Assembly (NCBI RefSeq): GCF_014207135.1
Contig: NZ_JACHCC010000003.1
Span: forward strand, 284,701 to 348,700
Reading direction: 5' to 3'
Origin: Pedobacter cryoconitis
Lineage (GTDB): Bacteria > Bacteroidota > Bacteroidia > Sphingobacteriales > Sphingobacteriaceae
DNA: 64,000 nucleotides
The translations under genes and the position numbers were made by a program. Positions 1 through 64,000 of this stretch are shown one piece after another (position 1 is the first letter of the stretch; each line of letters starts with the position of its first letter). Under the pieces are notes generated by a model. That model was not told where the DNA came from. It saw only the letters and a list, made by a program, of their open reading frames with translations, and made no database searches.

Positions 1-1
1 A

Positions 2-82
2 GGCGGAGCTGCTGAAAGAGAGCTTTCATGTATCGGAGGAAACAACTCTTGTGCAAGCAAAACAATTGAAGCAGAAAGCTAG
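2..82 (+). CDS. Lanthipeptide precursor, C-terminal part only (cut by window start)
   Basis: Only the last 26 codons are present, beginning at the GG of the leader. The core reads AAERELSCIGGNNSC followed by ASKTIEAES and a TAG stop. It matches the four complete paralogues downstream (SCxxGxxSC core) and has the same spacing to the next gene. It differs from the others by having Gly instead of Thr two residues after the first Cys, so that position cannot be dehydrated here. More copies may lie upstream of the window. Confidence 0.85.
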   Translation, partial: GGAAERELSCIGGNNSCASKTIEAES

Positions 83-116
83 TCAAAACAATTTTTAACC
101 ATTAAAATTCAACAAG

Positions 117-284
117 ATGAAAAAGGTAAATCTATCAGAAAAAGTACAGTTAGACAAAGAAATCATTTCTAAACTAAGTGATGATCAATTGAAAGAACTA
201 GAAGGTGGTGCTGCTGAAAGAGAAGTTTCTTGTGTTACTGGAAATAACTCTTGTGCTACTAAAACAATCGAAGCAGAAAGTTAA
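117..284 (+). CDS. Class I lanthipeptide precursor, 55 aa
   Basis: This encodes a 55-residue ribosomal precursor peptide. The leader (residues 1-31) starts MKKVNLSEKVQLDKE and ends LSDDQLKELEGG, a double-glycine leader of the Bacteroidota natural-product type, which the C39-peptidase exporter at 10749-12959 is expected to cleave after GG. The core is 24 residues with Ser38-Cys39, Thr41 and Ser45-Cys46, the only residues that could form dehydroamino acids or thioether rings. The gene is too short for usual ORF callers. The start is the ATG after the conserved intergenic stretch ending TTCAACAAG. The LanB-like dehydratase is encoded 5 kb downstream. Confidence 0.92.
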   Translation: MKKVNLSEKVQLDKEIISKLSDDQLKELEGGAAEREVSCVTGNNSCATKTIEAES

Positions 285-318
285 TCAAAACAATTTCTAA
301 CCATTAAAATTCAACAAG

Positions 319-486
319 ATGAAAAAGGTAAACTTATCAGAAAAAGTACAATTAGACAAAGAAATCATTTCTAAACTAAGTGATGATCAATTGAAAGAAC
401 TAGAAGGTGGTGCTGCTGAAAGAGAAGTTTCTTGTGTTACAGGAAATAACTCTTGCGCTACTAAAACAATCGAGGCTGAATCTTAA
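319..486 (+). CDS. Class I lanthipeptide precursor, 55 aa (same peptide as previous copy)
   Basis: The 55-residue peptide has the same sequence as the 117-284 product by codon reading; the genes differ only at silent sites. The leader ends LKELEGG and the core contains SCVTGNNSC. It is the second unit of a 202-bp tandem duplication that includes the upstream untranslated stretch. Two genes for one peptide raise its dosage relative to the single-copy modifying enzymes. Confidence 0.92.
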   Translation: MKKVNLSEKVQLDKEIISKLSDDQLKELEGGAAEREVSCVTGNNSCATKTIEAES

Positions 487-501
487 TCTTAGCCAACCGC
501 T

Positions 502-663
502 ATGAAAAAGGTAAATCTCTCGGACAGGATACAGCTGGACAGAGAAATCATTTCAAAATTGAATGATGATCAGTTGAAAGAACTCGAAGGAGGCCAGACT
601 ACTTCCTTGTCTTGTATAACCGGTACTACTTCCTGTGTTTATCAAGTACCGGACGAATCCTAA
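502..663 (+). CDS. Divergent class I lanthipeptide precursor, 53 aa
   Basis: The leader is the same type (MKKVNLSDRIQLDRE, ending LKELEGG), but the core differs: QTTSLSCITGTTSC then VYQVPDES. It keeps the SCxTGxxSC frame and adds Thr and Ser residues (TTS before the motif, TT in place of NN), so up to eight hydroxyl residues are available for dehydration. The charged E-R-E segment of the other cores is missing. The gene follows the previous stop by 15 bp and lacks the usual AT-rich intergenic stretch, so it is probably co-transcribed with the upstream copies. Confidence 0.9.
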   Translation: MKKVNLSDRIQLDREIISKLNDDQLKELEGGQTTSLSCITGTTSCVYQVPDES

Positions 664-760
664 ACTGAGTTAAAACATAAAGGTGTTTTGTTTGATGACT
701 ATCGCCATTTATGTTTAACCAAATGATTAAAAAAATCTAAAACCATTAAAATTAAACAAG

Positions 761-922
761 ATGAAAAAAGTAAATCTATCAGAAAAAGTACAATTAGACA
801 AAGAAATCATTTCAAAACTGAATGATGATCAATTGAAAGAATTAGAAGGTGGAGCTGCTGAAAGAGAAGTTTCTTGTATCACAGGAAATAACTCATGTGC
901 TGCTCAGGAATTAGAGTCTTAG
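761..922 (+). CDS. Class I lanthipeptide precursor, 53 aa (last copy)
   Basis: The 53-residue precursor has the family leader ending LKELEGG. Its core is AAEREVSCITGNNSC followed by AAQELES, so the C-terminal tail is two residues shorter than in the 55-aa copies. It is preceded by a 97-bp gap whose last part again carries the conserved AACCATTAAAATT stretch, suggesting its own ribosome-binding context or promoter. A strong hairpin terminator follows. Confidence 0.9.
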   Translation: MKKVNLSEKVQLDKEIISKLNDDQLKELEGGAAEREVSCITGNNSCAAQELES

Positions 923-938
923 TCAGTCTGAAAATAAT

Positions 939-976
939 ACATAAGGGAGCGTTTTGACCAGCGCCCCTTATGTGTT
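939..976 (+). terminator. Hairpin terminator after the precursor genes
   Basis: The left arm ACATAAGGG-(A)-GCG pairs with the right arm CGC-CCCTTATGT, giving about 12 bp with one bulged A. The loop is about 10 nt and a run of five T follows. It separates the precursor genes from the receptor/enzyme operon and probably allows high precursor expression with partial read-through. Confidence 0.75.
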
Positions 977-1057
977 TTTCCTGACAAAAATCAATCAGTA
1001 AAGAAAAGAGCAGCTATCACCATAAAATATAAAAAATTACTTATTAAAATATACGAT

Positions 1058-3487
1058 ATGAGGTACTTAACGGGGAACTATATAATGATCAGGATGCTTT
1101 TAGTCATAAGTTTATTGTTTTTATCATTTTATCAATGTTTTGCTCAAAATAGTATTAAAGGAAAAGTGGTAGACGAGCATAAAGCACCTATACCATTTGC
1201 AACAATAGGATTGAAAATAAAAACTACAGATTCTGTATTGAAAAGAAATGTTCTGAGTAATAATTCAGGAGAATTTATCATTCAGAATATCAAGGGTACA
1301 TCCGCAGAGCTGACTATATCCAGTGTGGGATTTATTTCATTTAACCAGGCAATTAATTTTAGTCAGAACCCATCGGTTGACCTGGCTGAAATCGTTCTGC
1401 ATGATGACCGGCAAACCTTAAGCGGAGTTACTATAGCCGCAAGAAAACCACTTATCCAGCAAAAAACTGACCGTCTGATCATGAATGTACAGGGTAGTGT
1501 ATTAGCCAGTGGCAACAGTGCCTACAATATATTGGCTATGGCACCTTCTGTTCAGTTAATCAATGGAAAGTTAAGTATGGAGGGTAAGTCGAATGTTCTG
1601 ATCTTGCTGAATGGCAAGAAATTACCTAATGCTACATTAGAGAGTGTTCTCGGGTCATTACCTGGAGAGCAAATTGAAAGAATTGAATTTATTACAAACC
1701 CTTCTTCAAAATATGATGCCAGTGCATCGGGAGGGGTGATCGAAATATATACCAAAAGAAGTTCAGCAATGGGTTGGACTGCCAATGTGAGTGGCAATGT
1801 CGCACAGGGATACAGGACCAGTGGAGGTGGAGCTGCCGACTTTAGAACAAGTACTAAAAAACTGGATTTCAGTGTTTCAGCTGCCTACAATAAAACCGGT
1901 CATATTGAACGTGGGTTCTCTAACAGGGATTTATATAACGGACAGACAAAAGTAGGTGACTTTAGTCAGAAAATGGATTTGTCATCAGGCAGTATGATTG
2001 ACAAAAGTCTGAATGGGAGTGTTAATTATGAATTGAATAAAAACAATAATATTGGCTTGGATGTCAACCTGATGAAGGTAAGTCTGAGAGGCTCCGGAAA
2101 CCTGGACGCAGTAATTAATGATCAGCAAAGCAGATTGACAAGTAATACATTCAACGATGTTTTGCTGGAGGTGGGTTTTTCTAACTATAATCTCTTTTAC
2201 AAGGCTAACCTGGATTCTTTAGGATCCAATTTATTAGCTACGGCTAATTATGCAAGATATACCAGCGGTAAAAAGCAAGAGTTTAATCAAACTACAATTG
2301 ATGAAAATACAGGTGATATTTCTCATTCACAATTTAGAAATAATGCACCGGCCAAGTATGATATTTATACCGGAACAGCCGATTATACCAAAATCTTTAA
2401 AAATTCGACAAAAGTAGAAGCCGGACTTAAATATACTTTAACTGATAATCATAGTAATCAGTTTATGGAAGTGTATCAAAATGGGACCTGGACAGAAAAT
2501 AATAATGTATTAAGTAACCTGGGATATCAGGAAAAAATATATGCCGGTTATCTGAATATCAATCATAAGTTTGGGAAGCTATCCTTACAGGCAGGCCTAA
2601 GAGCAGAGCAGAGTTCTTATAAAGTTACAGGGGGGATTGACTCCAGTTATTTCAACCTGTTTCCGAATTTAAGAGCAGATTATAAGGTGACAAAAAACTA
2701 TAGTTCATCCCTCTCTTATGCCAGAAATATAAACAGGCCATCATATGATAACCTGATACCTTATGAGCTATTCATTGATAACTATACTTCCAGCAGGGGA
2801 AATGCATACCTGAGACCAGAGTATGCCCAGACTTTCTCATGGAACCACCTTTATAAAAAGTATAGCCTGCGTCTGGCTTATACCAGAACTTCTGATGCTA
2901 TAGCCGATGTGTTGTTCTATGACCAGAGTACATTGAGATTTATTGAAACACAAAGCAACTTTTTAACACAACACCTGGTCAGTGCGAGTTTGTCTGTACC
3001 AGTGAAAATAACTTCCTGGTGGACTACAAGTAACCGTGCTTCATTATTCAGAAAGGAATTAAAATATCCTTCACCATTTGATCAGCATGAGGTGATCACA
3101 AGAAATAAGACTTATTATACACTCAATACCTTAAGTACTTTCACTTTCGGAAATGGACTTTCAGCTGAGGTATCTGCTTATTATAATTCACCCAGCATCA
3201 GCGGAATATATAGCTTCAGAGCATATTCTAATGTTAGTGCTGGTATAAAGAAATCACTTCTTAAGGATAAGGCATCCCTTAAACTTGATGTTTCAGATAT
3301 TTTCTATAAAAACAACCTCTTTGCTACGACTAATATTGTTCCAATCGTTACAGAGGGAATTAACAGAGGGGATACCCGTAGGGTCCGCTTAAGCTTCAGA
3401 TACAGTTTCGGACAGGACGAAGAAAAAAAACGGGCTAAAATACAAGCCGCCGGAAATACAAATGAATTGAACAGATTAAAGCTTTAA
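1058..3487 (+). CDS. TonB-dependent-receptor-like outer-membrane beta-barrel protein
   Basis: This is an 809-residue outer-membrane protein. A signal peptide (hydrophobic LLVISLLFLSFYQCFAQ) is followed by a carboxypeptidase-D regulatory-like domain (about residues 35-120, starting IKGKVVDEH), a plug-like region (about 125-235, with SGGVIEIYTKR) and a C-terminal barrel rich in alternating aromatic strands. This is the OMP_b-brl_3 type common in Bacteroidota. The true start is probably the internal ATG at 1085 or 1091, which puts the signal peptide at the N-terminus. It ends 4 bp before the LanC-like gene, so it belongs to the lanthipeptide operon. Peptide export, re-uptake or immunity are possible roles (inference). 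Confidence 0.85.
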   Translation: MRYLTGNYIMIRMLLVISLLFLSFYQCFAQNSIKGKVVDEHKAPIPFATIGLKIKTTDSVLKRNVLSNNSGEFIIQNIKGTSAELTISSVGFISFNQAINFSQNPSVDLAEIVLHDDRQTLSGVTIAARKPLIQQKTDRLIMNVQGSVLASGNSAYNILAMAPSVQLINGKLSMEGKSNVLILLNGKKLPNATLESVLGSLPGEQIERIEFITNPSSKYDASASGGVIEIYTKRSSAMGWTANVSGNVAQGYRTSGGGAADFRTSTKKLDFSVSAAYNKTGHIERGFSNRDLYNGQTKVGDFSQKMDLSSGSMIDKSLNGSVNYELNKNNNIGLDVNLMKVSLRGSGNLDAVINDQQSRLTSNTFNDVLLEVGFSNYNLFYKANLDSLGSNLLATANYARYTSGKKQEFNQTTIDENTGDISHSQFRNNAPAKYDIYTGTADYTKIFKNSTKVEAGLKYTLTDNHSNQFMEVYQNGTWTENNNVLSNLGYQEKIYAGYLNINHKFGKLSLQAGLRAEQSSYKVTGGIDSSYFNLFPNLRADYKVTKNYSSSLSYARNINRPSYDNLIPYELFIDNYTSSRGNAYLRPEYAQTFSWNHLYKKYSLRLAYTRTSDAIADVLFYDQSTLRFIETQSNFLTQHLVSASLSVPVKITSWWTTSNRASLFRKELKYPSPFDQHEVITRNKTYYTLNTLSTFTFGNGLSAEVSAYYNSPSISGIYSFRAYSNVSAGIKKSLLKDKASLKLDVSDIFYKNNLFATTNIVPIVTEGINRGDTRRVRLSFRYSFGQDEEKKRAKIQAAGNTNELNRLKL

Positions 3488-3491
3488 TGCT

Positions 3492-4709
3492 ATGGAATTA
3501 TTAGATAAATATGAGCGCCAATTAACTCAGCCACAGACTGAAAAGCTGTTGCTTGATATTGTAACCAAGGTAAATTCAACTGCCGATACTCAACTGCCCA
3601 ATTTTGGAATAGGAACGGGTAAGGGAGGAGCAATACTACTAAACTGTCATTATGGTAAATTAACTGGAAATGATGAATATTATGCTATTGCCGAGAAGCT
3701 TTTGATGGCATCTTTACAGTCTTTGAGCCCGGGTGAATACAAAACTGTTTTGTCAAACTATTTTATTGATCTGGCTGAGTTTGGGACATTAATAGGGTAT
3801 CTGGAAGAAAATGGTCATTTAAATGATGACACAGGGTTTGCTTACGATGAATTTGATACGCTGATTGCTGACAGAATTCAAAGTACAATTGAGAAACGGA
3901 ATTTTGGACTTGGAAATGGGGCATTAAGCGTCAGTTCTTATTTATATAGGAGAATTGATCATTCACCACTCTTGTTGAATGCAGCAGTTAATATTTTAGA
4001 AGCCATTTATCAGGCAAGAGAAGGAGATAAAGAAACAGGATATTACTGGACGACTCATTATTTTGAAGAACCCAGAGTCTATACTGGTTTATCTCATGGA
4101 AACGGGATGATTTTAAACTTCCTGTGTTCAATTCATGAGAAGGGAATTGAAAAAGAAAAATGCGAGGAGCTGATGTACTATGCATTGCGTTTTCTGTTAT
4201 TGAACAGAGCTGATCCCAATCTGTCTGATTCAAATTTTCCGCTCTGGCTGGGAAGGGATATAGACAGCCGGAACCATTGTATTGTTTATGGTGATTTGAG
4301 TACTGCTTATATTATTATTAAAACTGCTAAAATCCTGGAAGATGCCGACTATCTGGCATTTGGAATAGATGTGGCGAAGGATACTATAGGAAAACATAGA
4401 ATAGAGAATACTTCACTGATGGATGCTTCAATTAAATATGGCGTTAGTTCTCCCTACATATTGTATAACCGTATTTTTCAGTTAACCGGTATCGAGGCTT
4501 TTAAAAAGGCAGCAGTTTACTGGCTTGATCAGATCAGTGAAATGAAAAAAAATGAAACCGAATATTTAGGTTTCAATTCTCACTTCTTTAAAAAATATCC
4601 TGAGGGACAGCTGGGATTTAGTTTTGGTTTAGCCGGAATAGGTTTGGTATTGATGCAATACTTATCAGACGGAGAGCTTTCAATCAATGAGTTTACATGG
4701 ACACCTTAG
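3492..4709 (+). CDS. LanC-like lanthionine cyclase homologue with altered zinc site
   Basis: The 405-residue protein has the LanC alpha/alpha-barrel repeat pattern. Visible landmarks are GTGKGG (41-46), FGLGNG (138-143), GLSHGNG with His202, YGDL (266-269), YG (316-317) and the C-terminal GFSFGLAGIGL (375-385). In active LanC enzymes one Cys sits just before the YG of the fourth repeat and a Cys-His pair precedes the G of the fifth; together they bind Zn. Here those positions read Val265 (the nearest Cys is 263) and Lys315-Tyr316. The codons were re-read to exclude a frameshift. His202, the usual catalytic acid, is kept. The protein is therefore either inactive as a cyclase, acting as a scaffold, or differently metallated. 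It overlaps nothing and is followed 9 bp later by the receiver gene. Confidence 0.85.
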   Translation: MELLDKYERQLTQPQTEKLLLDIVTKVNSTADTQLPNFGIGTGKGGAILLNCHYGKLTGNDEYYAIAEKLLMASLQSLSPGEYKTVLSNYFIDLAEFGTLIGYLEENGHLNDDTGFAYDEFDTLIADRIQSTIEKRNFGLGNGALSVSSYLYRRIDHSPLLLNAAVNILEAIYQAREGDKETGYYWTTHYFEEPRVYTGLSHGNGMILNFLCSIHEKGIEKEKCEELMYYALRFLLLNRADPNLSDSNFPLWLGRDIDSRNHCIVYGDLSTAYIIIKTAKILEDADYLAFGIDVAKDTIGKHRIENTSLMDASIKYGVSSPYILYNRIFQLTGIEAFKKAAVYWLDQISEMKKNETEYLGFNSHFFKKYPEGQLGFSFGLAGIGLVLMQYLSDGELSINEFTWTP

Positions 4710-4718
4710 TCAATAATT

Positions 4719-5111
4719 ATGATACTAACTTGCATAATCATAGAAGATGAGCCGTTAGCGCAAGAGCTTCTACAGGACTATATTTATAAAAGAGATGATT
4801 TAATTCTTTTAGAAAAATTTAATAATGTGAACGACTTTAATAACTTTAAAGATAAAGAGGTCGATCTGATGTTTATGGATATTAAGATAAGGGGAAATGT
4901 TAAAAAAGATGTAGAAGAGCTTTTTACCAGTAATAGTTCCATTGTATTAGTTACGGCTTATACGATTGATCAGTTGGGCGATTATAACCTGACCCTGGTA
5001 GATAATGTACTTTACAAACCCGTATCTTATGAGAAATTTAACCGCTGTGTCGACAAGGTTTTTTATGAAATAACCAATAAACGAATAAACCATGCTGAAA
5101 ACAAAAATTAA
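4719..5111 (+). CDS. Stand-alone response-regulator receiver domain
   Basis: The 130-residue protein is a single receiver domain. The acidic pocket is Glu9-Asp10 (IIIEDEP), the phospho-acceptor Asp54 (LMFMDIK), the switch Thr79 (VLVTAY) and the conserved Lys100 (LYKP). The N-terminus resembles LytTR-family regulators, but the protein stops after the receiver, with no DNA-binding domain. It sits between the LanC-like and LanB genes and overlaps the LanB start by 20 bp, so expression is tightly coupled to the modifying enzymes. Its phosphodonor may be the LytS-type kinase at 9498-10601 (inference). It may act as a phosphate sink or a protein-interaction switch. Confidence 0.85.
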   Translation: MILTCIIIEDEPLAQELLQDYIYKRDDLILLEKFNNVNDFNNFKDKEVDLMFMDIKIRGNVKKDVEELFTSNSSIVLVTAYTIDQLGDYNLTLVDNVLYKPVSYEKFNRCVDKVFYEITNKRINHAENKN

Positions 5112-8100
5112 CCCTTTTGATTTTTATTTACTGAGAATGCCGGCATTATCTATCGATAGTTTGTTCGCTTTGAATAAAACAGTTGATTCAGATAGTTTAG
5201 TAAAAGCAATCTTTGATATCTATCAGTCTGCCGATCTTCAGGATTCTATTTTCCTGGCTAGCCCTGAGCTTTACCAGGAGTTATTAAAATGGCTGGAAAA
5301 CCCGCAGGTAAAGAACGAAAGACTAATGTTAACCTTATATAAGTATGTACTGAGGATGAGTTCCAGATGTACACCCTATGGATTGTTCGCGGGTTTCAGT
5401 ATGGGAAAGGTATCTGATGAGAATACAGCCTGGAAATTGAAAAATAAAACCATCAAGCATAGTCGTCTGGACATGAACTATGTTGCGGAGATCGCTTCGG
5501 CGCTGGCCCGTCAGCCGGAGCTGAAAGTTAAGCTGACATTTTATGCGAATAATAGTCTTTATAAGACTGATAATACCTATCGTTATTATGAATATAAACT
5601 GAGAAATAAAAAAAGGGATTATTTTTTGATCTCCATTAAATCTTCCAGATATGTTGACAGTATATTGAATAGCGTAACAGGCGGCGCGAAATATGATGAG
5701 ATATTAAATGCTTTAGTGGCGCTGCCGTTGACGATGGAAGTTGCCCTTGATTTTTTAGATCAGGTAATTGACAGCCAGCTGATTGTTTCGGAGCTTGAAC
5801 CTACAGTTACAGGACATGAATTTTTTGATGTGATACTGGATAAGCTGGAAAGTCTGGATAAGGACAATCCCAAACTTCCGGGATTACTTAAGATCAACAC
5901 TATTCTGAGAAAGAAAGAAAACTTGATTCAGTCGTGTAAAGATATTGAAGAAATTATCCTGGAAGACTTTCCGTACGCAAAAAGTAAGGATCTGGTACAG
6001 ACAGATCTGGAAATCGGAATGTCAGAAAATACGCTGAATAAGCAAAGTGTAAATATTCTGGCCAACGAGTTGAGTGAGTTGAGCGGACTGATTAAAACTT
6101 CAGGACCGGCTGATCTGAAAACTTTCAGGGAGAAATTTAGCGCAAGATATGAAGATAAGGAAATCCCATTGTTAGAGGCTTTGGATACTGAAGCCGGAAT
6201 TGGGTATTCAAACTTTAGTGGTGCAAATACAAACTATACTCCTCTGGTGGATGGCCTGATTTTACCTGCTAAAAAAACAGCTGGTAAAGTAGGATGGACT
6301 GCTTTCAAACAACTGGTGTTTAAAAAGTTCCATGACAGTCAGCAGACCCAGAGTGATAAAATGACCATTACTGCCGAAGAACTGCAGGTATTGGGAGATG
6401 CTGAAAATAATCTTCCTCCAACTTTTTACAGTGTCGGGAGTTTTGTAGCTGCAAATAATGCAGCAATTGATCAGGGAGATTTTAAATTTAATTTATCGGC
6501 CTGTGGGGGATCATCAGCTATTCCTTTATTAGGCAGGTTTGCTTCCTCTGTAGACGCGTTGAAACTGAAGCTGGAGGAATGTGCTATAGTAGAACAGGAG
6601 GCTTACGGAGAGGCTATCTTAGCCGAAGTAATTCATCTTCCTGAAGCGAGAATTGGGAATATTCTGCAAAGGCCAAGGATAAGACCTTATGAAATTCCAT
6701 TTCTGGGAAATTCTTCTGCCGATGCTGATCATCAGATTCCTGTAACAGATTTAATGGTATCTGTTAAACATGACAAGATTGTACTACGCTCTAAAAGGCT
6801 CAATAGGGTTATTATACCAAGACTGAGCTCTGCGCACAATTATAGTAACGGTATTTCTGTTTATAAATTTCTTTGTGATTTACAGGGACAGGGTAATTCT
6901 TTCTCTGTTTTATGGGACTGGGATGTGCTGAGTCAGCAAAGTTTTCTGCCCCGGATTGAGTATAAGCATATTATCCTTTCAAGGGCCAGATGGAGACTGG
7001 AATCGTCTGTTTATCAGGAGATCAAAGACTTGAAATCTGTTGAAGAAACAGAGGCGTTCAGAAGTAAATACAAACTGCCATCCAGATTAGTATTAGCTGA
7101 AGGGGACAATGAGTTGCTGCTTGATTTTGACTGCCCGCTGGTGATGCCAATTCTGGTTCAGCATTTGAAAAAGAAAGACGCTATATTATATGAGTTTTTA
7201 CATGATCAGGATAGCTTGCTGATTGCCGGTAAACAGCAGACAAATTATCTGAATGAGCTGGTTATTCCTTTTCAAACCAAAGCGCAGCAGCTGTTTAAAA
7301 AACCAGTGTTTTCAGAGGATAAAAGTTTAATCTCTCATTCTTTCCCTCTGGGAAGTGAATGGACATATGTCAAGATATATTGTGGCTCGAAATGGGCGGA
7401 TACTATTCTGACGGAGTATCTGTTACCAGTAGTCACGGCACTGGAAGAAGAGGGATTATTACGGAAATGGTTTTTTATCAGATATTATGATCCCGAAGGC
7501 CATATCAGGATGAGATTTTTACATGAAAAGAATGCTGCGGTTACCGCTGATATAATTAACAGGATCCAGGAAGCCCTGGAACTCTTATCACATCAAAGGA
7601 TTGTATGTAAGATACAATATGATACTTATGAGCGCGAGATTGAACGTTATGGAGAGAGGACTATGGAGCTTAGTGAAACCATCTTTTATAACGATAGTAC
7701 AGCAGTTATCAATTTTCTAAACCTGATTGAGGGAGAGGAAGGAGAAAGGTACAGGTGGTTGTTTGCGATGAGGGGGGTTGAACAATTGCTTGGCGATTTT
7801 AACCTACCGGCAGAACAAAGACAGAAAATGATGGAAAGTTTGTTTTCTTCCTTCTTTGATGAATTTAATGGAAACAAACAATTGAATTCTCAATTGAATG
7901 ATAAATACAGGGCCATAACTAATGAATTGAACTTATTTATGAACCCTGAAAATGATGAGGAAGAAATTGCCGAGGCTGTTCAGTTATTTGATCTGCGTTC
8001 GGTACTTAATCAAAATGCGCTCGGGGATTTTAAACAATCTTTAGCTGCAGGCTCTTCTGAAGATGAACTCAATCTGATTTACAGACAACTTTTGCCTAGT

Positions 8101-8241
8101 TATATCCATATGTTTTTGAATAGAATTTTTATCGCAAATCAAAGATTGCATGAACTTGTTGTTTATCATCATCTGGCAAAATACTATGCTTCTTTAATTG
8201 CACGCAGAAAACATTCACCAGTTAATTCTCTTGTATCATGA
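5092..8241 (+). CDS. Lantibiotic dehydratase LanB, full length
   Basis: This 1049-residue class I lanthipeptide dehydratase glutamylates Ser/Thr of the precursor core using glutamyl-tRNA and then eliminates glutamate to give Dha/Dhb. The N-terminal region (about 1-720) matches the glutamylation domain, with MSSRCTPYGLFAGF near residue 90. The C-terminal region from about residue 750 (SEWTYVKIYCG) is the SpaB_C elimination domain, with RYYDPEGHIRMRF and YEREIERYG, both typical of the active site. Both halves are in one protein, unlike the split enzymes known from some Bacteroidota (pinensin type). The start overlaps the receiver gene and the stop overlaps the next start (ATGA). Catalytic motifs look intact. 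Confidence 0.93.
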   Translation: MLKTKINPFDFYLLRMPALSIDSLFALNKTVDSDSLVKAIFDIYQSADLQDSIFLASPELYQELLKWLENPQVKNERLMLTLYKYVLRMSSRCTPYGLFAGFSMGKVSDENTAWKLKNKTIKHSRLDMNYVAEIASALARQPELKVKLTFYANNSLYKTDNTYRYYEYKLRNKKRDYFLISIKSSRYVDSILNSVTGGAKYDEILNALVALPLTMEVALDFLDQVIDSQLIVSELEPTVTGHEFFDVILDKLESLDKDNPKLPGLLKINTILRKKENLIQSCKDIEEIILEDFPYAKSKDLVQTDLEIGMSENTLNKQSVNILANELSELSGLIKTSGPADLKTFREKFSARYEDKEIPLLEALDTEAGIGYSNFSGANTNYTPLVDGLILPAKKTAGKVGWTAFKQLVFKKFHDSQQTQSDKMTITAEELQVLGDAENNLPPTFYSVGSFVAANNAAIDQGDFKFNLSACGGSSAIPLLGRFASSVDALKLKLEECAIVEQEAYGEAILAEVIHLPEARIGNILQRPRIRPYEIPFLGNSSADADHQIPVTDLMVSVKHDKIVLRSKRLNRVIIPRLSSAHNYSNGISVYKFLCDLQGQGNSFSVLWDWDVLSQQSFLPRIEYKHIILSRARWRLESSVYQEIKDLKSVEETEAFRSKYKLPSRLVLAEGDNELLLDFDCPLVMPILVQHLKKKDAILYEFLHDQDSLLIAGKQQTNYLNELVIPFQTKAQQLFKKPVFSEDKSLISHSFPLGSEWTYVKIYCGSKWADTILTEYLLPVVTALEEEGLLRKWFFIRYYDPEGHIRMRFLHEKNAAVTADIINRIQEALELLSHQRIVCKIQYDTYEREIERYGERTMELSETIFYNDSTAVINFLNLIEGEEGERYRWLFAMRGVEQLLGDFNLPAEQRQKMMESLFSSFFDEFNGNKQLNSQLNDKYRAITNELNLFMNPENDEEEIAEAVQLFDLRSVLNQNALGDFKQSLAAGSSEDELNLIYRQLLPSYIHMFLNRIFIANQRLHELVVYHHLAKYYASLIARRKHSPVNSLVS

Positions 8242-8720
8242 TGACAGACCGCCCACTTTTTTCAGCAGAAATCAACGAAATAATCGGCCATCCGCCACAC
8301 TGGGTCAACCGGGTCGGTGGCACATTCCTGCTATTGATTATAGCTGGTTTTGTACTGGTATCTGCAGTGCTTGTAGTACCTAAGCAACATATTTTGCCTG
8401 TTGTATTATATGGTCAGGCTAAACACGAATATCTGGTCAAAGGTACGATAGATGCAGGTCAGCTTGGAAACCTGAAAAAAGCTAAAAACCTGCAAATTGA
8501 AATTCCGTTGGACAATGACATCCAGGATAGGATCAATTTAACCGGAACATTGCAAAACATCATTCCGCCTATAAAAAACGGGAAGATTTCTTATGTGGTC
8601 AGATTAAATGAGGCTTCCGCAAAAATACTAGCTGGCAAATTACCCGAAATTGAATCTATTGCCGGAAAAATTATTGTAGAAGGTGAACGCAAGACCTTAA
8701 TGAAATCAATGCTGCAATGA
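8238..8720 (+). CDS. Short HlyD-like inner-membrane anchor protein lacking the stalk
   Basis: The 160-residue protein has an N-terminal amphipathic segment (EINEIIGHPPHWVNRVGG) and one transmembrane helix (about 28-47), the same opening as Bacteroidota HlyD-family adaptor proteins. The rest is a small beta-rich domain ending in a GKIIVEGERKTLMKSML-like tail, which resembles the very C-terminus of HlyD proteins. The central coiled-coil hairpin and lipoyl domains, normally about 200 residues, are absent. It overlaps the LanB stop by 4 bp (ATGA). It probably works with the C39 exporter downstream. The HlyD relationship is a reading by eye, so the function is inferred. Confidence 0.65.
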   Translation: MMTDRPLFSAEINEIIGHPPHWVNRVGGTFLLLIIAGFVLVSAVLVVPKQHILPVVLYGQAKHEYLVKGTIDAGQLGNLKKAKNLQIEIPLDNDIQDRINLTGTLQNIIPPIKNGKISYVVRLNEASAKILAGKLPEIESIAGKIIVEGERKTLMKSMLQ

Positions 8721-8721
8721 T

Positions 8722-9432
8722 TTAGTCAGGATTGAGACCAAATTGTTTCATCAGGGCTTCCTTGTAAAGTTTGCCAATAGGGATTTTTTCCTTCAGTGTA
8801 TATAAGTCAATCTCATTTCCATTAAATGATTTGATTTCGTCTTTTTTGATAATGAAGGATTTTTGTATACGGATAAATTTATCTTCCGGTAACTGGTCTT
8901 CTATGCGTTTCATGGTCAGGTGCGTGACGATCGTTCTGTCTTTGAGGACCAGTTTTACATAATCCTTCATTCCTTCCACATAGCAAATTTCATCAAACAT
9001 GACACGATGTAATTTATGTCCGTCTTTCACAAAAAGATGCTGGTTTTTGGGCACATCAACTACTTTGGCTTTCTGAAAAATTACCTTGGAAGCTTTGTTA
9101 ACCGATCTTAGGAATCTTTCGAAAGGGAATGGCTTAACTATGTAATCCAGTGCATCGAGATCAAAGCCGTCAACTGCATAATTGGGATAGGCTGAAATGA
9201 AGATTACATAAGGCGGGTGTTGCAGAGACCTGATGAACTCAATTCCATTTACTTCGGGCATATGAATATCAGAGAATAACAGGTCTATAGTGTCATTCTG
9301 CATATGTTCCAGCGCGTCGAAAACATGTTTACAGCTGGCTACAAGTTCAAGTGTCGGGATTTTGCTGATATAATCCTCGATGGTCTCTCTGGCAAGAGGC
9401 TCATCGTCAATAATTAGGCATTTGATGGTCAT
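8722..9432 (-). CDS. LytTR-family response regulator
   Basis: This 236-residue regulator has a receiver domain with the acidic pocket IIDDEP (8-12), phospho-acceptor Asp55 (LLFSDIHMP) and switch Lys in YIVKPFPF. A C-terminal LytTR DNA-binding domain begins about residue 130 (HKLHRVMFDEICYVEG, then KDYVKLVL). It is encoded 65 bp downstream of the LytS-type kinase on the same strand, so the two form a two-component pair. It lies antisense within the lanthipeptide locus and is the likely transcriptional switch for it (inference). Confidence 0.92.
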   Translation of the reverse strand: MTIKCLIIDDEPLARETIEDYISKIPTLELVASCKHVFDALEHMQNDTIDLLFSDIHMPEVNGIEFIRSLQHPPYVIFISAYPNYAVDGFDLDALDYIVKPFPFERFLRSVNKASKVIFQKAKVVDVPKNQHLFVKDGHKLHRVMFDEICYVEGMKDYVKLVLKDRTIVTHLTMKRIEDQLPEDKFIRIQKSFIIKKDEIKSFNGNEIDLYTLKEKIPIGKLYKEALMKQFGLNPD

Positions 9433-9469
9433 TTTAATCTTTGAGAGTTTGATTTAACAGTACAATATA

Positions 9470-9491
9470 TGGTATTATGATCATAATACCA
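9470..9491. promoter_or_regulatory. Perfect 22-bp palindrome between kinase and regulator genes
   Basis: The half-site TGGTATTATGA is followed immediately by its exact reverse complement, with no spacer. It sits in the 65-bp gap between the kinase stop and the regulator start. It could be a dimeric protein-binding site or an RNA hairpin that adjusts regulator expression. A T-run typical of a terminator is not seen on the transcribed strand. Confidence 0.5.
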
Positions 9492-9497
9492 ATAGGA

Positions 9498-10601
9498 TCA
9501 ACTTAAAGGTAACTGAAGATTTACTTTGTAAATTCCATTTTCAATCTGATTAGTTAATTTGTATTTACCAGCATAATGGATGTTCAGTCTTTTTTTGACA
9601 TTAGCGACACCAACCCCTCCGAAATCTTCAGAAGGATGGACGTTGCATACACTGTTATTTACATTGAAGTGCAGATAATTGTCCACAGTCCGGATAGATA
9701 TCTCTACCCAGGATGATTCAACTGTAGCATCAATACCATGTTTAAACGCATTCTCAATAAATGGGAAAAGGATCAGGGGAACAATCATCATACGCTCAAA
9801 GTCTTCCTGAAAATCAGTTTTGATACTTACATCATTTCCGTACCTGATGCGTTCCAGTTCGAGATAATCATTGATGAATTCCACTTCCCTGGACAATAAT
9901 ATCCGGTCGACATTAGACTCATATAAAGTATACCTCATCAGATCTGCAAAGTGCAGAACCATTGGCCCGGTCTTAGGGTCCTGCTTATTGACCATTCTGT
10001 AAATATTATTCATGGTATTAAATAAGAAATGGGGGTTTATCTGGGCTTTCAGAAAATTGATCTCCAGGTTCAGATTGTCCCTTTCCAGACTGATCCGCTT
10101 ATTACTCTGATCTGCAATTAACTTGATGAGTTTGAGAGCCAGAGGAGGGGCGATCAGGTAAAGAAAGTCAAGGAAATAGAAAGATACTGCCCACCAACTC
10201 AGAATACCCGTTATACCATGACTTAATATGGTCATTACATAAGAATGCAGTCTGGGCGTCTGGTTGAAGTTTGAATCGATAATAAGACAAAGGAAATAGG
10301 TTAAACTTCCGTACAGTACATAACATAGCAGACCCGAGATGACGGTTAGTATAATCTTGCCTTTGAACAACAAATTGGGGAGTACATAATAAGATACGGC
10401 ATAAAAAATAGTCATTACACTGGCCAGGTCTTTTATGACGAACATCCAGCCTAATTTTTTATCAAATCTGTTGTATCCGTTAAAGTATAAAATGGACAAA
10501 AAAGTCCACATCAGGAGGTGTAATACGACTTTTGTACGGGTAGAATGCGTTTTATTCCAGTCTATTTTTGTGATTCCGGAAAGATAGTTTTTTAGCCTCA
10601 T
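9498..10601 (-). CDS. LytS-type sensor histidine kinase
   Basis: The 367-residue membrane kinase has four predicted transmembrane helices (about 26-43, 58-77, 83-109 and 120-150). A short linker leads to the His_kinase domain with His191 in QINPHFLFNTMNNI. The ATP-binding domain carries FIENAFKHG and GGVGVANVKKRL. There is no large periplasmic sensor, so the signal is probably sensed within the membrane, as for bacteriocin-linked quorum kinases. Its partner regulator is encoded directly downstream. The gene starts 147 bp from the divergent exporter gene. Confidence 0.9.
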   Translation of the reverse strand: MRLKNYLSGITKIDWNKTHSTRTKVVLHLLMWTFLSILYFNGYNRFDKKLGWMFVIKDLASVMTIFYAVSYYVLPNLLFKGKIILTVISGLLCYVLYGSLTYFLCLIIDSNFNQTPRLHSYVMTILSHGITGILSWWAVSFYFLDFLYLIAPPLALKLIKLIADQSNKRISLERDNLNLEINFLKAQINPHFLFNTMNNIYRMVNKQDPKTGPMVLHFADLMRYTLYESNVDRILLSREVEFINDYLELERIRYGNDVSIKTDFQEDFERMMIVPLILFPFIENAFKHGIDATVESSWVEISIRTVDNYLHFNVNNSVCNVHPSEDFGGVGVANVKKRLNIHYAGKYKLTNQIENGIYKVNLQLPLS

Positions 10602-10748
10602 TGCAGCGTTAATTGCTTTTGGTCATTAAAAGTAATGGGTTGGTCGAATTTAATTCTGTAGGCCTAAAGTACTCCTTTTATTTGTAATACAAATGATGAT
10701 TTCGAGTCATCTTAATATGGTAACTATAAAACTTTAACTATAGAAATA

Positions 10749-12959
10749 ATGATGAACCAAGTAAAAGCACTGCGTTTCCCTCACTATAAGCAGCATGATA
10801 TGATGGACTGCGGACCAACGTGTTTAAAGATTATCAGCAAATTTTATGGGAAATTTTTTGATCTGGAAAAGATACGTGGTTTAAGTCAGATAGGTAAAAC
10901 GGGGGTATCCTTATTAGGCATAAGCAAGGCGGCCGAGAATTTAGGTTTACATACTGTAGGTGGTAATATGACCTATGAGAAATTACAAGTCAGGCCCGTG
11001 CTGCCCTGTATTGTTCACTGGCGGAAAAATCATTTTGTAGTATTATATAAAATGAACGAGAAAAAGGTATATATCTCAGATCCGGGTAGCGGTCTCCAGT
11101 CTTATACCAAAGAAGAGTTTCTAAACAACTGGGCTTATACGAAAATACAAAATGAGCCCGCAGGTATCGTATTGCTGGTTAAACCGACAACTACTTTTTA
11201 TGATCAGGAAGAAGATCAGAAAGTGGCGGTAAATGGTATCGGCTATTTACTGAAGCATCTGATGCAATATAAATCTCTAATCAGGCAATTGTTTGCCGGA
11301 TTACTTGCCGGGGCACTTATCCAGCTTATTCTCCCGTTTTTGACCAAAGCCCTGGTCGATATGGGGGTAAAGGGTCAGAACCTGAATATTATTTATGCAA
11401 TCCTGCTGGGACAGTTATTTATTGTAATGGGACAAACCTCTGTTGAATTTATAAGAGGCTGGATTGTATTGCATATTACATCGAGGGTCAATGTGGAGGT
11501 ATTGTCTTCATTTCTTCATAAACTTTTCCGTTTACCACTGACCTTTTTTGATAGTAAGCTAAACGGTGATATTCTGCAGAGGATCGAAGATCATAAGCGG
11601 ATTGAGAACCTTTTGAGCGGCGCTTCATTGAACACGCTTTTCTCGGCTGTTACATTTATAGTGTTCAGCATTGTCTTATTTGCCTATAACCCGGTGATAT
11701 GTGCTGTGTTTATAGGAGGTAGCATATTGTATTTCGCCTGGCTTTCACTTTTCCTGGCAAAAAGGGAGAAACTTGATTTTAAAAGATTTGAAATTACTTC
11801 TCAGAACAGGTCTAAGACCATGGAGCTGCTGAATGGGATTTGTGAAATTAAAATCAATAACTGCGGTACACAGAAAATCTGGGAATGGGAAGAGCTTCAG
11901 GCCAGATTATTCAGATTTAACATCCAGACTTTATCATTAAGTCAGTATCAGCAGATCGGCTCGGCATTTATTAATCAGGCAAAAAACATATTTATTCTTT
12001 TCCTGGCAGCCAGGCTGGTCATTAAGAATGAAATGACCCTGGGAGATATGATGGCTATACAGTTTATCGTAGGACAAATGAATAACCCGATTGCACAGAT
12101 GGCGACGTTTATTCAGACTTACCAGGAGGCAAAGATCAGTATGGAACGTTTGGGACAGATACAGGTTTTAGAGGAAGAGGAGGATCCCCGTTACAGTTAT
12201 ATTAACGCATTACCTGAAGACAGGAGCCTGCTTTTCAAAGATGTAAGTTTTGTTTATCCGGGTGCTGGTAATAAGGTCACTATTAATCATCTGAATTTAA
12301 CGATCCAATCAGGCAAGACCACGGCGATTGTAGGGGCGAGCGGAAGTGGAAAAACTACGTTGCTGAAGTTAATGCTGCGGATCTGTAAACCAACTGAAGG
12401 GGAGATCATCATGGAGAATAATTCATTTGAGAATCTGAGCCCGGATTTCTGGAGACAACACTGCGGGGTTGTTTTGCAGGACGGTTATATATTCTCAGAT
12501 ACGATAGCCAATAATATTGCGCTCAATAAGGAGAATCTGAGTGTGGAAAGTCTGCAAAGGGCTATTCATATTGCAAACCTCCAGGATTATATCGCCAGCC
12601 AGCCTCTCGGATTTCAGACTAAGATAGGTGATGATGGAAAAGGGATCAGCGGTGGACAGCGGCAGCGGATACTAATTGCGCGTATGGTCTATAAGAATCC
12701 TGAGTATATTTTTCTGGATGAAGCGACAAGTGCATTAGATGCTTCTAACGAGAAGATCATTATAGAGCGGTTGAATACATTCTTACAAGGTAAAACAGTT
12801 GTAATTGTAGCTCACCGTCTAAGTACGGTGAAAAATGCAGATCATATTATTGTATTGGATAATGGAGCAGTAGCCGAGCAGGGTACTCATGTTGCTCTGG
12901 TTAACCAAAAGGGGTATTACTATAAATTAATTAAGAATCAGTTGGAACTAGGAAATTAA
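10749..12959 (+). CDS. Peptidase-containing ABC exporter (C39 domain, bacteriocin type)
   Basis: This 736-residue exporter both cleaves and secretes GG-leader peptides. The N-terminal C39 cysteine peptidase has Gln15 and nucleophile Cys21 (QHDMMDCGPTC), the His in NHFVVLY and the Asp in ISDPGSG. Residues about 170-450 form six transmembrane helices. The nucleotide-binding domain has Walker A GASGSGKTT (about 527-535), signature ISGGQRQR and Walker B IFLDEATSALD. The natural substrates are the GG precursors at 2-922. ATG codons at 10749 and 10752 are both possible starts. No separate TolC-like gene is present in the window. Confidence 0.95.
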   Translation: MMNQVKALRFPHYKQHDMMDCGPTCLKIISKFYGKFFDLEKIRGLSQIGKTGVSLLGISKAAENLGLHTVGGNMTYEKLQVRPVLPCIVHWRKNHFVVLYKMNEKKVYISDPGSGLQSYTKEEFLNNWAYTKIQNEPAGIVLLVKPTTTFYDQEEDQKVAVNGIGYLLKHLMQYKSLIRQLFAGLLAGALIQLILPFLTKALVDMGVKGQNLNIIYAILLGQLFIVMGQTSVEFIRGWIVLHITSRVNVEVLSSFLHKLFRLPLTFFDSKLNGDILQRIEDHKRIENLLSGASLNTLFSAVTFIVFSIVLFAYNPVICAVFIGGSILYFAWLSLFLAKREKLDFKRFEITSQNRSKTMELLNGICEIKINNCGTQKIWEWEELQARLFRFNIQTLSLSQYQQIGSAFINQAKNIFILFLAARLVIKNEMTLGDMMAIQFIVGQMNNPIAQMATFIQTYQEAKISMERLGQIQVLEEEEDPRYSYINALPEDRSLLFKDVSFVYPGAGNKVTINHLNLTIQSGKTTAIVGASGSGKTTLLKLMLRICKPTEGEIIMENNSFENLSPDFWRQHCGVVLQDGYIFSDTIANNIALNKENLSVESLQRAIHIANLQDYIASQPLGFQTKIGDDGKGISGGQRQRILIARMVYKNPEYIFLDEATSALDASNEKIIIERLNTFLQGKTVVIVAHRLSTVKNADHIIVLDNGAVAEQGTHVALVNQKGYYYKLIKNQLELGN

Positions 12960-12964
12960 TAATT

Positions 12965-13990
12965 ATGGAAACATTAAATGATTTTATCGGCTTTTTGACA
13001 AACACCAGCCCTGATAATGATGCTGCTAACCAGACATCCAGGGAGTTTAATGGAATATTCAGCTTTTTGCTGGGACAACAGGACAAGGAGAATAGCTCCG
13101 GTTCGCAGACACACCGGTCAATTGATATTTATCTGAATGCAGTTATTGCCTGTAGAAAGGATGATTTTGCAACCTCAGAACGTCTACTGGATGAGGCGGA
13201 TACGCTTCTGGACAATTTACCTGAACAGCAGGTACTGCCCAGATTGTTTAAACTGTCCGCCTGGGGAAACTATTATTATAAAGTTGGACGCTGGGAAGAA
13301 GCTATAGCTTTATTAAAAAAAGGACTCTATATAAGTGCTGAATTAGAAAGAAACGGATATCCGATCTTAATATTCAGAAGAATTGAACAGATCCAGAATA
13401 TTGCCAGGATCTATCATAAAATGGGCGATCTGGAATCGGCAGCCGATTTATTAAAGAATGCTATTGTTTTCCTCTATTCCGGTAAAGCGGAGGGATTGAT
13501 TATTGAAGACTGGGATTACAAACTGGTACAGGATGTACGTATGGTGCAGGAAAATACCCTGGATAGTGTATTCAATCAGCTTGTAGCGTTGAATACCGTT
13601 TTAATGTATGATCCGAAATTCAATAATGAATATTTTTATTCCCGTTATTTTAAACTCTTTTTAGCGGAGATGCCGGCTGATGTTTACAACAGGGTTATCT
13701 TATATAACTGGATGTTTGTTAAATCATCTTATTTTAATGAAGGGGAAGCAGCCTATTTTGATAATCTTAAATCCTTTTTTGGAGATAATGAAGTATCCTC
13801 CTATTACGATAGCCTGAAAATAAACCTGCTGGAGGAAGTGGCCAAAGGGATAAATACCGACTTTAAAGAGAATGATTCAGCAACCATTGCAAAGCTTCAG
13901 GATTATGCAGGAAAGTATCTGAAAGATGCTTTTGGGAAATCAGCTAAAATAGCCTTTGCACGTACTATATTATTAAAGGCTGCGGTTTAG
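12965..13990 (+). CDS. Helical-repeat (TPR-like) protein of the lanthipeptide locus
   Basis: The 341-residue soluble protein has no signal peptide or membrane segment. The middle (about 45-170) shows TPR-like helical pairs, such as AVIACRKDDFATSERLLDEAD, WEEAIALLKKGL and ARIYHKMGDLESAADLLKNA. It follows the exporter stop by only 5 bp and is therefore co-transcribed. The specific family is not recognised. A scaffold, peptide-binding or immunity role is possible, and none is shown by the sequence. Confidence 0.75.
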   Translation: METLNDFIGFLTNTSPDNDAANQTSREFNGIFSFLLGQQDKENSSGSQTHRSIDIYLNAVIACRKDDFATSERLLDEADTLLDNLPEQQVLPRLFKLSAWGNYYYKVGRWEEAIALLKKGLYISAELERNGYPILIFRRIEQIQNIARIYHKMGDLESAADLLKNAIVFLYSGKAEGLIIEDWDYKLVQDVRMVQENTLDSVFNQLVALNTVLMYDPKFNNEYFYSRYFKLFLAEMPADVYNRVILYNWMFVKSSYFNEGEAAYFDNLKSFFGDNEVSSYYDSLKINLLEEVAKGINTDFKENDSATIAKLQDYAGKYLKDAFGKSAKIAFARTILLKAAV

Positions 13991-14362
13991 CAGTCTTTAA
14001 TAATTATCCGCTTTCTGAATGAAATGTCATGACAATTTCATCAGATCCCGGCTATCCACATTATCCACATCTTATTCTTAGCTTCAGGAACTGGCGCTAA
14101 CTGATTGATAACTTTAGCATTAATCGCATGTTAAATCACCCTGGAGTTTATTAACATGTCTTTAGTTAACAACACCTGTTGGTAACCCATACTTATCCAC
14201 ATTCTGGTCAAAAAAAATCGGCTAAATAATTGCTTTTTAGTGGCTTACTGCTGGGTATAAGTTTATGTTTTTTTGTTGGTAATTTTCTAGATCTTCGCAA
14301 TCCCAAAAAGGAAGGAAGCTTTTTTCAGGGCCATTAACATTACCAATAACAATAAAATAACT
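13991..14362. other. Candidate oriC / dnaA control region with DnaA boxes
   Basis: The 372-bp non-coding stretch before dnaA contains two exact DnaA boxes TTATCCACA (14061-14069 and 14193-14201) and one near-match CTATCCACA (14052-14060) directly abutting the first. It also has AT-rich stretches suitable for unwinding (around 14150-14170 and 14220-14240). All boxes lie on the plus strand. Position next to dnaA and box clustering fit either the replication origin or autoregulation of dnaA. Confidence 0.6.
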
Positions 14363-15799
14363 ATGCAGAATACTTGTACAACAGTGTGGAATAATTCACT
14401 TCAAACTATTAAAGCTAACATCCCAAATCAAAGTTATAAAACTTGGTTTGAACCGATCTCGGCATTAAAATTAGAAGGAAACGTTTTAACTGTACAGGTA
14501 CCAAGTTTGTTTTTTTATGAATGGCTGGAAGAGCACTATGTAGGTTTGTTACGCAAAACGGTAAAACAGGAATTAGGAGATGACGGACGTCTGGAATATA
14601 ACATCGTTGTAGATAATAAAACGTCAAAAAGTAATACGCCATATATAGCTGCCAGTATGCCTTCAAACAGCAATACGTCTACAGCTAAACAGCAGTCATT
14701 ACCAACACCGGCACCAATCAGCAAGGATCTTAGAAATCCTTTTGTGATTCCTGGTCTGAAAAAACTGAATGTTGATCCACAACTGAACTCTAATTATACT
14801 TTAGAGAACTACATTGAGGGAGACTGCAATCGTTTAGCACGCTCTGCGGGCTTCGCAGTGGCCGCAAAACCTGGAGCAACATCATTCAATCCTTTAATGA
14901 TTTATGGTGCGGTAGGATTGGGTAAAACCCACCTGGCTCAGGCAATCGGAAATGAGATCAAACGTACTTATCCAGATAAACTGGTTATTTTTGTATCCTG
15001 CGAAAAATTCTGTCAGCAGTTCGTGGAATCATTAAAAAATAATACAATCAATGATTTTGTGAACTTTTACCAGGCTATGGATGTGATCATTATGGATGAT
15101 ATTCACAATTTCGCCGGAAAAGAAAAAACTCAGGATATCTTCTTCCATATTTTCAATCACCTTCATCAGTCCGGAAAACAAATTATCATTACTTCAGATA
15201 AAGCACCTAAAGATTTATCTGGTCTGGAAGAGCGTTTGTTAAGCCGTTTCAAATGGGGACTTTCTGCAGATTTACAAATTCCTGATCTGGAAACAAGGAT
15301 TGCTATCCTGAGAAAGAAAATGGCTTCAGATGGTATTGATTTACCTGCAGAAGTAGTAGAATATGTAGCACATAATATTGATAACAACGTCCGTGAACTG
15401 GAAGGAGCAATGGTTTCATTACTGGCACAGGCAACATTAAATAAAAAAGAAATTGATCTGGCTTTGGCTAAATCAATGCTGAAGAACTTTATCAAGAATA
15501 CCTCCAAAGAAATTTCTATGGAATATATTCAGAAATTAGTTTGTGAATATTTTGAAGTAGCAGTTGACCTGGTAAAATCTCCGACACGCAAACGTGAAGT
15601 TGTACAAGCCAGACAGATTTCCATGTACCTGTCGAAAAGCCTGACCAAATCTTCATTGAAAAGTATAGGTGCATTTTATGGGGGCAGAGATCACTCGACG
15701 GTAATTTACGCCTGCCAAACGGTAGAAGACCTGATTGACAGTGATAAGAAATTCAAAGGATATGTAACCGATATCCAGAAGAAATTGAAAATGAGCTAA
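14363..15799 (+). CDS. dnaA: Chromosomal replication initiator protein DnaA
   Basis: The 478-residue AAA+ initiator binds DnaA boxes and opens the origin. Domain I is at the N-terminus (WNNSLQTIKANIPNQSYKTWF). A Ser/Thr/Pro-rich linker covers about 95-125. The AAA+ domain has Walker A GAVGLGKTH and Walker B VIIMDDIHNF. Domain IV is the helix-turn-helix with the signature GGRDHSTV. Length and motifs are canonical. It starts 372 bp after the lanthipeptide locus, with DnaA boxes in between. Confidence 0.99.
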   Translation: MQNTCTTVWNNSLQTIKANIPNQSYKTWFEPISALKLEGNVLTVQVPSLFFYEWLEEHYVGLLRKTVKQELGDDGRLEYNIVVDNKTSKSNTPYIAASMPSNSNTSTAKQQSLPTPAPISKDLRNPFVIPGLKKLNVDPQLNSNYTLENYIEGDCNRLARSAGFAVAAKPGATSFNPLMIYGAVGLGKTHLAQAIGNEIKRTYPDKLVIFVSCEKFCQQFVESLKNNTINDFVNFYQAMDVIIMDDIHNFAGKEKTQDIFFHIFNHLHQSGKQIIITSDKAPKDLSGLEERLLSRFKWGLSADLQIPDLETRIAILRKKMASDGIDLPAEVVEYVAHNIDNNVRELEGAMVSLLAQATLNKKEIDLALAKSMLKNFIKNTSKEISMEYIQKLVCEYFEVAVDLVKSPTRKREVVQARQISMYLSKSLTKSSLKSIGAFYGGRDHSTVIYACQTVEDLIDSDKKFKGYVTDIQKKLKMS

Positions 15800-15824
15800 T
15801 AATCCAAACCTATATAGCTTTACC

Positions 15825-16253
15825 ATGAATTTAAATGCAAACACTATAATAATCTCATTGATTGTTATACTTGCGATCCCTTACCTGGTAAGTGTGATCA
15901 GAAAAGTACAGAACCAAAACATTCCCTTCATCAAAGCCCTCAATCCTTTTTATACAAAGGAGATGAATGAGGCTGCGCAGCTAAAGCAAAGTTTGTCACC
16001 TGTCACCCGTGAAATTGAGACTCAGGAGTTAGCCAGATTTGTTAAACACTGGACAGCTAAATTTGAAAAAGGTACTTTTTCTGAAAAGGATGTACTGGAG
16101 CTGAATGCTAAAATTGAGGCTGGACGCGTGGACCAGGTTAATGGTATCCTGGCTTTACACCCTGAAGCAAGAAATCAGTTTGAAGCAATTAACGCCCGTC
16201 TGAATCCGAAAGAAGAAGTTGTTCTGAACAGCGAAACTGAGGTTCTGGTTTAA
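15825..16253 (+). CDS. Small membrane-anchored protein of unknown function
   Basis: The 142-residue protein has a single N-terminal transmembrane helix (about 6-24, ISLIVILAIPYLVSVI) followed by a charged, mostly helical cytoplasmic part. The family is not recognised. It starts 25 bp after dnaA on the same strand, so co-transcription is likely. It ends 3 bp from the convergent TPR sensor gene. Confidence 0.75.
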   Translation: MNLNANTIIISLIVILAIPYLVSVIRKVQNQNIPFIKALNPFYTKEMNEAAQLKQSLSPVTREIETQELARFVKHWTAKFEKGTFSEKDVLELNAKIEAGRVDQVNGILALHPEARNQFEAINARLNPKEEVVLNSETEVLV

Positions 16254-16256
16254 CCT

Positions 16257-17732
16257 CTAAACCTTCTGCTGATCAAAAGACTTGGTATTGAGTTTTGCTG
16301 CAATGCTTTTGATAGAAATATCAAGGTTCTCAGCAGACTCATGCAAGGCATCTTCAAACTCAAAATAGGTCTGACTTTTATCATCACTGATTTTAATCAC
16401 AGAAACTATTCCCAGGATGTTACTTAAATAACGCCGCACTTCATGTGAATTAATAAAAGAGAGCTCTGTATTCAGTTTACTGAACTTGAGCTCATCATAT
16501 TTTTTCTTAATTTTAAGGGATCTGTAAAAAAAGATCAGTGTCAGTATAATCATGGCTGCACCTGTGATGGATAAAATCAGATAATTCTGTCTGACTTTGA
16601 GGTTTTCTTCAGCTCTGGCATATTTATCTTTGATTTCATCGTATTTTAAAAGACTCAGGATACTTCCGGTCTTCATCATCTTTTCCGTATTTAAGGATGA
16701 CTGGACAATAGCCTTTTTATAATATTGGGATGACAGGTCAAATTGGTTTTCTTTCCGGTAGGCGTCACCCATTAAATGGAATAATCTGGATCTCATATAA
16801 CCCAGATTTCTCAGGTCATCAGAGGCCAGTAACTTTAAAATAATTTCTTTTGCCTTTTCGGTCTGGTTAAATAAAAGGTAGGCATCTGCAAGATGGACAT
16901 AAGTATATAGCTTGTCCCAGTCTTTTGGGTTATCAATCAAAGTTTTGATCTCTTTGATCGCAGAAGGATCTTTTTTCAGCATCAGAACCATATACTTCAT
17001 CCGGTGCACCGTCAGCGAATCTTCAAGGGAATTATCCTTTCTCCTGATGATCTTATTGACATAAAACTGTAAGGAATCTAATTGGTTTAAATGAAAATAG
17101 GCGATTGCTTTATTTTCATAAAGTAATCGTGGGACCTGTATTTTTCCCTGTTGCAGAACCAGTGCGTAAGCCGTATTTAAACAGACTATAGCTTCATCAT
17201 ACAGACTACTCTTAATATAAAGATCAGCGATATTGTTATAGTTTTTTACCATACCAATGGTATCACCGATGCGTTTAAGAGACTTATCTACCATCATGTA
17301 ACTTTCCATTGCACCCATATGGTTTTCGAGGTCTGTTTCCACAAAGGCCAGCAGCTGGAAAAGTCTGATATACAGGAGATCCTTTGGTGAGGTGCTGTTA
17401 AGCCCTCTGACCAGATAGGACTTTGCCTTTTCCAGTTTCATAAACCTCTTTGCATATAATGCCTCGATTTCATATTGGATGGATGTTTTTTGAGGGAGTT
17501 TACTTTTTAAAATGGCAGCAATCAAGATCTCCTTATTTGTTGTTATTTTTCCTATATCATCCATTGTCACGTATTTGACAATCAGGGCTTCAATCAATGC
17601 CCCTGATTTTGGAGAAGGAGACTGTATGGCGGCTTTTATTTCATCAGGAAGGTTTTCTGCCGCCTGCAGACGAAAGGAAAAGAGGAATAAAACCAATATA
17701 AATGCGATAGCCGGTTTCATCAATGTCTTCAT
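16257..17732 (-). CDS. TPR sensor protein with histidine-kinase H-box but no ATPase domain
   Basis: The 491-residue protein begins with a signal peptide (LVLFLFSFRLQAAE). A long periplasmic TPR region (about 30-390) is followed by one transmembrane helix (about 396-416, LILSITGAAMIILTLIFFY), a coiled coil and a HisKA-like segment, NSHEVRRYLSNILG, near residue 440. In Bacteroidota kinases this segment is followed by an ATPase domain. Here the protein ends about 50 residues later, so it cannot autophosphorylate. It may be a truncated kinase, a phosphotransfer/dimerisation partner or a regulator of another kinase. Confidence 0.75.
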   Translation of the reverse strand: MKTLMKPAIAFILVLFLFSFRLQAAENLPDEIKAAIQSPSPKSGALIEALIVKYVTMDDIGKITTNKEILIAAILKSKLPQKTSIQYEIEALYAKRFMKLEKAKSYLVRGLNSTSPKDLLYIRLFQLLAFVETDLENHMGAMESYMMVDKSLKRIGDTIGMVKNYNNIADLYIKSSLYDEAIVCLNTAYALVLQQGKIQVPRLLYENKAIAYFHLNQLDSLQFYVNKIIRRKDNSLEDSLTVHRMKYMVLMLKKDPSAIKEIKTLIDNPKDWDKLYTYVHLADAYLLFNQTEKAKEIILKLLASDDLRNLGYMRSRLFHLMGDAYRKENQFDLSSQYYKKAIVQSSLNTEKMMKTGSILSLLKYDEIKDKYARAEENLKVRQNYLILSITGAAMIILTLIFFYRSLKIKKKYDELKFSKLNTELSFINSHEVRRYLSNILGIVSVIKISDDKSQTYFEFEDALHESAENLDISIKSIAAKLNTKSFDQQKV

Positions 17733-17955
17733 TTGTATTAGTTTAAATTACAATTATGAGAGGCCGTTTTAAAAATAGGGAAGGAGATCCACATATTTGC
17801 TTAAAAATAGTTTTTGAGCCGGAATTTCTCTGTAAAGCGAAAAATAATAACTATTAGGGCTATATCGTTTAATCTTTGGCTAATCAGATAAAATCTGAAG
17901 ATCATGAAATGCTTTAATTTAAGGGGAAAATTATTCATACAAATCAGCGATACTG

Positions 17956-20346
17956 ATGAAGAAATATCTCCTTTTCATAACCGGGCTTCTTTGTTCGGTG
18001 GCACCAGTCTACAGCCAGCAAAATAATCATAAACTGATCTATAATAAACCTGCCGGGCAGTTTGAGGAAGCGCTGCCGCTAGGTAACGGCCGTCTGGGGG
18101 TTATGGTTTATGGCGGCATTTTTACAGAGCGGTTCTCTTTAAATGAAGCGACGCTCTGGGCCGGAGGACCTGTAAATCCTGATATGAATCCTGATGCCAG
18201 AAACTATCTGCAGCCAGTAAGAGAAGCACTGTTTGCTGAAAATTATAAAAAGGCCGATTCACTGGTGCATTTTATGCAGGGAAAATTTTCTGAATCTTAT
18301 GCGCCTTTGGGTAATCTGTTTTTTGATTTTAACCACAAGGGAGAAGTCAGTGATTATAAACGGGAACTGGATATACAAAATGCAATCAGTAAAACGAGTT
18401 ATCAGATTGATGGAACTACTTATCAGCGAGAGACATTTATCTCACATCCCGATCAGTTAGTTGTGATCAGGTTTACAGCCAGGGGCAAGGGGAAACTTGA
18501 TTTTATCTGTCGTTTCAATAGTTTGCTGCAGCATAACGTTTCCACCCTTGGAAAAGATCTGGTGATGAAGGGACATTCGCCGGTACATGCATCTCCTGTT
18601 TACCATGGGAATGAAATTATATGGGATGATGTAAATGCGATGCGTTTTGGAGCGCAGCTTAAAGTCATGAAAACTGATGGCACAGTAACTTCAGAAGCAC
18701 ATAGTCTGCATATTAGTAATGCAACCGAAGCAGTTATTGTACTTTCGATGGCAACCAGTTATAATGGGTTTGACAAGAACCCGGGGACTCAGGGCAAACA
18801 GGAGATGAAAATAGCGGCTGATTATTTGAAAAATGCAAAATCATATGCCCTTTTATTAAAAAATCATACGGCAGATTTCAGGAAATATTATGACCGCGTG
18901 CAAATCAGCCTGGGTGATGAAGACCAGGGTGGTATAAACACAATGGATAGATTAAATGCTTTTGCTGCCGGTAAAAGTGACCGTGCACTGATTGCTTTAT
19001 ATTACCAGTATAGTCGGTATTTACTGATCAGCTCTTCAAGGGCGGGAGGAATGGCAACCAATTTACAGGGGATCTGGAATGAACTGATGCAGCCACCATG
19101 GAGCAGTAACTATACGACCAATATTAATGCAGAAATGAATTACTGGGGTGTTGAAACAGCAAACCTGACAGAGATGCACCAGCCTCTGCTTGATTTTATA
19201 GGCCGTTTAGCTAAAACAGGGGCGGTAACGGCTAAGAATTATTATGGTGCAGGAGGATGGGTTTTGCATCATAACAGTGATATCTGGGCAATGACTAATC
19301 CTGTCGGAGACTTTGGAAAAGGTGATCCTGGATGGGCAAACTGGCCGATGGGTGGAAACTGGATGTCTACCCATCTTTGGGAACATTATGCTTTCACACA
19401 AGATAAATTATTCCTGAAACAACAGGCTTATCCGTTAATAAAAGGTGCTGTACAGTTTTGTCTGGATTTCCTGGTCGCGGATAAAAAGGGCAATTTAATT
19501 ACCGCACCATCTACTTCTCCGGAAAATTATTATGTGACCCCTTCAGGTTATACCGGTTCATTATTATATGGTGGTACAGCAGATCTGGCAATTATCAGAG
19601 AATTATTTACTGATTATATTAAAGCAAGTGAAGTTCTTGGTCTTGATGTGGCTAAGCGGAACGAGGTAAAAGCCGCATTACAAAAGATGCTTCCCTACCA
19701 GATAGGGAAAGAAGGAAACTTACAGGAATGGTATTATGACTGGAAAGACCAGGATCCCAGACATCGTCATCTTTCGCATCTTTTTGCAGCATATCCTGGA
19801 TATTCTATTACCTCAGCCGGTAGTCCTGCACTGGCAGATGCTGTGAGGAAGAGTCTGACCACACGTACAAATGATGGCACGGGATGGGCTATTACCTGGA
19901 GGATTAATTTATGGGCAAGGATGCAGAATGGAGAAAGAGCTTATGATGCACTCAAAAAATTACTCCGTTTTGTTGGGAATGGGGCAGAGGTGAAAATGAA
20001 GGGTGGTGGTACCTATGCAAATCTGTTTTGTGCACATCCGCCTTTTCAGATTGACGGGAATTTTGGAGGCGGTGCTGGCATAGCCGAGATGTTATTACAA
20101 AGCCATCAGGGATTTATTGAATTACTGCCTGCTATTCCGGTAGAATGGAATAGTGGCAAAATCAAAGGTTTGGTTGCAAGAGGGGGGTACGTAATCGATA
20201 TGGAATGGAAAGAAGGTAAAATGATCTCCGCAGTATTACACGCAAAAAATACCGGCAACTGCAGGTTGAAATACAAAGGGAAACTGATTGATCTGAGAAC
20301 AGTTTCAGGTAAGGATTATAATTTAAGCAGTTTTAATGAAATTTAG
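17956..20346 (+). CDS. Alpha-L-fucosidase, glycoside hydrolase family 95
   Basis: The 796-residue secreted enzyme would release alpha-L-fucose (mainly 1,2-linked) by inversion. The signal peptide ends near YSQQ. The N-terminal beta domain includes LPLGNGRLGVMVYGG. The catalytic barrel has the GH95 residues in place: Asn389 and Asn391 (TNINAEMNYW), the acid Glu523 (STSPENYY) and Asp700 (QIDGNFGGG). The length matches the family. It stands alone without a SusC/D pair nearby and converges on the next gene with 1 bp between stops. Confidence 0.95.
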   Translation: MKKYLLFITGLLCSVAPVYSQQNNHKLIYNKPAGQFEEALPLGNGRLGVMVYGGIFTERFSLNEATLWAGGPVNPDMNPDARNYLQPVREALFAENYKKADSLVHFMQGKFSESYAPLGNLFFDFNHKGEVSDYKRELDIQNAISKTSYQIDGTTYQRETFISHPDQLVVIRFTARGKGKLDFICRFNSLLQHNVSTLGKDLVMKGHSPVHASPVYHGNEIIWDDVNAMRFGAQLKVMKTDGTVTSEAHSLHISNATEAVIVLSMATSYNGFDKNPGTQGKQEMKIAADYLKNAKSYALLLKNHTADFRKYYDRVQISLGDEDQGGINTMDRLNAFAAGKSDRALIALYYQYSRYLLISSSRAGGMATNLQGIWNELMQPPWSSNYTTNINAEMNYWGVETANLTEMHQPLLDFIGRLAKTGAVTAKNYYGAGGWVLHHNSDIWAMTNPVGDFGKGDPGWANWPMGGNWMSTHLWEHYAFTQDKLFLKQQAYPLIKGAVQFCLDFLVADKKGNLITAPSTSPENYYVTPSGYTGSLLYGGTADLAIIRELFTDYIKASEVLGLDVAKRNEVKAALQKMLPYQIGKEGNLQEWYYDWKDQDPRHRHLSHLFAAYPGYSITSAGSPALADAVRKSLTTRTNDGTGWAITWRINLWARMQNGERAYDALKKLLRFVGNGAEVKMKGGGTYANLFCAHPPFQIDGNFGGGAGIAEMLLQSHQGFIELLPAIPVEWNSGKIKGLVARGGYVIDMEWKEGKMISAVLHAKNTGNCRLKYKGKLIDLRTVSGKDYNLSSFNEI

Positions 20347-20347
20347 C

Positions 20348-21391
20348 TTATAGTTTAACCTGCCTGATGATGTTTTTAATGTTAAGTTCGACAATATCGG
20401 TCATAGTTTGACATTGCAGGTAATGCGCATCTTCGAAATGATCAGCCATGCCCTTTTTTAAGCTTTCTATATTTTCGGGTGTAGTTAATATCTCTGTATT
20501 GGAAACATCACGCAGATCTGCCAAACGATGTCTTTCGCTGCGGACACGATGTAATATCGAAGATTTTTCTTCCTGCTGATATTGCAGGTAGGTCTTATCT
20601 GTTAATTGATCCATGCACATTTTGACATAAGGAAGGTTTTCCTTGAAGAACTGGGCCAGATAGACTTTGATATTTCCTTCGTAAAACTGCTGATCAAAGT
20701 CTATTGCTCTGATTCTGAATTGAATGTCATCAAAATCAGGGGTGATCTGTACCACGAAATTATAGGATCTCATATCGCCTAATAACATGATCAGACAACG
20801 TTCATTGAACTTTACGAATTCCTTGGCAATCCGGGTAGGATTATATTCAGGATTATGCAGATATATTTTAGCAAACACGTCACCGGGAATCCCAGCTACA
20901 TGTTCTTCAATTAATGTATCCCCGTCTACCAGGTAATTGACCTGATTCGGCGACAGAATCTCTTCCAGTTCCAGCCCGTAAATTCTGGATGCGTCAGCTC
21001 TTTTAACATAAAAATAATCATAAACATCATTTAAGCGGTTTACAATTTTTATGCGGAAAGGATGTGTATTGCCAAAGGTGCAGTACTCAATTTTCTCAAT
21101 GTATTTATGTTGTACAATCCGCAGGTTACCAGACGCTTTGAGGTTCGCGTAAATCACTTTAAGCCCATTATGCAAATGCTCAATCCGGTTTGCAGCATAA
21201 ATAGGACCTTCCCAGAGCGAATCCTTTCCATACCTGTCCATGATCGGATAGGCCTCATCAAAAACCAGGAGGTCATCATAAGTGATCGGAAGTTTGGATT
21301 CCCGCTGATACTTTCTCAGGTATTTCTGAAAAGCCGGAGTTACGGGGAAAATGGGTTTTTTACGCGATATTTTTACGTCATCAGGTTCCAT
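20348..21391 (-). CDS. Cryptic protein-kinase-fold protein
   Basis: The 347-residue protein has no close family that I recognise, but its core follows kinase order. YFYVKRAD holds Lys130 (beta-3 lysine position) and ELEE lies at 141-144 (helix-C Glu). A hinge-like EEHVAGIPGD (162-171) follows, then LLGDMRSYNF with Asp206 and Asn211 (the catalytic loop D-x4-N) and AIDFD with Asp231/Asp233 (metal site). A glycine-rich loop is not obvious. It lies 60 bp downstream of the LytTR regulator on the same strand, so it may be a modifying output of that system. The kinase assignment is inference from motifs only. Confidence 0.6.
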   Translation of the reverse strand: MEPDDVKISRKKPIFPVTPAFQKYLRKYQRESKLPITYDDLLVFDEAYPIMDRYGKDSLWEGPIYAANRIEHLHNGLKVIYANLKASGNLRIVQHKYIEKIEYCTFGNTHPFRIKIVNRLNDVYDYFYVKRADASRIYGLELEEILSPNQVNYLVDGDTLIEEHVAGIPGDVFAKIYLHNPEYNPTRIAKEFVKFNERCLIMLLGDMRSYNFVVQITPDFDDIQFRIRAIDFDQQFYEGNIKVYLAQFFKENLPYVKMCMDQLTDKTYLQYQQEEKSSILHRVRSERHRLADLRDVSNTEILTTPENIESLKKGMADHFEDAHYLQCQTMTDIVELNIKNIIRQVKL

Positions 21392-21451
21392 GCACTATCA
21401 ATTTATGCTCAATTTAGTGTTTTTGGCTTAGCTGCAAAATTAAGAGCCTGT

Positions 21452-22216
21452 TTAAAAAGAACTATTCAGCCATTTTTTTAAAGTGGCCGACTTGTCCCTG
21501 CTTACCAGGATGCTCTCTCCATTGGCGGGAACGAGTTCAATTTTCAACTTCCCGTTGAAGGACTGATAAATCTTATGAATAGACTGTACTGAAATAATAT
21601 ATTGACGGCTCACTCTGAAAAAAATCTGTGGATTTAGCTCCAGTTCCAGCTCTTCGAGTGTTTGTTCGGTCTGGTAACGCTGCCCCTGATGTGTGATCAG
21701 ATAGTTCTTTTTGTTTTCTGAGGTGAAATAGGCAATATCTGCACTAATCACCGGAACGAACATATCCCGGTAAGCGACGAGGAACCTGCTGCGGTACACA
21801 TTCTCGCGGATTTCAATTTTTTTCAAGATATCCTGCATCCCTGAATGGTCAGCAAAACCAATCATGTTTTTAACTTTCCGGAGGCTGTTTTCAAGTTTAT
21901 GTAATTCTAAAGGTTTTAAGAGGTAGTCGATACCATTGACTTCAAAGGCTCTCAAAGCATATTCATCATAGGCTGTAATGAAGATTACCTGTGACTGGAT
22001 CTCGACCTGGTTAAAAAGCTCAAAACTTAATCCATCCGTTAAACGGATATCCATGCAGATCAGATCCGGATGTTTGTTTTCCCTGAGCCACTGTATACTG
22101 GTCCTGAGTGTCTGTAGCTGAGCGGTAATCTGTATCGTGTCATCCAGTTGAAGAAGCATTTCTTTCAACCTGAGTGCGTTGGGAATTTCATCCTCTATAA
22201 TTAAAACACTAAGCAT
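21452..22216 (-). CDS. LytTR-family response regulator
   Basis: The 254-residue regulator has a receiver domain with acidic pocket LIIEDE (5-10), phospho-acceptor Asp56 (LICMDIRL) and Lys in YLLKPLEL. The LytTR DNA-binding domain begins near 145 (ENVYRSRFLVAYRD, FRVSRQYIISVQSIHKI). It follows its LytS-type kinase by 5 bp. Confidence 0.92.
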   Translation of the reverse strand: MLSVLIIEDEIPNALRLKEMLLQLDDTIQITAQLQTLRTSIQWLRENKHPDLICMDIRLTDGLSFELFNQVEIQSQVIFITAYDEYALRAFEVNGIDYLLKPLELHKLENSLRKVKNMIGFADHSGMQDILKKIEIRENVYRSRFLVAYRDMFVPVISADIAYFTSENKKNYLITHQGQRYQTEQTLEELELELNPQIFFRVSRQYIISVQSIHKIYQSFNGKLKIELVPANGESILVSRDKSATLKKWLNSSF

Positions 22217-22221
22217 AACAT

Positions 22222-23298
22222 TTACATTTTCTGGTTTAATAACAAAGGTATTTTAACCTCAAAAAAGCTGCTGTTGTCATGAATTTCGGGTTCTCCATGT
22301 CCCAGAAGCAAGTACCTCTCACGAATGTTTTTTAGCCCTAAAGCTGAACCGGGTTCTTTAGTCACTTTCAGCGATTTATTGTTTCTGATAACAATCCATT
22401 TGTTATCCATTTCAGCGATCTCTATTTTTAAAGGAGATTCAATAGAAAAGGAATTATGTTTAATGGCATTTTCTATCAGTAACTGAAGTGTTAAAGGTGC
22501 AATTTCTTTACTGCTGAGCTTTTCAGTGTCCGAAATCTGAATCTGAATAGCTTCTCCATACCTGATTTTGTATAAAAACAGATAGGCATTGATGAATTCG
22601 AGTTCGGCCCGGATTGAAATGGTATTCTGCGGCCGGTTAGTGAGCATATATCTGTAGATGGAGGATAATTTAATCACATAGTCGACGGATAATGCCGGAT
22701 TGTCAGTAATCAGGGAAGCCAGTGTACTCAGGTTATTAAATAAAAAATGTGGATCCAGCTGTAGTTTTAAGGCGTCCAGCTGTGCCTGTGTCGCATGCTG
22801 TCTCATTACAGCCGTTTCCAGCTGAATGTCCTTCCATTTATGGAAAAAGTGTTCAACGGCAAAAACAGCTGTAGCCAGTAAAGCGAAAATGATACTGAAA
22901 ATAATGATCTGACGGTATAAAAGCTGATCAGCTGAGAATTTGCTGGGCAGTTCAATCTGAAAGATCGGAATTAAGATAATGGAGATTAAGGTGATATGTA
23001 AGAGAAACTGGACAGTAAACCTGGTCATGATATTCTTTTCCCAGTGAAGTTTCTGATTGAGCCTCATCGTCAGCTGAATACCGGTCTCAAAGATAAGTGT
23101 GGCATAAGCCATGGTCAGCAGGACATCTACAAAGATGAAATCCAGCAGGGAAAATTGTTTCCAGCTCTGAATGGAACGCTCATAAGGATTGATCAGAAAA
23201 AAAAGCAGGATTAGTATTAAACCAAAACTGGGATATCCATAGAGTCTGAACGATTTATAACTGGGGGTTGACATCTTAACAAAAGTAGGATTAAGCAT
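22222..23298 (-). CDS. LytS-type sensor histidine kinase
   Basis: The 358-residue kinase has four hydrophobic segments (about 24-36, 50-70, 95-113 and 128-147). The His_kinase domain has His184 in LDPHFLFNNL, and the ATP-binding domain has LLIENAIKHNSF and SALGLKNIRER. Met9 is an alternative start. It forms a two-component pair with the regulator that follows by 5 bp, and probably a three-gene unit with the kinase-fold protein. Confidence 0.9.
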   Translation of the reverse strand: MLNPTFVKMSTPSYKSFRLYGYPSFGLILILLFFLINPYERSIQSWKQFSLLDFIFVDVLLTMAYATLIFETGIQLTMRLNQKLHWEKNIMTRFTVQFLLHITLISIILIPIFQIELPSKFSADQLLYRQIIIFSIIFALLATAVFAVEHFFHKWKDIQLETAVMRQHATQAQLDALKLQLDPHFLFNNLSTLASLITDNPALSVDYVIKLSSIYRYMLTNRPQNTISIRAELEFINAYLFLYKIRYGEAIQIQISDTEKLSSKEIAPLTLQLLIENAIKHNSFSIESPLKIEIAEMDNKWIVIRNNKSLKVTKEPGSALGLKNIRERYLLLGHGEPEIHDNSSFFEVKIPLLLNQKM

Positions 23299-23358
23299 TT
23301 AATCTAAATGTCATCTTAAAATATTAATCCTACTTTTGGGTAATTAATGTGATTGTTT

Positions 23359-23478
23359 TTATAAAAATATCAATCCACAGGAGAGCAGTGCAACCAGAAC
23401 TACTAAGATAATCCTGAATAACTTTAATAAATCGTATACTTTTCTTATTGATGATGTTGTTTTTGCGCCTAAGTTCAT
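23359..23478 (-). CDS. Possible 39-aa single-helix membrane peptide
   Basis: This short reading frame runs from ATG at 23478 to TAA at 23359. The product starts MNLGAKTTSSIRKVYDLL and continues into a hydrophobic helix (IILVVLVALLSCGLIFL). It lies alone in the 322-bp gap between the kinase start and the DUF4198-like gene. Composition (basic N-terminus, single membrane helix) is protein-like, but no family is recognised. The remaining part of the gap shows nothing clear. Confidence 0.3.
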   Translation of the reverse strand: MNLGAKTTSSIRKVYDLLKLFRIILVVLVALLSCGLIFL

Positions 23479-23620
23479 ATGGTTCAAATATTAAACTGAT
23501 TCTACAGCCAAATATCTTCTAAAACAGGCGCAATTTTCTTTTCCGGTGACTCAGTTTACTAAATATCCTGCTGAAATCACTGGATCGGCAACCGAGTTAA
23601 CAGGGCAGGGATCTATTTGT

Positions 23621-24361
23621 TTAATCAACCCGCAAACAATAGTTACATCTGTGACGGATACTGGTATATGGCAGACCTTTATAGGTGCCGGCGACCGGAA
23701 CCACCCAGTCTTGTCTGAGGATATACAGCCCTTTCATCGTAGGCATAAACGAAACCTCACCCTGTTCATCTGTTGTCAGCGATTTCTCCCAGTTTTCGGG
23801 ATTAAATACCCGGATTTTTGTATTGTTAGCCGCAGGATTACCATTATTAAATGCTTTTCCAATGATTAGCTTTCCTTTTGAGTAAGTAACCATATCTAAC
23901 AGTTGTACCGGTTTCGATACTGATCCTGGTTTTTCCACATGATAAACTGCGCACAAATAGTCAATCGGACGTACATTTTTACCACCTGTTTTAGAGCGGT
24001 CAACTACAGGAAGTTCATCATTGATGCCTAAAATCTGATAAATACCTTTCTCTTTAGGTATAAATGTCCCTTCCCAGCAATCTGCTTTCTGGTGAATCTG
24101 TATAGCTATGCGCTGTCCTTTTTCATTAATCACACTGATTTTGAAGTCGCCGATAAGTGCAAGTTCGGGGCCTGTTTCACGGTGACGTACACTATATTCA
24201 TCAATTTCTCCAAAACAAATCTGGATTGCAACAGGCTGATTAACTTTTCCGGCCCCTTTAATATCCATCCAGTAACCATGAGCCATACTGATTACAGGAA
24301 AACCAACTAAAAGCAAAAGGACATGACAAATTCTTTTCATAATTAATGCAAATGTAATCAT
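23621..24361 (-). CDS. Secreted DUF4198-like protein
   Basis: The 246-residue exported protein probably starts at the ATG giving MKRICHVLLLLVGFP (position 24340), eight codons into the open frame. Its signal peptide ends at MAHG, so the mature protein begins HGYWMD. It is a beta-rich, two-part protein of the DUF4198 / nickel-uptake-associated periplasmic type. The C-terminus carries RHRCNYCLR, a possible metal-binding cluster. Binding of a metal ion in the periplasm is a family-based guess. Confidence 0.65.
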   Translation of the reverse strand: MITFALIMKRICHVLLLLVGFPVISMAHGYWMDIKGAGKVNQPVAIQICFGEIDEYSVRHRETGPELALIGDFKISVINEKGQRIAIQIHQKADCWEGTFIPKEKGIYQILGINDELPVVDRSKTGGKNVRPIDYLCAVYHVEKPGSVSKPVQLLDMVTYSKGKLIIGKAFNNGNPAANNTKIRVFNPENWEKSLTTDEQGEVSFMPTMKGLYILRQDWVVPVAGTYKGLPYTSIRHRCNYCLRVD

Positions 24362-24428
24362 TAGCTGGCATAGGGGTATTATCCTGTTAAAGCGTTTATA
24401 ACCTGTAAAACTTAAAATAAATTATGAT

Positions 24429-25262
24429 ATGAAATCGAAAATCCTGTTATCCTTGATCGTTGCAACGCTCTCGTTTGGTTGTAATCCTTTCAAAAATAAT
24501 GAGGTAAATAAAGTAGTTTATAACTTCTATAAAAATTATAAGGGCAATTATACTGATGCTGACAAAGGTTTATTGACAGTTGCCTTGTCCACTCTTGTAG
24601 AAAAGGCAGCCACCGAAGAAATTAAATCTGTTTTAGCCCTAAAAGCGAAAAAACTGACAGACAGACCAGCTAAGCTTGAAGGAGATATATTCACCAGTTT
24701 GTTTGAAAGCTATACTTCTTTTGATATAGGAAAAACGACCATAAATGGTGACCTGGCGACTGTAACAGTCGAATTTACAAACAATAAAGGCGGTAGTGAA
24801 AAATGGAAGGATGTCATTGAACTGATCAGGGAAGGTGGAAGCTGGAAAATAGACAACGTACAGTTTAAAGATGAGCGTTCGGTAGGAAAGAATACGAAGG
24901 AAGTTTTATCCCAGTTTCTAACCCCTGTTACTCCGGTAGCTTCGGATGCGGATGATCAGCGGTGCAGATTATCTGCGGGGAACGAATATCAGTGGAGTAA
25001 TATTAAAAAAGGTTGTATCCGTGTTTTTGAGTTACCTCTGAAACTAAAAAGTAAGGACAGAAGGTCTATTGCAACCGTAATCTTTTCTGATGATCAGAAA
25101 AGGGCTGAAGTATTTACAAACAAGACCAGCTGGGTCCTGAATAGAAAATCAGGCACAGCTTATGAATCTGAAATATCTTCTGATGGTGCATTTTTAGAAA
25201 AGAACAATAACAGATGGGAGTTGGGACAGCTGAAAGACGGGCGGATTATTTATTCAGAATGA
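24429..25262 (+). CDS. Lipoprotein with DUF3828-like domain, function unknown
   Basis: The 277-residue lipoprotein has a signal ending LSFGC (lipid-modified Cys at 18). The first half (about 25-155) resembles DUF3828/NTF2-like folds, with YKNYKGNY and WKDVIELIREGGSWKIDNVQ. The second half, from about 180, is a separate small beta domain (NEYQWSNIKKGCIRVFELP). Its end overlaps the convergent epimerase gene by 13 bp. Confidence 0.65.
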   Translation: MKSKILLSLIVATLSFGCNPFKNNEVNKVVYNFYKNYKGNYTDADKGLLTVALSTLVEKAATEEIKSVLALKAKKLTDRPAKLEGDIFTSLFESYTSFDIGKTTINGDLATVTVEFTNNKGGSEKWKDVIELIREGGSWKIDNVQFKDERSVGKNTKEVLSQFLTPVTPVASDADDQRCRLSAGNEYQWSNIKKGCIRVFELPLKLKSKDRRSIATVIFSDDQKRAEVFTNKTSWVLNRKSGTAYESEISSDGAFLEKNNNRWELGQLKDGRIIYSE

Positions 25263-26098
25263 TATAACAGGAAGCCAAATGTATATCGGGGTTGATAACC
25301 CAGTATATGTTTGGCTTTATCGGCTATATAGACCCGGTCAATGCTTTCTGGAAATGACCATCCTTTTTCCTGATAAATCCTGTCTGCATCCGGATAATAT
25401 CTTTTTATAATTTCCTGCGGTGCTTTCTTAAGCAGAACGAGATCTTCTTTTTGAAAAGGAGATCCTGCCGAGATGTTAAATACTTCAAACTGATCAAACT
25501 CTTGTATCAGGGCCAGCCTTAGCGCTTCAGCACCATCTCTTTCATCCAGGCCTCTGTAGACCCTGTGATTAATTTTCAGGTTATCATTTTCCGGCAAAAA
25601 CCTTCCAACCCTGTAAACCGAAGTCTGCAAACCTTCTTTTTTAAAAAAGTCTTTACACAATTGCTCGGCACATTGTTTAGTGATATCATAGATATCTCTT
25701 GGTTGTTCCTGCAGTGTTTCATCTACCCACACGGCCTGTCCGGGATTAACCATACTATTTCCGTAAATGGAAGTTGTACTGATATAAAGAAACTGTGTAA
25801 TCTTATTTTTCACACAGGCATTCAGCAGATGAAGAGTCCCTTTAATATTTACATTGATAAAATCTTCCCTGGGGTAGTTCAGGTCATAATGTTTACCATG
25901 TATGGCTGCCGTATGAATGACTGCTTCCATATTTCTGGTAACCTGTTCAACAGCAGTAGGGTTTGTGATGTCAATAATCAGATCGGTAGAGGGATGGGCA
26001 ATCAGATCAATTCCGGTAACTTCATGTCCGTGATTTCTTAAATGATTAACGGTAACTGAACCTAACTGTCCTGATGAACCTGTAACTAAAATCCGCAT
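25250..26098 (-). CDS. NAD(P)-dependent epimerase/dehydratase, SDR family
   Basis: The 282-residue extended short-chain dehydrogenase has an N-terminal Rossmann motif GSSGQLG (7-13) with the beta-2 acid in TGIDLIAH. Catalytic Ser/Thr lie in YISTTSIYG and the YxxxK motif is in YDITKQCAEQ. It resembles nucleotide-sugar epimerases, but the substrate cannot be read from the sequence. Confidence 0.88.
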   Translation of the reverse strand: MRILVTGSSGQLGSVTVNHLRNHGHEVTGIDLIAHPSTDLIIDITNPTAVEQVTRNMEAVIHTAAIHGKHYDLNYPREDFINVNIKGTLHLLNACVKNKITQFLYISTTSIYGNSMVNPGQAVWVDETLQEQPRDIYDITKQCAEQLCKDFFKKEGLQTSVYRVGRFLPENDNLKINHRVYRGLDERDGAEALRLALIQEFDQFEVFNISAGSPFQKEDLVLLKKAPQEIIKRYYPDADRIYQEKGWSFPESIDRVYIADKAKHILGYQPRYTFGFLLYHSE

Positions 26099-26160
26099 AA
26101 TTATAGATGAGATGATAAAATTATTGATAAATTTTCTTAATTTTTCATAAAAATAAGGCC

Positions 26161-26715
26161 ATGGGGGAAAAGATCATATCAAAAATCATAGGTACATTAA
26201 CCGGGGATGATAGTCTTTTAGACTGGTGGATAGGAGAGGAGATCAATATTCCATTTTTTGAAGGAGAGAAAGTCGGGATCAGTTTTACAGACTATGATCC
26301 GGAAACTGACGAAACATTTCTGGAAGAAGCAGATGAGGCGCTGAAACATTTTCTGGCATTAAAGACTACTGACCGGGAGGCCGTTTCTCACCTGGTCTAT
26401 AAAAATTGTCTCGATTTTCTGGATACTATTGAACCTGATGAAGCAGATGCTGATTTAAGGTCAATCACCCATGAAAATGAAATCTGGAAGTTTGTACAGC
26501 CTACAGAGATTTATGTAACCAGAAGGCTCTACGAGGATGAGAACATTTATATCCAGGTAGCCTGTAGCTGCGACTGGGAACAGGAACACGGTCTGCAACT
26601 GGTTTTCAGACAAGGCAAAAAGCTAACCAGAATAAGTGGTCAGGATGGCCATCTGACAGATGCAGATGCTTATGGAAAACCGGACAGCGAAGATTTATTA
26701 TTATCTCAGTTCTAG
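26161..26715 (+). CDS. DUF6985-like cytoplasmic protein
   Basis: The 184-residue acidic protein has no signal or membrane segment. The C-terminal part CSCDWEQEHGLQLVFRQGKKL with a following GQDGHLTDADAYG is the pattern seen in DUF6985 proteins, some of which sit near polymorphic toxins as immunity-like proteins. No toxin gene is adjacent here. Its stop overlaps the convergent HD gene by 4 bp. Confidence 0.6.
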   Translation: MGEKIISKIIGTLTGDDSLLDWWIGEEINIPFFEGEKVGISFTDYDPETDETFLEEADEALKHFLALKTTDREAVSHLVYKNCLDFLDTIEPDEADADLRSITHENEIWKFVQPTEIYVTRRLYEDENIYIQVACSCDWEQEHGLQLVFRQGKKLTRISGQDGHLTDADAYGKPDSEDLLLSQF

Positions 26716-27314
26716 TTCTTTTCTTCCTTTCTCAGATACCCTTTTTCTACGCTGTCATCAATCAGTGTTTTGGTGAAATCCCAGATTGGCTGTGATCCGT
26801 GACGGATGCCGCTGACTCTTTTAATTACTGTGGCGTACTCTACATCATATTCCATCCAGGTACCTCCCTGATTAGATGCGTTTTGCAGAATAGGCTCCAG
26901 ACGATCCATTGAACGGGCAAATTTTGCCTCTGGCGTATCACCAGTTTCAAATTCTTCCCAGATGGCGATAAATTCTTCTGCCTGTTCAGCCGGGAGCAGA
27001 CCAAATATCCTTTCGGCCGCCTGACGTTCCAAAACTGTATTATCATGGTTTACTACAGTGTCATAAAGGAAAATATCACCGGAATCTATTTCAACTACAT
27101 CATGGATCAGCAGCATTTTGATGACTTTCAGGATGTCCACCGGTTCGTTGGCATGTTCGGCCAGTGTCAACGCCATGACAGCCAGATGCCAGCTGTGTTC
27201 AGCATCATTTTCCCGGCGGTCACTATTAAAAAGACGGGTTTTACGCTGAATGTATTTGAGCTTATCAATTTCGTGAATGAAGGCAATCTGCTTTAATATT
27301 TTGTCGGAACTCAT
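26712..27314 (-). CDS. HD-domain phosphohydrolase, YfbR-like
   Basis: The likely start is the ATG at 27314 (MSSDKILKQIAFIHEIDKLK), giving 200 residues. A longer open frame extends upstream to 27443 but adds a poorly conserved-looking tail. The HD motif is complete: His in NDAEHSWHLAV, His-Asp in LLIHDVVEIDSGD, and a distal Asp in ARSMDRLEP. Related enzymes hydrolyse 5'-deoxynucleotides. The substrate is inferred from the family. Confidence 0.85.
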   Translation of the reverse strand: MSSDKILKQIAFIHEIDKLKYIQRKTRLFNSDRRENDAEHSWHLAVMALTLAEHANEPVDILKVIKMLLIHDVVEIDSGDIFLYDTVVNHDNTVLERQAAERIFGLLPAEQAEEFIAIWEEFETGDTPEAKFARSMDRLEPILQNASNQGGTWMEYDVEYATVIKRVSGIRHGSQPIWDFTKTLIDDSVEKGYLRKEEKN

Positions 27315-27508
27315 AATAGTTAAATAGTTTTCAAATATAAAATTACAAAAGCATGTATTCAATGTTTTTGGGGAAAATGGAAAGAAAACAATAAAAACGC
27401 CTGAGATTCTACATCTTAAAGTAGAATTTGCTATTAGTTGCATCTATTTTTGCAATATATAACGGCATAGAATTTTTTTAAATTAAATTTGCGCCATAAA
27501 AACATACC

Positions 27509-30500
27509 ATGATTTATTTCTTCTCCAACGAGCTTAATACTGTTTTTGCTTTACAATCAGAGCGAACCCTCTCATCGTCAGATATTTCAAAATTAACCTG
27601 GCTGTTTGGCGGTGCACAATTCAAACAAGAAACCGTTTTAACGGAGTTCTTTATTGGCCCACGTGCTGCAATGGTAACCCCATGGAGTACAAATGCTGTT
27701 GAAATTACCCAGAATATGGATATTCATGGTATCATCAGGATTGAAGAGTTTAAAAATACAAAGGCAGACTTCACAGATTTTGATCCGATGCTGTTTCAAA
27801 AGTATAATGAACTGAATCAGGACATTTATACCATCAGTATTAAACCGGAACCAATTCTGGAAATCGCTGATATTGCAGCATACAATCAGCAGGAAGGACT
27901 TTCATTAAGCGAAGAAGAAATAGATTACCTGAATAAACTGTCAGAGAAACTGGGCCGTAAACTGACGGATTCAGAAGTATTTGGGTTTTCACAGGTAAAT
28001 TCAGAACACTGCCGTCACAAAATTTTCAATGGAACATTTGTGATAGATGGTGAAGAACAACCTTCATCTTTATTCAAACTAATCCGTAAAACCTCTGAAA
28101 CCAATCCAAACGGAATTGTTTCAGCATATAAAGATAACGTAGCCTTTGTTAAAGGACCTAAAGTTCAGCAGTTTGCTCCTAAAAGAGCAGATGTACCTGA
28201 TTATTATGAAATCAAAGATTTTGACTCAGTAATTTCACTGAAAGCAGAAACGCACAATTTCCCGACTACTGTAGAGCCTTTCAACGGAGCTGCAACAGGA
28301 TCAGGCGGAGAGATCAGGGACAGACTTGCCGGCGGACAAGGTTCATTACCTCTTGCTGGTACAGCTGTGTATATGACATCTTTCTCCCGTCTGGAAGAAA
28401 ATCGTCCATGGGAAAAAGCAGTTAATGAAAGAGACTGGTTATATCAGACACCAATGGATATATTAATCAAGGCTTCTAACGGAGCTTCTGATTTTGGTAA
28501 TAAGTTTGGTCAACCGCTGATCACAGGTTCTATCCTCACTTTTGAGCACGAAGAAGAGGCAAGAAAACTAGGTTATGATAAAGTAATCATGCAGGCCGGG
28601 GGAGTAGGTTACGGAAAAGCTGATCAGGCTAAAAAAGCAAAACCATCTCTTAACGATAAGATTGTTGTATTAGGTGGAGAAAATTATAGAATCGGAATGG
28701 GAGGCGCTGCGGTATCTTCAGCAGATACTGGTGCATTGGGATCAGGTATCGAGCTGAATGCGATACAACGTTCTAATCCTGAAATGCAGAAAAGAGTAGC
28801 CAACGCTGTACGTGGAATGGTAGAGAGCGATCATAATACTATCGTTTCCATTCATGATCACGGGGCAGGCGGACACTTAAACTGTCTTTCTGAGCTGGTA
28901 GAAGAAACAGGAGGTAAAATTGACCTGGATAAACTGCCGGTTGGTGATCCGACACTATCTGCCAAAGAAATCATAGGTAATGAATCCCAGGAACGTATGG
29001 GACTGGTAATCGGCCAGGAGAACATAGAAACCCTGCAAAAAATTGCTGACCGTGAAAGGGCTCCAATGTATACTGTAGGTGAGGTTACTGGTGATCACCG
29101 GTTTACTTTTGAATCAGCAACCAATGGTGCCAGGCCAATGGACCTGAAAATGGAAGACATGTTCGGCAGCTCTCCAAAAGTGATCATGCAGGATAAAACA
29201 GTGACCAGGAAATACGAAGCTGTAACTTATGATACCACGCAGCTGAATACCTATCTGGAACAGGTCCTGCAATTAGAAGCAGTAGCCAGTAAAGATTGGT
29301 TAACCAATAAAGTTGACCGTTGTGTGGGCGGAAGAGTAGCCAAACAGCAATGTGCCGGCCCTCTTCAGCTTCCTTTGAATAACTGTGGTGTGATGGCATT
29401 GGATTTCCAGGGAAAAGATGGTATTGCCACTTCAATCGGACATGCGCCACTTTCAGCATTAATTGATCCTGCTGCGGGAAGCCGGAATGCTATCGCCGAA
29501 TCACTGTCCAATATTGTATGGGCACCCTTAAAGGATGGTCTGGAAAGTATTTCACTTTCAGCAAACTGGATGTGGGCTTGTAAAAACGAAGGAGAAGATG
29601 CAAGATTATATAAAGCAGTAAAAGCCTGTTCAGAATTTGCGATTAATTTAGGAATTAACATTCCTACAGGGAAAGACTCTCTTTCCATGAAACAAAAATA
29701 TAAAGACGGCGAAGTTATTGCTCCCGGTACAGTAATTATTTCTGCTGCCGGACATTGCGATGATATCACTGCAGTTGTAGAACCTGTACTGCGTAAAAAT
29801 GGCGGAGCTATTTATTATGTTAATCTTTCGGGTGATCAATATAAACTGGGTGGTTCTTCATTCGCTCAGATCCTGAACAAAATAGGTACTGAAACTCCTG
29901 ATGTACTGGATGCAGCTCAGTTTAAAACTACCTTTAATACACTTCAGGAGTTAATCAAAGCTGGTAAAGTACAGGCCGGACATGATATAGGCAGTGGTGG
30001 TCTGATCACTACGCTTTTAGAGTTATGTTTTGCAGACCGTAATCTGGGTGCAACTATAGATCTGTCTTCATTAGGAGATCAGGATATCATAGAAACTCTT
30101 TTTGCTGAGAACATAGGTATCGTATTCCAGGCTGAGGAAGGTGCTGAAGCTATACTGAAAGCTAATGGAGTAGCTTATCATCAAATCGGTACAGTTAATG
30201 AAGAGGCTAAATTAAATGTTAAAAATGCTTCAGGAAACTGGAGTTTTGATATAGATCACCTGCGTGATGTATGGTTTAAAACATCTTATCTGCTTGATCA
30301 GAAACAAAGTGGTAAAGTAAAAGCTAAAGAACGTTTTGATAACTATAAAAATCATGTCCTGAATTATAGTTTCCCATTGAGCTTTGATGGAAAGAAACCA
30401 GTGATAGATCCTTCTAAACCAAGACCTAAGGCCGCTGTTATCCGTGAAAAGGGGAGTAACTCGGAGAGAGAGCTGGCAAATGCGATGTACCTGGCTGGAT

Positions 30501-31174
30501 TTGATGTCAAAGATGTACACATGACTGATTTGATTTCAGGAAGAGAGACTCTGGAAGACATACAGTTCATTGGTGCAGTTGGTGGATTCTCCAATTCAGA
30601 TGTACTGGGTTCTGCCAAAGGATGGGCGGGTGCATTTCTTTACAATGAAAAGGCTAAGATAGCACTCGAAAACTTCTTTAAACGTGAGGACACACTGTCT
30701 GTTGGTATTTGTAACGGATGTCAGTTATTCATTGAACTGGGTCTGATTAATGAAGATCATGCAGAAAAGCCTAAAATGTTACATAATGAAAGTGCTAAAC
30801 ATGAGAGTGGTTTCACCTCATTAACGATACAGGAAAACAATTCAGTAATGCTTTCGAGCCTTGCCGGAAGTACCCTGGGGGTATGGATCTCACATGGAGA
30901 AGGTAAATTCCAGCTTCCATATGCAGAAGATCAATATCAGATTGTATCGAAATATGCTTATGAAAGTTATCCGGCTAATCCTAACGGATCGGACTACAAT
31001 ACAGCAATGTTATGTGATCGTTCCGGAAGACACCTGGTGATGATGCCGCATATTGAACGTTCCTTATTCCAATGGCACTGGGCTAATTATCCTGAGGGAC
31101 GTAAAGATGAGGTTTCACCATGGATGGAAGCTTTTGTGAATGCAAGAGAGTGGATTGAGCAATTAGAGAAATAG
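27509..31174 (+). CDS. purL: Phosphoribosylformylglycinamidine synthase
   Basis: The 1221-residue single-chain FGAM synthase converts FGAR, glutamine and ATP to FGAM in purine biosynthesis. The order is an N-terminal PurS-like part, two AIRS-type ATP domains (SQVNSEHCRHK near 165, KAETHNFPT near 245, GIATSIGHAP in the second half) and a C-terminal class I glutaminase with nucleophile Cys1068 (GICNGCQLF) and SHGEGKF. The length fits the large-type PurL. It is monocistronic and ends before a strong terminator. A TAAATTTG element at 27484-27491 could be its -7 box. Confidence 0.98.
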   Translation: MIYFFSNELNTVFALQSERTLSSSDISKLTWLFGGAQFKQETVLTEFFIGPRAAMVTPWSTNAVEITQNMDIHGIIRIEEFKNTKADFTDFDPMLFQKYNELNQDIYTISIKPEPILEIADIAAYNQQEGLSLSEEEIDYLNKLSEKLGRKLTDSEVFGFSQVNSEHCRHKIFNGTFVIDGEEQPSSLFKLIRKTSETNPNGIVSAYKDNVAFVKGPKVQQFAPKRADVPDYYEIKDFDSVISLKAETHNFPTTVEPFNGAATGSGGEIRDRLAGGQGSLPLAGTAVYMTSFSRLEENRPWEKAVNERDWLYQTPMDILIKASNGASDFGNKFGQPLITGSILTFEHEEEARKLGYDKVIMQAGGVGYGKADQAKKAKPSLNDKIVVLGGENYRIGMGGAAVSSADTGALGSGIELNAIQRSNPEMQKRVANAVRGMVESDHNTIVSIHDHGAGGHLNCLSELVEETGGKIDLDKLPVGDPTLSAKEIIGNESQERMGLVIGQENIETLQKIADRERAPMYTVGEVTGDHRFTFESATNGARPMDLKMEDMFGSSPKVIMQDKTVTRKYEAVTYDTTQLNTYLEQVLQLEAVASKDWLTNKVDRCVGGRVAKQQCAGPLQLPLNNCGVMALDFQGKDGIATSIGHAPLSALIDPAAGSRNAIAESLSNIVWAPLKDGLESISLSANWMWACKNEGEDARLYKAVKACSEFAINLGINIPTGKDSLSMKQKYKDGEVIAPGTVIISAAGHCDDITAVVEPVLRKNGGAIYYVNLSGDQYKLGGSSFAQILNKIGTETPDVLDAAQFKTTFNTLQELIKAGKVQAGHDIGSGGLITTLLELCFADRNLGATIDLSSLGDQDIIETLFAENIGIVFQAEEGAEAILKANGVAYHQIGTVNEEAKLNVKNASGNWSFDIDHLRDVWFKTSYLLDQKQSGKVKAKERFDNYKNHVLNYSFPLSFDGKKPVIDPSKPRPKAAVIREKGSNSERELANAMYLAGFDVKDVHMTDLISGRETLEDIQFIGAVGGFSNSDVLGSAKGWAGAFLYNEKAKIALENFFKREDTLSVGICNGCQLFIELGLINEDHAEKPKMLHNESAKHESGFTSLTIQENNSVMLSSLAGSTLGVWISHGEGKFQLPYAEDQYQIVSKYAYESYPANPNGSDYNTAMLCDRSGRHLVMMPHIERSLFQWHWANYPEGRKDEVSPWMEAFVNAREWIEQLEK

Positions 31175-31196
31175 AACAAGATTTATAATTTAATCC

Positions 31197-31237
31197 AATT
31201 GGTTCAGAATTTATAAATTCTGAACCAATTTTTTTTT
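31197..31237 (+). terminator. Terminator after purL
   Basis: A perfect 34-bp inverted repeat (arm AATTGGTTCAGAATTTA and its complement, 31197-31230) is followed directly by a T-run to 31237. It sits 22 bp after the purL stop and is a typical intrinsic terminator, probably also blocking opposite transcripts. Confidence 0.88.
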
Positions 31238-32146
31238 GCTCAACTGTAAGTAGAATCTGAAGGATGTGTAAGCTTATAAATTGAAACTGTTTTGTTATCA
31301 ATTGTTAGTAATAAGATTTTATTAAAGATTTTGCCGCTGTTATAACTTGTCTGGTTTCAAGATTCATTATTTGAATATGGTTCCAGGCTATGCCGAAGAT
31401 GAGGTAAGGTACTACCTCTTATCTAATGTCATTTTTAATGTCTATTCAGTATATACCAAAACTATCAATTACTGTAACCGGAAGCAAATCAGATCTGAAC
31501 CCAGATGTGCTCCATATTGAGTATGAATATTTCGAAAAATAAAAAAAAACAAAATAAAATATTGTTGTTTTTTAGCTGTGTTATTTCTTCCTCTTTTTTA
31601 AGCTTGTAATTAGCTAGCCGGAGCGTAGAAAAAGAAGAATTGAGTATCCGGATTGACCATTTGGTGAATGCCAGGAAATCAAGCCGTACTTCTTCTGACA
31701 CCCTATTTTTTACAAAGATCTTTCCTATTTCTACCTACGGTTTTTTGATTTTTGAGCTATTAAGAAACACCAGAATTCAAGTCTTATTTCAACCAATATT
31801 TTCGGAATATTTTCACCTTTTATAAGCAGCTAAAATGGGCTGTTTTCTGATCGATATTCGTCACAGAGGCTAAAAACACAGAAATTTTGCTTACCTTTGT
31901 CATGTTTTTAATTTAAACGTCCGCTGTTATGACGCCATCTGAGCGTTAAATTCTAGAAAGAAACAGCACAATATCTGTTTAAATATCCGGGGAATTTACT
32001 CCCTGGTCATTTCCTAATTAATGTTTTATTTAAAGCATTTTATGGTATGCGGCAATCATGTCTGCATATATAAATTATTTATTTGAAACCTGCATGAGCT
32101 TACAGTTCAGGAAAGCAATATTAAGCTTATGCGAGTTTCATGACAT
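31238..32146. other. Long AT-rich intergenic region before the betaine transport genes
   Basis: This 909-bp stretch has no convincing gene; the few short frames lack protein-like composition. A possible Bacteroidota -7 element TACCTTTG lies at 31892-31899, directly followed by an imperfect hairpin (arms AATTTAAACG 31910-31919 and CGTTAAATT 31944-31952). That arrangement would leave a leader of about 240 nt before the porin gene. Nothing else is recognisable. Confidence 0.4.
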
Positions 32147-33337
32147 TTGAAAAAAAGAAAGATGAAATTAAAATTACAGCACGTCTTAAGCTGTATTGTA
32201 CTTGCCGTTATACTACCGTTATCATTAATAGCCCAAGACTCTACTCGAACCAAACAGGATACAGCCCTTACTCCATCACGACCGGCTAAACCCGTATTTA
32301 AAATAGGCGGAGCACTGAGATTCAACTATAATCTGTCTTCCTGGAAAAAGGAACAAGTTAAAAGAGGAGGTGATTTTGGTTTGGATATGTTTCGCGTCAA
32401 CGCAGATGTCTCTTATCAAAAACTGGATTTTCATGCAGAATACCGTTTCTACTCTAAAGATTTTGGCGGAAGTTTTCTAAAAGAAGGTTATGTCAGGTAC
32501 CTGATTAACGATAGTACAAATATAGCTGTCGGACTGGTTCAGAATCCCTTTGGAAATACAACTTATAATTCTCATAACTGGTTTTTTAATCTTCCTTATT
32601 ATGTGGGTTTTGAAGATAAATTCTCTATGGGTATTAATTTTCATCAGCGAAGGAAACGCTGGATCTACGATATAGCCTTTTTCAAAAATGCAATGGAATT
32701 GAATTTTGGGGATAAAAGCTCCATAGATCCATCCAGATATTCTTATGATGTAGCCGGAAGAAATAAAGAAGTTAATCAGGCTAATATCAAGACAGAATAC
32801 CTGTTAGCAGAAGACAAGAAAATTGGTGTTTCAGGAATGCTTGGCGGAGTTTACAATATCCCCACCGGCAGAATGGGTGCCAGATGGGCTGCGGCTTTAC
32901 ATGCGGATCTGACTTTTGATAAACTGAACGTGAAACTTCAGTCTATGTATTATCAATACAACCTGTCAGATTCTTTAGCCTTTAAAAATACAGTACAGCT
33001 GGCGGCATACGGCTCTTCTTATGAGATTGCCCGCAAAGCTTACCTGCATACTGTTTCTTTTGCCTATACACAACCCCTGAAGCTGGGTCCGGTTAAATCA
33101 CTCGTTTTTTATGAGAACTATTCTTATATGAATAAGCCGCAAACTGGGTTTAAAGATACGCAGATGAATGTATTGGGTTGTATGATCAATGCAGGAAACC
33201 TGGTGACTTATGTGGATTGGGCAGCTGGAAAAAATCAACCCTGGCTGGGGCCTGAATGGCAAAATGGATTGTCATCAGGTAATCCGGATGCGAGATGGCA
33301 CAGCCGGTTTAACATTAACATCGGTTATTATTTTTAA
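32147..33337 (+). CDS. Outer-membrane porin-like protein linked to betaine uptake
   Basis: The 396-residue outer-membrane beta-barrel protein has a signal peptide ending LSLIAQD. Met6 (position 32162) is an equally likely start. The barrel shows the alternating strands and aromatic ends of phosphate-selective-porin-like proteins, with YRFYSKDFGG, EGYVRYLINDS and a C-terminal FNINIGYYF ending in Phe. It precedes the glycine betaine ABC importer by 20 bp on the same strand, so it probably provides the outer-membrane passage for that osmolyte (inference from context). Confidence 0.75.
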   Translation: MKKRKMKLKLQHVLSCIVLAVILPLSLIAQDSTRTKQDTALTPSRPAKPVFKIGGALRFNYNLSSWKKEQVKRGGDFGLDMFRVNADVSYQKLDFHAEYRFYSKDFGGSFLKEGYVRYLINDSTNIAVGLVQNPFGNTTYNSHNWFFNLPYYVGFEDKFSMGINFHQRRKRWIYDIAFFKNAMELNFGDKSSIDPSRYSYDVAGRNKEVNQANIKTEYLLAEDKKIGVSGMLGGVYNIPTGRMGARWAAALHADLTFDKLNVKLQSMYYQYNLSDSLAFKNTVQLAAYGSSYEIARKAYLHTVSFAYTQPLKLGPVKSLVFYENYSYMNKPQTGFKDTQMNVLGCMINAGNLVTYVDWAAGKNQPWLGPEWQNGLSSGNPDARWHSRFNINIGYYF

Positions 33338-33357
33338 TATAAAATACTTATAAAGAT

Positions 33358-34596
33358 ATGTCTAAACTTAAAATAGAAGACCTTACACTAATTTTCGGAA
33401 AAGAAAAAGAGGAGGCACTTAAACTTTTAAAGCTTGGAAAAAGCAAAGCTGATATTTTAAAAGAAACCGGTTGTACTATAGCCGTTAAAAATGCAGCATT
33501 TAACATAGAAAAAGGTGAGTTTTTTGTGATTATGGGTTTATCCGGCAGTGGAAAATCCAGTTTGTTGCGATGTCTTAACCGTTTGATCGAACCAACTTCG
33601 GGAAATGTAATCCTGAATGAGGTAAATATTACCAGTTTGGGTGATAAAGAGTTACAACAAGTCCGCAGGAAAGAAATGGCCATGGTTTTTCAGAATTTTG
33701 GTCTGCTGCCTCACCGTACGGTACTGGAAAATGTAGCTTTTGGTCTGGAGCTTCAGGACATTCCAAAGGATGAACGGGAAGCGAAAGCCCAGTCAGTGAT
33801 TGATCTGGTTAGTCTGCGGGGTTATGAACATCAGAATACAGCAGAACTCTCAGGAGGAATGCAGCAACGTGTAGGATTAGCGAGGGCGCTGGCGAATGAT
33901 CCTGAGATCCTTTTAATGGATGAGGCTTTTTCTGCATTAGATCCGTTAATCCGTACACAGATGCAGGACGAGCTGATTGAACTGCAGGAGAAAATGCATA
34001 AAACCATTGTATTTATTACCCACGATCTGGATGAAGCTATCCGCCTGGGTGACCGTATCGCCATTATGAAAGATGGAGAGATTATACAAATTGGTACACC
34101 AGAAGATATCCTGACTAACCCTGCAACGGATTATGTTTCTTCTTTTGTAGAGAAGGTTGACAGAAAATCTATTATAACTGCAGCCAGTCTGCTATTCGAA
34201 AAACCAACAGTGGCCATTTTTAAAAAGGATGGGGTAGAAGGCAGTCTGCGGAAAATGCGTACCTCAGGGCTGACCGCATTACCAGCTGTTTCAGTTGATA
34301 AGCACTTCCTGGGTTTTGTTTATTTAAAAGATATCCTTGAACTGAAAGCGAAAGGGCATCATACTATTGAAATGGCTATTGTGAAAGATGTACCTGTGGC
34401 TTATCCTGAAACAACAGTAGAACAGATGCTCCCTTTTATTGCTGAAAACGGCAGACCGGTTCCTATTATAGATAAACAGACCAATAAACTTCTTGGAATT
34501 GTTGCACAAACTTCATTGCTGATCGAGACTACCGGGACTTCGTGGGAAAATGTAACCGGAAATTCAATTGATAATCTACAAAACGAAATAATATAA
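33358..34596 (+). CDS. proV: Glycine betaine/proline betaine ABC transporter ATPase with CBS domains
   Basis: The 412-residue ATPase belongs to the ProU/OpuA importer. It has Walker A GLSGSGKSS, Q-loop MVFQNFGLLPH, signature LSGGMQQRVGLARAL and Walker B ILLMDEAFSALD with FITHDLDEA. A tandem CBS region (about 275-400) follows, which in OpuA senses ionic strength. The N-terminal extension with KLGKSKADILKETGC is typical of the family. It is directly followed by the permease gene (1 bp gap). Confidence 0.95.
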   Translation: MSKLKIEDLTLIFGKEKEEALKLLKLGKSKADILKETGCTIAVKNAAFNIEKGEFFVIMGLSGSGKSSLLRCLNRLIEPTSGNVILNEVNITSLGDKELQQVRRKEMAMVFQNFGLLPHRTVLENVAFGLELQDIPKDEREAKAQSVIDLVSLRGYEHQNTAELSGGMQQRVGLARALANDPEILLMDEAFSALDPLIRTQMQDELIELQEKMHKTIVFITHDLDEAIRLGDRIAIMKDGEIIQIGTPEDILTNPATDYVSSFVEKVDRKSIITAASLLFEKPTVAIFKKDGVEGSLRKMRTSGLTALPAVSVDKHFLGFVYLKDILELKAKGHHTIEMAIVKDVPVAYPETTVEQMLPFIAENGRPVPIIDKQTNKLLGIVAQTSLLIETTGTSWENVTGNSIDNLQNEII

Positions 34597-34597
34597 C

Positions 34598-35416
34598 ATG
34601 ATACATATAGGACCTTATATAGAAGAATTAATCAATTGGCTCACCAATAATTTTGGAGCCTTATTTAGTATAATCAAACTCATTGTCATCTCTGTTGTTG
34701 ATTCTGTCGAGTGGATCTTTATGTTCCCGCCATTTTACGTTGTCATCCTGCTGATTACTTTCCTGGCCTGGAAAAGGACAGGACTAGGGGTGACTATCCT
34801 GACCCTTGCGGGTTTAACGCTCATCTGGGCAATGGGATACTGGGCACAGACTATGGCTACACTGGCACTGATCTTATCTTCTGCTTTTATAGCTTTGGTG
34901 ATAGGGATTCCAATGGGGATCTGGGCAGCAAAGAAACCGCTGGTTGGAAAACTGATGAGACCAGTTCTCGACCTGATGCAAACTATGCCCGCTTTTGTTT
35001 ACCTGATCCCTGCGGTATTATTCTTCGGATTGGGAAAAGTACCCGGAGCTTTTGCGACCATTATTTTTGCGATGCCCCCTGCTGTACGTTTAACAACTCT
35101 GGGAATCAGTCAGGTGCCAAAAGATATTGTCGAAGCTACCCGGTCATTCGGAGCTACATCCAGACAATTACTATTCAAAGTAGAATTGCCGCTTGCTTTA
35201 CCAACTATACTCGCTGGTGTTAATCAAACCATTATGATGGCTCTTTCTATGGTGGTTATCTCTGCGATGATCGCTGCCGGAGGGCTAGGTGAGGTTGTCC
35301 TTAAAGGGATTACACAACTTAAAATAGGATTAGGATTTGAAGGTGGAATTGCGGTTGTGATCCTGGCTGTTATCTTGGACCGGATCACACAGTCTTTCGG
35401 TATGAAAAAAAGATAA
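34598..35416 (+). CDS. proW: Glycine betaine ABC transporter permease
   Basis: The 272-residue inner-membrane permease has about seven hydrophobic segments. The BPD_transp_1 region carries MQTMPAFVYLIPAVLFFG and the cytoplasmic coupling loop EATRSFGATSRQLLFKVELPLALPTILAGVNQ. It sits between the ATPase and the substrate-binding gene in the expected ProU order. Confidence 0.95.
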   Translation: MIHIGPYIEELINWLTNNFGALFSIIKLIVISVVDSVEWIFMFPPFYVVILLITFLAWKRTGLGVTILTLAGLTLIWAMGYWAQTMATLALILSSAFIALVIGIPMGIWAAKKPLVGKLMRPVLDLMQTMPAFVYLIPAVLFFGLGKVPGAFATIIFAMPPAVRLTTLGISQVPKDIVEATRSFGATSRQLLFKVELPLALPTILAGVNQTIMMALSMVVISAMIAAGGLGEVVLKGITQLKIGLGFEGGIAVVILAVILDRITQSFGMKKR

Positions 35417-35476
35417 CCAGCTCATTTTTCAACCAAACAATTTTAATATTTAATACTCAAAAATAAATTTATTCAA

Positions 35477-36343
35477 ATGAAGAAAGTAATTAGCGGATTA
35501 TTAATCGCACTGACAATAAGTATGATTTATTCATGTGGTGGGGCAAGTAATGACAAGAAAGTAACCATTGCTTATGTAAACTGGGCAGAGGGGGTAGCAA
35601 TGACTCAATTGTCAAAAGTATTGCTAGAGAAAGAGGGATATACTGTTGAACTGAAAAACGCAGATGTTGCCCCGGTTTTTGCTGCGGTTGCAGGTGGCGA
35701 TGCTGATATTTTTATGGATACCTGGATGCCAGTTACACACAAAGAATATATGGACAAATTCGGTGCAAAACTGGAAGTCCTGGGCACAAATTATACCAAT
35801 GCAAGGATTGGTTTTGTTGTTCCGGATTACGTGAAAATTAACAGTATCGAAGAATTGAATGCAAATGCTTCACTTTTTGATGGCAAAATTATAGGAATTG
35901 ATGCCGGGGCCGGGATTATGAACAAAGCAGAAGCTGCAATTAAAGATTATAAATTAAAACTTGAATTGCAGTCGGCGAGTGAAGCAGCAATGCTTGCTAT
36001 CTTAAAAAAGAGCATTGATGCCGGAAAACCAGTGGTGATTACCGGCTGGTCTCCGCATTATATTTTCAGTACTTATAAACTGAAATTTTTAAGTGACCCA
36101 AAACATGTTTTTGGAGATGTCGAAACTTTACAGACTGTTGCCAACAAGGATTTTGTGAAATTAAACCCTCAGGTAAGTTCTTTCTTCAGAAATTTTCAGT
36201 TGAATGATGCACAGTTAGGTTCGTTGATGGCTGCTTTAAAAGGGGCAGATGACGAAAAAGCTGCTATAGAAAAATGGCTGACACAAAACAGCGAATTTAA
36301 TGTCCGTTTGAGCTCTTTTCTGAAAACAGCTTCTGTAAAGTAA
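35477..36343 (+). CDS. proX: Glycine betaine substrate-binding lipoprotein
   Basis: The 288-residue OpuAC/ProX-type binding protein is anchored as a lipoprotein (signal ends MIYSC, Cys20). Ligand-box aromatic residues are visible in YVNWAEG, MDTWMP and ITGWSPHYIF, as expected for a quaternary-amine cage. It completes the importer with proV and proW. The 60-bp gap to proW carries no clear terminator. Confidence 0.93.
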   Translation: MKKVISGLLIALTISMIYSCGGASNDKKVTIAYVNWAEGVAMTQLSKVLLEKEGYTVELKNADVAPVFAAVAGGDADIFMDTWMPVTHKEYMDKFGAKLEVLGTNYTNARIGFVVPDYVKINSIEELNANASLFDGKIIGIDAGAGIMNKAEAAIKDYKLKLELQSASEAAMLAILKKSIDAGKPVVITGWSPHYIFSTYKLKFLSDPKHVFGDVETLQTVANKDFVKLNPQVSSFFRNFQLNDAQLGSLMAALKGADDEKAAIEKWLTQNSEFNVRLSSFLKTASVK

Positions 36344-36366
36344 TCATCCGGTTATAAAGAAATACC

Positions 36367-36424
36367 AAGGGTAAAAAACCTGGTGGAAGAATTATTTCTT
36401 TGCCTGGTGATTTACCCTTTTTTA
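36367..36424 (+). terminator. Weak hairpin after the betaine operon
   Basis: AAGGGTAAA pairs with TTTACCCTT over 9 bp, with a long loop of about 35 nt, and is followed by a T-run. The position between convergent genes supports a terminator. The long loop lowers confidence. Confidence 0.4.
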
Positions 36425-36431
36425 TGAGGGG

Positions 36432-37463
36432 TTATTCCTGAAGCAGGATGTCTTTCAGGTCAGCTACCTGGTTACTTTTTAATGAGGATATATCATTCAT
36501 ACCCCCAATTACCATTAAATGACCATATAAACTGACTGCACTTGAATGCTTGCGTGGTGATAGATTAGACTTGATGACTTTAAATTCATGGGTAATGGTA
36601 TTCAGATAAGCTGTCAGACCCTGATTATAATAACCACCGGTTATGAAAATAAGATCACCATATGCGGAAATTCCATTGGCCGTAAGATCTACCGGTGATT
36701 TACATACCAGCTGCCATTTTTGCTGTTGGATATCGTAGGCATAAATGTTTTTGCTGGTCTTGTTTAATTGTGAATTATAACCTCCAAAAACATAGAGAAT
36801 CCCATTAACGACTGTTCCTGAGGTCTGGACTGCTTCAGGCATATCCGGAAGTTTTGTGAAAATATTTGTCAAAGGATCGAATTCATAAAAAGCATTTGTT
36901 GAAACACCCTGAAAACCGGTAGTCACTTTGGTACTGCCACCGAAGATGTACATTTTATTATTCCATACTGCCGAACCTGCATAGGCCCTTGGCATGGGGT
37001 TTTCTATCTTCAGCTGTTCGACTTCCCCGGTTTTAACATCTACTGTCTGAACAGCGCCGAATAAACTAAAATTAATTAAAGAGGTTAGTCCTCCGATAAT
37101 ATAAATTTTATGAGTTGCTGCAATATAGCCAGCAGAAGCCTGTACGACAGGTTTAATTTTGTTGGATAACTGTATCCACTGATCTGAAACTGGATCATAT
37201 TTAAGTGCCTGTCTGCTTAAACCACTTTTTAAAGAGACCCCACCGATAGTATAAGCATAGCTGCTATCAGTAACAGCCGAATGGAATACCAGTGGAAAAG
37301 GCAGACTCCCGGCTTGTCTGAAGATTAATTTTTGAACAGTTGTGTCGGCATCAGCCAGGTAAGGATCTGAATGACTGGTAAATAATTTATTTTCGGGATT
37401 AAGTGCAAATACATTTATATTCGCTATAATCAATATGATTGATAATAGGTATGCGCGTTTCAT
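36432..37463 (-). CDS. Secreted Kelch-repeat protein
   Basis: The 343-residue exported protein (signal MKRAYLLSIILIIANINVFA) has five to six Kelch blades, seen as repeated GG-x-hydrophobic turns with downstream Trp/Tyr: YTIGGVSL, IYIIGGLTS, MYIFGGSTK, LYVFGGYNS, IFITGGYY and LMVIGGMND. It probably folds as a beta-propeller that binds a protein or glycan. It converges on the betaine operon. Confidence 0.85.
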   Translation of the reverse strand: MKRAYLLSIILIIANINVFALNPENKLFTSHSDPYLADADTTVQKLIFRQAGSLPFPLVFHSAVTDSSYAYTIGGVSLKSGLSRQALKYDPVSDQWIQLSNKIKPVVQASAGYIAATHKIYIIGGLTSLINFSLFGAVQTVDVKTGEVEQLKIENPMPRAYAGSAVWNNKMYIFGGSTKVTTGFQGVSTNAFYEFDPLTNIFTKLPDMPEAVQTSGTVVNGILYVFGGYNSQLNKTSKNIYAYDIQQQKWQLVCKSPVDLTANGISAYGDLIFITGGYYNQGLTAYLNTITHEFKVIKSNLSPRKHSSAVSLYGHLMVIGGMNDISSLKSNQVADLKDILLQE

Positions 37464-37624
37464 AGATCGTTTGATTTTTGGAGCCTTATTTTATTCTAAG
37501 TTAATAAATAATGCGCTTGGAAGATAATCTATTGTATTATTCTTTTGTTAAATCGTGTGATTGCTTGTTTTTAAAATATTTACATCAATACATTCGTGCC
37601 TTTTTATATTTTTGATGAATAAAT

Positions 37625-38872
37625 ATGAGCTTTTTATCTCTTCGTCACATGATCAAATATAGTCGTTACACCTTATTGCTGTTGTTATTTGTCTCTGCAG
37701 ATTTTCCGGTTCAGGCACAATTTAAAGGACTTTTAAAAAAAGCAACAGATAAGATCATGAAAATGCAGTCTCCGAAGACCAGTCCGGACAGCAGCAGTAA
37801 CACCATGGAGAACAATGGTCCATCCCCGGCAGAAAATCAAGATGCCCCGGTTAATAAGGCGGTTCAGCCGGCTTTTCCTAAAACTGGTAAAACGGTAAAT
37901 GCGGTAGGGATTACCTATTCGGTTGATTTACTCGCTAACTCGTCGGCCCTTTTACAAAAGCCAGTCATCATCAAAGGACTAAAAATTGCGAAGAGCCAGG
38001 GAATAACAGGCACTGACAGAGAAATTTTAAAACGTGTACTGGAAGATCCTCAGTTATTCGGACAAATCGGAGCGCAGTTAAGTAATGATCCGGCTAATGC
38101 GGCGGGCTTGAATGAGGTATTGGATATTTTACGTCCTGCACAGACTTTCGGGCCGTTGGCGGGCGACTTTCATTATTATATTACCAATAACTATATCCGG
38201 GCAGAATTAGCTGATTCTCCTAACTCTATTGGCAAAAAACTCTTTGATAACCTGGGGGGAGTTATAACCATTGTAGATCTCCGGGCGAAAAAGAGCTATG
38301 CGATTTCAAATTACCTGAATATTGTTCCTGCAGCTGTTGTAGAACAACTTGAAAATTTCCAGTATGCATTTGGTCTTGCTGATTATTATAAAAAAATATT
38401 AAATCAAACAGATATACATCCTTCTCTGATTGGTCCTAAGTTATTTGGTAAATACCAGGCCAGTGGAGTACGTTTAGAACTTCCTGTCAAACCTGGTATC
38501 GGTAAAGACGGTAAGCCAGATGACAGTATGCTTTATCTTCATTGCGTATTTAATGGGAAATGGGAGGATCTGGAAAACAAAAATTACAATCCTAAGTACA
38601 AATTATACCTGGAGATGTATTACTCCCATGAACTGGATAAACTCATTCCTCCAGCCATCACTCAAGGTAAAGGGCTTCTGGGGATAAATGGTTTTTTTGT
38701 GGGATATACCCTAAAAGATGAGAATGGCAGACAAGTGAGCTATGGCATCAAATCTATTGATCCAAGTACAGCTGTAGATGAAGGATTATTAACCCTTCCT
38801 GCCGGATATCCCGAAATGACACACGAAGAACTTGAGACCAGAATATTAAAAAAACTTGGTCTGAAACATTAA
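37625..38872 (+). CDS. Secreted protein of unknown function
   Basis: The 415-residue protein is probably started at Met9 (position 37649, MIKYSRYTLLLLLF), which gives a clean signal peptide ending VQAQ. A Ser/Pro/Asn-rich linker (about 50-95) precedes a globular part. No family is recognised. It has no close partner gene on either side. Confidence 0.65.
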   Translation: MSFLSLRHMIKYSRYTLLLLLFVSADFPVQAQFKGLLKKATDKIMKMQSPKTSPDSSSNTMENNGPSPAENQDAPVNKAVQPAFPKTGKTVNAVGITYSVDLLANSSALLQKPVIIKGLKIAKSQGITGTDREILKRVLEDPQLFGQIGAQLSNDPANAAGLNEVLDILRPAQTFGPLAGDFHYYITNNYIRAELADSPNSIGKKLFDNLGGVITIVDLRAKKSYAISNYLNIVPAAVVEQLENFQYAFGLADYYKKILNQTDIHPSLIGPKLFGKYQASGVRLELPVKPGIGKDGKPDDSMLYLHCVFNGKWEDLENKNYNPKYKLYLEMYYSHELDKLIPPAITQGKGLLGINGFFVGYTLKDENGRQVSYGIKSIDPSTAVDEGLLTLPAGYPEMTHEELETRILKKLGLKH

Positions 38873-39240
38873 TTTTTATGTGCCCCAATATGGAGGGAAT
38901 CTAAGCGATTTGTTACAGAAAAAGTCTTTTAACGGGCTTTTAATACAGATTGATGTCATCTTTTATCGTTTGTTTTATCCATTTTTGTACCCTCATTAAA
39001 CTATATGATGAAATTTACATCTCATCCTACAGTAAGAAAAACAAATTGAGTAATTTAATTAAATATTTTAGGACTGGTTTTTGCAAACGATAACGGGAAG
39101 AATAAACGTGTCGGTCCAGAAACACCTCTTTAATTAAAAAGGTATAATTGTAATAACAGAAAAAAGAACTAAGTTGTGGGTTCCGAATCTGGAACTATGA
39201 ATTGAGTTTTAGCTAAGAATTAATATACGCTGCTATAAAA
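38873..39240. other. Intergenic region before the NRPS gene
   Basis: The 368-bp AT-rich gap presumably holds the promoter of the large synthetase. I could not find a confident -33/-7 pair, hairpin or small gene in it. Confidence 0.3.
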
Positions 39241-42200
39241 ATGAATGAATTAACCGGGCCGTCCAAACAAACTTTAAACTTATTAAGTGCTGTTACGGGA
39301 ACTGTTTATGTGCTGTTGAATAAATATCAGGCCTATCTGAAAGATACTGTCAAGCTTGAGCTGAGCTTTGCCGAGACCGGGAAACCAGGGCTACGCTCAT
39401 CGCCACTTGAATTTCAATATCCATTAGAAAATAACTTGTCTTTCAATGTTTTAACTGAGAAGATTGCACATGCTGTTGAGGCTTATCACGACTTGTCCGA
39501 GGAGAACTTTACACTTCACATCAAATGGATAAGTGATGATCAGGCCAACGATTACCATATAGCCATACATATAGAAAACGGTGATGTTACCGGCTCAGAC
39601 TTTAGTTGTAAGGAGACTGCTTTTTATGCAGTTGTCTTCAAACAGGCACCTAATCACTTTATCACTGTCCTGCAGCAGGTAGCCGAAAATCCGGGAATTC
39701 TGCTCTCTGATCTGATCTTCATGGATGATCAGGAACTGGATCGTCTGGCTGGTTATCAGGCAGGCCTGGTAGATAATAGTGTAGGAACTCCTGAATTGTT
39801 ACATTCTCTATTTGAGCATACTGCATATGCTTTTCCTCAAAATAGGGCAGTTTGTACTGCTAACAGGCAGGTAAGCTACCATGAACTGGATCAGGCAGCT
39901 AATAAACTCGCTGCAGAACTCATAGAAAAAGGGGTAAAAGAAGGTGATTTCGTAGGTATTCTATTGAAACGTTCACCTGAGGTTTACCTCGCGATGCTGG
40001 CTATCCTTAAAGCAGGTGCAGCCTATGTTCCTCTGGATACTGGTTATCCGGAAGACAGGGTGAGCTTTATCCTGGAAGATTGCGGGGCAAAATTCTTATT
40101 AAGCGATGAAATCTGCTCCTCGTCTTTTAAGCTGAGCTGCCAGATTATTACTGTAGATGACAATTCTTTTGAGCTGCATCATCATCATTATGAGGCACCA
40201 GATATAGCTATAACAGTTGCGGATGCAGCTTATATGATTTACACTTCGGGCTCTACAGGCCGGCCAAAAGGGGTAATTATCTCCCATGCTGCGATCAGTA
40301 ACCTGGTTAAAGGAGAAGAACGTTTGTTTGAAGTGGGGCCTCATGATAAAGTTGCACAGGTTTTTTCTGTCGCTTTTGATGCTTCTTTAGAAGAAATCTG
40401 GCTTGCTTTCCGTTCGGGCGCCACTTTATTCCCTGTTTCTGAAGCTGTAATGCATTCAGGTGCTGATCTGAGTGATTATATTTTAAAATATCAGCTGACG
40501 GTGCTGTCTACAGTGCCGACTATGTTATCGATGATGCAGTATCCACTGCCTTCTTTACGTTTACTGATATTAGGCGGAGAAAACTGTCCACATGAATTAT
40601 TATTACCATGGCATAGCCATAGCCTGCGTATTGTAAATACTTATGGCCCTACGGAAGCTACTGTAATTGCTACTTATGCTGATTTTGATCCTCTGCATAA
40701 GATCACTATTGGTAAACCTGCAGTTAATTATAATACTTATATACTGGATGAACAGCAATTACCAGTACCTATAGGTGTACCTGGAGAATTATGTATTGGC
40801 GGACCGGGCCTGGCCATTGGTTATTTGCACCAGCCTGAACTAACTGCCGAAAAGTTTATCCAGCCAGTTTTTCCGCTCCCTGAAAATATGCCCCGTTGTT
40901 TATACCGGAGCGGCGATCTTGCCCGTTTCAACGATGACGGTAATATAGAATTTCTGGGACGTATAGATCTTCAGGTAAAACTAAGAGGGTACAGGATCGA
41001 GCTATCTGAGATTGAATCGCAATTATTGCAGATTGACAGTATCAAGAATGCTGTTGTCGCTGTAAAGGAGGATGAGCAAAAGGTGCAACGTCTGGTTGCT
41101 TACCTGATCCTTAAAGGAGAAAAAGATACTTTTAATGAGGAAGTCTGCAAAACGCAGCTTAAATCCAGGCTCGCACCCTATATGGTGCCTGCTGTATTTG
41201 TGCTGATGGATGCTTTTCCTTTGCTTGCCAGTGGTAAAGTGGATAGAAAACTTTTACCTCAGCCTGCAAGACAACAACATAAAACTGAAGGCCGTAAACT
41301 GGTTGGAGCAAGAACGGAGACAGAAGCGATGCTGCTGACCGTATGGAAGAAATACTTTGAGCCGCAGGAAGTATCTGTGACGGATGATTTCTTTGACCTT
41401 GGCGGACATTCGCTGGTTGCTTCAATGATGGTTTCTGAACTGCGTAAAACAGGTGCTGCTGCACAGATATCTGTGCAGGACATTTATACCTGCCGCACCC
41501 TGCAAAAGTTAGCGGCAAAGATCGAAACTATCGCAGATGATCAGGAACATTCTTCACAGGAAAAGACCGAACCGGTAGTAAGACTGAAAGTTTCTGGTTT
41601 TCAGAAGGCACTGACCTCAGGTATACAACTGATCAGTGTGCTGGTTTTCTTTATGATAGGTTCGGCAGGATTAATGGGGCCGTTTATAGTGAGACATTTT
41701 GGATCAGCTACCAATGTATATGACCTGCTTATTTATGGGGTGGTAGGCTTCTCTGGTATATTTTTCTCTATTATCTTACTTTCTATTATAGCTAAGTGGG
41801 TTCTGATCGGTAAGTTCAAAGCAGGCAGGTATCCGCTCTGGGGCTGGTATTTTCTTCGTTTCTGGATTGTGAAAAAGCTGATTGACCTGAGTCCGATTGG
41901 TATTCTGAGCGGAACTCCATTTTTAAAATGGTATTTCAGTCTGATGGGTGCAAAGATCGGGAAGAGAGTGTTTCTTGGATCGGACAGGATCAGGGTATTT
42001 GACCTGCTGAGTATAGGGGATGGCTCCAGTATTTCTAAAGAAGCACACCTTCTGGGTTACAAAATTGAGGATGGGGCGCTGATTATCGGAAGCTTAACTA
42101 TTGGTGAAAACTGTTTTGTGGGTACGCGTTCGGTTATTTCGTGCGGAGCTGTGATGGAGGATGGATCGTCTGTTGGTGAGTTGTCTCAGGTTCAGTCTGA

Positions 42201-43710
42201 TACAGCTATACCTGCCGGGGCCCACTGGAAAGGTACCCCTGCGGTACCTGCCGGAATTCATAAGCCAGCTGAAACCTTTAAATTCTCCGGACAGAATAAG
42301 CCGATGAATTTTGCGCTTTATGTTACGCTGCTTATTGTTACATTAGGTTTTGTATTCCTTTTTCCTTTTGGACTGAGTATTCCGTTTATAGCCATCTATT
42401 ATGAAGTAATTATATCCTTTGGACTGGGCTGGGCTATTGCCTTGTCTATACCAATTTCGGCTATGTACATTATCATTTACTGTTCATCGGTAGCTTTATT
42501 TAAGTGGCTGGTTATTGGTAAACTGGAAGAAGAAGCATTTAGTATATATAGCTTTAAATACATCAGGAAATGGGTAGTTGATTCACTGATGAATATGAGC
42601 CTGACTTATTTCAGGTCTGTTTATGCGACGATCTATCTTTCTTCATGGCTAAGACTGATGGGGACAAGAATCGGTAAAGCCACTGAAATTTCGACAGTGA
42701 ATCAGATTACCACTGATCTGGTTAAAATCGGAGCTGGAAGTTTTCTGGCTGACTCTGTGAGTTTAGGTTCTCCTGAAGTACATCAGGGAACGATGTATCT
42801 GCGTCGTATTACCATCGGGAATAAAACCTTCATTGGTAACAGTGCTGTAATCTCTTCGGGAGATACGATAGGAAGTAACTGCCTGATCGGGGTTTTATCT
42901 ACACCGCCGGCAAATGTTGAACGTAAGTATATTAATGATTCTTCATGGCTGGGGGCTCCGCCGATGTATCTGCCTAAACGCCAGGAAAGCGTAAAGTTTC
43001 CTGATGATTTAACTTTCAGACCAACCAATAAATTATATATGCAACGTGGTATTATTGAGTTATTCAAAATCACGTTACCTTATGCAATTACATCGACTAT
43101 ATTACTGTTGTTTTATTATTTCATAGATAATTTCTATGATCATTCCGACAGACATATCATTCATACACTTTGCATAGCACCATTTTTGCTCCTGGTACTC
43201 ATTAAACTTTCTGCTTTACTGACTATTCTGTTTAAGAAGATATTGATCGGTACTTATAAGCCTTCTAACAAACCTTTATGGAGCATGTTTGTCTGGAAAA
43301 ATGAGCTGGTGAATTCGCTGTGTGAAAATATGGTTTATCCATTACTGGTTAATTCACTGCTGGGAACACCATTTGCACCGATATTCTTCAGGATGATGGG
43401 TTGCGAAATAGGAAAAGATGTATATATGGACACCAGTGAAATTACTGAGTTTGATCTGGTTCATGTGGGAGATCATGTGGCTATCAATCATATGTGCACT
43501 TTACAGACCCACTTGTTTGAAGACCGGGTCATGAAAATGGCTCATCTGCATATTGGTGATTACTGTAATATCGGCGCGATGAGTGTCGTGTTATATGACT
43601 CTACTATTGAAGAGGGAGCGACCTTACAGGCACTATCTTTAGTCATGAAAGGGGAGACTATCCCAAAACATACACAGTGGGCTGGTTCGCCTGCGAAATT
43701 CGTAAAATAA
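39241..43710 (+). CDS. Single-module membrane NRPS of the poly-lysine-synthetase (Pls) type
   Basis: The 1489-residue protein has a short N-terminal region (1-175), then an adenylation domain (about 180-670) with AYMIYTSGSTGRPKG, FDAS (Asp380), NTYGPTE and GKVDRK (Lys666). A carrier domain follows with Ser724 in DLGGHSL. From about 790 to the end is a 700-residue terminal domain of six or more membrane helices alternating with three left-handed beta-helix blocks (IGKRVFLGS, IGNKTFIGN, IGDYCNIGA). This is the architecture of NRPS_term_dom proteins, including epsilon-poly-L-lysine synthetase; there is no normal condensation or thioesterase domain. The specificity code by hand alignment is DAESIGTVIK, near a recalled lysine code, so a basic amino-acid homopolymer is plausible. 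No accessory gene is adjacent. Confidence 0.88.
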   Translation: MNELTGPSKQTLNLLSAVTGTVYVLLNKYQAYLKDTVKLELSFAETGKPGLRSSPLEFQYPLENNLSFNVLTEKIAHAVEAYHDLSEENFTLHIKWISDDQANDYHIAIHIENGDVTGSDFSCKETAFYAVVFKQAPNHFITVLQQVAENPGILLSDLIFMDDQELDRLAGYQAGLVDNSVGTPELLHSLFEHTAYAFPQNRAVCTANRQVSYHELDQAANKLAAELIEKGVKEGDFVGILLKRSPEVYLAMLAILKAGAAYVPLDTGYPEDRVSFILEDCGAKFLLSDEICSSSFKLSCQIITVDDNSFELHHHHYEAPDIAITVADAAYMIYTSGSTGRPKGVIISHAAISNLVKGEERLFEVGPHDKVAQVFSVAFDASLEEIWLAFRSGATLFPVSEAVMHSGADLSDYILKYQLTVLSTVPTMLSMMQYPLPSLRLLILGGENCPHELLLPWHSHSLRIVNTYGPTEATVIATYADFDPLHKITIGKPAVNYNTYILDEQQLPVPIGVPGELCIGGPGLAIGYLHQPELTAEKFIQPVFPLPENMPRCLYRSGDLARFNDDGNIEFLGRIDLQVKLRGYRIELSEIESQLLQIDSIKNAVVAVKEDEQKVQRLVAYLILKGEKDTFNEEVCKTQLKSRLAPYMVPAVFVLMDAFPLLASGKVDRKLLPQPARQQHKTEGRKLVGARTETEAMLLTVWKKYFEPQEVSVTDDFFDLGGHSLVASMMVSELRKTGAAAQISVQDIYTCRTLQKLAAKIETIADDQEHSSQEKTEPVVRLKVSGFQKALTSGIQLISVLVFFMIGSAGLMGPFIVRHFGSATNVYDLLIYGVVGFSGIFFSIILLSIIAKWVLIGKFKAGRYPLWGWYFLRFWIVKKLIDLSPIGILSGTPFLKWYFSLMGAKIGKRVFLGSDRIRVFDLLSIGDGSSISKEAHLLGYKIEDGALIIGSLTIGENCFVGTRSVISCGAVMEDGSSVGELSQVQSDTAIPAGAHWKGTPAVPAGIHKPAETFKFSGQNKPMNFALYVTLLIVTLGFVFLFPFGLSIPFIAIYYEVIISFGLGWAIALSIPISAMYIIIYCSSVALFKWLVIGKLEEEAFSIYSFKYIRKWVVDSLMNMSLTYFRSVYATIYLSSWLRLMGTRIGKATEISTVNQITTDLVKIGAGSFLADSVSLGSPEVHQGTMYLRRITIGNKTFIGNSAVISSGDTIGSNCLIGVLSTPPANVERKYINDSSWLGAPPMYLPKRQESVKFPDDLTFRPTNKLYMQRGIIELFKITLPYAITSTILLLFYYFIDNFYDHSDRHIIHTLCIAPFLLLVLIKLSALLTILFKKILIGTYKPSNKPLWSMFVWKNELVNSLCENMVYPLLVNSLLGTPFAPIFFRMMGCEIGKDVYMDTSEITEFDLVHVGDHVAINHMCTLQTHLFEDRVMKMAHLHIGDYCNIGAMSVVLYDSTIEEGATLQALSLVMKGETIPKHTQWAGSPAKFVK

Positions 43711-43713
43711 TCT

Positions 43714-43750
43714 AATACAGAAGGGTGCTTTTCAGGCACCCTTCTGTATT
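43714..43750 (+). terminator. Hairpin after the NRPS gene
   Basis: A perfect 15-bp stem (AATACAGAAGGGTGC and complement) with a 7-nt loop begins 4 bp after the NRPS stop. There is no T-run directly after it, so it may act as a 3' stabilising structure as well as a terminator. Confidence 0.6.
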
Positions 43751-43885
43751 CAGCTAAATCCAGACCCCACTCTTTTTTTTATTGTTCTTGATCAGCCTGA
43801 TCCAGGCCAGATAGATTTGCATTAAGTTCACCGACCTTTTTACTAGCTGTTCACCTTAACTCAGGGATTGAGCTGATTGGTAAAT

Positions 43886-43982
43886 GGTTCAGCTTTCGTT
43901 CGGGTTTTCTTCAGATCCATTCGAAGCATCTCCGAACAATCTCCGAACAATCTCCGAACGATCTCCGAACGAAGTCCAAACC
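43886..43982. repeat. Imperfect inverted repeat enclosing four 11-bp tandem repeats
   Basis: Four consecutive 11-bp units (consensus NATCTCCGAAC) run from 43927 to 43970. They are flanked by an imperfect 18-bp inverted repeat (43886-43903 and 43965-43982) sharing the core TTCGTTCGG / CCGAACGAA. The whole would form a structured non-coding element. The gap 43751-44146 has nothing else recognisable. Confidence 0.75.
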
Positions 43983-44146
43983 AAATAGTACGAAAACCCA
44001 TTGATGACTATATCGTTTATCAAAACTAAAAGGGAATTATTTTATAGAAAAACCAGCACATGGATTGAATCCTGATTTAATTCATACAATAAAAAAAGGT
44101 ATATGTTTTAATATAATTTTCTATTGAAATATGTTTAGGTTTGTCG

Positions 44147-44578
44147 ATGCTTATTTTTTTAACGCTGTTGAATACTGTTATTTTTGTTTTCTTATCACTG
44201 ATGCACATCTATTGGGCATTTGGTGGACAAATGGGGAAAGATGCTGCTGTGCCCACTATTGACAGTGGTGAAAAACTATTTATTCCCAGTAGCTTTGGAA
44301 CTCTTATTGTCGCTGCGGGCCTGTTAGTTTTTGCACTGATTAATCTCTTTGCCTATGTGATATCAGCAGGCTTTATAAACATTCAGTATATCCGGTATGG
44401 GATACTTGGAGTTGGATTCGTTTTTCTATTGCGTGCAACTGGTGACTTTAATTATGTGGGCCTGATGAAAAAGCATAAAGACACGGTTTTCGCAAAAATG
44501 GATACTAGGTTTTATGCCCCTTTGTGCTTATCTCTTTTTCTTTCTCATCTGTTGATATTTATAACTATTACATCATAA
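44147..44578 (+). CDS. DUF3995-family membrane protein
   Basis: The 143-residue integral membrane protein has four hydrophobic helices. It starts MLIFLTLLNTVIFVFLSLMHIYWAFGG, and the pattern HIYWAFGG followed by a central GTLIVAAGLL and a LRATGDFNYVGL motif is that of DUF3995. ATG at 44147 is preferred; a TTG two codons upstream extends the frame. The function is unknown. Confidence 0.8.
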   Translation: MLIFLTLLNTVIFVFLSLMHIYWAFGGQMGKDAAVPTIDSGEKLFIPSSFGTLIVAAGLLVFALINLFAYVISAGFINIQYIRYGILGVGFVFLLRATGDFNYVGLMKKHKDTVFAKMDTRFYAPLCLSLFLSHLLIFITITS

Positions 44579-44678
44579 TTCAGATTCAGTTCATCCGGAT
44601 TCAAAAAGAAAACATCATTTTCCTACCTTTAAATAATTTTTCGGGGATTACCCGAAAAATGAATATTATCTTATTTAT

Positions 44679-45719
44679 ATGCTTCGGAAGACTGGTTTTG
44701 TTGGTTTTATAATCTGCTGTCTCGTACTGAGCTGTGTGGTGGGGTGTAAGAAAAAAAAATCTACAGCACGTACTGCATTTTACTATTGGAAAACTACTTT
44801 TACACTCGATAAGACACAAAGCTCGCTTTTGAAAGCTGCCGCAGATAACCGGCTTTACCTTCGGTTTTTTGATGTTGCCTGGAATGATACCAGAAAAGAA
44901 GTTCTGCCGGTTGGGATTATCACCTTGAAACAGAATGTCCGCGAGTTTCGGATCACCCCTGTAATTTATATTACTAATAAAATTTTTGAAAACCTGGCTG
45001 TTGACCAGGTTACGCCACTGGCTCAAAAAGTAAATCAGCTGGTCAATGATATTGCCGGACAGAACCATATTCCTTACCAGAGTATACAGATAGATTGTGA
45101 TTGGACCATAGGCACTAAGAATCGCTATTTTGCTTTTCTGAAAGCGTTTAAATCATTAAATAAGAAGTCGCTTGAAGCAACGATCCGTTTACACCAGGTT
45201 AAGTATGCTGACCGTACCGGAGTACCGCCGGTAGATAAGGGATTATTGATGTTTTATAATATGGGAAAAATATCAGCAAACCTTAAACAGGCAAACTCAA
45301 TTTACAATGCTGCCGATGCAGAAAAATATGTACGTTATCTGCCAACTTATAAATTGCCACTTGATATCGCGCTGCCTTTATTCTCCTGGACGATACAGAT
45401 CAGAGAAGGAAAGGTGATCCAGATTTACGGAAAAATAGGGCAGAAAGAATTAGCTGATAAAACGAATTTTGAGCAAACTGCTCAACCGAATATTTACAAA
45501 GCGAATAAAAGCTTTTATCTTTCGGGAATTTATATCAGGGAGAATGATTTATTAAAACTGGAAATCTTAACTCAAAAACAGCTTAATGAGGCTGCCGGAC
45601 AAGTCTCCAGACACCTTGCACATCTTGAAAAACGAAATATTATATATTATGAACTATCAACCATCGCTGCTTCTGCGCTTGAAGCAAAAGATCTCGAAGA
45701 AGTTTCTGCTCATTTTTAG
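44679..45719 (+). CDS. Lipoprotein of unknown function
   Basis: The 346-residue lipoprotein has a signal ending VVGC (Cys23), followed by a KKKK stretch. Alternating beta strands and helices (RLYLRFFDVAW, TPVIYITN, IQIDCDWTIG, LEATIRLHQ, GLLMFYNMG) suggest a TIM-barrel-like, glycosidase-like fold, but no catalytic motif is certain. The last 71 bp overlap the start of the next gene in another frame. Confidence 0.65.
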   Translation: MLRKTGFVGFIICCLVLSCVVGCKKKKSTARTAFYYWKTTFTLDKTQSSLLKAAADNRLYLRFFDVAWNDTRKEVLPVGIITLKQNVREFRITPVIYITNKIFENLAVDQVTPLAQKVNQLVNDIAGQNHIPYQSIQIDCDWTIGTKNRYFAFLKAFKSLNKKSLEATIRLHQVKYADRTGVPPVDKGLLMFYNMGKISANLKQANSIYNAADAEKYVRYLPTYKLPLDIALPLFSWTIQIREGKVIQIYGKIGQKELADKTNFEQTAQPNIYKANKSFYLSGIYIRENDLLKLEILTQKQLNEAAGQVSRHLAHLEKRNIIYYELSTIAASALEAKDLEEVSAHF

Positions 45720-47982
45720 TATCTGTTCAATAGCCATAGCAGGTGTGGTATTTGCTTGTAGTGATGGTGGGTACGATGATTATGAAACCTCCAGTTTTGC
45801 GCCGGAAGCCTTTGTGAATGCAGAGTATGCACCATTTTTCTTTATCAGTTATACGACATATTATAATAATGCCTATGACGTGGATGATAGTAACAAGCGC
45901 TATAATCAGCAGATTGTTACCGAATGGGACTCCTGGTTTGATCATCAGGTAGATACCGCTTCCTTAAAAAAACTGCTCATCAAAGCTAGTGCAGGAGGGA
46001 TTGATTCAACCTATCAGTACTACAAAGGGAAATTATCCATATTACCGGCTGGAATGCCTGATCTGAAGAATGCTCAGGTTAACCAAAAGAAGCTGGATGC
46101 TTTTTTCAATTACCTGACACTGGCTAAAAAAAGTGAAAGTTATGCAGTAGGAGCGGGTGATTATTCCTGGTCTTATGAAAAGGTTCCTGTAAAAGAAGTT
46201 CCTTCTGAATTAGAAAATACCTTGCTGAAGGCAGTTGATGAAACCAAGGATTCTTTTATCAAAGAACGTTTATGGTTTCAGGCGGTCCGTTATTATTATT
46301 TCAAACAGAAACAGAATGCCTTGAATACAACAAAGGTGGAAGTTCCATTACCGGCTTATTTCGCAAAGTATGAGGCTTCTTTCCCAAAGAATATGATCTA
46401 TTACCGGACGTTGGGATATCTGGCGGGATATTATTATCAAAAGGGAGATTATGCACAGGCTAATTACTTATACAGCTTGTGTTATAATTACTCATTTATG
46501 ATGAAAATTCCAAGCAGATGGAGTTTCCATCCGCAAAATGAAGGGGATTGGAATCAAACACTGAACCTGGCTAAAAATGGACAGGAAAAAATCACGCTTT
46601 GGCATATGTTGGGTACCAGCAAGGATGAAGCCCGTGCGATTAAAGAAATTTATGCCATTGATCCCAAATCAGATAAGCTTGATCTTTTACTAAGCAGACT
46701 GATCAATACAAGGGAATTATCAGGACAGGCATTAAATGATACCAGCGCGAGCGGTAAAAATATCAGGCTGGCCACAGCAAAAGAACGGACACTGGTAAAT
46801 CAGATTGCGAATGAAAGTAAAACTCATCAGCCAGTTTACTGGAATCTTGCCGCCGGTTATCTGAATATGCTCTCTGGGAATAATACTGTAGCCCGTACTT
46901 ATTACAATAAAGCGAAAAAGCAATTGCCAAAAGGGGATACACTGGTTATGGCACAGTATAAAATATTAGACTGGTTACTATATCTTAAACAACTGAAACA
47001 TATTGATGCTAAGAATGAAGCAGAAATGGTAGAGCCACTGAATTGGCTGGATAATTTAAATAAACAAAAAACATCAATAAAAAACCTTCGTTACTATAGC
47101 GCGGTTAATCAAAGTATGTCACTCTTATCAGATTTGTATAAGAAACAGGGTGATGGATTAAAAGCGTATTTCTTTCAGCCAAAAGTTGAATTCTATAATA
47201 GTAACGCCAGGATAGAGGCAGCTAAAGCGTTGTTGAATAAGAAAAATAAAAGTGCATTTGAACAGGCTATGCTGAATTATTATCCGATCAAGGTTTCGCA
47301 GTTGTATTACCTTCAGGCTTCACTTTTAGTTTATCAGGAAAAATTAGATGAAGCTATCGTGCTGATGAAACAGGCAGACACACTGAACAGAACTATTTTA
47401 TTAGGAAATCCTTTTAATATGCGTCTGAATGATTGTCATGATTGCGACCAGGCTGTTCAGGGGAAACCCCGTTTTACTGTACTGGCTTTTATGGAAGCTT
47501 TAAGAACGATTAAGAAAGATCTGAACGCCGGGAAAGACATCTCCAGAAATGCAGCTTTAATGGCTAATGCTTATTACAATATAACTAATTACGGGAATGC
47601 ACGTGTGTTTTATCAAACCTCATCCCTTACTGAAAGCTACGGAAACTCTCCTTTTAGTATCCCGGTACCGTACAGAAAGATATTTACTGATAACAAGGTT
47701 GCGGAGAGATATTACCTGTTGGCCCGTGCGAATGCCAAAACAAAGGAGCAAAAGGCAAAACTTACTTTTATGGCTAGTAAATGTGAGCGTAATGAGTCCT
47801 ATAATGCACAGTATAATAATCCTGATAAAAAGCAGAAGTACTACTGGGACTTTGATTTTAGCAAAATCCCTACAGGTAAGTATTTTGCTGAACTGAAGAG
47901 CCAGTATGCGACGACCCAATATTATAATGAGGTTTTAAATGAATGTGGTTATTTCAAAACTTATATCAATAAGAAGCATTAA
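45649..47982 (+). CDS. Large lipoprotein with helical repeats
   Basis: From the ATG at 45649 the product is 777 residues. A longer open frame upstream (from 45586) lacks a signal-like start. The signal peptide ends VVFAC and is followed by SDGGYDDYETSSF, indicating a lipoprotein. The body shows TPR-like helical units such as GDYAQANYLYSLCYNYS, ARTYYNKAKKQLP and EKLDEAIVLMKQADTLN. It overlaps the preceding lipoprotein gene by 71 bp, so the two are probably translationally coupled and may act together at the envelope. The family function is not known to me. Confidence 0.7.
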   Translation: MNYQPSLLLRLKQKISKKFLLIFSICSIAIAGVVFACSDGGYDDYETSSFAPEAFVNAEYAPFFFISYTTYYNNAYDVDDSNKRYNQQIVTEWDSWFDHQVDTASLKKLLIKASAGGIDSTYQYYKGKLSILPAGMPDLKNAQVNQKKLDAFFNYLTLAKKSESYAVGAGDYSWSYEKVPVKEVPSELENTLLKAVDETKDSFIKERLWFQAVRYYYFKQKQNALNTTKVEVPLPAYFAKYEASFPKNMIYYRTLGYLAGYYYQKGDYAQANYLYSLCYNYSFMMKIPSRWSFHPQNEGDWNQTLNLAKNGQEKITLWHMLGTSKDEARAIKEIYAIDPKSDKLDLLLSRLINTRELSGQALNDTSASGKNIRLATAKERTLVNQIANESKTHQPVYWNLAAGYLNMLSGNNTVARTYYNKAKKQLPKGDTLVMAQYKILDWLLYLKQLKHIDAKNEAEMVEPLNWLDNLNKQKTSIKNLRYYSAVNQSMSLLSDLYKKQGDGLKAYFFQPKVEFYNSNARIEAAKALLNKKNKSAFEQAMLNYYPIKVSQLYYLQASLLVYQEKLDEAIVLMKQADTLNRTILLGNPFNMRLNDCHDCDQAVQGKPRFTVLAFMEALRTIKKDLNAGKDISRNAALMANAYYNITNYGNARVFYQTSSLTESYGNSPFSIPVPYRKIFTDNKVAERYYLLARANAKTKEQKAKLTFMASKCERNESYNAQYNNPDKKQKYYWDFDFSKIPTGKYFAELKSQYATTQYYNEVLNECGYFKTYINKKH

Positions 47983-48002
47983 TTCCGGAATAAAATTGAT
48001 TG

Positions 48003-48035
48003 AAGGCTGTCTCTGCTATAGGGACAGCCTTTTTT
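48003..48035 (+). terminator. Terminator after the lipoprotein pair
   Basis: AAGGCTGTC pairs with GACAGCCTT, extended by G-U pairs, with a loop of about 9 nt and a T-run of six. It lies 20 bp after the stop codon. Confidence 0.85.
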
Positions 48036-48089
48036 GTTTGCTTATTTTAAGGTTAAATCGTCAGTGTTTCATCATAAAAAATGATGTTG

Positions 48090-48121
48090 TTTGTATATAT
48101 GTAGTTGACTACGTATAATTG
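48090..48121 (+). promoter_or_regulatory. Promoter with overlapping MarR-type palindromic operator
   Basis: TTTG (48090-48093) and TATAATTG (48114-48121) are spaced 20 bp apart, close to the Bacteroidota promoter consensus. Between them lies an inverted repeat, TATATGTAGT-tg-ACTACGTATA (48096-48117), matching at 9 of 10 arm positions. The GNAT gene starts 20 bp later and a MarR-domain gene is next, so this is a likely autoregulatory site. Confidence 0.65.
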
Positions 48122-48141
48122 TACTTAAATAAGCGAAAGAG

Positions 48142-48645
48142 ATGGAAACACAATTTGAAATTAAAACCTCAACACTTACAGAAACTGAACAGATCATTGA
48201 TCTGATCCTGGGTATTCAGCAAAAAGAATTTAATATTCCTATCACTGCTGAAGATCAGCCGGACCTGAGACAGATTGATGAATTTTACCGGAAGCCTGGT
48301 GGCGAGTTCTGGATTGCTATGGATGAAGAAAAGGTAATTGGTTCTATTGCATTGATTAATGTTGGAGAAGGAATAGGAGCGATCCGCAAAATGTTTGTTC
48401 ATCAGGATTACCGGGGTAAAGAACGTGGAATTGCGCAGAAATTACTGACAAACCTGGTTATTTATGCCAAAGAGAAAAATATAAAGAACATTTATCTGGG
48501 AACTGTACCGATATTAAAAGCTGCAATCAGATTTTATGAACGGAATGGGTTCTGTTCTATAGAAAAAACTAACTTACCGGCAAAATTTCCATTAATGGCA
48601 CTTGATACAAGTTTTTTTGTTTTAAACCTGGATAATGATAAATAA
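48142..48645 (+). CDS. GNAT-family N-acetyltransferase
   Basis: The 167-residue single-domain acetyltransferase has the acetyl-CoA pyrophosphate motif region KMFVHQDYRGKERGIAQKLL, a downstream beta-bulge strand NIYLGTVP, and FYERNGF near the C-terminus. The substrate is unknown. It overlaps the MarR-GNAT gene by 11 bp. Confidence 0.9.
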   Translation: METQFEIKTSTLTETEQIIDLILGIQQKEFNIPITAEDQPDLRQIDEFYRKPGGEFWIAMDEEKVIGSIALINVGEGIGAIRKMFVHQDYRGKERGIAQKLLTNLVIYAKEKNIKNIYLGTVPILKAAIRFYERNGFCSIEKTNLPAKFPLMALDTSFFVLNLDNDK

Positions 48646-49567
48646 TGAGTCCGTCAATTTAATTGATGAATCAGGTATACTGGCTATTTCAACCCGCCTG
48701 CAGCGATTGAGTGATCAGATTCGTAAAGATGGGTTGCTGGTTTATAAAGCTTTTGGGATCGAGTTTGAACCCAAATGGTTTCCTGTGATTTATACTTTAC
48801 AGTTTAAATCACCACTAAGTGTACTCGAACTTGCGGCAGAAATCGGTTTTGCACACCCTTCTACAATTAGTTTGCTGAAAGAGCTTGAACAGCAAAAGCT
48901 GATCAGCTCTTTACGCGATCAGGCGGATGAACGCAAACGTTTGGTTATGCTGACTGGTAAAGCATGGGAGCTAATCGAACAGATGAAACCAGTCTGGGAC
49001 TTAATGATCAATGTTTTAACTGAAGTCACGGAGACAGAAAACAATTTGATGAAGGCTTTAAATGAAGTAGAGGAACAGCTTCGGAATAAAAGTTTTTTTA
49101 CACGTGCAATTGGCCTGGTTGAGCAAATGAAGTCTCGGCGGGAAGTAGAAAAAACCAGTATTGATGGGATAGAGGTTAAGATCGTAGAAAGTGCAGAAGG
49201 AAAAAAGATTTTCGGGGCAATTCAGAAATCTGTATTGAAAGAAGGGGTTGAGGAACAGTTAATGACAATAGGAGAGGACAGCAAAGCTGTAAATTATCTG
49301 GCTACTGTAAACGATCTGCCGGCTGGTACCTGTAGTTATCGCAAAACCAAAACTGGTTATCAGCTGGAAGGGCTTGCCGTACTGGAGCAATACAGGGGGC
49401 TGGGGGTTGGAAAAGCTATGATCAGTATGCTGTTGGAACAACAGCTGGACAAAATCTATCTAAACTCTCCAATAATACTGGTGACCTGGTTCGAAAAATT
49501 AGGTTTTTCAAAAAAAGGGAAACCATTTTTTAGTGAGGATAATACGTACTATAAAATGGTTTTATAA
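48635..49567 (+). CDS. MarR regulator fused to a GNAT acetyltransferase
   Basis: The 310-residue fusion has a winged-helix MarR domain at about 15-150 (SPLSVLELAAEIGFAHPSTISLLKELEQQKLI, and DERKRLVMLT of the wing). The C-terminal GNAT domain at about 175-310 has LEGLAVLEQYRGLGVGKAMI and WFEKLGF. Such fusions are common in bacteria. The likely operator lies upstream of the partner GNAT gene. The start overlaps the previous gene by 11 bp, and the end overlaps the convergent VOC gene by 19 bp. Confidence 0.9.
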   Translation: MINNESVNLIDESGILAISTRLQRLSDQIRKDGLLVYKAFGIEFEPKWFPVIYTLQFKSPLSVLELAAEIGFAHPSTISLLKELEQQKLISSLRDQADERKRLVMLTGKAWELIEQMKPVWDLMINVLTEVTETENNLMKALNEVEEQLRNKSFFTRAIGLVEQMKSRREVEKTSIDGIEVKIVESAEGKKIFGAIQKSVLKEGVEEQLMTIGEDSKAVNYLATVNDLPAGTCSYRKTKTGYQLEGLAVLEQYRGLGVGKAMISMLLEQQLDKIYLNSPIILVTWFEKLGFSKKGKPFFSEDNTYYKMVL

Positions 49568-49926
49568 TTACTGATTTCTATTAAATTAAGGTCCGGATCA
49601 TGGATGTAAATAGATAGAATTGGTCCGTTCGCCCCGGATTTCTCAACTGGACCTTCAATTATAGTTATGTCTTTTTGTATTAGGTGTGTGATGACCCGTG
49701 CTATTGTCCAGTTGCTGATCAGACACAGGTCAGCAGAACCTATGCCTGCCTTATTCCTGGTTTCCTGACCCAGTAATTGAAGGTTGATTTTTTGATTGCC
49801 AAATTTTAAAGCTCTTCGTCCATTGCCAAATGTGATGGCAGACATTAAAAGGACTGATTCATAAAACTGAACCGAACGTTCAATATCACTTACGGTAATT
49901 ACCAGATGATCAATGTGGTCTATCAT
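49549..49926 (-). CDS. VOC (glyoxalase/bleomycin-resistance fold) protein
   Basis: The 125-residue protein has the two beta-alpha-beta-beta-beta modules of the vicinal-oxygen-chelate fold: IDHLVITVSDIERSVQFYESVL at the start and IYIHDPDLNLIEI near the end, the latter with the usual metal Glu. It may be a lyase, dioxygenase or antibiotic-binding protein; the substrate is not evident. Confidence 0.88.
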   Translation of the reverse strand: MIDHIDHLVITVSDIERSVQFYESVLLMSAITFGNGRRALKFGNQKINLQLLGQETRNKAGIGSADLCLISNWTIARVITHLIQKDITIIEGPVEKSGANGPILSIYIHDPDLNLIEISNYKTIL

Positions 49927-49999
49927 TTTTATCAGTTATGATGATCTCTGACTAAGCTATTGATTTTGGGATACAATCCTTCTTTTTTTTTTGTCAATA

Positions 50000-50043
50000 A
50001 ACTTTCAGTAATATTTGAAAGTTAAATAAGTTTGCTATATTTG
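50000..50043 (+). promoter_or_regulatory. Operator and promoter of the GbsR-like regulator
   Basis: A 24-bp imperfect palindrome at 50000-50023 (arms AACTTTCA and its complement) covers a TTTG -33 element (50014-50017). An 18-bp spacer leads to a perfect -7 element TATATTTG (50036-50043). A near-identical 24-bp site in inverse orientation lies at 50572-50595 before the next gene. The arrangement predicts self-repression by the regulator. Confidence 0.65.
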
Positions 50044-50046
50044 TGC

Positions 50047-50553
50047 ATGGAATTACCTGAAGCAAAACAAAAATTTATAGAGGCATGGGGGAAATTGGGC
50101 TCTGAATGGGGGATCAATCGAACAATGGCTCAAGTGCATGCTTTATTGCTGATCTCACCTGAGGCACAAACCACAGAAGAAATTATGCTTACGCTGAGTA
50201 TTTCAAGGGGAAACGCAAATATGACTCTGAGAGAACTGATTGGTTGGGGGCTAGTTGAAAAACAGCATAAAGCGGGGGAGCGTAAGGAGTATTTTTTTGC
50301 TGATAAGGATACCTGGAATATTGCCAGGCAGGTGGCTAAGGAGCGCAGAAAAAGAGAGCTTGATCCTGTGATTAAAGTTCTCGATGAATTATCCAGGGTT
50401 GAAGGAGATGCAAAAGACCCAGAATTTATAACTTTTACACAATCAGTAAAAGACATCAATAAGCTGGCAAAAAATGTAGACAAGACATTAGATACTATGC
50501 TTAAAGCGGAAGAGAACTGGTTTTGGGGCTCTATTTTTAAAATCTTTAAATAA
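50047..50553 (+). CDS. GbsR/MarR-type transcriptional regulator
   Basis: From ATG 50047 the product is 168 residues; a TTG 15 bp upstream extends the frame. It has the family opening FIEAWGKLGSEWGINRTMAQVHALLLIS, a winged helix with TEEIMLTLSISRGNANMTLRELIGWGLV, wing KAGERKEYF and a C-terminal helical dimer region. The -7 element ends only 3 bp before the ATG, so the transcript may be leaderless. It leads an operon of a membrane protein, an epimerase-like protein, a START-fold protein and a luciferase-domain protein. Confidence 0.88.
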   Translation: MELPEAKQKFIEAWGKLGSEWGINRTMAQVHALLLISPEAQTTEEIMLTLSISRGNANMTLRELIGWGLVEKQHKAGERKEYFFADKDTWNIARQVAKERRKRELDPVIKVLDELSRVEGDAKDPEFITFTQSVKDINKLAKNVDKTLDTMLKAEENWFWGSIFKIFK

Positions 50554-50571
50554 TATTTTTTTTTCGCTTCT

Positions 50572-50595
50572 AACTTTCAAAAATTACTGAAAATT
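50572..50595. promoter_or_regulatory. Second operator-like site of the GbsR-type regulator
   Basis: Its reverse complement matches the 24-bp site at 50000-50023 at 22 of 24 positions. It lies 12 bp before the start of the membrane protein gene. A DNA site repeated before both genes supports direct control of the downstream genes by the regulator. Confidence 0.6.
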
Positions 50596-50607
50596 AAATA
50601 AATTAAA

Positions 50608-51075
50608 ATGGGCACTAAATTTCAACCAGCTTTCAGCCTGAATTACCCTGGCGCTTATCTGATCATCAGCTGGGGTGTAGTTGCCTTTATACTTTCGGCT
50701 TATGCCAGATTGATGAACGGGTTAATTCCTGAAGATCATTTGTACCGGGAGTACCTGGTCTGTGGGGGACAGGTTTTATTCCAGGGATTGATTGTCAGCC
50801 AGTTTAAGATCAGCAGCCAGCGAAAATGGATTTACCTTTCTCATATGATGACAATCTCGTTAGGTGGGGCAGTGTTATTATTACCTGTTTTAGCTTTCGC
50901 CCACTGGGTAACTCTTCCGCCCTTTATTTGTGCCATTTATTTTATGGGGGTGGCGGGTCTGATGTTGCTGGAACACATTCAGAGAACCAGGATTTTAAAA
51001 TTGGGCTGGACACTGAGTCTGACCTGGACATTATACCGTATGCTCATATTAGCAATCATTCTTTTTTTTAAATAA
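50608..51075 (+). CDS. Four-helix membrane protein of unknown function
   Basis: The 155-residue integral membrane protein has about four hydrophobic helices (roughly 12-31, 48-62, 78-97 and 105-120) and a final hydrophobic tail. No family is recognised. It is the first structural gene after the regulator and starts right behind the second operator. Confidence 0.75.
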   Translation: MGTKFQPAFSLNYPGAYLIISWGVVAFILSAYARLMNGLIPEDHLYREYLVCGGQVLFQGLIVSQFKISSQRKWIYLSHMMTISLGGAVLLLPVLAFAHWVTLPPFICAIYFMGVAGLMLLEHIQRTRILKLGWTLSLTWTLYRMLILAIILFFK

Positions 51076-51082
51076 TAAACAG

Positions 51083-52009
51083 ATGAATTACAAAAAAATT
51101 GTACTGGCAGGAGGTAATGGTTATCTCGGAGGTATACTGGCAAAATATTATCAGGATCTGGCTGATGAGGTTATTATCCTAAGCAGAACAGCAAAAAATG
51201 CCGAAGGGAACATCAAAACATTACGCTGGAATGGATTGGATGAGGGAGATTGGTCAAGTGCTTTAGAAGGATCAGATTTGCTGATCAATCTATGTGGTAA
51301 AAATGTAAATTGCAGATACACAAAGAAAAACAGAGAAGCTATCATAGCTTCCAGGATAAAACCCACCAAACTGCTTGGTGATAGTATCGCAAAATTATCG
51401 TCTCCTCCCAGGTTATGGATCAATATTACTTCAGCGACGATTTACAGGCATGCGGAAGATCGTCCACAGGATGAAGAAACAGGAGAAATAGGTTATGGTT
51501 TCTCCATAGATGTCTGTCGTCAGTGGGAGCAGGTTTTCATGGAAACGGATACGCCAAAGACAAGAAAAATTGCTTTGCGGCTGGGGATTGTGCTGGGCCG
51601 CAGTGACAGTGCTTTTCCACGTTTGCTCAACCTGGTGAAATTTGGTTTAGGCGGGTATCAGGGAGATGGTCAGCAATATGTTTCATGGATACACGAACAA
51701 GATGTAGCGAAATGTACAACCTGGTTGCTGGAACATGAAGAACTGGCAGGAGTTATTAACTGTACTGCTCCTGAGGCAGTAAAAAATACTGATCTGATGA
51801 AGATGATCCGTCAGGCTTATGGTATTCCATTTGGTTTGCCTTCTCCAGCGTGGTTACTGGAATTAGGGGCTCAATTGATTGGAACGGAAACTGAATTGAT
51901 TTTAAAAAGCAGATGGGTTTTGCCCAAACGCCTGATGGATTCAAATTATCCTTTCCTTTTTTCGAAAGCTGCTTATGCAGTAAAGGACATCTTAAGTATT
52001 AGAATTTGA
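51083..52009 (+). CDS. TIGR01777-type epimerase / SulA-like NAD(P)-binding protein
   Basis: The 308-residue extended SDR protein has the Rossmann motif GGNGYLGG (9-16) and the family signatures SDLLINLCGKNVNCRYTKKN, INITSATIYRH and YVSWIHEQDVAK. The C-terminal domain (DUF1731-like) ends with LPKRLMDSNYPF. The substrate is unknown. It lies 7 bp after the membrane protein gene. Confidence 0.9.
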   Translation: MNYKKIVLAGGNGYLGGILAKYYQDLADEVIILSRTAKNAEGNIKTLRWNGLDEGDWSSALEGSDLLINLCGKNVNCRYTKKNREAIIASRIKPTKLLGDSIAKLSSPPRLWINITSATIYRHAEDRPQDEETGEIGYGFSIDVCRQWEQVFMETDTPKTRKIALRLGIVLGRSDSAFPRLLNLVKFGLGGYQGDGQQYVSWIHEQDVAKCTTWLLEHEELAGVINCTAPEAVKNTDLMKMIRQAYGIPFGLPSPAWLLELGAQLIGTETELILKSRWVLPKRLMDSNYPFLFSKAAYAVKDILSIRI

Positions 52010-52027
52010 ACTTGTTAAATCAGAAAA

Positions 52028-52939
52028 ATGAATCGTATTTTATCAAAATCACCTGTTTTTAATGGTTTTTTCTTCTCCAACTTATTTGCCTTTCTGATCA
52101 TTTGGATATCTGGTCATATAGAAATAGAGAGTAAAACCATGATTTATTCAGAGTTTGTTATCCTGCCGCTTTTGATGGGAATGATTAGTATCTGGTTTTG
52201 GAGGAACCTCCAGTTGAAAGGCAGGACTATTACAGGTTATTCTTGTGTAAACGGATTATTGGCTATACTGCTGAGTTCTGTCTTTTTGAAAGAAGGTGTA
52301 ATCTGTCTGCTCATCGTTTCTCCTTTAATTTTTAGTTTTATAATCACAGGGGCATTTATTGGCCGTACGATCTTAAGAAAGAACAGCCAGAAGTTAAATG
52401 TAAGTGTCTTTTCACTATTGGTAGTCTTGTTTGTTACAGATGCTGTGCAGGAACATCATTATGAGAATATGGTTGCAGATGAAGTTATTATCCATGCGAG
52501 TCCGGCGGAGATATGGAAAAATGTAGTTGCGTTTGCACCTATCAGGGAAAAGAATAACTATTGGTTATTCCAGATAGGAACGCCGAGTCCCAGAGCGACT
52601 ACAGTGACTGGTTATTATCAGGGAGCAGGGCGTAAATGTATTTTTAGTAACGGATATATTTTTGATGAAAAAATAGTCACTTATCAGGAAAACAAAGATC
52701 TGACTTTTGATATTACAGGTCAGCCCCGGGACCCTGAAATTATGGGGCATATAGATATACTACGTGGTCAGTTTTTATTAAAAGATAATGGTAATGGTAC
52801 CACAACCCTGATTGGTAACAGCTGGTACAGATTATATGTTTTCCCAACCTGGTACTATGATATCTGGGCCAGAAGTATTACCAGAAATGTACATCTGAGA
52901 GTAATGGAACATATTAAACAACTCAGTGAAAAAAAATAA
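52028..52939 (+). CDS. Membrane protein with C-terminal SRPBCC (START-like) domain
   Basis: The 303-residue protein has about four N-terminal membrane helices (to about residue 140), followed by a polyketide-cyclase/START-like domain beginning VADEVIIHASPAEIWKNVVAFAP. The domain has the usual curved sheet (TTLIGNSWYRLYVFPTWYYD). It may bind a hydrophobic ligand. Its end overlaps the next gene by 14 bp. Confidence 0.78.
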   Translation: MNRILSKSPVFNGFFFSNLFAFLIIWISGHIEIESKTMIYSEFVILPLLMGMISIWFWRNLQLKGRTITGYSCVNGLLAILLSSVFLKEGVICLLIVSPLIFSFIITGAFIGRTILRKNSQKLNVSVFSLLVVLFVTDAVQEHHYENMVADEVIIHASPAEIWKNVVAFAPIREKNNYWLFQIGTPSPRATTVTGYYQGAGRKCIFSNGYIFDEKIVTYQENKDLTFDITGQPRDPEIMGHIDILRGQFLLKDNGNGTTTLIGNSWYRLYVFPTWYYDIWARSITRNVHLRVMEHIKQLSEKK

Positions 52940-53393
52940 AATATTCCTGTTCGTGGTCAGTTGTCTTGGGTTTTTAAAGTCTGTCCCTTTAATGGCACTG
53001 ATCTTTGATAGCTGGCTTAAATTATGGATGTTATCGACCAGACCGGTTGTGCTGGACTGGATAGATGAGATCGAGGCAGAGGTTTTAAGCTGGGAAGGAA
53101 TAACCGGAACCTTACATCAATATGGTGGATTACAGTTCAACCTTGGCAAGGTTGAAATAGGGCATATTCATAGTAACGGGATTATGGACGTCTTATTCAG
53201 CAGACAATTTAAACAGGAGCTGATGAAAGAAGGGCAAATAGAAGACCATCACTTATTTACTAAGTCGGGCTGGATTAGTTTTTTGATCAGCTCGGAGGAA
53301 GATAAGAATTATGCCAAATATCTGCTGGGTCTTTCTTATGAACGGGAACTACACAAAGCAAAGAGAGGTTCTTTAGTTAATCCCTTTGTGTAA
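52926..53393 (+). CDS. Luciferase-domain (DUF5519-like) protein
   Basis: The 155-residue protein has a hydrophobic N-terminus (signal anchor) followed by a short luciferase-fold domain of the DUF5519 type: LGKVEIGHIHSNGIMDVLFSR, then DHHLFTKSGWISFLI and a helical end. In this family light production is not implied. It is the last gene of the GbsR-led operon and overlaps the convergent truncated sigma gene by 21 bp. Confidence 0.75.
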   Translation: MKKNKIFLFVVSCLGFLKSVPLMALIFDSWLKLWMLSTRPVVLDWIDEIEAEVLSWEGITGTLHQYGGLQFNLGKVEIGHIHSNGIMDVLFSRQFKQELMKEGQIEDHHLFTKSGWISFLISSEEDKNYAKYLLGLSYERELHKAKRGSLVNPFV

Positions 53394-53729
53394 AGAGACT
53401 AATTTCAGTATGCTTAAGCCTCTTTCAAAATGTGGCCCTGCTTTTCCTTCGTCGTACAATTTAAATACCCTTGCACGCATAGCAATTAACAGAAATTGAT
53501 TGATACTTCGTATTTTAAGGCTTTTCCTGTTTTCCCAAAGGTCGACAAAAACATCTTTTACCAGCTCTTCAACCAACTCAATGTTTTTTATCCGTTTATA
53601 AGAATCGTTATAAATTTTCTTCCAGTACCTTTCATAAATTTCTTCAAATGCCGGCCGGTTACTATTTCTTAAGTCGTTGAGTAACATAGCATCGCTAAAA
53701 TAACTGTAAACGCTTTTTTCTTTTCCCAT
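53373..53729 (-). pseudogene. ECF sigma-factor fragment, region 2 only
   Basis: The 118-residue product contains sigma region 2 (FEEIYERYWKKIYNDSYKRI, ELVKDVFVDLWENRKSL) and then ends within what would be the linker. Region 4, which binds the -35 element, is absent, and the downstream DNA is taken up by the convergent luciferase-domain gene. It may be a decayed gene or a short anti-/co-sigma-like product. Confidence 0.7.
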
Positions 53730-53873
53730 AATAATCCTTTTAGATCTTTAAACCTGTTTTTTTTATCAATTATATAAAAAATAATATCAAAATAAGATGC
53801 TAAAATTTAAAATAAATAGCTAAATAGGTTTACTGGCGTCAAAATGATTACTCTGATAATCAGTGGTGTTCCA

Positions 53874-54821
53874 TTATTTTTTGACTATAATTCTCTGAAT
53901 GTAACACCCTCCAAAAATGCCTAATGCATTATTCATATTTCCTTTGAGCGGAACATCAAGAGAACCTGTTGTGGATTTCGCCTGCTGAAGATCCATCGCA
54001 TACAAATAGTTGAAATATTCGGGGGTTACAGACTTGACACTGAGTGTGATCTGCATATTTTCTGTTTTAAACTCCGTTTCGTGGAATCGTATTTCAAGGG
54101 TTGTCCCACCTCCGTTAAAAGTTTTGTCTCTTAAAAATATCCTGCCGGAAAGGTCTCTTAACTCATTATATTTAGCATTTTCTGTCCGGGTATCAATCGT
54201 AGAAATGAGTATTTTTCTCGATTCAGGCGAGAAGGTCGTATCACGTCCAACCTGTAATCCAGGATTATGGGATAACTGATCAAGTAACTCAGCCTCTGAA
54301 TTTACTTTTACTTTTTGGCCCTGTGTAATATAATAACGGTCTACACTGTAGTTCCGGGCTAATAGTTCAAATATATAATTATTGGTTTCCGGTGACAGGT
54401 CATTGATCCCGACGTCGATGTAGTCCGCTTCCAGATCTTTAACATCCAGTTGGAATGCCGAAGGAATTGCTGTCATACCTTCATATGTTTTACCTTTATA
54501 ATCAACTGTAAGTTTATAAGACTGACTGGTTATCCCTGGTTTGCCGGTATAGTTTCCTTTTCCTTTATAAGTGTATTTTTCGATCAGACTATTGTGCTGG
54601 TCAAAAAGGCTGACCTGGGCATCCTCTACATCCGTAAAGCCGGAATTGACAGTAGAAAAAACAGAGGTACTCAGGTTAACCAATCCATTATCCAGCTGAT
54701 TGAGTTCCCCAAGAACAACCAGTTGCGCCGGCCGGTTGGCAATATCTATATTGGTTTCTTTCTCGCATGCCGCGAATAATAATAAGAGAAGCAATCCGGT
54801 GTAGCTTTTAATGCTGTACAT
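53874..54821 (-). CDS. DUF4249 lipoprotein of a TonB-dependent uptake locus
   Basis: The 315-residue lipoprotein has a signal ending LLFAAC followed by EKETNIDI. The N-terminal domain QLVVLGELNQ and the central transthyretin-like strands (DAQVSLFDQHN, SYKLTVDYKGKTYEGMTAIP) match the DUF4249 family, which is always found beside TonB-dependent receptors in Bacteroidota. It starts 8 bp after the receptor gene and probably acts as its surface partner. Confidence 0.9.
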   Translation of the reverse strand: MYSIKSYTGLLLLLLFAACEKETNIDIANRPAQLVVLGELNQLDNGLVNLSTSVFSTVNSGFTDVEDAQVSLFDQHNSLIEKYTYKGKGNYTGKPGITSQSYKLTVDYKGKTYEGMTAIPSAFQLDVKDLEADYIDVGINDLSPETNNYIFELLARNYSVDRYYITQGQKVKVNSEAELLDQLSHNPGLQVGRDTTFSPESRKILISTIDTRTENAKYNELRDLSGRIFLRDKTFNGGGTTLEIRFHETEFKTENMQITLSVKSVTPEYFNYLYAMDLQQAKSTTGSLDVPLKGNMNNALGIFGGCYIQRIIVKK

Positions 54822-54829
54822 AGCCGTAT

Positions 54830-57394
54830 TTAAAATTTGTATGTAAAAGTAAAGTATGGAACGATGCGTATTTTAATATCTTCTGTAATTCTGATTTTAT
54901 TTTCCTGGGTGACAATTGTGGTGTATATATATCGGGCCTGAGGATCAGCTATTGCATTATAAACACCCAAAGACCATGTTCTTTGGTGCCCATTATTAAA
55001 TTTCCGGATCAGGTTGAGGCCAAGGTCAACCTTGTAGTTGTCGGCCAGTGTATAATTGTTTATACCTGAAATCACATAACTTGGCGAAGTGGATGCGGTA
55101 TTTGTGCCTAACAGTACATCATCTATATTTTTATAGATGTTTTTCGGTATAGTTACGTGTTGTCCTGTTGTATAAGTCCAAAGGGCAGTGAATTCCAGTC
55201 TCTTTCCTAAAGATGCATTCACCGCCAGGTTGAAATTATGTCTGAAATCCTGGTTTAGTGGGAAACTTTTACCCTGGTTAAGGTCTTTAAAAGTGCCTGT
55301 GGTATTAGATAAAGTATAGGCCAGCTGGAATTTCAACCAGTTAAGGTCTTGCTTATAACTAAATTCCAGACCTTTACTTACAGCCTGTCCGTTTATTGTT
55401 CTGTCTTCCAGTTTAGGGGCGAGGGCATTATTGGTTATATCCTGGCCGGTTCTTAAGGCCAGTAAATTACGCATTTTTTTATAATAGGCTTCAACTGTAA
55501 AGCTGCTTGTCTTACCCGCCTGTAAGCGATAAGACAGGTTGAATATCTCGGCAAATTCAGGTTTAATGTTTTTTGTGCTTGCTATCCGGAATTCGGTAGG
55601 TATAGAGAAGTCATTGATGGTAAACTGATGAATAAACTGTGACATTCTGGAATAAGATGCCGCCAGAGCCTGTTTTTTACCCAGTTGGTAAGAAAATCTG
55701 AAACGTGGCTGCAAGGTTTGATAGGAGACTCCATTGGAAATAAAACCTGCATAATGTAAACCGGCGATAAACTCGGCGTGTGCTCCGATTTTAATTTCAT
55801 CTTCGAGATAGGCAGTTAAGTTCAGCGCATTGGTGGTATTACTTTCTGTATTCTCAATAATCTCATTATAGGGGAGTGGGGATATAATGGAGTTGAGGTT
55901 AAGCCCTCCTCCGAAATTTAACTTGAGATCTGGTCTCAGATAGTAATTAAAGTCACTCTTTACGCCTAAATCTTTAACCGTAGAGTAGATACGGGCGGGA
56001 GCTTCCCCAATGACAGCTTCTCCTACATTTAAGCTGCTGGTGTACTGACTATAGGTTGCAGTAGTATTTTTAAATAATTTGGGGCTGATAATTCTATTCC
56101 ACCTGAAAGCCACTAATTTATTTCCCCATTTTAAGGTGGATTTAAAATTCAGGCTTTGATCATCCTGATAAGTGTATATCTTTTGTCTAAAGGCATCGTT
56201 TCCCAGGTAAGCACTCATATAGAACCTGTTATTGGGATTAGCGATATAGTTAAGCTTTAAATTAATATCGGTAAAATAATAGAATAACCCGGCATCTTCC
56301 AGTTTCTCTTTACCCAGCAGATCCAGCCAGCTTCGTCTCATATTGATAGTAAAAGAAGCCTTATCCTTTACTATAGGACCTTCTAAGCCGGCAGATGCAT
56401 AAAGCAGACCAATGGTCGCATGACCGTGGTATTTTTCCATGTCGCCGTCACGTGAACGGATATTCAATACCGAAGAAAGACGGCCACCGTATTTTGAAGG
56501 GAAATCACTCCGGTAAAAGTCTACACTTTTTAATACATCGGGGTTAAAGATGGAAAACATTCCATTCAGGTGATTGATATTATAGATGGATATATCGTCA
56601 AGGGTTACCAGGTTCTGATCCGTATTACCACCTCTCACCAGCATATTGACGGAACTTCCATTATTTCCGGCAACTCCCGGATAAAGCTGTACAGCTCGTA
56701 TGATATCTTTTTCACCGAGAAATGAAGGTAACTTACCAGCGGTTTCCAGGTCGACATAGTCCCCTCTTAAATTAATGTTATTCTGAGCTTCATTACTTGC
56801 AGTAACCTTGAGCTCTGGTAAATCAAGACCAGATCTGATCAGAATGTCTTTTCTGAGGTTTTCATCGCCAAGTGTAACTGCGATCCGGCTTGCCGTATAC
56901 CCTGTATGGGTTATTTCAAGTTCATAATCGCCTTTCTCCAGACTGATACTATAAAATCCGAAACCATTTGATGTGGCTACACTGCCACTGCTTTTCTCTA
57001 TGATATTGGCTCCTATGATAACCTCTTTGCTACCTTCTTCTTTGATAATTCCGCTAAGTGTGATTAATCTCGGACTGCTTATTAATAGTATCTTACCCTG
57101 ATACTCCTTGATTTTGACAGATTCGGAACGCAATATTTCCTCAAGCAGCCCACCTACTGTATTGATTTTGTTTGATACCGTTACTTTCCGGTTCATCCGG
57201 ATGTTTTCGGGATTGTAGGTTAACAAAATACCTACGTGTTCTACCTGGTTTAAAAAATAGGATAATGAGCCTTTTCGCTCTGTGAGTTTGATCGGGGTAC
57301 TTAACAAACCGCTTTGTCTCTGCCCGAATAGTAAAACAGGGGACAGCAGCAGAAACAGGAAAAATGAGATTTTATTGCCTTTTGTCATTCCCAC
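54830..57394 (-). CDS. TonB-dependent receptor with STN domain
   Basis: The 854-residue outer-membrane receptor has a signal peptide ending LFGQ and an STN domain (about 35-108) that signals to FecR-like proteins. A carboxypeptidase-D-like domain follows (about 112-190), then a plug (VNMLVRGGNTDQNLVTLDDISIYN near 245) and a 22-strand-type barrel ending PYFTFTYKF. The substrate is unknown; sigma/FecR control suggests an inducible siderophore or peptide. The gene overlaps the FecR gene end by 23 bp. Confidence 0.93.
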   Translation of the reverse strand: MGMTKGNKISFFLFLLLSPVLLFGQRQSGLLSTPIKLTERKGSLSYFLNQVEHVGILLTYNPENIRMNRKVTVSNKINTVGGLLEEILRSESVKIKEYQGKILLISSPRLITLSGIIKEEGSKEVIIGANIIEKSSGSVATSNGFGFYSISLEKGDYELEITHTGYTASRIAVTLGDENLRKDILIRSGLDLPELKVTASNEAQNNINLRGDYVDLETAGKLPSFLGEKDIIRAVQLYPGVAGNNGSSVNMLVRGGNTDQNLVTLDDISIYNINHLNGMFSIFNPDVLKSVDFYRSDFPSKYGGRLSSVLNIRSRDGDMEKYHGHATIGLLYASAGLEGPIVKDKASFTINMRRSWLDLLGKEKLEDAGLFYYFTDINLKLNYIANPNNRFYMSAYLGNDAFRQKIYTYQDDQSLNFKSTLKWGNKLVAFRWNRIISPKLFKNTTATYSQYTSSLNVGEAVIGEAPARIYSTVKDLGVKSDFNYYLRPDLKLNFGGGLNLNSIISPLPYNEIIENTESNTTNALNLTAYLEDEIKIGAHAEFIAGLHYAGFISNGVSYQTLQPRFRFSYQLGKKQALAASYSRMSQFIHQFTINDFSIPTEFRIASTKNIKPEFAEIFNLSYRLQAGKTSSFTVEAYYKKMRNLLALRTGQDITNNALAPKLEDRTINGQAVSKGLEFSYKQDLNWLKFQLAYTLSNTTGTFKDLNQGKSFPLNQDFRHNFNLAVNASLGKRLEFTALWTYTTGQHVTIPKNIYKNIDDVLLGTNTASTSPSYVISGINNYTLADNYKVDLGLNLIRKFNNGHQRTWSLGVYNAIADPQARYIYTTIVTQENKIRITEDIKIRIVPYFTFTYKF

Positions 57395-58361
57395 AGGCTA
57401 AATTATGGATTAAAATGTAATCTTTTTTAACCTCATAATCAAACTTAAGCAAGAGTTTAAGCTCTTTTAATACGCTATCCAAAGATTGGTCTTTAAAAGT
57501 TGCTGTCACCGCACAGGACGAATCAGCATTTTCCATAATAATTTTTCTGTGATAAGTATGTTCAAGAACTTTTACGAGAGTGTTCATCTGCTCGTTTCTG
57601 AAAACCAGCATTCCGGTTTTCCAGGCATATCCATTTTCTGACAGGACAGTGTCTTTAACAAGGTTTTCCCCGTTCAGTAATCCCCGGTTACCTGGTAAAA
57701 GGGTAATCGAAAGCGCGCGGTTCGCATTGCTGCTTAGTTGTACTTTACCTGTTCTGACAACAACTTCTACTTTGGACGAATCGGTGTTTACATTAAATGA
57801 TGTGCCCAATACTTTTACTTTTCCTTGTCCGGCTTCTATAATAAAGGGTCTTGCAGGGTTTTTCGTTACTTCGAAGAAAGCTTCTCCCTCTAATTTTACC
57901 TGTCTTTTATCCGATGCCAGTTGTTTGAAGTACTGAAGCCGGCTATTGGCGTTCAATGTAACTATAGTACCATCTTCCAGTTTAATTTGTTTATTAGCGA
58001 GATCGCCGGAACTGATGGTTATCAATGGGTTATAATAACTGCTGTAGTAAATTAATGCGAAGCTGGTAATCAGAAACAAGGATGCAGCAATAGATAACCA
58101 CCATTTATGTTGTGCAGGTTTAGTCTCCAGCTTTACAGTTTTTACTCCCCCCCGGATCTGTGCATCCACTTGTTTCCAGCCACTTGCTACATCAAAAGAA
58201 GGTTTGACAGTAGTATCGCGAGCCTGATCCATCAGCGATTTTAAACGTCTGTATTCCTGCTGATTGGCTGATATCCACTCTTCCACAACAAGACGTTCGT
58301 CGGGGAGAATTTCATCATTGAAATATTTGGCCAGAAGTGAGTTAATATCTTGATCTTGCAT
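57372..58361 (-). CDS. FecR-family anti-sigma / transmembrane sensor
   Basis: The ATG at 58361 (MQDQDINSLLAKYFNDE) is preferred and gives 329 residues; a longer frame to 58469 overlaps the sigma gene. An N-terminal cytoplasmic sigma-binding domain is followed by one membrane helix (WWLSIAASLFLITSFALIYY), the FecR domain (DLANKQIKLEDGTIVTLNANS, PFIIEAGQGKVKVLGTSFNV) and a C-terminal DUF4974 STN-like domain. It transmits the receptor signal to the sigma factor. Confidence 0.93.
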   Translation of the reverse strand: MQDQDINSLLAKYFNDEILPDERLVVEEWISANQQEYRRLKSLMDQARDTTVKPSFDVASGWKQVDAQIRGGVKTVKLETKPAQHKWWLSIAASLFLITSFALIYYSSYYNPLITISSGDLANKQIKLEDGTIVTLNANSRLQYFKQLASDKRQVKLEGEAFFEVTKNPARPFIIEAGQGKVKVLGTSFNVNTDSSKVEVVVRTGKVQLSSNANRALSITLLPGNRGLLNGENLVKDTVLSENGYAWKTGMLVFRNEQMNTLVKVLEHTYHRKIIMENADSSCAVTATFKDQSLDSVLKELKLLLKFDYEVKKDYILIHNLACGNDKRQ

Positions 58362-58380
58362 ATTTGCTGTTAAACAAAAA

Positions 58381-58965
58381 TTAAACGTGAAAAAATGGAA
58401 TACCCCTATGTCCGATAAAATAAATAAACAGGAGCAGCACAGCAAAGGGAATGTAGTTCTTACGGGCAAACTCCCTCATCATACTGATGGCTTTACCCAT
58501 CTGATTTTCAACCGTTTTAATTGATATACCCAGCTCATCTGCAATCTGCTGATAAGTGAGCCTGTCAATTCTGCTCATCCGGAAAATAATACCACATTTA
58601 GGAGGCAGCAGGGATAATGCTTTTTCTACCAATGCCTGTATGTCAGTGTCTTCTTCGTCTTTTTCTTCTAGTGGTGTGTCTGTTAATTTATTATAAACGG
58701 TTTCATCCTCCATGGACAGGGAATGGACTTTTTTTCTCAGTCTTGAAATACAATTATTACGTACTGCAGTGATCAGGTAATACAAAGCATTCTTATCGTT
58801 GATCATCTCCTTTTTGATCTCCCAGAACTTTACAAAAACCTCCTGTACAGCGTCTTTACTCTCGTCCGTATCGGCCAGGTATTTATAGGCATGCATACAA
58901 AGTGTGTTGTAATGCAGATGGAATAGCTTCTGGAAATCTGAATATAAAGGTTCTCTGATGTTCAT
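58381..58965 (-). CDS. ECF RNA polymerase sigma factor, FecI type
   Basis: The 194-residue sigma factor has region 2 (DESKDAVQEVFVKFWEIKK) and region 4 (MSRIDRLTYQQIADELGISIKTVENQM). Unusually for sigma factors in general, but often seen in Bacteroidota, it ends with a hydrophobic segment FAVLLLFIYFI. It heads the operon with FecR, the receptor and the DUF4249 lipoprotein. Confidence 0.93.
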   Translation of the reverse strand: MNIREPLYSDFQKLFHLHYNTLCMHAYKYLADTDESKDAVQEVFVKFWEIKKEMINDKNALYYLITAVRNNCISRLRKKVHSLSMEDETVYNKLTDTPLEEKDEEDTDIQALVEKALSLLPPKCGIIFRMSRIDRLTYQQIADELGISIKTVENQMGKAISMMREFARKNYIPFAVLLLFIYFIGHRGIPFFHV

Positions 58966-59114
58966 ACTACGTGGCCGGATGACGGCTTACAAATGGTAAA
59001 GTTAAAATTAATTGTAATTGGTCGGGCATGCAGACTTTCTGAAAAAATAATTTAACAGGCTATAGGGGTATTTATAAATATGGTCGTCTATAATAAAAAG
59101 ATGTTTTGTAATTC

Positions 59115-59609
59115 ATGAGAGTTGTAATTAAGATTAGTGCCATTTTCATTATAGCAGGACTATTTAATGAAGAAGTTAAAGCACAAAAAAAGATTAGTTC
59201 TGAAAGATTAAACATGATTAGTCTGGCAGGAGGGCTGGTAAGAGGAACGGGTAGTTATTCGGATGTGGCTATTCTGGGGTATCGCTATCAGTTACTGGAG
59301 AAAATCAGAGCTGGTGCTGATCTCGGACATGCGAAGAGAGAATATATTATAGCAGGCAGTACTGATTTTGTTTATTCTCAGTACAGGTCGGTTGAGTGGT
59401 ACTGGACAGTAAGCGCGGGATACAGAAAAGGGAATGGCAGTTATAGCAGTAATAAAGAGCTAAACGGGGACGGAGAATATTTGCGGCATTTTGTTTACCA
59501 GGTCAATCCTATAGCGATGCGCATAGGTAACGGTCAGGTTTCCGGTTTTGGAGAATTGGGCTGGGGATATAAGGGACTTTTAAATCTGGGAGCTGCTTTT
59601 AAATTTTAA
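59115..59609 (+). CDS. Small secreted beta-rich protein
   Basis: The 164-residue protein has a signal peptide ending VKAQ and alternating aromatic strands (YRYQLLEKIRAGADLG, YSQYRSVEWYWTVSAGY) ending LGAAFKF. This resembles a small outer-membrane barrel, but no family is recognised. It lies 31 bp before the Dps gene on the same strand. Confidence 0.65.
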   Translation: MRVVIKISAIFIIAGLFNEEVKAQKKISSERLNMISLAGGLVRGTGSYSDVAILGYRYQLLEKIRAGADLGHAKREYIIAGSTDFVYSQYRSVEWYWTVSAGYRKGNGSYSSNKELNGDGEYLRHFVYQVNPIAMRIGNGQVSGFGELGWGYKGLLNLGAAFKF

Positions 59610-59640
59610 TACAGATCAAATTTTAATAAAAAATAATAAA

Positions 59641-60111
59641 ATGGAGCCGATAATCGGAAATATAGAAGCAAACTCAGCTAAAGTTGCGCAGACACTGAAT
59701 GTGATCCTGGCGGACGAATTCTTACTTTATACAAAAACAAAGAATGCTCATTCTAATTTCAATGAGAAAGAGACTAATCATCAATCCTTACTTTTTAAGA
59801 CTCAGTATGATCAGTTAGAAGATATTATGGATGGTATCGCAGAGCGGATTCATTCTACGGGTTATAATATTCCTGCTACCCTTGAAATTTTTATGGAACT
59901 CGAACATCTTGCTGCACAATCTCAGCTTAATAACGATGCCTCCGATCTGATTAAGGATCTATTGAATGAACATGTGAACTTAATTATCCGTCTGCAAAAC
60001 AAGTTTGTTTATTTCAGGAACGAGCTTCAGGAATTAGGTGTCAGTGGTTATATCGGTCAGCTGATGGAGACTCATGAACAGATGCTGGGGACGCTGAAGG
60101 TACAATTATAA
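59641..60111 (+). CDS. Dps-type ferritin-like protein
   Basis: The 156-residue Dps protects DNA by storing iron and detoxifying peroxide. The intersubunit ferroxidase ligands are visible: His in NAHSNF, His in NHQSLLF, and Asp and Glu in DIMDGIAERI. The length is typical for Dps. The Trp that usually follows the first His is Ser here. Confidence 0.88.
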   Translation: MEPIIGNIEANSAKVAQTLNVILADEFLLYTKTKNAHSNFNEKETNHQSLLFKTQYDQLEDIMDGIAERIHSTGYNIPATLEIFMELEHLAAQSQLNNDASDLIKDLLNEHVNLIIRLQNKFVYFRNELQELGVSGYIGQLMETHEQMLGTLKVQL

Positions 60112-60186
60112 GATAGGTGAATGGTTTGTTCATCAGTGATTTAGTGCTGTTCAGCGTTAAAATTGAGAAAGCATAAAAAAATATGG

Positions 60187-60194
60187 TAAATTTG
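60187..60194 (+). promoter_or_regulatory. Possible -7 promoter element of the hybrid kinase gene
   Basis: TAAATTTG fits the Bacteroidota TAnnTTTG -7 consensus and ends 5 bp before the kinase ATG. The transcript would start at or very near the start codon. No matching TTTG lies at the right distance upstream, so this is tentative. Confidence 0.35.
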
Positions 60195-60199
60195 TATTT

Positions 60200-62383
60200 A
60201 TGCTGAATATCGTTAACTCTGGTTTTGTTTATCCGGTCAGCGCTAAAAATAATTACATTTTGAAACCTACATATACCAAATTTCTTTCAAGAAAGATAAT
60301 ACTTGCGTTCCTGGCTGTCGTTGTCGTCCTCGCTATTGCTGCTCTTTTTGTGCGTTATTCTATTACACACAAATTAGAGAACCTTTCAAATTTCGCCTAT
60401 AACATTGAACATGACCAGACTAAACCTCAACGTGCTTTATTATTACTTCACCAGGCAGAAGATGATTTTCAGGAGTCATTGTTAAGCCCGGATAGTTCAA
60501 AAAGCAATGCCTATAAACTTAAACTGTCTCAGGCTTTTAATGAGATTGACACACTGCTTAAAGAAAATACTGATACTTCGAGCTTATCCGACCTGCAACG
60601 CAACAAGGTCAGATACTGGTACCATAAGAAATTAAAATTGTCTGAGAATCTTTATACACTCAAGCACAATTTTGATTCACTGCTTACAGCTTATAATAAT
60701 TTTAATCTGGCAGGTAATAAAAATGTTCCTGCGATCAGTACGGTAGTACATGCAAAAAAAAATGTGGCCAGAGTTGCTACTGATACCATACGTAAAGATG
60801 TAGTTGTTAAAAAGAAAGGGCTTTTTACAAGATTAAAAGATGCTATTTCCAGTGACGGCACCAGCCGTTCGGGCGTCATTGAGATAAACCATAACCGCAC
60901 CAGCAAGACTATTGATTCTATAACCAGGAATATTGCGAGTAAAGATAAACAGGCTTATGCTAAAGGCATACAACAACTGCAGGAGCGCAATGAGAAATTA
61001 CTGACCACCCAAAAAGAACTCATCACACTAAATGTCCGGATCAACAATGAAATGGAGCGGATCATCAATGGTGTAAAAGAAATCAATTACAGCATTGTAG
61101 CCGAGTTTAAGGAGATGGCTTTTAAGAGTTACCGGGAAACTACCCAGTTACTGAATAAATTTTATCTTGCCGCACTTTTCCTGGTACTGATTTTTGCCAT
61201 ATTACTGATTGTTTTTATCATTAAACTGGATCGTTCTGAAGTCTTTTTACGCAAAGAAAATGAACGTTCGGTTATTATTGCACAACAAAAAATGGATCTG
61301 CTGCTTCATATGAGTCATGAGATCCGGAATCCGCTTACTGCAATTAAAGGGTTTCTTTACATTTTCAGCAGAACAAACCTTTCACCCCGTCAGACAGAAA
61401 TGCTGGGTTCTATTACTTTATCTTCTGATATGCTGCTATTGACTTTGAATGATACGCTTGACGCAGCAAAAATGGAGAACAATGAATTTAAAATTAATTC
61501 AGATCCGTTTAATGCTGATTTTGCACTGAAAGAAGTGATCGAAAGTATGGAGTTCAGTGCAGCTAAGAAGAAACTGGCTATCAGTTATCATTTTGAAGGA
61601 AATAAAGAAGCAATTTTATTAGGAGATAGCTTCAGGCTGAAGCAGATCATGGTTAATTTATTAAGTAATGCCATTAAGTATACTAATACTGGCAGTATTA
61701 CAGTTAATTCGAGATTATTAACTGTTAATGATGAAATCAGGCTGGAAGTAGCCATTACTGATACGGGCATGGGAATCAGTGCGGAACAGCAGGCGAACCT
61801 TTTCTCTAAATATTATCAGACTAATTCTGCCAAAGGGAAAACAGGTACGGGTCTTGGACTGTATATCTGTAAGCAAATGGTCCAGTTACAAAAAGGTGAG
61901 ATCAGTGTGGAAAGTAAAGCAGGTGAGGGCAGTACTTTTAAATTTTATATCCCTTATCAGGAAAGCAAAGCCACGGATTCAGTAAAAGTAGTGAGTGATG
62001 ATCCGCTATCCTTACTTAACGGAATAAGTATCCTGGCAGTAGATGATAATGAACTGAACTTAATGTTCCTGAAAATGATGACCAGCAAGTGGAACATCAA
62101 GTTTTATCAGGCTTTAAATGGTAAAGAGGCGCTGACTATCTTAAGGGAGAATCCGGTCACTGTCGTATTAACTGATATTCAGATGCCCGAAATGGATGGA
62201 CACGAGCTGTTGGCTGCTATTCGCAAATCGGGTCAGTCATTCCATCAGATACCCGTTATTGTAATTAGTGGAAATGAGACAGATCTGGATACTGTAAATG
62301 TTTCGACCGATGGGTTTACAGGTTTGGTTACTAAACCGTTTATAGAATCTGAACTGATCCGAAAAATTGCTGAAACCTTATAG
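60200..62383 (+). CDS. Hybrid sensor histidine kinase with C-terminal receiver
   Basis: The 727-residue protein has a transmembrane helix at about 31-51, a large periplasmic helical domain (about 52-315) and a second helix at about 318-340. The HisKA domain has His373 (LLHMSHEIRNPLTAIKG) and the ATPase has LLSNAIKYTNTG, DTGMGIS and TGTGLGLYICKQMV. The receiver (about 610-727) has VDDNELN, Asp659 (VVLTDIQMPEMDG) and TKPF. It lacks a DNA-binding output, so phosphate probably passes to another protein. Confidence 0.95.
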   Translation: MLNIVNSGFVYPVSAKNNYILKPTYTKFLSRKIILAFLAVVVVLAIAALFVRYSITHKLENLSNFAYNIEHDQTKPQRALLLLHQAEDDFQESLLSPDSSKSNAYKLKLSQAFNEIDTLLKENTDTSSLSDLQRNKVRYWYHKKLKLSENLYTLKHNFDSLLTAYNNFNLAGNKNVPAISTVVHAKKNVARVATDTIRKDVVVKKKGLFTRLKDAISSDGTSRSGVIEINHNRTSKTIDSITRNIASKDKQAYAKGIQQLQERNEKLLTTQKELITLNVRINNEMERIINGVKEINYSIVAEFKEMAFKSYRETTQLLNKFYLAALFLVLIFAILLIVFIIKLDRSEVFLRKENERSVIIAQQKMDLLLHMSHEIRNPLTAIKGFLYIFSRTNLSPRQTEMLGSITLSSDMLLLTLNDTLDAAKMENNEFKINSDPFNADFALKEVIESMEFSAAKKKLAISYHFEGNKEAILLGDSFRLKQIMVNLLSNAIKYTNTGSITVNSRLLTVNDEIRLEVAITDTGMGISAEQQANLFSKYYQTNSAKGKTGTGLGLYICKQMVQLQKGEISVESKAGEGSTFKFYIPYQESKATDSVKVVSDDPLSLLNGISILAVDDNELNLMFLKMMTSKWNIKFYQALNGKEALTILRENPVTVVLTDIQMPEMDGHELLAAIRKSGQSFHQIPVIVISGNETDLDTVNVSTDGFTGLVTKPFIESELIRKIAETL

Positions 62384-62415
62384 GCGATACCCTTAGAATC
62401 TTTTTGTACTCAATC

Positions 62416-62460
62416 ATACTCAAGCCCTGTTCTTATCCGAACAGGGCTTGAGTATTTATT
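62416..62460 (+). terminator. Terminator after the hybrid kinase gene
   Basis: A perfect 17-bp stem (ATACTCAAGCCCTGTTC and complement) has a 6-nt loop and is followed by a T-rich tail. It lies 33 bp after the stop codon. Confidence 0.85.
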
Positions 62461-62562
62461 TATTCTTTTTTGTAATTTTAGGGACTTCCGGCTGTCTAAG
62501 GAGAAAAAATCCCAGTGAAACAACAAATCTTAATTATAATAAAAAACTGAATTAATCCAAGT

Positions 62563-63876
62563 ATGAAACAAAAATTATTACTAACAATGGCCATTTCGGG
62601 TCTGTGCCTTAGTGCCTCTGCACAAAAGGTGAAATTTACCGAATATGATATGGACAATGGCTTGCATGTTATTCTGCATCAGGACAAAACAGCACCTGTT
62701 GTGGCGGTATCTGTAATGTACCATGTGGGCTCAAAAGATGAAGATGAGCAAAGAACAGGTTTTGCGCATTTCTTTGAACACCTTTTATTTGAAGGGAGTG
62801 ACAATATGAAACGAGGTGATTTCATGAAGATTGTAAGTAGTAATGGTGGTGAAAATAACGCCAACACAACACAAGACAGAACATTTTATTACGAAGTATT
62901 CCCTTCTAACCAGCTGGAACTTGGTTTATGGCTGGAAAGTGAACGTATGCTGCACCCTAAAATTGATGAGACTGGAGTTAAGATCCAGAATGAGGTAGTG
63001 AAGGAAGAAAAAAGATTACGAATTGATAACTCTCCTTATGGAAAGTTCAGAGATAAGATCTTCTCCCGTTTGTTCGAAGGACATCCTTACCGCTGGCAGA
63101 CTATTGGTTCAATGGAACACCTGGATGCTGCAAAACTAAGTGAGTTTATCGCTTTCTTTAAAAAATACTATGTACCAAATAATGCGGTATTGAGTATTGC
63201 AGGAGATATTGATGTAGATCAGACTAAAGCTTTGATAAAGAAATATTTTGAAGAAGTGCCAAAAGGTGCTCCGGTTGTTAAAACTGTTTATGAATTGAAG
63301 CCGGTTACAAAAGAAATTATTGACACTGCTTATGATGCCAATATCCAGATACCTGCGATATTTGCTGCTTACCGTGTTCCCGGGATGAGAAGTCACGATA
63401 CTAAAGTTTTAGGCCTGATCAGCAGCCTGCTTTCAGGGGGCGGAAGTTCAAGATTAAGTATGAAAATGGTCGATGAAAAGAAGACCGCGCTGCAGGTAGC
63501 TGCATTTAATTATACTTTAGAGGATTACGGTGCTTATATCACACTGGCTCTGCCAAATAACAATACGCCGTTAAACGATCTGCTGAAAGATATCGATGCT
63601 GAGGTAACCCGCTTACAAACTGACCTGATCAGCGAATCTGAATTAACAAAACTGCAGAATCAATTTGAAAACAGTTATGTCAGTGCAAATAGTAAAATGA
63701 TAGGACTGGCTGAAAATCTTGCTGATGGATATACTTTTCATAATAAGGATACGAATGATATTAATGAAGAATTAGAGAAAGTAAGATCTATTACACGTGA
63801 GGAAATCAGAGATGTAGCACGTAAATATTTAAACAAGGATCAGCGTATCGTTCTGTATTACTTACCGAAAAAATAG
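62563..63876 (+). CDS. M16-family zinc metallopeptidase
   Basis: The 437-residue exported peptidase has a signal peptide ending ASAQ. The inverted zinc motif HFFEHLLF gives His69, Glu72 and His73, and the third ligand Glu lies in NEVVKEEKR about 75 residues later. It has the two-domain half-size M16B form, which usually pairs with a second subunit; a probable partner starts right after it. Confidence 0.93.
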   Translation: MKQKLLLTMAISGLCLSASAQKVKFTEYDMDNGLHVILHQDKTAPVVAVSVMYHVGSKDEDEQRTGFAHFFEHLLFEGSDNMKRGDFMKIVSSNGGENNANTTQDRTFYYEVFPSNQLELGLWLESERMLHPKIDETGVKIQNEVVKEEKRLRIDNSPYGKFRDKIFSRLFEGHPYRWQTIGSMEHLDAAKLSEFIAFFKKYYVPNNAVLSIAGDIDVDQTKALIKKYFEEVPKGAPVVKTVYELKPVTKEIIDTAYDANIQIPAIFAAYRVPGMRSHDTKVLGLISSLLSGGGSSRLSMKMVDEKKTALQVAAFNYTLEDYGAYITLALPNNNTPLNDLLKDIDAEVTRLQTDLISESELTKLQNQFENSYVSANSKMIGLAENLADGYTFHNKDTNDINEELEKVRSITREEIRDVARKYLNKDQRIVLYYLPKK

Positions 63877-63906
63877 TAGAATTCTAATCAAGCTTAAAAT
63901 TACAAA

Positions 63907-64000
63907 ATGAAGAAAATATTCATACTTGCCTTTGCAACGCTGTTTGTACAGTCTGTTGTAGCGCAAAAATTAGATAGAAGTCAAAGACCAAAACCAGGAC
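63907..64000 (+). CDS. Start of a second exported protein, probably the M16 partner subunit (cut by window end)
   Basis: Thirty-one codons are visible: signal peptide MKKIFILAFATLFVQSVVAQ, then KLDRSQRPKPG. It begins 30 bp after the M16 peptidase gene on the same strand. In Bacteroidota the catalytic M16B subunit is commonly followed by a zinc-less partner starting this way, so that role is inferred; the domain itself is outside the window. Confidence 0.55.
   Translation, partial: MKKIFILAFATLFVQSVVAQKLDRSQRPKPG

Follow-up and report, generated by a model that had tools for sequence, protein, structure and literature searches.

A predicted lysine-activating synthetase of the Pls/PosA family with an N-terminal half-condensation domain in Pedobacter cryoconitis

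The window, a stretch of 64,000 nucleotides from Pedobacter cryoconitis, contained an uninterrupted reading frame for a 1489-aa synthetase of the Pls/PosA family (Table 1). Its best named matches were proteins of P. cryoconitis strains and Pedobacter sp. PAMC26386 (84-85% protein identity). Where dS was finite, comparisons with four Pedobacter orthologs gave dN/dS values of about 0.02-0.05 for the adenylation (A), carrier (T) and terminal domains. The corresponding values for residues 1-184 were about 0.2-0.3; selection on this N-terminal extension was weaker than on the other parts, yet purifying. The intact frame and the purifying selection indicate that the gene is not a chance reading frame. 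An A-T layout with a C-terminal membrane/beta-helix domain had been described in an earlier note on this DNA, and it was borne out by matches to AMP-binding, PP-binding and TIGR02353 and by six TM-like regions plus a left-handed beta-helix. The A and T domains directly precede the TIGR02353 domain, and no thioesterase is present.

Table 1. Coordinates of the synthetase gene, its domains and its conserved start within the window
Feature	Position	Strand	Description
Whole synthetase gene	39241..43710	+	1489 aa, Pls/PosA family
Leader blocks and first 35 codons	39068..39345	+	Unusual synonymous-site conservation, six Pedobacter loci
N-terminal extension (residues 1-184)	39241..39792	+	C-terminal lobe of NRPS condensation domain; profile and structure
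Adenylation domain (residues 185-676)	39793..41268	+	Code DAESIGTVIK
Carrier (T) domain (residues 690-765)	41308..41535	+	PP-binding match 707-759
TIGR02353 terminal domain (residues 790-1489)	41608..43707	+	Six TM-like stretches, three hexapeptide beta-helix units
QTHLFEDR (residues 1422-1429), third unit	43504..43527	+	31 family members aligned

Family members scoring above the cutoff were found in 23 of 145 Pedobacter genomes, as long forms of about 1500 aa in eight and as short forms of about 1320 aa in 15. Long and short forms never occurred together (0/145), which is little informative since fewer than one such genome was expected by chance. Substrate codes were read for part of these genomes: the six long Pedobacter forms were lysine-type and the four short ones PosA-like. 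When 395 genomes were drawn evenly from the phylum, 6 had a family member; among 395 drawn likewise from the class, 11 did.

Gene order around the synthetase was common to the Pedobacter loci, and a glycine-betaine ABC transporter operon lay upstream in all six loci examined. No exporter, degrading peptidase or phosphopantetheinyl transferase (PPTase) was found beside the synthetase within the window, and no obvious partner gene was adjacent. The synthetase gene was followed by a PPTase gene in one MAG of the Bacteroidia. Genes for a SAM hydrolase-like protein (5/5), a TonB receptor (4/5) and an MFS transporter (4/5) lay downstream of the synthetase in the five other Pedobacter loci (L035-L038 and L051), the SAM hydrolase-like gene following it. 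None of the three was next to the synthetase in the window, and they were therefore rejected as parts of the system. Upstream of the synthetase, the window encodes a secreted-looking 415-aa protein (37625-38872) that matched no Pfam family and lacks a counterpart at the other Pedobacter loci examined. The gene after the long-form synthetase of three non-Pedobacter Bacteroidota (L052:13092-14033, L054:8772-9701 and L055:12455-13396) encoded a barrel-like protein of ~310 aa that probably carries a signal peptide. It had no Pfam or PDB match and is a possible envelope partner; no match to it was found in the genome of the window.

The start of the gene was conserved at the nucleotide level. Across codons 1-35, 12% of synonymous sites differed, against 50% in the rest of the gene, whereas three neighbouring genes gave 29-36% against 46-53% in the same comparison. 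An Rfam search of the gene and its leader returned no match. This synonymous-site conservation, together with the conserved leader blocks, indicates constraint at the nucleotide level on codons 1-35 and the leader, probably regulatory in kind, and makes them a candidate cis-regulatory element.

The earlier note had overlooked that residues 1-184 form a separate half-condensation domain. About 180-225 residues preceded the A domain in all 10 distinct long-form proteins, while no such extension was present in PosA, the Streptomyces-type Pls or the other Bacteroidota members read. When compared with condensation domains of the same genome, the extension profile matched columns 243-451 of 473 (93%, E 3.4e-7). 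The match persisted in a less redundant subset (78%), against no more than 2.3% in 60 column shuffles and 0.1% for the reversed profile. The Pfam Condensation model scored far below its cutoff on the extension. In an AlphaFold2 model of the extension (pLDDT 74.6, pTM 0.74), the nine best structural matches were all condensation domains, aligned at their C-terminal lobe (Z 7.2-9.6; next match 5.1). These matches came from a second look with VIA-align, which supplies the structural evidence, Foldseek alone having returned no significant match for the model. The HHxxxDG motif was searched for in the residues of the extension and was absent, and the N-terminal catalytic lobe is missing, so the extension is not expected to catalyse condensation. 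Most likely, it serves the A domain as a structural platform. A short Bacteroidota protein (L064) carried the same substrate code without an extension, which indicates that code and extension are separable traits.

In the A domain, AMP-binding matched residues 191-529 and AMP-binding_C residues 590-666. Mapping of alignment columns placed the pocket residues at D380, A381, E384, S423, I443, G445, T467, V475, I476 and K666, giving the ten-letter code (DAESIGTVIK) that the earlier note had obtained by hand. The mapping was validated by PosA of Acinetobacter baumannii, for which it gave DMEHNGTVSK, as published (PMC10522769). In the alignment of the solved Pls A-domain structure (7WEW), which covers nine of the positions, the code is DAESIGTVV; DAESIGTVVK was read in three actinobacterial proteins of Pls type that the 7WEW segment had retrieved. 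The P. cryoconitis code equals this Streptomyces albulus-type epsilon-polylysine synthetase code at nine of ten positions, a closer match than the eight of ten that the earlier note gave for the lysine code of bacitracin synthetase (DAESIGSVCK), and DAESIG[T/S]VIK was read in all 10 distinct long-form proteins. Code position 2 has been reported to set substrate length, with Phe for Dap/Dab, Met for Orn and Ala for Lys, and the PosA variant M218A used lysine nearly 10-fold more (PMC10522769). The nine shared positions and the Ala at position 2 strengthened the earlier proposal of lysine as the likely substrate. Of the basic substrates named there (lysine, ornithine or similar), lysine is favoured, and ornithine and Dab appear less likely because their enzymes have Met or Phe at position 2; the Met and the DMEHNG of the PosA type are both absent from the present code.

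It is unlikely that the same machinery uses another diamino substrate and polymerizes ornithine, Dab, Dap or beta-lysine. Family members are known for each of these substrates, and PosA adenylates some lysine yet makes no polymer from it (PMC10522769). Against this, the code is one position away from the lysine type but several from the ornithine type (DMEHNG.V.K), from the beta-lysine type (DGESISVVNK) and from the DFECLSAVTK type, the gene of which adjoins a Dab transaminase gene. A beta-lysine polymer was dropped on account of its different code.

The T domain carries a predicted phosphopantetheine serine, S724, read within the motif GGHSL. The genome yielded four matches to the PPTase family (PF01648), and two of these are stand-alone frames, 233 and 255 aa long; phosphopantetheinylation is therefore plausible.

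The last domain belonged to TIGR02353, "Pls/PosA family" (residues 810-1485 of 1489), with a score of 618 bits where the cutoff is 423. Six TM regions and three tandem acyltransferase-like units were recognized from the alignment and from an AlphaFold2 model (8 sequences, mean pLDDT 71.9, pTM 0.79), in which pairs of membrane helices plus a beta-helix were repeated three times. The model matched structures of hexapeptide acyltransferases (best Z 15.6 over 101 residues, rmsd 2.2); these matches fell mainly on the first unit, the later units being of lower confidence and barely probed by that search. In the third unit, His1424 was the only histidine of the terminal domain conserved in at least 96% of 31 aligned family members. 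Hexapeptide acyltransferases use histidine in catalysis, and this analogy points to His1424 as the most likely catalytic base.

The resemblance to hexapeptide acyltransferases, which serve many acceptors, and the divergence of the long clade from characterized enzymes would also fit activation of lysine followed by transfer of one or a few lysines to another acceptor (a lipid, a glycan or a protein amine) in place of a free homopolymer being built. We consider this improbable, as the enzyme retains both the three-unit layout and the motif QTHLFEDR, and as PosA, which shares the terminal domain, yields a 7-12mer in vitro without another acceptor (PMC10522769).

In the phylogenetic analysis, the A domains of the family formed one clade against 21 nonribosomal peptide synthetase (NRPS) A domains of the same genome (100/100). 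The A domain scored 341-420 bits to family A domains and 233-338 bits to the NRPS A domains of its own genome. In the PDB, LgrA, TycA and GrsA had scored better, which raised the possibility of an A-domain swap from an ordinary NRPS; this was ruled out by the Pls-family grouping and is also disfavoured by the bit scores. With this monophyly, the TIGR02353 score well above cutoff and the predicted terminal-domain fold, the assignment to the Pls/PosA homopolymer-synthetase class made in the earlier note held. The long forms were a single clade (100/100) of ten distinct proteins, six from Pedobacter and four from other Bacteroidota (Taibaiella, Flavobacteriales, Prolixibacteraceae and Bacteroidia MAGs). 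Deep branch order in the A-domain tree, including whether the long clade splits first, was without support either way, and common ancestry with the actinobacterial Pls gave AU p values of 0.44 and 0.54, the deep branches being weakly separated. Elsewhere in the genome, at about 165000-218000 of contig C1 (G000), lay a giant NRPS cluster containing open frames 11224 and 5968 aa long. That cluster and the best PDB scores could suggest an ordinary NRPS module fused to an unrelated membrane domain and adding one residue to a larger peptide, which is very improbable given the family grouping of the A domain, the lack of a complete condensation domain and the position of the gene, alone and far from NRPS clusters.

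The synthetase is an enzyme of the Pls/PosA kind distinguished by its half-condensation extension, and on its sequence features the best reading of its predicted function is a lysine-activating homopolymer synthetase. It is probably a membrane-bound, single-module enzyme making a lysine homopolymer. The A domain would adenylate L-lysine and transfer it to the phosphopantetheine arm of the carrier domain. Loaded lysines would then be joined to the growing chain by the terminal domain, an intramolecular body of three hexapeptide acyltransferase-like units on six membrane helices, with His1424 as the putative catalytic base. The product would be a short isopeptide (epsilon-) polylysine. The N-terminal half-condensation domain is predicted to be catalytically dead and most likely serves as the platform for the A domain. 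We infer the in vivo substrate, the linkage, chain length and release of the product, the catalytic histidine, the role of the extension and the biological use, which may be as an antimicrobial or a surface polycation.

The long Bacteroidota clade could, tentatively and with a probability well below even, preserve a trace of the origin of polylysine-type synthetases. In this view, a C-A-T elongation module would have lost the catalytic lobe of its condensation domain when a membrane hexapeptide acyltransferase took over bond formation, and the remaining lobe would have been kept for a new job, as A-domain platform or in chain-length control or acceptor binding. The half-condensation remnant gives a way into the evolution of this NRPS-like family and its replacement of the condensation domain.

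Epsilon-polylysine is a commercial food preservative. Characterized synthetases of the family have been reported only from actinomycetes and Acinetobacter (PMC10522769), and among the open-access papers searched we found none on Bacteroidota polylysine synthetases or on the biochemistry of any Bacteroidota member. The presence of a lysine-type clade in this phylum extends the likely range of producers and offers a testable enzyme. With two synthetase types in one genus, the roles of both polymers could be compared across related strains.

Among known systems, Pls of Streptomyces albulus (A domain, PDB 7WEW) has the A-T-terminal plan and nine code positions in common with the Pedobacter enzyme. 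Identity to the Streptomyces-type Pls is only 37% in the A domain and 27% in the terminal domain, and the Pedobacter enzyme differs in its 184-aa extension and its Bacteroidota host. Owing to this low identity, and because the Pls clade was not placed as the closest kin, the shared lysine code may be either convergent or ancestral. In Streptomyces sp. NBC_01454, an M1 peptidase gene adjoins Pls, whereas none adjoins the Pedobacter gene. PosA of A. baumannii shares the domain plan and the fold of the terminal domain (39% identity in the A domain, 34% in the terminal domain), and the six TM regions described for PosA were likewise seen in the Pedobacter synthetase; the two enzymes differ in code, ornithine-type in PosA, and in the extension. 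NRPS condensation domains resemble the extension in their C-terminal lobe, by profile and by structure, but also have the N-terminal HHxxxDG lobe. The short Pedobacter Pls/PosA proteins (L039, L040, L041 and L043) are of the same family and genus and likewise occur as one copy per genome, but they have the code DMEHNGSV[S/T]K, lack the extension and fall in a different clade.
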